Shown here: positions 1-20,540 of the stretch, piece by piece
How positions within the stretch are numbered: the first letter of the stretch is position 1
Layout: every line of letters begins with the position of its first letter
Virus record (IMG/VR): IMGVR_UViG_3300030419_000165
Location: 799 to 21,338 of that record
DNA length: 20,540 nt
Direction: 5' to 3' (one strand)
Origin: a virus
The notes under the pieces: model-generated
The model's database searches: none
Told to the model about the DNA's origin: nothing
The model's input: the letters and a program-made list of their open reading frames with translations, nothing else
Program-made: the position numbers and the translations under genes

Positions 1-1
1 A

Positions 2-385
2 AGTGGTTCTACTGCTATACATGGTGAAGCAGGGGTTACATCAAGTGGTTCAACAGGAGCAACAACTAATCTTCAACAGGGGTTATGTAAACATTGGGTA
101 AGGTTTGACCCATTAAATAGTAATAATCTTGATGATTCATTTAATAATGGCTCTGTTACAGATGGTGGAACAGGAATTTTTACATTTACAAATACTAACA
201 ATATGGCAAACGCAAATCATGCACCTTTAATGAGTTCAGAAATACAAAGTTCATATCAAGATGCAGCAGATGCTCTATTAGCTTCAGGACTCGCCACAAC
301 TTCAATGAAAGGATATCATGTTGAAAACAATTCGGCTACAGACAATGGTGTTCTTACAATGGCAACATTTGGAGACCTAGCATAA
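2..385 (+). CDS. Tail fibre-like protein, C-terminal fragment (5' partial)
   Basis: The frame is open from the window edge to a TAA at 383-385, so only the last 127 residues are visible. The piece is rich in Gly, Ser, Thr and Asn. It contains a KHWVRFDP...DDSFN...SVTDGGTGIFTFTFTN-like stretch that resembles a repeated C-terminal motif of many tailed-phage fibre or receptor-binding proteins (K-x-W-V-x-F, then DSFN, then TDNGTG followed by a beta strand). An ATG at 203 lies inside this motif and is unlikely to be the start. The next gene begins one base after the stop, so it belongs to the same rightward operon. It probably contacts the host surface. The family assignment rests on motif recall, and a generic structural protein is the alternative. 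Confidence 0.6.
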   Translation, partial: SGSTAIHGEAGVTSSGSTGATTNLQQGLCKHWVRFDPLNSNNLDDSFNNGSVTDGGTGIFTFTNTNNMANANHAPLMSSEIQSSYQDAADALLASGLATTSMKGYHVENNSATDNGVLTMATFGDLA

Positions 386-386
386 A

Positions 387-620
387 ATGGAAATAGATGC
401 TATGCTATTTTGGAACATTATCTTAACAATGGTTGTTGTTCCATTTGGTTGGGCATTCAACAAGATGTTCCAAGAGGTAAAGAGAATACAAATATTATTA
501 AATAAAACACGTGAAGAGTATGCACGTAAAGATGACGTAAAAGATGATATGCATGACTTAATGGATGCAATCAAAAGACTAGAAGATAAACTAGATAAGA
601 TATTAATTGGAGCTAAATAG
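387..620 (+). CDS. Small membrane protein with coiled coil, holin-like
   Basis: A 77-aa protein with one hydrophobic segment (about residues 7-24) near the N-terminus, followed by a strongly charged, heptad-like helix to the C-terminus (LLNKTREEYARKDD, then a K/D/E-rich stretch with L and I spacing). The layout, one membrane anchor plus a cytoplasmic coiled coil, is that of XhlA-like and other small phage lysis-associated proteins. A similar small protein often follows tail-fibre genes in marine phages. GGAG at 371-374 could serve as the ribosome site, though it is 12 bases away. The stop TAG overlaps the GTG start of the next gene by one base. Holin or spanin-like function is inference, because no endolysin is visible beside it. 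Confidence 0.6.
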   Translation: MEIDAMLFWNIILTMVVVPFGWAFNKMFQEVKRIQILLNKTREEYARKDDVKDDMHDLMDAIKRLEDKLDKILIGAK

Positions 621-2584
621 TGGCAACATTACAAGAATTACCACCTGAAGGACAACAAGTTATAGCCAATTCACTAGGCTTTCAAGGAGACATAAAAGAC
701 TTTCCTAAATATTTAATGGCTAATGAAGATATAGCTAATGAATATTCTAGAATGGAAAATGCTTTTCAACGACAACAGAATAGAAATAAAATTGGAATGG
801 CAGAGGGTGGTACTGTTCAGTCACAAGAACAAGAGGGTATAGGAGCATACGTTCCACCACCTCAACAGAATTTTACAACCTTACCTACTGTACAAAATCC
901 GGGTGCTATATTTCAACCTGATGCTACTATAGGTGATGTGTCTTCACAAATGGCTCTTAATCCTCAATTACCTATGGGGTCACAGATACAAACTGTAGGA
1001 GTATCTCCAACTGCACAACAAGATATAACTCAAGGAACAGGTAGTCTACAGGGAAGTGTGGCTTTACCTACTGCACAAGCAGGAACTGCAACTACTCAAC
1101 AACAGACTAAAACTCAAGCACAACAACTACAAGCACAAGCAGTAACTCCACAAGTTAGAGAAGCATTACAAACTATACAGGGTGCTCAAGGTCAACTATC
1201 TCAAGGTGCTCAAGTACAGGCACAACAACAAGCAGGAACATCTATAGCTAATTTAACTGCTGCTCAAGGCACTGCTACTAAGATGACTAACCCTGTGCAA
1301 AGAGAGATACAAGCAGGTGAGTTAGTATCTACAACTGCTAATGCAGAAAAAGCAAAAGCATTCACTGAACAAGTACAGGCAGCTACTGCATCTCCTAGTG
1401 ACAAAGCGACTGTAGCAGGACAACTTGCTACACTTACTGCAAACTTTGATGCCACTAACCCACCTTCATGGGCAGCAGGAGCAATCAGAGGTGTTCAAGC
1501 AGTCATGCAACAGAGAGGTTTAGGTGCTTCTAGTATAGCAGGTCAAGCATTAATTCAAGCTGCAATGGAATCTGCTCTGCCTATAGCTCAAGCAGACGCA
1601 AGAACTATTGCTACATTTGAAACACAAAACTTATCTAACAGACAACAAAGAGCAATGTTAGCTGCTCAACAAAGAGCTAATTTTATAGGTTTAGAATTTG
1701 ACCAAGCATTTCAAGCTAACGTTCAAAATGCTGCGAAGATATCAGATATAGCAAACAGAAACTTTACTGCAGAACAACAAGTAGCTTTAGAAAACTCTCG
1801 TGCTGCTCAAACTATGAACTTAAATAATCTATCCAATAGACAAGCATTAACAATGGCAGAGGCATCTGCATTAGCAAGTATGGATAGTGCTAATTTAAAT
1901 GCAAGACAACAGTCTGCAGTACAGAATGCACAATCATTTCTACAAATGGATATGGCTAATCTTTCTAATACACAACAAGCAGATATGTTTGGAGCACAAC
2001 AACAAATACAATCTTTATTTACAGACCAAGCTGCCCAAAATGCAGCAAGACAATTTAATGCTACATCACAGAATCAGGTTGACCAATTTTTTGCATCACT
2101 AGGACAACAAGCTAATCAGTTTAATGCAACACAGATGAATGCTCAAGAGCAGTTTAATGCAGGTCAAGCTAATACTATTGAAAGATTTAATGCAGAGATT
2201 AATAATCAACGTGACCAATTTAACGCACAGAATCAATTAGTAATTGCACAGGCTAATGCAAATTGGAGAAGACAGTTAGCCACTGCAGATACTGCTGCAA
2301 TTAATAGAGCTAATGAATTAAATGCTCAAAATATTTTAGGTATAAGTAATCAAGCCTACAACAATTTATGGCAATATTATGGAGATACTATGGAGTGGGC
2401 ATGGACTTCTGCAGAGAATGAAAGAAGTCGTGTTATTGAACTTGCAATAGCACAGTTACAAGCCGATAATAAAACTAATATACAAGAAATGAAGAATGAT
2501 TATAATTCATCTTCTGCTTTTGGTAGTTTAATTGGTAAGTTTGTAACAGGTTCAATGTTTGGTGGTGGAGGAATGTTCGGATAA
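620..2584 (+). CDS. Q/A/N-rich repeat protein, probable virion protein
   Basis: A 654-aa protein starting with GTG inside TAGTG; GGAG at 609-612 is a good ribosome site. Residues 1-60 form a short charged region. Residues 65-330 are low-complexity, rich in Gln, Ala and Thr. Residues 337-470 carry a 22-residue period marked by NLSN-x-QQ-like units at 337, 381, 403, 425 and 447. Residues 479-544 carry an 11-residue period marked by F-N-A at 479, 501, 512, 523 and 534, with F at 490 filling the gap. The protein ends in a glycine-rich tail (GGGGMFG). Such spacing suggests long alpha-helical rods. I recognise the type as a conserved marine-phage protein without known function. Its place between a tail-fibre-like gene and giant proteins suggests a virion or ejection component. 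No enzyme motif is visible. Confidence 0.75.
   Translation: MATLQELPPEGQQVIANSLGFQGDIKDFPKYLMANEDIANEYSRMENAFQRQQNRNKIGMAEGGTVQSQEQEGIGAYVPPPQQNFTTLPTVQNPGAIFQPDATIGDVSSQMALNPQLPMGSQIQTVGVSPTAQQDITQGTGSLQGSVALPTAQAGTATTQQQTKTQAQQLQAQAVTPQVREALQTIQGAQGQLSQGAQVQAQQQAGTSIANLTAAQGTATKMTNPVQREIQAGELVSTTANAEKAKAFTEQVQAATASPSDKATVAGQLATLTANFDATNPPSWAAGAIRGVQAVMQQRGLGASSIAGQALIQAAMESALPIAQADARTIATFETQNLSNRQQRAMLAAQQRANFIGLEFDQAFQANVQNAAKISDIANRNFTAEQQVALENSRAAQTMNLNNLSNRQALTMAEASALASMDSANLNARQQSAVQNAQSFLQMDMANLSNTQQADMFGAQQQIQSLFTDQAAQNAARQFNATSQNQVDQFFASLGQQANQFNATQMNAQEQFNAGQANTIERFNAEINNQRDQFNAQNQLVIAQANANWRRQLATADTAAINRANELNAQNILGISNQAYNNLWQYYGDTMEWAWTSAENERSRVIELAIAQLQADNKTNIQEMKNDYNSSSAFGSLIGKFVTGSMFGGGGMFG
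1628..2251 (+). repeat. 22-residue then 11-residue protein repeat array
   Basis: Inside the 654-aa gene, units of 66 bases (22 codons) begin at residues 337, 359 (degenerate), 381, 403, 425 and 447. From residue 479 the period halves to 33 bases (11 codons) with a conserved Q/R-F-N-A core. The repeat is clear at the protein level and diverged at the DNA level. An exact 11-residue (hendecad) period is typical of right-handed coiled coils or amphipathic helices. Confidence 0.8.
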
Positions 2585-2775
2585 TGGAAACAAACCCGTC
2601 TTTAGATATTTATAAAAAGTTAAGTAAGATGAAAGTAGAGCCTGTGAAAGAGTCTAAAGGTGGTCTGCTATCAAAGACAATGTCTACAAAGGCTAGAAAG
2701 TATAAGCCTAATGTAGATGTAACTATGCGTGTTGCAAGATATATACAAGATATTAAGGATTATAATAATGCGTGA
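2584..2775 (+). CDS. Small basic hypothetical protein
   Basis: A 63-aa Lys/Arg-rich protein that I do not recognise. The ATG shares one base with the previous stop (TAATG), and GGAGGA at 2567-2572 provides a ribosome site. It has no membrane segment and no cysteine. The middle is basic (SKTMSTKARKYKP) and the C-terminus ends in a helix-like stretch. It is transcribed with the virion proteins on both sides, and the next gene starts eight bases before its end. It could be a small virion or assembly factor, but nothing in the sequence shows this. Confidence 0.65.
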   Translation: METNPSLDIYKKLSKMKVEPVKESKGGLLSKTMSTKARKYKPNVDVTMRVARYIQDIKDYNNA

Positions 2776-3262
2776 TGTAGACCAAGTATCATTAAGTAGA
2801 CCTATTCCGGGTCAGTCTCTTACACATGAATTAAGAGCTAGACCTTGGCAGAACCCACCACAGTTTAATACTGTAGAGGAATCTATGGATTGGTATTTAG
2901 AAAGATTTGATAACCCTGAGATAGTGCAAGAGTTACTATCTATTATGGAAATGGGTATACCTTTATCCACAATAGCTAATTCCATGCAACTTGGTGCAGT
3001 ATTACAAGGGATACATAACATAGATGTAGGTGTATTAATTATGCCTATATTGATAGAGATTATGAAAACACTTGCAGAAAAAACAGATACTAATTATGTC
3101 ATGGGTGATGAGCCTGAAGAATCAGATAGACCATCTGATGCAGTGTTAGAGTCTGCATTAAGTAAAATAAAAGGTATAACTGTTGAGGATATGCCTGAAG
3201 AAGAAGATATGGAAGAAGAAACAGATGAAGAGCCTATGGGTCTTATGGCGAGGAGAGCATAA
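2768..3262 (+). CDS. Acidic-tailed hypothetical virion-module protein
   Basis: I choose the ATG at 2768 (164 aa) because AAGGA at 2754-2758 lies nine bases upstream and the overlap with the preceding gene is only eight bases. An upstream ATG at 2729 would add 13 residues that read through the neighbouring gene. The N-terminus (PIPGQSLTHELRARPWQNPPQF) is proline-rich and looks like a conserved phage motif. The centre has an uncharged helix (VGVLIMPILIEIM) that could be buried or membrane-associated. The last 40 residues are very acidic (EDMPEEEDMEEETDEEP). It is coupled to the following gene by TAATG. Function unknown; chaperone-like or virion-associated roles are guesses. Confidence 0.7.
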   Translation: MRDVDQVSLSRPIPGQSLTHELRARPWQNPPQFNTVEESMDWYLERFDNPEIVQELLSIMEMGIPLSTIANSMQLGAVLQGIHNIDVGVLIMPILIEIMKTLAEKTDTNYVMGDEPEESDRPSDAVLESALSKIKGITVEDMPEEEDMEEETDEEPMGLMARRA

Positions 3263-4722
3263 TGGGATTTAACTTTGGTGCATTTTTAGGTGGTGCTGCT
3301 TCGCAGATAGTAGAGGATATTGATGAGCAAGAAAAAGAAGTAAAGCTCCGTACTAGAACTATACTTGATAGACAAGTAGCAGAGGCTGCAGAAAATAGAA
3401 AGAAGTTTCAAGACGATAAAGAAAAAGTAGAAAAGCAGATAATGGCAATGGCACAGTTATTTGGTGAAGATGATAAGTTTAGATTTAATAAAGCTAGAGC
3501 TATTGTTGCAGGTGGAGATGAGCATTATAATACTATGTATAAAGAACTATCTACACACAAAAAACTTGGTGGTGATATGAATGTAGCATATGACTATGTT
3601 GGAGCAAAGGAGGAGCAAGGCTTTGAAGGTGTGGCAGATGCAGCTAAAGGATTAGTTAAGTTAAGAACTATAGAAGCACCACAGTTTACAGAGAGTGTAA
3701 GAAGTGATGGTGCTAGGTTGTTCGGTATAGATGCAAAGAGTATGTATGAGAAAGCTAGGTCACAATATGAACAGGCAGGACTGTTACCTAACTCAAAAGA
3801 ACAGTTCCAAGATTCTGTGCAAAAGTATGGTACAGGAACTATAAACTTTCAAAACTTGAAAAAAGATAAAGAGAGTATAGATAAAATGTATGCGAACAAT
3901 ATGCAATCTATACTTGAATTAAACCCTGATGACCCTAAGTATAAAGAAAAGAGAGCTAAGTTAGAAGCTGAACAAGAAAAGATACTAAAAGGTGTAGCTA
4001 AAATGAACACTGTTAGTGCTTCTGTAATAGCTACAAAACTAAGAGAAGAGGGTGGAGAGGGTAAAACAACTAGCCAACACGCAAACTTATATTCTAAGGC
4101 TTTATCAGAATTTAAACAAGGATTAGGTTATAGTAAAACTGATAAAACAATAATTAATGAAGATGGTAAAGAACTTTATAATGAAGAGGCTACAGAATAT
4201 TTTAACTCTAAAATAAAGGAGTGGAAACAAAACTATGTTAAAGGTATGGTTGATGGTAAGGGTGACTTGATAGATGATACCTCTGATACTAAATCATTTT
4301 TAGATGCTTTTGGATTAACTCAATATGTAGGTGTTAAACCTGAAGAAGAAGGCACTAAAAAACCTGCAGGAAAGAAAGCTCAAATAAATAGTATTGTTGA
4401 GGGAAGTCCTGAAGTAACCATAGATGTGGTAAAACAAATAAGAGGTGTGTACCCCACTATATCACAGAAAGATTTATTTAGATTAATATCTATTAAGTAT
4501 CCTAGAAAAGAAGCAGAAAGTCAGGATGCTTATCTAAATAGAATTGGTGGTATAGTAAGAGATGTATTTGCTGAAGAGAACAAAAATAAAATAGATGATA
4601 CTAAACTAGATGAGTTCTTTAAGGTTAAGAAAAAAGAAAAAGGAACAGAGAAGCCTACTGTAGTAAATAATAAAGGCGAAGAGATAACAAACCCCAACTT
4701 TAAATATTCAGGTGCTATGTAA
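3262..4722 (+). CDS. Coiled-coil hypothetical protein, possible internal virion protein
   Basis: A 486-aa protein with a strong ribosome site (AGGAGA at 3251-3256) and a start that overlaps the previous stop by one base. A short glycine-rich, weakly hydrophobic N-terminus (GFNFGAFLGGAASQ) is followed by a long charged helix at residues about 18-65 (DEQEKEVKLRTRTILDRQVA onward) that looks like a coiled coil. The rest is mixed, Lys/Glu-rich and soluble, with no catalytic motif I can identify. Its place just before the 1144-aa gene recalls the order of the T7 internal virion proteins gp14-gp15-gp16. That is an argument from position and size, not similarity. Confidence 0.7.
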   Translation: MGFNFGAFLGGAASQIVEDIDEQEKEVKLRTRTILDRQVAEAAENRKKFQDDKEKVEKQIMAMAQLFGEDDKFRFNKARAIVAGGDEHYNTMYKELSTHKKLGGDMNVAYDYVGAKEEQGFEGVADAAKGLVKLRTIEAPQFTESVRSDGARLFGIDAKSMYEKARSQYEQAGLLPNSKEQFQDSVQKYGTGTINFQNLKKDKESIDKMYANNMQSILELNPDDPKYKEKRAKLEAEQEKILKGVAKMNTVSASVIATKLREEGGEGKTTSQHANLYSKALSEFKQGLGYSKTDKTIINEDGKELYNEEATEYFNSKIKEWKQNYVKGMVDGKGDLIDDTSDTKSFLDAFGLTQYVGVKPEEEGTKKPAGKKAQINSIVEGSPEVTIDVVKQIRGVYPTISQKDLFRLISIKYPRKEAESQDAYLNRIGGIVRDVFAEENKNKIDDTKLDEFFKVKKKEKGTEKPTVVNNKGEEITNPNFKYSGAM

Positions 4723-4735
4723 GTAGGAAAAGCTA

Positions 4736-7700
4736 ATGCAACAGTTAGATAAAGATTTATCCTTCTTAGACAAGTATGAAGAAGAAGAAGAGACAACTAC
4801 TACTCCTGTAGTTCAGGAAGATAGTTTATCCTTCTTAGATAAATATGAAAAAGAAGAAGAAGAATCTACCTACGAATTAAACCCAGAATACGCAGAAGAA
4901 ACAAAAGTAGATAGAGTAAAAACTCTAGATGAGTTCTCTAAAGATGAGAACTTCTTATCCACACTACGTTCATATGCCAAGAAAAGATTTGGTGACTCAG
5001 GTCTTCAAGAAGAAGGCGAGAGTAATAAAGACTATGTGCGTAGATTTCTCACACATTACAGACAATTTAATTCTAATACATTAGACTTGGCTAGTCAGGT
5101 TGACTACATTCGTGGTGCAAACGACCAAGACAAAGCAGAGTTTGGTGCATTATATAGAGATATACAAAGACTTCCTAACTTCTATGAAGAAGGTGGTGAC
5201 AGAAGTCTTGGTGCTTTTGCAGATTATGCATTCTCTTTCTTTGCTGACCCTCTTGTACTCTTTGGTTTTGGTGCAGGTAAAGCTGCCACAACAGGTGCAA
5301 GAAAAGCTGCCGAGCAACTATTTTTAGATGTTGGTAAAAAGGGTGCTATGAGAGAAGCAAGTAAACTAGGGTTTAAATCTATAAGAAAACCACTTGCTAT
5401 AGAAGCAGGTATAGAGGGTCTACGTGCAGGATATGAAACTCAAGCAGAGTCGGAGATTGAAGAAGCAGCAGAAATGAGAGAAGGAGATGCTACTGTTGGT
5501 GAGATAGTATTTGGTGCTACTTTAGGTGCAGGTATTGTTACTGGTCTAGGTTTACCTTTCGCAGGTAAGTTAGGAAAGAGTGCTGTAAAAAAAGTTATTG
5601 ATGAGGATGCTAAAAATATAATAAAAGGAATAGAAAAATCAGAGGCAGGTAAACCTGTATTTGCAGGTAAGTTCAGTGTTAATGCTGATGATATATCTTT
5701 TGACCCTGTAGAAGGTAGAACTATATTGGATAGTATAGACCCTAATTTAGACTTATCTAATCTAGATTTGTTGGATAAAAAAGCTAAGAAAGATATAATT
5801 CATAGAGTTGGTAAGTTTGCTACAGAAGTTGTAGAAGACATGATGAAAGACCCCAAGGGTAGATTTGATGACTTCTTATCAGAGTACAGGTCAGGGGAAA
5901 AGACTGCATCAGAAGCCATAGGAAATATATTAAATAGACTAGAAGATTTCAAAGACATAGATGCAGATATTTTAGATGGTGCTATAGCAAGAGCAGGTTT
6001 ATCTCAAGAGCAGTTTGCTAAGATTACCTTCACCTCTTTCAGTGAGGCAGGTAGTATATTAAGTGCTGCTAGTCCTATAGGTAAGTTGATAAAAGGATAT
6101 AAAGAGGCAGACCCTGAAATAAAAAAGTTATATGAAAATACTTTTGGTAAAGAAGGAGACTCTTATACAGGTAAGTTTGGAGAAGTTATGCATCGTCTTG
6201 ATAGAGAAAGACGAGCACTCATGGTTACACAGGTATCTACCACTGTTCGTAACGTAGCTACAGGTGTGGTAAGACTAGGTTTTGATACAGGTTATAACAT
6301 AATGGAGTCAACTTTGTATCATGCAGGTAGAGCTTTTGATTCTTTAATTAGTGGAAGAGCTGCACAAGATATAGAGTCAGGTAAATTTACTCAAGGTTTA
6401 AGAAATATAGCAAGAGATAGCTTTGGCTTACTATCTTTTACGTTAGATAGATTTGACCAAACAGGAGACCTAGTTCAAGGTATGCTACAATACAATCCCC
6501 AACTTTTAAAAGTTTTAAATAGAACAACAGGTGAAGTATCAGGAACTGAAACATTATCTAAATTTACTATGGGTATGAACAAACTTAACATAATGCAAGA
6601 TACATTTTTTAGAAAAGGTGTATTCACTGCATCAGTAGATAAAAAATTAAGAAGAATGGGTTTGAGTCTACAAGAGGTATTAGAAAAGAATATGGTGTTA
6701 CCAACTAAACTTTTGAGTGATGCAGTAGAAGACTCAGTAGCATTTACATTCTCTCGTATGCCTAAAGAAAACTCTAAAAAATATGTAGGTGATAGTTTAG
6801 CTCATACCTTTATAAAATTTAATGAGAAGTTAGGACCTTTGCCCGGACTTGTTGGTGTACCTGTAGGAACAGGTGCATTTCCTTTTGCTAGATTTATGGC
6901 AAATGCTATGCAGTTTCAATTTCAATACAGTCCTCTTAGCTTCGTAGGAGCTACATTTAATAGTGCAGGTGGTGCGTTAAAATATATGAAAGCTGCTATG
7001 GGAGACATGACTGATGCTCAAAGAAAGCAATTACTACAAGGTGGTAAGGCGAATATAGACAAGGCAAGAGAACAATTTGCTAAAGGTTTAGTTGGTTATG
7101 GTGCTTTGATGACAGCTATAAATCACAGAGCTAACAATCAAGATGTTAGATGGTATGAGGGTAAGACTGAAGATGGTAGAACAACAGACCTAAGACCTTT
7201 CTTTCCACTTGCTCCGTATTTAGTTGTAGCTGATTTGATTGTTAAGTGGGATAATAATGAACTAGATAAGATAGATGCTAAGAAAGTATTAGAAGGATTA
7301 ACAGGCACTCAATTTAGAACAGGTGCAAGTTCGTATATGATAGACTCATTCTTTAGAAATCTAAGAAGTCCTTCAGGACTAACTGATATATCAGGTGAAA
7401 AGTTAGCAGAGTATGTTGGTGGATACGTAGGGGAACTCGTAGGTGGTGCATTAACTCCGGGTAGAGTCGTAAGAGATGTCGTAGCTGCCTTTGATGAAGA
7501 AGAAGCAAGACTAAAAGACTTTAATAAGATTGAAGGCACAGGAGCAGACGAGAGAGGTTTAAGTAAATTTACTAACACTATAGCACGTAACTTACCTTTT
7601 ATGTCTAAGTATGGTGGTTATGATGAGTTACAGAGTCCTACTAGAGAGAGTGATATAATAAGACAAGACCCCATAGGAACGCAGTTGACAGGTATACGAA

Positions 7701-8170
7701 AAGAGCAGAGAAGAAGTCCTATAGAAGAAGAGTTAGTAAACTTAGGTCTTGAAAACTATATGATAGTTCCTTCATCAGGAGATAAAGAGGCTGATTTCTT
7801 TGTTAAGAAATATATGGGTAAGTATGTACAGGATGAAGTATCTAAATTAATAGAGACAGATAGATATAAGAATGCTAGTGATATAAAGAAAAGAGTTATG
7901 ATGAAGAAAAGACTCGCTAGATTCAGAAAGATATCTAAAAGGATAGGTGAGGTAGAGGCTAGAAAAGAGGCAAAAGAAGAGGGTAAAGCATTCACTGCAT
8001 TTGATAGAGCACAATTTCTACGAATAGGTAATGAGAAACGTAAACTAGCAGATGAATACTACCTAGAAAGGTATGGTATGACTGTCATGGAAATGCAAGA
8101 AGCAGAGCCTGATGTAAATCATTTAAGAAGAGGTAAAAGAATGGGTCAGATACTCTCTAGGAGAGGCTAA
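4736..8170 (+). CDS. Giant (1144 aa) protein, possible ejection/internal virion protein
   Basis: The start ATG follows AGGA at 4725-4728 by seven bases. The N-terminus has two copies of an LSFLDKYE-plus-acidic-run motif 23 residues apart. Glycine- and Phe-rich hydrophobic stretches lie near residues 160-182 (FADYAFSFFADPLVLFGFGAG), 254-280 (GATLGAGIVTGLGLPFAG) and 700-740. The remainder is helical and charged, and ends in a basic region (HLRRGKRMGQILSRRG). The size and the mix of soluble helices with possible membrane-inserting segments fit the large ejected core proteins of podoviruses such as T7 gp16. I see no lytic transglycosylase motif. It is the last rightward gene before the convergent junction. 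Confidence is high that it is a gene and low for the role. Confidence 0.8.
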   Translation: MQQLDKDLSFLDKYEEEEETTTTPVVQEDSLSFLDKYEKEEEESTYELNPEYAEETKVDRVKTLDEFSKDENFLSTLRSYAKKRFGDSGLQEEGESNKDYVRRFLTHYRQFNSNTLDLASQVDYIRGANDQDKAEFGALYRDIQRLPNFYEEGGDRSLGAFADYAFSFFADPLVLFGFGAGKAATTGARKAAEQLFLDVGKKGAMREASKLGFKSIRKPLAIEAGIEGLRAGYETQAESEIEEAAEMREGDATVGEIVFGATLGAGIVTGLGLPFAGKLGKSAVKKVIDEDAKNIIKGIEKSEAGKPVFAGKFSVNADDISFDPVEGRTILDSIDPNLDLSNLDLLDKKAKKDIIHRVGKFATEVVEDMMKDPKGRFDDFLSEYRSGEKTASEAIGNILNRLEDFKDIDADILDGAIARAGLSQEQFAKITFTSFSEAGSILSAASPIGKLIKGYKEADPEIKKLYENTFGKEGDSYTGKFGEVMHRLDRERRALMVTQVSTTVRNVATGVVRLGFDTGYNIMESTLYHAGRAFDSLISGRAAQDIESGKFTQGLRNIARDSFGLLSFTLDRFDQTGDLVQGMLQYNPQLLKVLNRTTGEVSGTETLSKFTMGMNKLNIMQDTFFRKGVFTASVDKKLRRMGLSLQEVLEKNMVLPTKLLSDAVEDSVAFTFSRMPKENSKKYVGDSLAHTFIKFNEKLGPLPGLVGVPVGTGAFPFARFMANAMQFQFQYSPLSFVGATFNSAGGALKYMKAAMGDMTDAQRKQLLQGGKANIDKAREQFAKGLVGYGALMTAINHRANNQDVRWYEGKTEDGRTTDLRPFFPLAPYLVVADLIVKWDNNELDKIDAKKVLEGLTGTQFRTGASSYMIDSFFRNLRSPSGLTDISGEKLAEYVGGYVGELVGGALTPGRVVRDVVAAFDEEEARLKDFNKIEGTGADERGLSKFTNTIARNLPFMSKYGGYDELQSPTRESDIIRQDPIGTQLTGIRKEQRRSPIEEELVNLGLENYMIVPSSGDKEADFFVKKYMGKYVQDEVSKLIETDRYKNASDIKKRVMMKKRLARFRKISKRIGEVEARKEAKEEGKAFTAFDRAQFLRIGNEKRKLADEYYLERYGMTVMEMQEAEPDVNHLRRGKRMGQILSRRG
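4756..4863 (+). repeat. Tandem-like duplication coding LSFLDKYE + acidic run
   Basis: Two copies begin at 4756 and 4825, 69 bases apart, each reading TTTATCCTTCTTAGA then AAx-TATGAA and a GAA-rich run. They encode the same eight residues followed by four or more Glu. The first 15 bases are identical between copies, which suggests a recent duplication or strong constraint. Confidence 0.85.
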
Positions 8171-8177
8171 TAATTTA
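8168..8177. other. Convergent junction of the two modules, no terminator
   Basis: The rightward 1144-aa gene stops with TAA at 8168-8170 and the leftward membrane protein stops with TAA at 8177-8175. Only four bases lie between them. I see no GC-rich stem followed by a T-run on either strand here, so transcripts from both sides probably run into each other or end further inside the opposing genes. Confidence 0.8.
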
Positions 8178-8474
8178 AGTTAAAACAAATAAATATCTCA
8201 TGATACCCATAGCGAGTGCAACACTAGCTACCCCATTAAGCATTAACAATGCTCTATCATGCCAAAGATAAGCCATAGCTGATAACATTCCTGTGCCTAT
8301 AAATGATGCACACAAATCATAGAAAGGGAATATCCCTACTGCTCTACAGGTTATACCTGACATAATAAATAAAGACCCTACCCATTTAAGATACCATGAT
8401 AAGTCATGAACAGGTGTAACTTTATTAACGAGTGTCTCCTGACCCTTGTAACTTTCCTCTTTGCTTTCTTCCAT
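8175..8474 (-). CDS. Three-helix membrane protein of unknown function
   Basis: A 99-aa protein with a charged N-terminus of about 25 residues and three predicted membrane helices at about 28-47, 52-71 and 75-97. The motif DLSWYLKW just before helix 1 and WHDRALLMLN before helix 3 look like conserved features of a small membrane-protein family found in marine phages, with no function I can name. The ATG is preceded by GAGAAG. It overlaps the end of mazG by 50 bases. It is the last gene of the leftward operon. A holin or a host-membrane modifier are both possible, and there is no direct evidence for either. Confidence 0.7.
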   Translation of the reverse strand: MEESKEESYKGQETLVNKVTPVHDLSWYLKWVGSLFIMSGITCRAVGIFPFYDLCASFIGTGMLSAMAYLWHDRALLMLNGVASVALAMGIMRYLFVLT

Positions 8475-8784
8475 ATAACTTCTCTAAATTATTCTCCATT
8501 ATTTTACCAAGACTTACATCCATTTCTGATGCTAACATAGCACAATACCACAACACATCTCCTACTTCAGATGCTACATCATGGTCTGTGCCATCTCTTA
8601 TCTTCTTCTTAACTTTACCTGCAACCTCTCCTGCCTCACTTACAAGACCTAATGCAAGGTATGCTAATGCATCTTTCTTTGGATAGATTGCAGTAGACTT
8701 TGCACCTTCTTGATACTTCTCTGCAGTTATGGTGCTTTTATTTTTAGTTTGCATAAACTTCTTTGCTTCTTGTTCTAGATTCAT
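8425..8784 (-). CDS. mazG: MazG-like nucleotide pyrophosphohydrolase
   Basis: A 119-aa protein with the all-alpha NTP pyrophosphohydrolase signature: E50-x2-E53 in LVSEAGEVAGKVKKKIRD and E73-x2-D76 in ASEVGDVLWY, which bind the catalytic magnesium ions. Proteins of this family hydrolyse NTPs or dNTPs to the monophosphate plus pyrophosphate. Phage MazG enzymes have been linked to dNTP or host nucleotide-pool control. The length suits a single-domain phage MazG. The ATG at 8784 overlaps the upstream gene by 41 bases. An internal ATG at 8754 with a nearby AAGAAG is an alternative start that would remove ten N-terminal residues. It shares an operon with the ribonucleotide reductase, which supports a nucleotide role. 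Confidence 0.9.
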   Translation of the reverse strand: MNLEQEAKKFMQTKNKSTITAEKYQEGAKSTAIYPKKDALAYLALGLVSEAGEVAGKVKKKIRDGTDHDVASEVGDVLWYCAMLASEMDVSLGKIMENNLEKLYGRKQRGKLQGSGDTR

Positions 8785-9013
8785 TTTGCTTTACTTTCTC
8801 TAACTGTCTGTAATATGCAAAGTTATAACCTCTTTGCCACTCTCTATGTTGCATAGTGTTAGAGTGATAGGGGTTTTCTGTTGCTATAACCTTTACTCCT
8901 TTAACACTTTTAATATATTGTTTACCTCTAAACGCATTCAGTCCTCTTTCAAACTGAATACGTAAAGGTGCATCATATTTACTTAGATTCGGATTTCTTT
9001 TTCTCTTTTTCAT
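8744..9013 (-). CDS. Small basic protein resembling ribosome modulation factor
   Basis: An 89-aa protein. I take the ATG at 9013 because AAAGGAAA lies nine bases upstream; the frame could be extended to a TTG at 9031, but that would overlap this site. The N-terminus is very basic (MKKRKRNPN). The core has RG-x2-AF-x-G at about residues 22-28, then NPYHSNTMQHREWQRGYNFAYY. The order RGxxAxxxG ... PY(x)9W-x-x-G is the layout of bacterial ribosome modulation factor (Rmf), which dimerises ribosomes, and of Rmf-like phage proteins. I infer RNA or ribosome binding. The similarity is by motif only and needs a profile search. The gene lies between an unknown gene and mazG. Confidence 0.55.
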   Translation of the reverse strand: MKKRKRNPNLSKYDAPLRIQFERGLNAFRGKQYIKSVKGVKVIATENPYHSNTMQHREWQRGYNFAYYRQLEKVKQNESRTRSKEVYAN

Positions 9014-9224
9014 CTTCTTGTTTCCTTTCAAAATACTTTAGTATCATGTTAAGTTTATCGTCTGCTACTGATACCTTTTCTAACTCTGCATCAATAGCCT
9101 GTTGTATATCTTGGTGTTCTCCTATACCCACAGACCTTGTAAGTAATATCTCAACATTAGATATGTGCTTATTTATCATGCCTACATAGTAGGACTTGGA
9201 TGCTGCTAATAACATTTCTCTCAT
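8979..9224 (-). CDS. Conserved phage hypothetical protein, charged C-terminus
   Basis: An 81-aa protein with an excellent ribosome site (AAGGAG about seven bases before the ATG at 9224). The N-terminus MREMLLAASKSYYVGMINKH and the central VGIGEHQDIQQAIDAELEKV look like a family I associate with marine phages, but no function is known to me. The C-terminus is a run of Lys and Glu. It is predicted helical, with no cysteines and no membrane segment. It starts two bases after the upstream stop and overlaps the RMF-like gene by 35 bases. Confidence 0.65.
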   Translation of the reverse strand: MREMLLAASKSYYVGMINKHISNVEILLTRSVGIGEHQDIQQAIDAELEKVSVADDKLNMILKYFERKQEDEKEKKKSESK

Positions 9225-9226
9225 AT

Positions 9227-9634
9227 TTACTCTCCTTTAAATGTTTTGATTACGTCAGATGAAAATAACTTATCTAGTTTTAACAGATACATTCTAGATG
9301 CATTGTGGTCTCCACCTGATACACTACGTTTATAATCTAGTTTATTAATTAGTTTCTTTAGATTATCTACTTTAAACACAAGAGTACAGAACGTATCATC
9401 TCCAATACATAGATTATGAAACCAATAGTCTGCTTCCGTACTACTGATGCCACTTGGTTTACCATAACATTCGTACTCAATCGCAATATTGCCTGTCTTC
9501 TGCCATTTATCTCTTTCACTTTTTACCTCTATCTTTTTATCTTGTAACATATCTGCTACAAGTTTCTCTCTAACTTGACCATACTCTAGGTCAATATCAA
9601 ATTTCTTTCTGTTTTCTACGGATGGTGATAACAT
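9227..9634 (-). CDS. Putative PD-(D/E)XK-type nuclease
   Basis: A 135-aa protein with AAGGAGA ahead of its ATG. The centre reads KKIEVKSERDKWQKTGNIAIEYE. The E36-V-K38 pair followed by a beta-strand-like IAIEYE fits the E-x-K strand and the following strand of a PD-(D/E)XK nuclease. E17 and E24 in the preceding helix could supply helix-1 acids, and D28 or D32 could supply the PD acid, though no clean D is obvious. Phages often carry such small nucleases near RNR or recombination genes. It could instead be a non-catalytic member. It is coupled closely to the gene that follows. Confidence 0.5.
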   Translation of the reverse strand: MLSPSVENRKKFDIDLEYGQVREKLVADMLQDKKIEVKSERDKWQKTGNIAIEYECYGKPSGISSTEADYWFHNLCIGDDTFCTLVFKVDNLKKLINKLDYKRSVSGGDHNASRMYLLKLDKLFSSDVIKTFKGE

Positions 9635-9815
9635 ATTTAATCTCCTTTATAATTGTAATTAAAGTTAAGAGAGCAATACAATAAAAGTATTCTTCAATCA
9701 TGCTACCCTCAAGTGCCTTGCTACCCACGATACCTGCAAACACTAACGTAAGCAGGTAAGCTAGGATAGGAATTAAGACTATAGCATTAACTAGCCTCAA
9801 TGTCAACGATTTCAC
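9597..9815 (-). CDS. Two-helix small membrane protein, non-ATG start
   Basis: The reading frame holds two hydrophobic segments: LVNAIVLIPILAYLLTLVFAGIVG and YFYCIALLTLITIIKEIKYVI, ending in a basic tail (IRRKQKEI). There is no ATG before the first segment. I propose GTG at 9815 (72 aa, MKSLTLRL...), which has AGG five to seven bases upstream and puts two positive charges before the first helix. TTG codons at 9806 and 9800 and a GTG at 9887 are alternatives. The gene overlaps the end of the RNR gene by 29 bases and the start of the nuclease-like gene by 38. Function unknown. Confidence 0.5.
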   Translation of the reverse strand: MKSLTLRLVNAIVLIPILAYLLTLVFAGIVGSKALEGSMIEEYFYCIALLTLITIIKEIKYVITIRRKQKEI

Positions 9816-11718
9816 ATACACCTGCAGTACAGGCAAGTTCTTTACTTCCACTTGTCGTGTCTTCCTTTTCAAAGTCTTGTAACCCACTCCAATTTATAGC
9901 AGGTGGCATAGCCTTTGTCAAGACATTATATTCTTCTTCTGTAATATCTTGATAAGGTGCTTGTTTATAAGTGTGCTCACTAAAAGGTAGGAAGGATATA
10001 CCTGATACTTCGTCAAAGTTTTTATATACCCATGCACCCACTTCCATCCACTCGTGTTCTTTTACAGATATAGTTACAGATGGTTTATGTTCACACCAAT
10101 GTCTTTGAAAGATTAACCAATAGTCTAACTGTTCTATTGCAGTCATTTGTGTTCTAGTAATAGCACCAACAGGAGACTTCATAGGAAAGCTAAACACAGT
10201 TGTGCTATCAGGCTTCATAACATCAGGCTCTGCAGGAATACCTGCATCTTTCATAAACTGTGTGAGTGGGTCTTTATTATCTCCACGCACAGTTCTAACA
10301 TAGAAATCATTATGTCTTGCGTGAATACCACTAGCACTATCTACTAACTGTGATACAGTTCCTGATGGTTTGATACAAGTTATCGCAGTAGATTGAGGTA
10401 TACCTAAATCTTTAGCAATCTTCTTGTTAGTTTCAATGGCTACTTCTTTTAGTTCTAACAACATTCTTTGTAAGACTTCTTTGTTGCCATTATTTAATAG
10501 ATAACAATCTAATATACCTGTAAGAGATACACCTAACAATCTTTCTTCTTCCGTATTATCTTTCCATATTTTGCGTAAGTATTTAAAATTAGTAAGAGTA
10601 GATTGAAATGTACCAAGTATTGTGGATAGTCTAACCTTTTCTTTTAGAATATCTAAATGGTCTGCTTCTCTACACACAACTTCAGTCAGATTACAGAACT
10701 GATAAGGTCTTAATATAATTTCACTACATGGATTACATCCAAAGAAATGATTAGGGTCTCGTCTACCATTCTCTTCTACTTTCTTTTTAGCAGACTTGCG
10801 ATTAAAGATACCTCGTTCTCCTGATTTAGATTCATATAGTGCAGTCCACTCTCTCATAAATGTTCCCATATCAGGTTTGCCTTTAAATGCTACAGAGTTA
10901 TTAGCCAATGCTCTTTGCCCTTCATTCTCCCACCATTGACCTGACTTTGCGTGTCGCATCAAGTCATCTCCAAGATTAGATAATGATATGAGAGCAGAAC
11001 GTCTAACACCACCGACAACAACCACCTCTCCTATTTTACACATAATGTCATGGCACTCAATAGGAAATAGTCTTCTATTCTTTGCACCTTTAAACTTCTC
11101 TACACAAAATTCAAACAGTTCTTCTAATGGAGCAGGACCACTTGCTCTACCACCAAACGTTTTGAGTCTAGCACCTGCAGGTCTTACCTGTGAAGTATCC
11201 CATTTGGGTATCTGACCTACATATAACATAGCTATTAACTCACGTAAGGCTCTACACCACCCTGTTCTACTGTCTGCAACAGTTATTACTGTAGTGCTTT
11301 TTTCAAAGTGTTCATTAACCATAGGTAATTTATCTACATTTTCTCTTTCAACAGAGAATCCTACACCTGTACCATTCATAAGTATATACATACACTCATC
11401 AAAAGAACGAGGACTATCTACAGGTATATAACTACAATTATATCCTGCTACATGGCATCTATCTAATGCTACACCTGATGTCATCAATGCTCTCATACTA
11501 GGCATGATGCCTAAAGATAATATACCATCCGATAATTTTTCTCTCAATGCCTTCGTTAAGGTATAGTTGTGCTTACCTTTTAGGTGGTTTTCCATATAGT
11601 CAAAGTATCTGTCCACAGTCTCTGACCAAGTTTCTCTACGTTCTTCATCATCTTTCCATCTAGCATATCTAGAAAGAGCAATAAAGTTTTGATAATCTGT
11701 TGGTAAATAGTTTTGCAT
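9787..11718 (-). CDS. Class II (B12-dependent) ribonucleoside-triphosphate reductase, monomeric type
   Basis: A 643-aa protein with AGGAGA before the ATG. It makes deoxynucleotides from ribonucleotides using adenosylcobalamin. Visible signatures: NPCSE at 329-333, giving the thiyl-radical Cys331 and Glu333, followed by FCNLTEV with Cys342; an early Cys in AGYNCSY (Cys95) that would pair with it; GTGVGFSVER at 116-125; PSGTVSQL at 451-458; and a C-terminal redox pair CTAGVC (Cys630 and Cys635). The pattern fits monomeric NrdJ, as in Lactobacillus RTPR and marine phages, rather than a class I NrdA, since no NrdB or tyrosyl-radical subunit is present. It sits with MazG and DUF3310 genes in a nucleotide block. 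Activity would depend on cobalamin in the host cell. Confidence 0.93.
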   Translation of the reverse strand: MQNYLPTDYQNFIALSRYARWKDDEERRETWSETVDRYFDYMENHLKGKHNYTLTKALREKLSDGILSLGIMPSMRALMTSGVALDRCHVAGYNCSYIPVDSPRSFDECMYILMNGTGVGFSVERENVDKLPMVNEHFEKSTTVITVADSRTGWCRALRELIAMLYVGQIPKWDTSQVRPAGARLKTFGGRASGPAPLEELFEFCVEKFKGAKNRRLFPIECHDIMCKIGEVVVVGGVRRSALISLSNLGDDLMRHAKSGQWWENEGQRALANNSVAFKGKPDMGTFMREWTALYESKSGERGIFNRKSAKKKVEENGRRDPNHFFGCNPCSEIILRPYQFCNLTEVVCREADHLDILKEKVRLSTILGTFQSTLTNFKYLRKIWKDNTEEERLLGVSLTGILDCYLLNNGNKEVLQRMLLELKEVAIETNKKIAKDLGIPQSTAITCIKPSGTVSQLVDSASGIHARHNDFYVRTVRGDNKDPLTQFMKDAGIPAEPDVMKPDSTTVFSFPMKSPVGAITRTQMTAIEQLDYWLIFQRHWCEHKPSVTISVKEHEWMEVGAWVYKNFDEVSGISFLPFSEHTYKQAPYQDITEEEYNVLTKAMPPAINWSGLQDFEKEDTTSGSKELACTAGVCEIVDIEAS

Positions 11719-11883
11719 TTATATCTCCTCTGTAACTACTTTCATGTTTTTAATTTTCACTCCTTCTATTTCGTGAAAAGTCTCATTGATGTACTCTTCC
11801 ATCTCTTCGTCTACTCTACCATCTGCAGGTATAGGATACTCCTCTGCATCCACCTGCAGTGTAATCATTATTTTAACCTTCAT
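11719..11883 (-). CDS. 54-aa acidic conserved phage protein
   Basis: A short gene filling the space between the RNR and DUF3310 genes. ATG at 11883 is read as MKVKIMITLQVDAEEYPIPA..., and TAA at 11721-11719 abuts the RNR start at 11718. It overlaps the DUF3310 gene by 11 bases, and the AGGAGAT that serves RNR lies inside its last codons. Features: a beta-strand-like start (VKIMITLQV), then EEYPIPADGRVDEEMEEYI and a second strand (EGVKIKNMKVV). The pattern recalls a small protein common next to nucleotide and replication genes in marine phages; I know no function. The full codon-level fit to its neighbours makes a real gene likely. Confidence 0.7.
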   Translation of the reverse strand: MKVKIMITLQVDAEEYPIPADGRVDEEMEEYINETFHEIEGVKIKNMKVVTEEI

Positions 11884-12196
11884 TTTTCTCTAACACATCT
11901 ATTAACTCTGATAGATACCATTGTGCCTTCTTTAAATCTTCAACACCATTTTTATATCTATATCTCCATAGATATTTCATAATGTTACCTTGTAAATAAT
12001 ATTCAAATCCATCATCTGTCATGGCTTTAATAGCCTCAATGGTTTCTATACCTGACTTATTATAATGTGGTGGATGATTAACCATATCATCTTTACCTTT
12101 GCCTGTTAAATATTTAGGAGCTTTCTCATCTCCCTTTCTTTCTATTTCTTTAGAAAGCTGTTTAATCTTATTTCTTATCATATCTCTGTACCTCAT
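11873..12196 (-). CDS. DUF3310 protein (T7 gp1.7-like domain)
   Basis: A 107-aa protein. After a basic, helical N-terminus (residues 1-35), the conserved block starts with VNHPPHYN, continues through GIETIEAI and ends in LQGNIMKYLWRYRYKNGVEDLKKAQWYLSELI. This is the DUF3310 signature. The family includes T7 gp1.7, which has been reported to be a nucleotide kinase; whether this copy is active cannot be told from sequence. The start shares one base with the upstream stop (TAATG). Placement next to RNR supports a role in the nucleotide pool. Confidence 0.88.
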   Translation of the reverse strand: MRYRDMIRNKIKQLSKEIERKGDEKAPKYLTGKGKDDMVNHPPHYNKSGIETIEAIKAMTDDGFEYYLQGNIMKYLWRYRYKNGVEDLKKAQWYLSELIDVLEKNEG

Positions 12197-12537
12197 TAAT
12201 GTTTTGTTTCTGGTTTAAAGTTAACACGGATTACATTATCATTAATCCTCTCTCGTGTCAATTTATTGTCCTGTAATATTTCATTTACAGGTAAATATTT
12301 ATTTGCTATTTGTTCTGTGGCATCTCTAAACATTTTATTCTCTTCCATTAAAGGAACAGATGCACATATCTGTCTAGTAAAATTAACCATGCCTTCAAAG
12401 TCATCATCACTTAAAGGATTTTTATCATCCATTGCAATGCGAAGTGACACTTGTCCATCCCAATTCTTTTCTTTATCTAAATGTGGTGTAACCACTATTA
12501 CAAAATCATAGCAAGTTACTTTATTATCTTTACTCAT
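12196..12537 (-). CDS. Hypothetical protein
   Basis: A 113-aa protein with a strong ribosome site (AAGGAGA, seven bases from the ATG). The N-terminal half predicts beta strands (CYDFVIVVTPHLD, GQVSLRIAMDD), followed by an acidic loop (NPLSDDDFEGM) and a helical half. It has no recognisable catalytic motif. I have a weak impression of a conserved phage family, with no function. It is coupled to the DUF3310 gene by TAATG and follows the endonuclease I gene after three bases. Confidence 0.65.
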   Translation of the reverse strand: MSKDNKVTCYDFVIVVTPHLDKEKNWDGQVSLRIAMDDKNPLSDDDFEGMVNFTRQICASVPLMEENKMFRDATEQIANKYLPVNEILQDNKLTRERINDNVIRVNFKPETKH

Positions 12538-12540
12538 TTT

Positions 12541-12993
12541 TTATCTCCTTACTTTTTTATTTGGGAACACAATAAAACTTGGATGTTTATTCTTTCCCTT
12601 TTCTTTTAACCATTCTTCAGGTATAATTCTATCGTGGAATTTAAATTTATGTTTAATACACCACTCTGCATATGTTGATTTAGCTCCCTTACTTAATTTT
12701 CTTTTGCTATTCTCAAACACAAATCGGATGTCTAATTGAGGATGTTGTTTCTTTATAGCTAAATGTTTTCTTCTATCATTAGCAAGAAACCTACCTTTAG
12801 TTTCTATTATTAAACCATTGTTAAGCACAAAGTCAGGGGTATAGGTGCGATAACATAAGTCTTCCCATTGTATCTTGATACATTCATAGCCAAACTTACA
12901 CTTCAGTTCTTTTAAGTAGTCTGAGATTTTATGCTCAAGACCACTCCTATACCCATGCTTTATTGCAATCCTGCGTACAGAATAGGGAGACAC
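12541..12993 (-). CDS. T7 endonuclease I-like Holliday junction resolvase
   Basis: With the GTG at 12993 the protein has 150 residues, against 149 in T7 gp3, and the T7 catalytic residues fall almost in register: Glu20 in RSGLEHK, Asp54 in YTPDF, and Glu64 and Lys66 in IIETKGRF (T7 has E20, D55, E65, K67). Later blocks DRRKHL, HPQLDIRFVF and YAEWCIKH also match. The enzyme cuts branched DNA, helping recombination, packaging and host DNA breakdown. The GTG shares one base with the upstream stop (TAGTG). GGAG at 13006-13009 is 12 bases away, which is long. An earlier GTG at 13029 would add 12 residues with no T7 counterpart. Confidence 0.93.
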   Translation of the reverse strand: MSPYSVRRIAIKHGYRSGLEHKISDYLKELKCKFGYECIKIQWEDLCYRTYTPDFVLNNGLIIETKGRFLANDRRKHLAIKKQHPQLDIRFVFENSKRKLSKGAKSTYAEWCIKHKFKFHDRIIPEEWLKEKGKNKHPSFIVFPNKKVRR

Positions 12994-13226
12994 TAGAGTA
13001 ATCTTCTCCACCCTGAAAAAGGACTCCACTCATATTCAGAACTATTATAGTTATAGCCAAGTGCTTTCATCTCTTCTCTTACTGCTTCGTCTGCTAACTT
13101 TTTAGCTTCCATTGCTTCACGTAAACCTTTGGTTTTCATTTCACGAAGAGTCTTTTTAGCTTCTGCTAGTTCTTTCTCCATAGTAGAGATATCATTTTGC
13201 AGGTCTTCTATTTTTTTATCTGTCAT
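12993..13226 (-). CDS. Small coiled-coil protein
   Basis: A 77-aa protein. I use ATG at 13226, which shares one base with the upstream stop and has GGAG nine bases before it. A further ATG at 13241 overlaps this GGAG and is less likely. Residues 3-55 form an uninterrupted charged helix with heptad-like spacing (IEDLQNDISTMEKELAEAKK and onward). The C-terminus is aromatic (YNYNSSEYEWSPFSGW). It lies between a recombination nuclease and a resolvase, so it may bridge or regulate such proteins, but no function is visible. I do not recognise a family. Confidence 0.65.
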   Translation of the reverse strand: MTDKKIEDLQNDISTMEKELAEAKKTLREMKTKGLREAMEAKKLADEAVREEMKALGYNYNSSEYEWSPFSGWRRLL

Positions 13227-13972
13227 TATTTTATACTCCATATTTTATTTGCCTCTTCTTTCATGCCTGACCAAAACCAAGAGTCAAGGTTAGGATATAC
13301 AAGAGAGGCTAACTCATGCTTATCATCACTGATAGACAAAAACTTCTGTATAGATAGTGCTACTTTATGTAGTTGTTTTTTATAAGAAGTCAAGTTCTTT
13401 AGTGTAAATTTTTTATGTTCCTTTGGTGTTGCAAAGAATAAGTCTACACTATTATTAGGATATGCCATAGAATATAAAGCCATCTGTCTTTTCTGTGCTT
13501 CAGTAGGTCTTGTTGGCATCCTTGTGGTTGTCTTCAGGTCTACTATCTTATCTTTAAACCTGAAGTCTATATATCCCATGATAGGCACAGGCATATCTTC
13601 CACAGGAACTTCAACCTTTTCTTGATACGAAACAAGATTCTTATAGTTGAAGTTCTCATCAATAATAGTACCAAAATCTTTAAGTAATTTCTTTTCCCTT
13701 GCAGTTTTTATATCTCCCAAGTCAACTCCTGACTCGGCACAAAGAGACATAAACTTTACATCTAAAAGATTAAAGTCAAATGCACCTTTCTCATACTTGT
13801 CTGCCAAAACAAATTCTTGTGCAATACCCCTTACTGCACTAGCACCACTTGGTGACCTAGCACCAAACAGATACCTTGCCACCCACAATGACGTATCATT
13901 GATGTATGTATTAATACTACTAGGTGACAAGTAGTTTATACCATGTGCTTTAAAGGGGTTATTGCTACGCAT
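13226..13972 (-). CDS. RecB/Cas4-like PD-(D/E)XK exonuclease
   Basis: A 248-aa protein. Motifs in order: LSPSSINTY at 15-23 (the usual start of this superfamily), RGIAQEF at 48-54 in the position of the RG-x2-H/Q-E helix, GYIDF with Asp136, VDLKTTT with Asp145 and Lys147, and QMALYSMA with Gln163 and Tyr167. This is the catalytic layout of the RecB-family nucleases. The four-cysteine iron-sulphur cluster of Cas4 is missing; I see one Cys (78). In T7-like marine phages a nuclease at this place probably replaces T7 gp6 exonuclease, recycling host DNA and acting in recombination with the SSB. It is linked by single-base overlaps to genes on both sides. Confidence 0.85.
   Translation of the reverse strand: MRSNNPFKAHGINYLSPSSINTYINDTSLWVARYLFGARSPSGASAVRGIAQEFVLADKYEKGAFDFNLLDVKFMSLCAESGVDLGDIKTAREKKLLKDFGTIIDENFNYKNLVSYQEKVEVPVEDMPVPIMGYIDFRFKDKIVDLKTTTRMPTRPTEAQKRQMALYSMAYPNNSVDLFFATPKEHKKFTLKNLTSYKKQLHKVALSIQKFLSISDDKHELASLVYPNLDSWFWSGMKEEANKIWSIK
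13236..13239 (-). promoter_or_regulatory. Ribosome site deciding the coiled-coil gene start
   Basis: GGAG on the minus strand, nine bases before the ATG at 13226. The in-frame ATG at 13241 overlaps it, which argues for the shorter protein. Confidence 0.6.
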
Positions 13973-14877
13973 TAAGACTTATCCACGTCAACAAAGTCAC
14001 TATCATCTTCTATAATATTAGAGACTGCAGTAGCCATATCTTCATCTACTGCGTTAGATGATGCTTCAACATTCCACTCTGATACTATATATTGATTATA
14101 GTTCTCTATCCAAGAGAGAAAGTCTGCAAACATAGTTTGGTCTGTATCCGACAGAGTAACTTTCTCTGAAAGATTCAAAGTGCTAACAGGTAAATAGAAC
14201 ACACTACCATTAGGTAGTTTTCTTTCCTCTGTAGCAAGAGCAATAGTATGTTGCACAGGTAAGCACTTCATCTTTGCCAACTTGGTAAAGTTAGCACCGA
14301 CAGTTTTAAAGGCATCCCTATTATCTATCTCCCAAATGAAAGGTGTAGTTTCAAACTTAACTTCTTTTCCATTTGCATTCGTAGCATCATGTAAATCTAC
14401 TAATCCGAATACTACACGCACTCTCTTAATCTGCTTGATTAACTCTTTAGTTTTTTCAGGCAGAGCATCAAAGTCTTGAATCCACCCTGCAGGTTTACCA
14501 CAGTTAAACCCACCTTGATTATCTTTAAGGTCTTTATTAAGAGTATCAGACATGACTGTCTTATGATAGATACCCAAAGGTTCTCCTGCTTTAGCAGAGT
14601 TATTCTTAACAAACCTTTTATACATATATCTCTGCATGAAAGGTCTGATAGTGGCAGTCTTACCATATAAAGTTTCCCCATCAGGAATCTCTAATTTATA
14701 AGTGCCACCTTTGACTAGAACTTCATCGCCACCTATTATAGGTGTGTGATGTATTCTAAATCTAGGTAGTTGTTGAGCCTTCTTCTCATTAGAATTAGAC
14801 TCTGTAGCTATACCCATAGCCTTTGCCATAGATTCATAATTATTAGTGTCTATGGTCACTAGGTTAGTTTGGTTCAT
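13972..14877 (-). CDS. Single-stranded DNA-binding protein, T7 gp2.5-like
   Basis: A 301-aa protein. The ATG at 14877 has AAGGAG seven bases upstream; a TTG at 14895 lies before this site and is rejected. The C-terminus is acidic (IIEDDSDFVDVD), as in T7 gp2.5 and other SSBs, where the tail contacts polymerase and helicase. The body is beta-rich with aromatic and basic residues (RFRIHHTPIIGG, MQRYMYKRFVK, VRVVFGLVDL). At 301 aa it is longer than T7 gp2.5 (232). The gene sits between polymerase and exonuclease genes, the usual place of gp2.5 in T7-like phages. The call rests on this position and the tail; the fold itself is not proven by a motif. Confidence 0.7.
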   Translation of the reverse strand: MNQTNLVTIDTNNYESMAKAMGIATESNSNEKKAQQLPRFRIHHTPIIGGDEVLVKGGTYKLEIPDGETLYGKTATIRPFMQRYMYKRFVKNNSAKAGEPLGIYHKTVMSDTLNKDLKDNQGGFNCGKPAGWIQDFDALPEKTKELIKQIKRVRVVFGLVDLHDATNANGKEVKFETTPFIWEIDNRDAFKTVGANFTKLAKMKCLPVQHTIALATEERKLPNGSVFYLPVSTLNLSEKVTLSDTDQTMFADFLSWIENYNQYIVSEWNVEASSNAVDEDMATAVSNIIEDDSDFVDVDKS

Positions 14878-14884
14878 AGTTTTT

Positions 14885-14890
14885 CTCCTT
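14885..14890 (-). promoter_or_regulatory. Ribosome site setting the SSB start
   Basis: AAGGAG on the minus strand, seven bases before the ATG at 14877. It follows a 41-base gap after the polymerase stop, the longest non-coding gap in the leftward operon. The gap also contains the palindrome AAACGTTT at 14901-14908. I see no clear promoter in it. Confidence 0.75.
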
Positions 14891-14918
14891 TCCAAAATTA
14901 AAACGTTTCATAGTTATA

Positions 14919-16928
14919 TCAGTTAATATCTTTAGTGTCAAGCCAATTATTACCTATTTTTGCTTCTAATAATAAAGGCACATTAAAATCAATATTGAAC
15001 TGTCTTTCAACAATATTCTTTAGTTGTCTATTAACTTCAGACAACAACCATATGACTTGTTTTTCCTCATGAGGATGTATATCAATTACAATACTGTCAT
15101 GCACAGTATTTACTATACATGATTTATAGTCTTTCAATACACCCTCTATGTGTACTAATACAAGAGGCACTATATCTGCAGTAGCAAAACTCTGCACAGG
15201 ATAATTCTTTATCTGTGTAAAGTGTGATACAGAGCCATTCATTCTTCTCTCTACATCAGGAAAACTAAATTGTCTTCCTGATGGTGTGGTAATACTACGT
15301 TTTTCTATAGCCTCTTGAGCCAATCGGGAATGCCATATGGCGATTTCCTTGTATTTCTTTGTGAATTGTTGGTAGTATTTTGCTTCTGCTTGTGTCCTTC
15401 CGAATCCTGTTGCTCCATAGAGAGGTGCGAAGGTGTGTGCTTTCGCTTCCTGCCTAGTAGTTCGCTGACCTGATTGCGTAATGACGTTAGCAGTGTACGC
15501 ATGAACATCAAATCCATCTTCAATCTCCTTCATTGCTACTTTATCTTGTGATAAATAGGCTGCAGTTCTAAACTCTAACTGTGCAAAGTCTGCCTCTAGA
15601 ATCTTGCCACCTTTCCAACGTGAAACAAATACCTTTTTTACAGGAAATGTGCCACCTCTAGGCATATTCTGCATATTAGGGTCTGCTCCACTAAACCTGC
15701 CTGTAGCAGTTCTATGTTGTAGTAATCTAACATGAAGCATACCATCAGACTTCACGTGTGACTTGATACCTTCTACGAAGGAAGATAGGTATGTGTCTAA
15801 TGCAGATAATCTTTTTAAGTCTGTTAAAAAATTACTTGCACTAGTCATGTTAGCACGATTTGCTATACCTTGTAGTATATCCAAATTACTTTTTGATACA
15901 CCGAAGCCATTGGCACTAATCCATTTAGCATTGGGTGCATTAAATTTTAATCCTGCGACAATTCTATCATTATGAAAATGATAACCAAGACCATTACAAC
16001 TAGGGTCTTTATTGGCAATAGAGTAAAGAGTTCCATCTTTTTTTACCTTTCTTATTTTACCTGTGCCATTACAAACATTACAGGTGATTGCTTTAGTTTT
16101 ATATACGAGTTCAGAGTTATTACTCACTGCATATTTATAATCATCTTTACTCATATGAGGAGTAAACTCATTTGTCCACATGGCTTTGTCTTTAGGTTTT
16201 CTACTATAGATTACCCAAGACATTTGTTCAGGACTGTTGAGATTAATAGGGGTATCCCCCATAAGTTCTCTAACTTGAGTAGTTAGTCTACCTTCTATCT
16301 CTTGCTTTTCTTTTTCAAACTCTAGTCTTACAGACTCTAACATATCTTGGTCTACCTTAAAGCCATTCCTATGTATTCTAGCTAAAGTCATAGATACCTT
16401 ATTAGTGAGTATAACTGTATCCATCAAAGATGTATTTGTAAGACGAGCATATTGATTAGCACACAACTCTTGTGTTGCTTTTAAATCTGCAGATAAATAC
16501 TCTGCTAACTCTTGTCTTGGTATCTCATCAACACCCATACCCTTTGCAAAATATTCCTTTAGGGTATCTTGTTTTTTGGTATCTAGGTTGTGCCTCTCTG
16601 CACAAGCCTCAAGAGATAAGGGTTCTTTGATTCCCTTTTGCAGTATATACTCTGCTAACATAGTATCAAAGATAACCCCATCATATTTAAAGCCACACTC
16701 CCATAACCACATTAAATCGTAAGCTATGTTGTGTCCTATTAAAACTGTGGCACTATCTAATAACTCCTGAATACCTATGACTCCGTCATCCATGTCATAT
16801 AAATATTCATTACCATTATCATCTCTTATACCTACCATAACTAATTTATTAGTAGGTTCATATGGGTCTAGGTAGGTTCTACCATCCCTTTTTGTTACTG
16901 TATTTTCTACATCAATCGTTAACTTCAT
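14919..16928 (-). CDS. polA: DNA polymerase I family (family A) with 3'-5' exonuclease
   Basis: A 669-aa replicative polymerase. Exonuclease motifs: Asp6/Glu8 (TIDVE), GHNIAYD with Asn67 and Asp71, and YLSAD with Tyr144 and Asp148. Polymerase motifs: motif A with Asp447 (EADFAQLEFR); motif B R492-x3-K496-x3-F500-x3-Y504-G (TRQEAKAHTFAPLYG); and motif C HD at 610-611 (TVHDSIV). Phe500 matches Phe762 of E. coli Pol I. There is no 5'-3' exonuclease domain, as in T7 gp5. Residues 245-330, where T7 gp5 has its thioredoxin-binding insertion, hold a DnaJ-like zinc motif (CNVCNGTG at 283-290, then CNGLG at 311-315). The start overlaps the helicase stop by four bases (ATGA). Cysteine 4 of the zinc site is missing. 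Confidence 0.96.
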   Translation of the reverse strand: MKLTIDVENTVTKRDGRTYLDPYEPTNKLVMVGIRDDNGNEYLYDMDDGVIGIQELLDSATVLIGHNIAYDLMWLWECGFKYDGVIFDTMLAEYILQKGIKEPLSLEACAERHNLDTKKQDTLKEYFAKGMGVDEIPRQELAEYLSADLKATQELCANQYARLTNTSLMDTVILTNKVSMTLARIHRNGFKVDQDMLESVRLEFEKEKQEIEGRLTTQVRELMGDTPINLNSPEQMSWVIYSRKPKDKAMWTNEFTPHMSKDDYKYAVSNNSELVYKTKAITCNVCNGTGKIRKVKKDGTLYSIANKDPSCNGLGYHFHNDRIVAGLKFNAPNAKWISANGFGVSKSNLDILQGIANRANMTSASNFLTDLKRLSALDTYLSSFVEGIKSHVKSDGMLHVRLLQHRTATGRFSGADPNMQNMPRGGTFPVKKVFVSRWKGGKILEADFAQLEFRTAAYLSQDKVAMKEIEDGFDVHAYTANVITQSGQRTTRQEAKAHTFAPLYGATGFGRTQAEAKYYQQFTKKYKEIAIWHSRLAQEAIEKRSITTPSGRQFSFPDVERRMNGSVSHFTQIKNYPVQSFATADIVPLVLVHIEGVLKDYKSCIVNTVHDSIVIDIHPHEEKQVIWLLSEVNRQLKNIVERQFNIDFNVPLLLEAKIGNNWLDTKDIN

Positions 16929-18148
16929 GCACTATACCTCGCTGTGTGTGGGTTAATATTACAATTAATCATACCATGCCAACCTGTAATCTTGTTCTTA
17001 ACAACATTCAAATGTCGCATAGTAGATTCTTCATCTATGCCTTCAACATTGGCAGGTTGTCCTATGAGTATCATAAGGTCTGCCTCTGCTGCTTTACCTG
17101 TTCGTGAGCCTTCCATCATTGCCTGATTAAGCCTCTGCCTACCCTCTGCTTCTGCATTAAGTTGTGACATATAAAATATAACACAATCATATTGCTTTGC
17201 AATCTGTCTTGCATATATTGCATTTGCCTTGAGTGCTTCATCAGGTCTTGCATAACCTGACATACGTGCAAACTTATCACCCATGTCAATCACTACAACA
17301 TCAGGCTTGTAACTCTTACACATACTCTCTACCCATGACATATCCTCTCCTGTCACATCTTTAATCTTTAGATTAGGGGATACCATTTTATACCTATCTC
17401 TTGCTTGAGAAGGATTATCTTTTATCTGATACTTATCCATGTTGGATGAAGCAGTTAAATATCTAAACCCAACTCTGTCATAAGACTCTTCGTTACATAA
17501 GACAACACACTTTGCACCTTGTCTAGCAAAGCCACCCTCTCCTACAATCATAGAAGCATGGAAAGATGTCTTTCCTGTGTTAGGTCTAGCACCTATCTCT
17601 ACAAGAAATCCACCATTAACACCCTCTACTTTTCTAGCAAGGGCAGGTAAATTAAACGACCACCTAGTTTGTTGGCTTTGCTTTGCCATAAGAGTATCAA
17701 ATGATATATCATCCCAATCAATTTTCATTTCAGGTGTGAAGTCATCATTATATTTGTCTAACAAATCACGCAATGGTTTCATACTAGTCTGTGTGCCATT
17801 GACAAAATCAAATCCTAGATTTGCTACATCTTCTCCTATAACCTGTTGAAATAATTTGGATAACACATCTTGTGCTACATCATTTCCCATAGGGGTTTGT
17901 CTTTTAATATCGTTAAACAATGCAGAATATCCCTGCTTCTGTGCAGTAGTCATGGCAGGATTGCCTGACAAGAATAGAGCTTCTACCTCATCAGGTGTAA
18001 TATTCCTGTCATATTTTCTCATTGCCTTATCTATAGTATGCTTGATAGTTCTAGCATCTTTGCTAAACAATCTATCAGGACATCTTGCACCTCTATGGTC
18101 TTCATAGAAGTCTTTATTCATTAAGCTACGTAGTAGTGATAGTTCCAT
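16925..18148 (-). CDS. Replicative DNA helicase, DnaB/T7 gp4 helicase-domain type
   Basis: A 407-aa RecA-fold hexameric helicase. Walker A is GARPNTGKTS at 186-195 with Lys193; CNEES with Glu220 is the catalytic-glutamate segment; Walker B is VVVIDMGD with Asp288; and FYMSQLN with Gln329 is the sensor strand. RLNQAMMEGSRTGKAAEADLMI at about 339-360 resembles the DnaB DNA-binding loop region. The first 150 residues are helical and unlike the T7 primase domain; they may act as a DnaB-type N-domain or linker. The ATG follows AGGAGA. It overlaps the primase gene by 23 bases and polymerase by four. It unwinds the fork ahead of the polymerase. Confidence 0.92.
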   Translation of the reverse strand: MELSLLRSLMNKDFYEDHRGARCPDRLFSKDARTIKHTIDKAMRKYDRNITPDEVEALFLSGNPAMTTAQKQGYSALFNDIKRQTPMGNDVAQDVLSKLFQQVIGEDVANLGFDFVNGTQTSMKPLRDLLDKYNDDFTPEMKIDWDDISFDTLMAKQSQQTRWSFNLPALARKVEGVNGGFLVEIGARPNTGKTSFHASMIVGEGGFARQGAKCVVLCNEESYDRVGFRYLTASSNMDKYQIKDNPSQARDRYKMVSPNLKIKDVTGEDMSWVESMCKSYKPDVVVIDMGDKFARMSGYARPDEALKANAIYARQIAKQYDCVIFYMSQLNAEAEGRQRLNQAMMEGSRTGKAAEADLMILIGQPANVEGIDEESTMRHLNVVKNKITGWHGMINCNINPHTARYSA

Positions 18149-18923
18149 GTTGGTTCTCCTTTGGGGTTAGTTTGTGTAAATTATTTATATCTATTTCCAT
18201 TCCATACTTTAAATCATCTTTCAATTTTAATACTCTTACGTCATTGACGTATCCTCTTAACTCTTTTGCAAAGGCTAGTGTCTTGGGCATTGCATCAGGG
18301 TCTAGAGCTATTATAGCAGTTGAGAACTGTGATAGGTATCTCTTGTGTGATTCGCTTAATGACGTGCCCAACACAGCTACCCCTACATACACATCATTGC
18401 CTACAACAGACGCACTCACACAATCCTCAACAACTACTGCCACTCTACCATGTCCATAAGTAAAAGGCAAGTCACTTTTTCCATATCTTTTCCATTTAGG
18501 TAATCTAAATCCTAAAGAACGACCAACTGCATCAACAATCAATCCTTCTTTCTTGATAGGAAATACGACTCTCTTTTCCTTTACGTCATAGTAGAGTGGT
18601 ATTCTCCTGTAATCTAATCCATAATCATATGCAAATCTTTTAACCTCAACTCTATCTGTATGATAGACAACCTGTTCAGGCATACTAAAATCATCTTGCA
18701 TTTTCTTTGCAGATTCAAATACAGAATTTTTTATATCCTCTACAGATAAATTAATCTTCTTTGTGCCTGAAATAGGACACGAAGATTTGTAGCAGTTCCA
18801 AAGTAATCTACCCATGTTATTGGTTACAGTAAAAGTTTTATAACCATTACAACTAGGACAGTTCATTCTTTTTGATTCTCCTACACTTAACTGTAAGTCA
18901 TTTATATGTTCATATACATTCAT
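18126..18923 (-). CDS. DNA primase, stand-alone (zinc ribbon + TOPRIM)
   Basis: A 265-aa protein. The N-terminus has a zinc-binding module with Cys22-x2-Cys25 (CPSC) and Cys44-x4-Cys49, used for template recognition. The TOPRIM core shows Glu166-Asp167 in VVVEDCVSA, and Asp208-x-Asp210 in ALDPDA, which bind the catalytic metal. Between these, residues 100-160 resemble the RNA-polymerase subdomain (YYDVKEKRVVFPI, GRSLGFR). The length equals the primase half of T7 gp4, but the helicase half is a separate downstream gene. It makes RNA primers for the lagging strand. Its ATG at 18923 has only a weak AAGAG ahead, and it follows the integrase stop directly. Confidence 0.9.
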   Translation of the reverse strand: MNVYEHINDLQLSVGESKRMNCPSCNGYKTFTVTNNMGRLLWNCYKSSCPISGTKKINLSVEDIKNSVFESAKKMQDDFSMPEQVVYHTDRVEVKRFAYDYGLDYRRIPLYYDVKEKRVVFPIKKEGLIVDAVGRSLGFRLPKWKRYGKSDLPFTYGHGRVAVVVEDCVSASVVGNDVYVGVAVLGTSLSESHKRYLSQFSTAIIALDPDAMPKTLAFAKELRGYVNDVRVLKLKDDLKYGMEIDINNLHKLTPKENQHGTITTT

Positions 18924-18924
18924 A

Positions 18925-19821
18925 TTATATACTCTTATTATAATTATTTCTTAATGTCAAGGCATTTTCTGCACTTGCATATGTATTTTTCATGTAAGGT
19001 TTTACTGACTGTGGGTTTGCGTGTCCTGTAACAGACATGATTTGACCCATAGGCACACCTGCCTCTACCATTTCAGTAGTTCCTGTTCTTCTTAAATCAG
19101 ATATTCGTAACTCATTAGGTAATCCTGCTAGTTGTATAACTAATCTAGCAACTTTGGATAACCTTTGCATAGTGTATGGACTATATGTGCCTTTCATAAC
19201 AGTAGGATAGGGTGCAACATAAGGTTGAAAACCATAATCTTCTGCCTGTTTTTTAAGCATTTCTAATAAGTCATCTGATATAGGCAAGTGAACTACACTT
19301 CTTCTCTTTGACTGCTCTAAATTTAGCACACCTTTATCAAAATCTATGCTAGAAAACTGTAACAATCTCATATCCCCTACCCTTTGACACCATTCGTATG
19401 CCATTTGCACTATCAATCCCAAGTTTCTATACTTGAAATCTCCATAAGCATAGTTAAGAAATTTCCTAACTTGTTCTTTTGTCCATGTGACATTCCTTAC
19501 ATGAGTAGTTTTTCTTTTGAAAGTAGAGAATGGATTGCTTTCTGCATACCCCATTTCCATTCCAAAGGAATACATCTTACGAGCAACTGCACACACAGAG
19601 TTTGCCAAGTAGATTCCTCTACTCAACCACACTTCATACCCTCTTCGTGCAGTCGCACCTGTCATTTTAGTAAGACATATTTCTGCCATCTTTTTGCCAT
19701 TAACTTCTGTGTCTAACAGAACACCTGCACAATATTGATAATCGTGTTTAGTTTTATCTGCTAAACTATTGAAATCGTTAGACAAAAAGTATTTATCATT
19801 AAGCGATTTTAAGTTCATCAT
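18925..19821 (-). CDS. int: Tyrosine recombinase (phage integrase)
   Basis: A 298-aa protein. The N-terminal about 110 residues form an SAM-like DNA-binding domain (KTKHDYQYCAGVLLD, then YLANSVCAVARKMY). Catalytic residues: Arg147 in CQRVGDM, beta-hairpin Lys172 in SKRRSVVHLP, Arg244 in SDLRRTG, His267 in VTGHANP, and Tyr276 in KPYMK nine residues later. The position normally held by His in HxxR is Ser241. It cuts and joins DNA at attachment sites. Pelagiphage-type podoviruses are known to carry such integrases. I see no tRNA, repressor or excisionase in the window and could not place an attachment site. A tandem ATG start at 19821-19816 makes the exact first residue uncertain by one. Confidence 0.92.
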   Translation of the reverse strand: MMNLKSLNDKYFLSNDFNSLADKTKHDYQYCAGVLLDTEVNGKKMAEICLTKMTGATARRGYEVWLSRGIYLANSVCAVARKMYSFGMEMGYAESNPFSTFKRKTTHVRNVTWTKEQVRKFLNYAYGDFKYRNLGLIVQMAYEWCQRVGDMRLLQFSSIDFDKGVLNLEQSKRRSVVHLPISDDLLEMLKKQAEDYGFQPYVAPYPTVMKGTYSPYTMQRLSKVARLVIQLAGLPNELRISDLRRTGTTEMVEAGVPMGQIMSVTGHANPQSVKPYMKNTYASAENALTLRNNYNKSI

Positions 19822-20314
19822 TATTCATCCATTTTGGTTTCTCTGTATATTTGTATCTTGCAAATCTAGATTTGTCAACAATATAAAATTTTCTATATGC
19901 CTCTATAGGAAAGTTCTCATCTGTCTTCAAGTCATCATGCCCACTAAAACATTGTGGGTGTGGGGTCATAAAGTTTTTCCAATCAGGTACAAACTTTCTA
20001 CCTTCCCATAAAGATGTAAAGTGTTTAACTGCACCATGTATTTTTTTGTATCTTTTAGTGTACTCATTTAACATACAATCATATAAAGAAAAAGCAAAGA
20101 TATAATTTAATCTGTTATCCATTGCCCATAGTGTGCATGGATGCTTTTGATGTACAGGTTTGTATAAGTCATGCTCCTCTGCATAGTCAGGTGCATGATG
20201 CCATAGTGTAGTACATAACATCTGTGCTTCTTCTAATGGCATCTTAACTATGTGTTGGTCGCATAGAGATGATGCAATCTCATGTGGTGTTTGTTCTATA
20301 ATAAATCTATTCAT
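19799..20314 (-). CDS. Conserved phage protein of unknown function (CDxHIVKM family)
   Basis: A 171-aa protein with AGGAG before its ATG. The N-terminus reads SLCDQHIVKMPLEEAQMLCT (residues 16-35), a motif I know from many phage and some cellular proteins that resembles YHCDKHVVKM. It is followed by a His pair (WHHAP at 38-42), YKPVHQKHPC, WAMDNRLNY and YTKRYKK. The conserved Cys, Asp and His residues could form a metal or active site, but no activity is established to my knowledge. The gene overlaps the integrase by 23 bases. Database labels that call it a DNA glycosylase or similar should be treated with care. Confidence 0.75.
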   Translation of the reverse strand: MNRFIIEQTPHEIASSLCDQHIVKMPLEEAQMLCTTLWHHAPDYAEEHDLYKPVHQKHPCTLWAMDNRLNYIFAFSLYDCMLNEYTKRYKKIHGAVKHFTSLWEGRKFVPDWKNFMTPHPQCFSGHDDLKTDENFPIEAYRKFYIVDKSRFARYKYTEKPKWMNNDELKIA

Positions 20315-20322
20315 AATTACTC

Positions 20323-20406
20323 CTAATAAGTGTGGTTAATTATAGTGAAGAAGATTGCTAGTGCAAAAAACACTAGCATAATCTTATCGTAATCATCAGG
20401 TCTCAT
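20323..20406 (-). CDS. Mini membrane peptide, 27 aa
   Basis: A very short frame, MRPDDYDKIMLVFFALAIFF..., with an acidic head and one hydrophobic helix (about residues 10-23), ending in TAG nine bases before the next gene. Its ATG shares one base with the stop of the 43-aa frame upstream (TAATG), the same arrangement as at many other junctions here. No good ribosome site is seen, so translation would rely on coupling. A 13-bp inverted repeat lies in its middle, so a purely regulatory role for this stretch is the alternative. Confidence 0.4.
   Translation of the reverse strand: MRPDDYDKIMLVFFALAIFFTIINHTY
20351..20385. repeat. 13-bp inverted repeat (hairpin) with 7-base loop
   Basis: The left arm AAGATTGCTAGTG pairs with CACTAGC-AT-AATCTT, with only a two-base bulge, around the loop CAAAAAA. 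It lies inside the 27-aa frame. No T-run follows the stem on the minus strand, so it is not a standard intrinsic terminator. Confidence 0.8.
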
Positions 20407-20537
20407 TATGAAACCACGATGGCTATGTATATACATAGTCCAATGATTATTAACTTACCATAATCTAAATCAAAAGGTGTTCCCTCTCCATATTTATCTT
20501 GATGTAAGTTAAACATTTCAATTATTTTATGTATCAT
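20406..20537 (-). CDS. Small membrane protein, 43 aa (start may lie outside)
   Basis: The frame from ATG at 20537 to TAA at 20408-20406 encodes MIHKIIEMFNLHQDKYGEGT..., then a hydrophobic helix (YGKLIIIGLCIYIAIVV). The frame remains open to the window edge, so an earlier start cannot be excluded. The codon pattern matches the coding strand of the region. It is linked to the next frame by TAATG. A 16-bp palindrome falls in the codons for the helix. Function unknown. Confidence 0.45.
   Translation of the reverse strand: MIHKIIEMFNLHQDKYGEGTPFDLDYGKLIIIGLCIYIAIVVS
20423..20438. repeat. Perfect 16-bp palindrome
   Basis: CTATGTATATACATAG is a perfect palindrome of two eight-base halves without spacer. 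Perfect palindromes of this length are rare by chance. It could be an operator for a dimeric protein, though it lies in the coding frame of the 43-aa protein. Confidence 0.75.
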
Positions 20538-20540
20538 TTT

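Follow-up and report, generated by a model that had tools for sequence, protein, structure and literature searches.

A small gene of HMO-2011-type marine phages encodes a protein with a predicted Rmf/CrpP fold in which the RMF dimerisation residue is replaced

Does a small phage protein that resembles the ribosome modulation factor RMF also act as one? This question is raised by a short gene in a 20,540-nucleotide stretch of viral DNA (hereafter the window), which comes from a virus record of 21,338 bases, has a G+C content of 35-36% and is a fragment of an HMO-2011-type phage. The DNA polymerase encoded in the window shares 62.7% identity with that of Puniceispirillum phage HMO-2011, 62.1% with that of CRP-345 and 61.5% with that of CRP-1. 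The hosts of these nearest named relatives are marine bacteria, namely Ca. Puniceispirillum and Rhodobacteraceae, in keeping with the ocean setting that an earlier sequence-only reading had assumed. Besides the gene under study, the window encodes a ribonucleotide reductase (RNR), a MazG and an integrase, and the immediate surroundings are as follows.

8744 to 9013, minus strand: phage gene with a predicted Rmf/CrpP fold, 89 amino acids plus stop, identified by its frame, relatives and dN/dS.
9019 to 9028, minus strand: AAAGGAAACA, with the Shine-Dalgarno-like AAGGA, 5' of the ATG.
8425 to 8784, minus strand: MazG-like pyrophosphatase gene (phrog_229, E 1.1e-35), sharing 41 bases with the end of the Rmf-like gene.
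8979 to 9224, minus strand: upstream gene of unassigned function (phrog_1811, E 3.5e-21), sharing 35 bases with the start of the Rmf-like gene.
9787 to 11718, minus strand: RNR gene (phrog_367, E 1.1e-190), upstream in the same minus-strand gene run.

Further along, a 99-amino-acid frame with hydrophobic stretches and without PHROG match (8175-8474) overlaps the end of MazG, and an integrase gene at the far end of the replication genes (18925-19821) suggests a temperate phage.

The 89-codon gene is real. Its open frame extends on the minus strand from an ATG at 9013 to a stop ending at 8744, exactly as first proposed, and this ATG is preferred over a TTG at 9031, which would give 95 residues, because the spacing of the AAGGA site suits the former. 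The gene is also under purifying selection in 10/10 pairwise comparisons with relatives: the dN/dS values, obtained with a Nei-Gojobori type script over codons 1-75, which leave out the MazG overlap and include the 35-base upstream overlap, lie between 0.05 and 0.13, with dS approaching saturation in some of the pairs (up to 1.99). From the motif on which the sequence-only reading was built, the NPY, the nine residues that follow, the W-x-x-G-Y and the basic start (MKKRKR) are indeed present, whereas the proposed RGxxAxxxG has to be corrected, the actual RGLNAFRG corresponding to RGxxAxxG. In view of the conserved relatives, the dN/dS values and the suitable distance between AAGGA and ATG, this motif appears to be more than a product of chance, which was judged unlikely also on the basis of the profile controls described below.

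Viral contigs scanned with the window protein yielded 109 relatives, 80 of which were kept, and two scans with wider alignments returned at least 586 and 384, with 80 kept of each, although these sets may overlap; from the collected loci, 180 distinct family frames were taken. Six residues, G24, F28, E58, W59, R61 and G62, are kept in 27/27 and 73/73 relatives, with identities down to 23%. The named carriers are HMO-2011, CRP-345, CRP-1, ctYwJ313, CRP-3, CRP-212 and CRP-235. The gene occurs in 6/11 named isolates whose polymerase is at least 36% identical to that of the window (ctYwJ313 is not among the polymerase matches); it was not found in CRP-603, CRP-2, CRP-207, HTVC033P and CRP-738 by tblastn of the whole records and by a profile search covering 18-20 kb of each. 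HMO-2011 phage1322_20, CRP-345 gp38 and CRP-1 gp29 are family members annotated as hypothetical, near RNR and with MazG directly downstream. In CRP-3 (L085:2495-2680), CRP-212 (L086:2486-2680) and CRP-235 (L342:7353-7541), the members are unannotated frames lying mostly in an annotation gap directly after RNR, with a MazG or pyrophosphohydrolase gene on the other side of RNR, while the unannotated frame of ctYwJ313 (L084:2459-2662), also near RNR, sits between two annotated genes and overlaps the second. The gene is thus common in a large group of ocean phages and mostly unannotated, and the present analysis provides a testable identity for a small gene which a dominant group of marine phages carries recurrently and which four deposited genomes leave unannotated.

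The neighbourhood recurs as well. MazG lies immediately downstream in 48/72, 62/66 and 22/69 loci of the three scans (those with more than 500 bases of downstream flank), and RNR is present in 73/73, 55/75 and 59/73 loci (those with more than 2500 bases of upstream flank), these counts being lower bounds since single window proteins served as queries at E 1e-4, with RNR counted anywhere in the locus. Among the 247 loci underlying the neighbour counts are the named phage records and perhaps copies of the window itself (L088, L089). In CRP-603, CRP-2 and CRP-207 (L337, L338 and L339), the position behind RNR is taken instead by a glutaredoxin and a phosphate-starvation gene, and this position resembles a site at which cargo is exchanged.

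At the level of structure, the model of the window protein, based on a 73-sequence alignment (pLDDT 80.9, pTM 0.62), predicts helices at residues 17-30 and 54-88 and strands at 33-37 and 40-44, and thereby two helices joined by a linker, as in RMF. The corresponding parts of the gene are listed below.

8921 to 8965, minus strand: codons 17-31, covering the predicted first helix (residues 17-30 of the model) and its G-x-x-A-F core; G24 and F28 are invariant in 73/73.
8882 to 8917, minus strand: codons 33-44, inter-helix insert, a beta-hairpin in the window model.
8867 to 8875, minus strand: codons 47-49, NPY linker, with the proline in 47/54.
8750 to 8854, minus strand: codons 54-88, predicted long second helix, with the E-W-x-R-G-Y-N signature at codons 58-64 (8822-8842).

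The insert is found in 58/58 distinct relatives of the window-protein scan and is absent in 116/179 family members measured. This short form occurs in all named carriers but HMO-2011 (six were measured and CRP-235 was judged by eye), and the model of one representative (L095; 59 sequences, pLDDT 84.6, pTM 0.66) predicts helices at 22-34 and 46-74 and a short helix at 14-17.

Comparison of the two models with known structures points to RMF. With plain Foldseek, the window model gave nothing below E 1.2, with no RMF among the best 50 of 111 matches, and the short form placed RMF first, but at a non-significant E of 2.5. In a structural second look, which covers only the chains ranked highest by Foldseek, the top three of 229 aligned chains for the window model are RMFs (Z 5.0, 4.9 and 4.9; next 3.2), as are the top two of 26 for the short-form model (Z 5.5 and 5.3; next 2.3), these top chains representing two proteins, the E. 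coli RMF (9iot_y, 6h4n_v) and the Vibrio RMF (2jrm). A Z of about 5 is modest for a small helical protein, and the weight of this result comes mainly from the RMF chains standing together above the rest. A library of viral structures gave nothing below E 0.17. The predicted fold, which had been named as a check of the Rmf relation, hence speaks for it.

The profile searches lead in the same direction, with a weak signal for the single sequence and a better one for the family. Against the Pfam family RMF (PF04957), the window protein scores 14.7 bits (E 0.033), below the gathering cut-off of 27.9 bits; RMF is nevertheless the only Pfam family listed for it at E up to 10, a search in which the S30AE domain of HPF and RaiA was not found. 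The NCBIfam models, including NF041887 and NF041886, gave no match to the window protein at E up to 10. Among the relatives, RMF is matched below threshold by 10/27 at E up to 1 and by 31/59 at E up to 0.1, the best E being 2.1e-4 (for scale, an E of 2.6e-4 corresponded to 21.4 bits in another RMF search of this study), and in both sets by more relatives than any other Pfam family. Weak matches were also obtained to NF041887, Rmf_like_phage (7/27 at E up to 1; 2/59 at E up to 0.1), and to NF041886, Rmf_CrpP_fam (3/27 at E up to 1), the best E of any relative for these two models being 0.014.

More telling is the comparison of profiles with hhalign. A profile of 54 family sequences, from which a tandem copy (L224) and a Serratia sequence (L087) had been left out, was aligned to 32 Rmf/CrpP-like bacterial proteins chosen by an RMF profile, with no reference to the phage family, from the phylum of a marine metagenome-assembled genome (G001, a Rhodobiaceae bacterium). 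The alignment scored 36.5 (E 5e-7), and 0/150 column-permuted controls reached this value, their maximum being 11.5. Against 34 canonical RMFs alone, the same profile scored 19.7 with a probability of 12%, and 1/150 permuted controls scored as high. The 32 Rmf/CrpP-like proteins themselves join canonical RMF at E 1.7e-14. With a weak direct match to RMF and a strong one to the Rmf/CrpP-like proteins, the link to RMF itself therefore seems to run via intermediates. Taken together, sequence profiles and models indicate that the Rmf resemblance is genuine at the superfamily level.

Does the shared fold imply a shared function? The accessible part of a review (PMC8778775) describes thirteen fully conserved residues and links R3, K5 and R11 to ribosome binding and G23 and R45 to dimerisation, for which E. 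coli RMF requires R45; in our set of 34 canonical RMFs, the 13 invariant positions are M1, R3, K5, R6, D7, G16, G20, G23, C29, P30, W40, G43 and R45. When compared to RMF (PF04957; 6h4n, 6h58, 9iot, 4v8g, 2jrm), the phage family has the same succession of helix, P-[YF] linker and helix, and keeps the equivalents of G16, W40 and G43 in 54/54 sequences and of P30 in 47/54, the window protein having all four. In contrast, the equivalent of R45 is N in 38, D in 16 and R in none of the 54, and G20 is replaced by F in 54/54. R11 is replaced in 51/54 (the residues listed are I 37, F 7, V 3, R 3, M 2 and K 1, the window protein having I). G23 is kept in 37/54, which thereby show the first-helix spacing of RMF (G, six residues, G), but is K in the window protein. 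The stretch ahead of helix 1 has a net positive charge in 47/54 and a charge of zero in 7/54, the N-terminal tail not being alignable to R3 and K5, the tail residues of RMF that contact helix 28 of the 16S rRNA. The family also has invariant residues of its own, F28, E58 and R61, which give a signature of F followed by E-W-x-R-G; it further shows a KYDAPL-type lead-in in many members and, in the clade of the window, the inter-helix insert. The RMF scaffold is kept and the dimerisation residue is not, and the protein should not be filed as RMF, since it fails the curated cut-off and has R45 and R11 replaced. Given these same replacements, the ribosome dormancy or shielding that had been suggested for the protein is not supported.

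The reading that we favour, with a rough probability of 0.4, is that the gene defines a phage subfamily of the Rmf/CrpP fold, whose members would be accessory proteins binding nucleic acid or the ribosome without forming 100S dimers. According to this proposal, a small basic protein of two helices and an NPY linker, encoded in HMO-2011-type phages among DNA-replication and nucleotide genes (RNR, MazG), would most likely dock on the small ribosomal subunit or on another RNA-protein target of the host. Contact would be made through the basic N-terminal tail and the long second helix, and translation of the host could thereby be tuned during infection without 100S dimers being built. RMF binds near the anti-Shine-Dalgarno region. 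Shine-Dalgarno-like sites precede 14/22 of the window gene starts examined, this gene included, against 5.8 in shuffles (0/2000 as high); masking of the anti-Shine-Dalgarno would therefore also hit the phage. A more specific scenario, in which HMO-2011-type phages carry an RMF-fold ribosome-binding factor devoid of the dimerisation residue that biases or pauses translation in RMF-less hosts while phage nucleotides are made, is rather unlikely. If ribosome binding holds, the protein would count as a translation factor that phages bring into hosts mostly devoid of RMF; if it does not, the family calls for caution in reading phage RMF-fold matches as hibernation factors. In both cases, the RMF fold, a module found in phages and bacteria and also at the ends of larger proteins, is separated from the RMF function of making 100S dimers.

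A link to nucleotide metabolism fits the gene order just as well as a ribosome role does. The most serious alternative, which we regard as possible though somewhat doubtful, is that the Rmf/CrpP-fold module makes no contact with the ribosome and instead partners or regulates RNR, MazG or the replication proteins, its effect being on DNA or on the metabolism of nucleotides. Besides the proximity to RNR and often MazG, and the position directly after RNR in CRP-3, CRP-212 and CRP-235, two larger frames are consistent with it. In a 273-amino-acid frame (L334:970-1788), an RMF-like domain (26 bits, below the cut-off) lies C-terminal to a GapR-like DNA-binding domain, which makes a DNA-side role a serious rival, and in L328 an RMF domain lies at the end of a frame behind phrog_3657, a phage family without assigned function. 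Nevertheless, gene order is weak evidence in compact phages, and no fusion to RNR or MazG was met in an unsystematic survey. In addition, RNR is present, within the stretch examined, in 4/5 of the named isolates lacking the gene, and therefore does not need it.

As compared to the accessory role that we favour, a true functional RMF, dimerising host ribosomes into 100S particles or protecting them in starvation, is improbable. The fold, the core motif and the basic N-terminus would agree with such a role, and so would the scarcity of RMF in potential hosts, to which the function would be new. In searches centred on G001, RMF scores above the cut-off in 84/398 genomes of its phylum, in 4/289 of its class (presumably Alphaproteobacteria, since G001 is a Rhodobiaceae bacterium) and in 0/61 of its order, so that, if the host of the window resembles this group, the protein would operate in cells that normally lack RMF. 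However, the residue replacements described above stand against it, and 51/61 genomes of the order encode the C-terminal domain of long HPF; in most other bacteria, according to the accessible part of PMC8778775, this long form needs no RMF to make 100S ribosomes.

A chance resemblance, without any kinship to the Rmf/CrpP superfamily, is very improbable. The single-sequence scores below curated cut-offs and the non-significant plain Foldseek results would be compatible with it, as would the weak matches to P63C (6/59 members, best E 0.0032), a candidate identity that was set aside, yet both the structural second look and the profile comparison, with its permuted controls, speak for kinship. 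Two other candidates were also rejected: a 2TM effector of a defence library, matched weakly at E 0.011, and a phosphofructokinase, the one match (E 1) of a PDB sequence search with the family profile, which starts in an apparent expression tag and is attributed to chance. Finally, a CrpP-like small enzyme or stress factor is the least probable identity: NCBIfam groups CrpP with the Rmf fold, 9/59 relatives match NF041886 (E up to 0.1; best 0.022) and 1/59 matches NF033696 (E 0.084), and the nine residues between NPY and W are a spacing that we take to be close to that of CrpP, but all these NCBIfam matches are weak and the likeness comes from family models and not from the sequence of CrpP itself.

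In the literature, phage proteins of the RMF superfamily are already known from Agrobacterium phage Milano and from NCBIfam, and what is new is the subfamily of HMO-2011-type phages, marked by a signature of its own and, in the clade of the window, by the insert. Two potential RMF-superfamily proteins are mentioned for Milano in the accessible part of PMC6588377; likened to the present family by description only, they are a precedent for such an annotation in another phage. The NCBIfam family NF041887, defined as Rmf/CrpP fold protein, differs in that it is matched weakly by relatives and not by the window protein. Concerning other hibernation factors, an HPF of phage origin failed, when tested, to become a stable part of E. 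coli ribosomes, according to the accessible part of PMC6375957, and the TayeBlu phage is reported to have a homologue of recently described hibernation factors, for which the accessible part of PMC12772287 cites a 2024 paper on a new family. The main text of a paper on HMO-2011-type phages, as far as it is accessible (PMC9038755), has no occurrence of the string 'ribosom', and the accessible parts of PMC5014867, on T4 in stationary phase, and of PMC11100668 hold nothing bearing on Rmf in HMO-2011-type phages.

Several variants of the domain were observed along the way. On one contig, a second, divergent Rmf-fold frame (L034:2606-2809; E 1.7e-10 to the family) lies just upstream of the main frame, and in another locus the domain occurs in tandem within one frame (L224:3390-3833), seemingly as an exact repeat that is possibly an assembly artefact. 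In the Serratia phage Smarc1, the hypothetical protein QOI70018 (L087:1009-1650) carries near its C-terminus an RMF domain that scores 35.3 bits, over the Pfam cut-off.

Follow-up and report, generated by a model that had tools for sequence, protein, structure and literature searches.

The DNA polymerase encoded in the window carries a thumb insert of a known kind, but in a new variant and with an unexpected recombination history. The window is the whole stretch of 20,540 nucleotides that was analysed, part of a 21,338-base virus record. The insert is predicted to cap a β-hairpin between thumb helices H1 and H2 with a DnaJ-like finger, in which the third of four cysteines is replaced by aspartate (Asp308). 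This Asp form is a recombining allele that moves between related phages by short-tract homologous recombination. Location, conservation, ligand-only substitution and recombination were all established by computation.

The polymerase and its thumb insert

On sequence grounds, the polymerase is a member of the HMO-2011-type marine phage clade. It shares 62.7% identity over its full length with the DNA polymerase of Puniceispirillum phage HMO-2011 and groups with the clade in the tree. The nearest named relatives were HMO-2011 and the Roseobacter phages CRP-345 and CRP-1. Genes for an integrase, a primase, a helicase, an endonuclease I and a ribonucleotide reductase (RNR) surround it in an order that matches HMO-2011. 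Phages of this type are among the abundant ocean viruses (PMC9038755). The polymerases of HMO-2011, CRP-1, CRP-2, CRP-3 and HTVC033P resemble the window's enzyme in family, insert location and the gene order helicase-polymerase-endonuclease-RNR. However, the cultured phages of the group that were read have four Cys in the insert (11/11), while the window has Asp as the third.

The integrase is of the tyrosine type (18925-19821, minus strand), and its gene is found immediately upstream of those for primase, helicase and polymerase. Given this gene, the phage may be temperate, as was reported for CRP-3 (PMC9038755). Some contigs of the HMO-2011 type (L333/L334 and L338/L339) were found with the same name and length in both a Flavobacteriales and a Neomarinimicrobiota MAG, into which the phage DNA was evidently mis-binned.

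Features of the polymerase gene and its thumb insert (positions in the window)
Feature	Residues	Position	Strand	Basis
Family A DNA polymerase, HMO-2011-type (3'-5' exonuclease, thumb, palm/fingers)	669 aa	14919..16928	-	PF00476 172.9 bits, PF01612 28.5 bits
Thumb helix H	194-223	16260..16349	-	AF2 secondary structure; alignment to E. coli Pol I
Thumb helix H1, within NLNSPEQMSWVIY	233-241	16206..16232	-	AF2; Pol I and T7 equivalents
H1-H2 insertion, 104 residues	242-345	15894..16205	-	AF2; comparison with Pol I and T7
Hairpin stem, first strand	276-282	16083..16103	-	AF2, pLDDT about 89-94
First knuckle CNVCNGTG	283-290	16059..16082	-	Cys283 and Cys286 in 223/223 insert-bearing relatives
Basic loop KIRKVKKDGTLYSIANK	291-307	16008..16058	-	Lys/Arg at 294, 296 and 297 in essentially all relatives
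Exchanged tract	codons 291-322	15963..16058	-	Nucleotide comparison with L003
Second knuckle DPSCNGLG; Asp308 for Cys3, Cys311 = Cys4	308-315	15984..16007	-	Sequence, relatives
Hairpin stem, second strand	316-324	15957..15983	-	AF2
His317-Phe-His319, accompanying the Asp308 allele	317-319	15972..15980	-	At least one His kept in every Asp type read
Thumb helix H2	346-358	15855..15893	-	AF2

An earlier note on this DNA had described a degenerate zinc-finger insertion in the polymerase thumb at 15966-16082. This segment corresponds to residues 283-321 on the minus strand, and Cys283, Cys286, Gly288, Gly290, Asp308, Cys311, Gly315, His317 and His319 were all confirmed. The AF2 model was built on 96 relatives and had a mean pLDDT of 89.6 (84-94 within the insert). 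In the model, H1 is followed by a helix (261-271), by a two-stranded hairpin with the knuckles as its cap and then by H2, in agreement with the thumb location claimed in the note. The link between H1 and H2 comprises 104 residues compared to 16 in Pol I and T7.

Resemblance to DnaJ

For polymerases of the HMO-2011 type, two CXXCXGXG motifs within a partial DnaJ central domain have been described (PMC9038755, PMC6918029), and the GenBank annotation of the HMO-2011 polymerase includes PF00684. The insert as such is thus already known in these phages, and it is the Asp308 version that is new here; no report of the Cys-to-Asp form was found in the main texts of the literature searched. As in the published description, the window's polymerase has a partial DnaJ-like domain between its exonuclease and polymerase domains (insert 242-345). 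Two CXXCXGXG motifs were also the condition for admitting metagenomic genomes in PMC9038755. The second motif of the window reads DPSCNGLG and departs from this pattern; sequence and tree still place the window in the clade. Taken literally, the published screen would leave lineages with Asp or His out of surveys.

The match to PF00684 reached 21.8 bits and covered profile positions 13-55. It remained below the gathering cut-off of 32.7, as did that of HMO-2011 with 29.0 bits. The full domain has four CXXCXGXG motifs and two zinc centres; the insert has two such motifs, and in one of these Asp takes the place of a Cys. The DnaJ-like character proposed in the earlier note was borne out by the best sequence match in the PDB, namely motifs 2 and 3 of E. 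coli DnaJ (E 0.0034). A fold search with the insert alone returned nothing significant (best DnaJA2, E 0.62, prob 0.60). The insert shares two paired knuckles with zinc centre II of the DnaJ/Hsp40 cysteine-rich domain (PF00684), whose motifs 2 and 3 match best. It differs in offering a single potential zinc site where DnaJ has two, in the absence of a J domain and in its place within a polymerase thumb. This resemblance speaks for a DnaJ-type zinc centre rather than for a chaperone function. In Roseobacter phage CRP-738 (L220), the loop between the knuckles has about a dozen more residues (CRDCNGVGSIQKFKQVTRQKNGKKYRIQGEPYKNRTKCKVCDGVG) than in the remaining cultured phages that were read.

Position relative to the T7 thioredoxin-binding domain

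The insert was placed against T7 by means of the anchor FNPSS/FNLSS/NLNSP and the published limits of the T7 helices. A direct profile alignment to T7 was poor (probability 15%) and was left out of the placement. NLNSPEQMSWVIY of the window equals FNLSSTKQLQTILF of E. coli Pol I and FNPSSRDHIQKKL of T7 (334-346), in which FNPSS starts at residue 334. H1 and H2 of T7 span residues 339-348 and 365-372, and template crosslinks in this H1-H2 region of the thumb fall at 346-355 and 360-373 (PMC9198812). The thioredoxin-binding domain of T7 was grafted into S. aureus Pol I with VVFNPSS joined to SPKQL, according to the primers (PMC6486907).

By this placement, the T7 domain lies before H1, in the H-H1 loop, and the insert of the window lies after H1; therefore, the insert is not located at the T7 loop. 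The earlier note had suggested about that region, which does not hold, as the T7 domain precedes FNPSS and H1 while the insert follows the NLNSPEQMSWVIY helix. The H-H1 link of the window's polymerase is short, as in Pol I, and no thioredoxin-binding domain was found there. A T7-like thioredoxin loop was thus ruled out by position, and the insert is not a thioredoxin device because the T7 domain sits in another loop that is short here. Both are thumb insertions in family A phage polymerases with a probable role in processivity, but the T7 domain is without a zinc motif. A processivity device different from that of T7, as the note also proposed, is plausible for the insert.

Putative metal-ligand positions

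In total, 225 distinct polymerases were compared, of which 223 contained the insert and two without it served as outgroups. Cys283, Cys286 and Cys311 (Cys1, Cys2 and Cys4) were invariant in all 223, and the first CxxCxGxG was essentially so, which exceeds a chance motif. At position 308, Cys was found in 203 sequences, Asp in 14 and His in six; Asp and His types were partly fetched deliberately, and these counts should not be read as population frequencies. This is the comparison of CxxC...CxxC with the Asp form that the earlier note had called for.

IMG/VR was scanned while all other motif positions were kept constant. At 308, 37 contigs had a codon with A, C or G as its first base, and the translated ones all encoded Asp or His. 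Codons beginning with TA, TC or TT at 308 gave no contigs, nor did codons beginning with A, C or G in place of Cys1 or Cys4. Asp (GAY) and His (CAY) codons are two changes away from Cys (TGY), and Ser, Arg, Gly, Tyr and Phe, which are a single change away, were not met at 308 in the scans. Trp, whose codon was excluded from the scans, was absent from the 223 insert-bearing polymerases. Judged from these sequences, the site is under strict ligand constraint and not decaying, because position 308 is restricted to the possible metal ligands Cys, Asp and His and the other three Cys are invariant. The finger is therefore not degenerate, as it had been called, and degeneration was ruled out by this occupancy of 308. 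The His form has a single origin on the tree, and a single origin is also possible for the Asp form. With as few as two substitution events behind both forms, the ligand-only argument draws on a small number of changes, each of which led to a metal ligand, together with the strong conservation.

In terms of sequence positions, four potential ligands lie at conserved sites as C, C, D, C, and Asp308 is most likely the fourth. The earlier note had considered that His317 or His319 could replace the missing Cys, which would give a Cys-Cys-Cys-His site. This would agree with the occurrence of His319 in 4/4 Asp types compared to 1/91 Cys types (alignment A1) and with the fact that none of the Asp types read lacks both His. 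However, His319 is replaced by Asn in the Asp types L237 and L241, and His317 by Asn in L004, with Asp308 constant throughout; moreover, the related His308 form has its ligand exactly at 308 and possesses neither His. A ligand role of these residues in place of Asp308 is thus possible but unlikely. Asp308 appears to be the better candidate because each His is lost in some Asp types.

Exchange of the Asp form between phages

When trees were computed from the polymerase minus its insert, the Asp form required at least five changes, and a constraint of the Asp form to one clade was rejected (AU p = 5e-9). Asp and Cys forms alternate among polymerases that are about 95% identical. The Asp type L004 and the Cys type L010 share about 95% DNA identity along the gene, but 58% in 301-330. 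Conversely, the window and L003 are 99% identical over the 96-nt tract of codons 291-322 compared to 79-81% in the rest of the gene. No synonymous difference was found in 31 codons of this tract; the tract was chosen post hoc, and at the backbone rate the chance of such a result is about 3e-6. Within the window, no second copy of the Asp tract was detected. It is unusual for phages to swap part of a polymerase in a tract of roughly 100 bases, and this may hint at an interaction that is under selection.

As the sequences are metagenome contigs and a typical sequencing read exceeds the tract in length, strain chimeras formed during assembly could in principle imitate such an exchange. This explanation is very improbable: many contigs from separate data sets show the alternation of Asp and Cys, and flanks with only about 80% identity between window and L003 would be hard for an assembler to bridge. 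An element or hairpin at the DNA level was rejected as well. The Asp tract contains two inverted repeats, but its folding in the window (z of -2.5) was not clearly better than that of the Cys-type relative L006 (-2.0), with about -1 in other Asp types.

Recombination also bears on a reading in which the Asp form no longer binds metal and its finger persists as a relic that the hairpin stem keeps together. Asp is a poorer ligand than Cys for soft metals, and the Pfam DnaJ score was lower in the Asp type L004 (14.2 bits) than in the Cys type L015 (22.5 bits). However, no Asp type lacks any of the other three Cys, residue 308 is always one that can bind a metal, and the allele spreads through recombination instead of decaying, which renders a relic improbable.

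The all-pairs scan of tract divergence was biased by the deliberate fetching of Asp and His types and was repeated on Cys-Cys pairs only. Among these pairs in the window's clade, residues 305-327 differed by 27% compared to 4-8% in two large flanks, and the second knuckle was the fastest-changing part of the polymerase. Synonymous divergence at 305-327 was ordinary, which suggests a faster change of the protein. In the rest of the family, the excess was weak with about two- to threefold. A further reading, which we regard as rather doubtful, treats the second knuckle as a swappable and diversifying cassette within an essential polymerase. Its Asp version and several Cys versions, all mutually divergent, would circulate within one phage clade by micro-recombination under selection by a partner that touches the finger, the Asp version being the one with an altered metal site. 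Candidates for the selecting partner would be a defence protein of the host, an inhibitor encoded by a satellite or a replisome component that varies.

Proposed function of the finger

The insert is basic, with a mean net charge of +7.4 over 59 residues (223 sequences) compared to a median of about 0, and Lys/Arg at 277, 294, 296 and 297 in essentially all relatives. The charge of the window's insert (+6) corresponds to the 95th percentile of its own protein and is not the maximum. We moderately favour a zinc-stabilised basic finger at the thumb tip that would grip duplex DNA with Asp308 as fourth ligand; the metal, the DNA contact and processivity are what we infer. A single finger similar to DnaJ zinc centre II would cap a basic β-hairpin grafted between H1 and H2, and its metal site would stiffen the hairpin into an extended thumb tip. 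The Lys/Arg residues at 277, 294, 296 and 297 would then flank the duplex behind the active site and retard dissociation, with no need for thioredoxin. In T7, by comparison, the DNA is held by the thioredoxin-binding domain of the adjacent loop. The allele of the window would form a Cys-Cys-Asp-Cys site, with His317 and His319 as second-shell or back-up ligands; it spreads among related phages via short-tract homologous recombination.

Alternatively, the finger could be a protein-docking module for the helicase/primase, for an SSB-like protein or for a host chaperone via DnaJ-like recruitment of DnaK, with a second knuckle that tracks its partner; a link between DnaJ and replication was suggested by analogy with lambda (PMC9038755). 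The fast change of the second knuckle would suit a partner-facing surface, but the four Lys/Arg positions are essentially invariant. Stimulation of DnaK needs a J domain, which is absent from the window's polymerase. Furthermore, the H1-H2 position touches the template in T7 (PMC9198812). Docking is therefore a possibility of lower probability than the DNA-gripping finger. No biochemistry on any polymerase of the HMO-2011 group was found in the literature searched. With the placement of the finger at the thumb tip beside the duplex, the strict ligand constraint and the natural Cys-to-Asp/His forms, ready-made test variants are available.

Related hairpins in other phage polymerases

Long H1-H2 inserts with a basic YKTG/YKSG-like hairpin at the equivalent site also occur in the more distant polymerases of the phages Alcaligenes QDWS535, MEP401, ICP2 and Acinetobacter MD-2021b. 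They differ from the window's insert in being Cys-free, without the knuckles. Homology of the hairpins was judged by eye, and on this basis the knuckle probably capped an older hairpin. The family A polymerases of Methylophilales MEP401 (L221), Vibrio ICP2-type Rostov-5342 (L222) and Alcaligenes QDWS535 (L227) are split into two ORFs at nearly one place, shortly after the motif TGRLSS..PN.QN. In MEP401, an ORF of 78 aa lies between the two polymerase ORFs.
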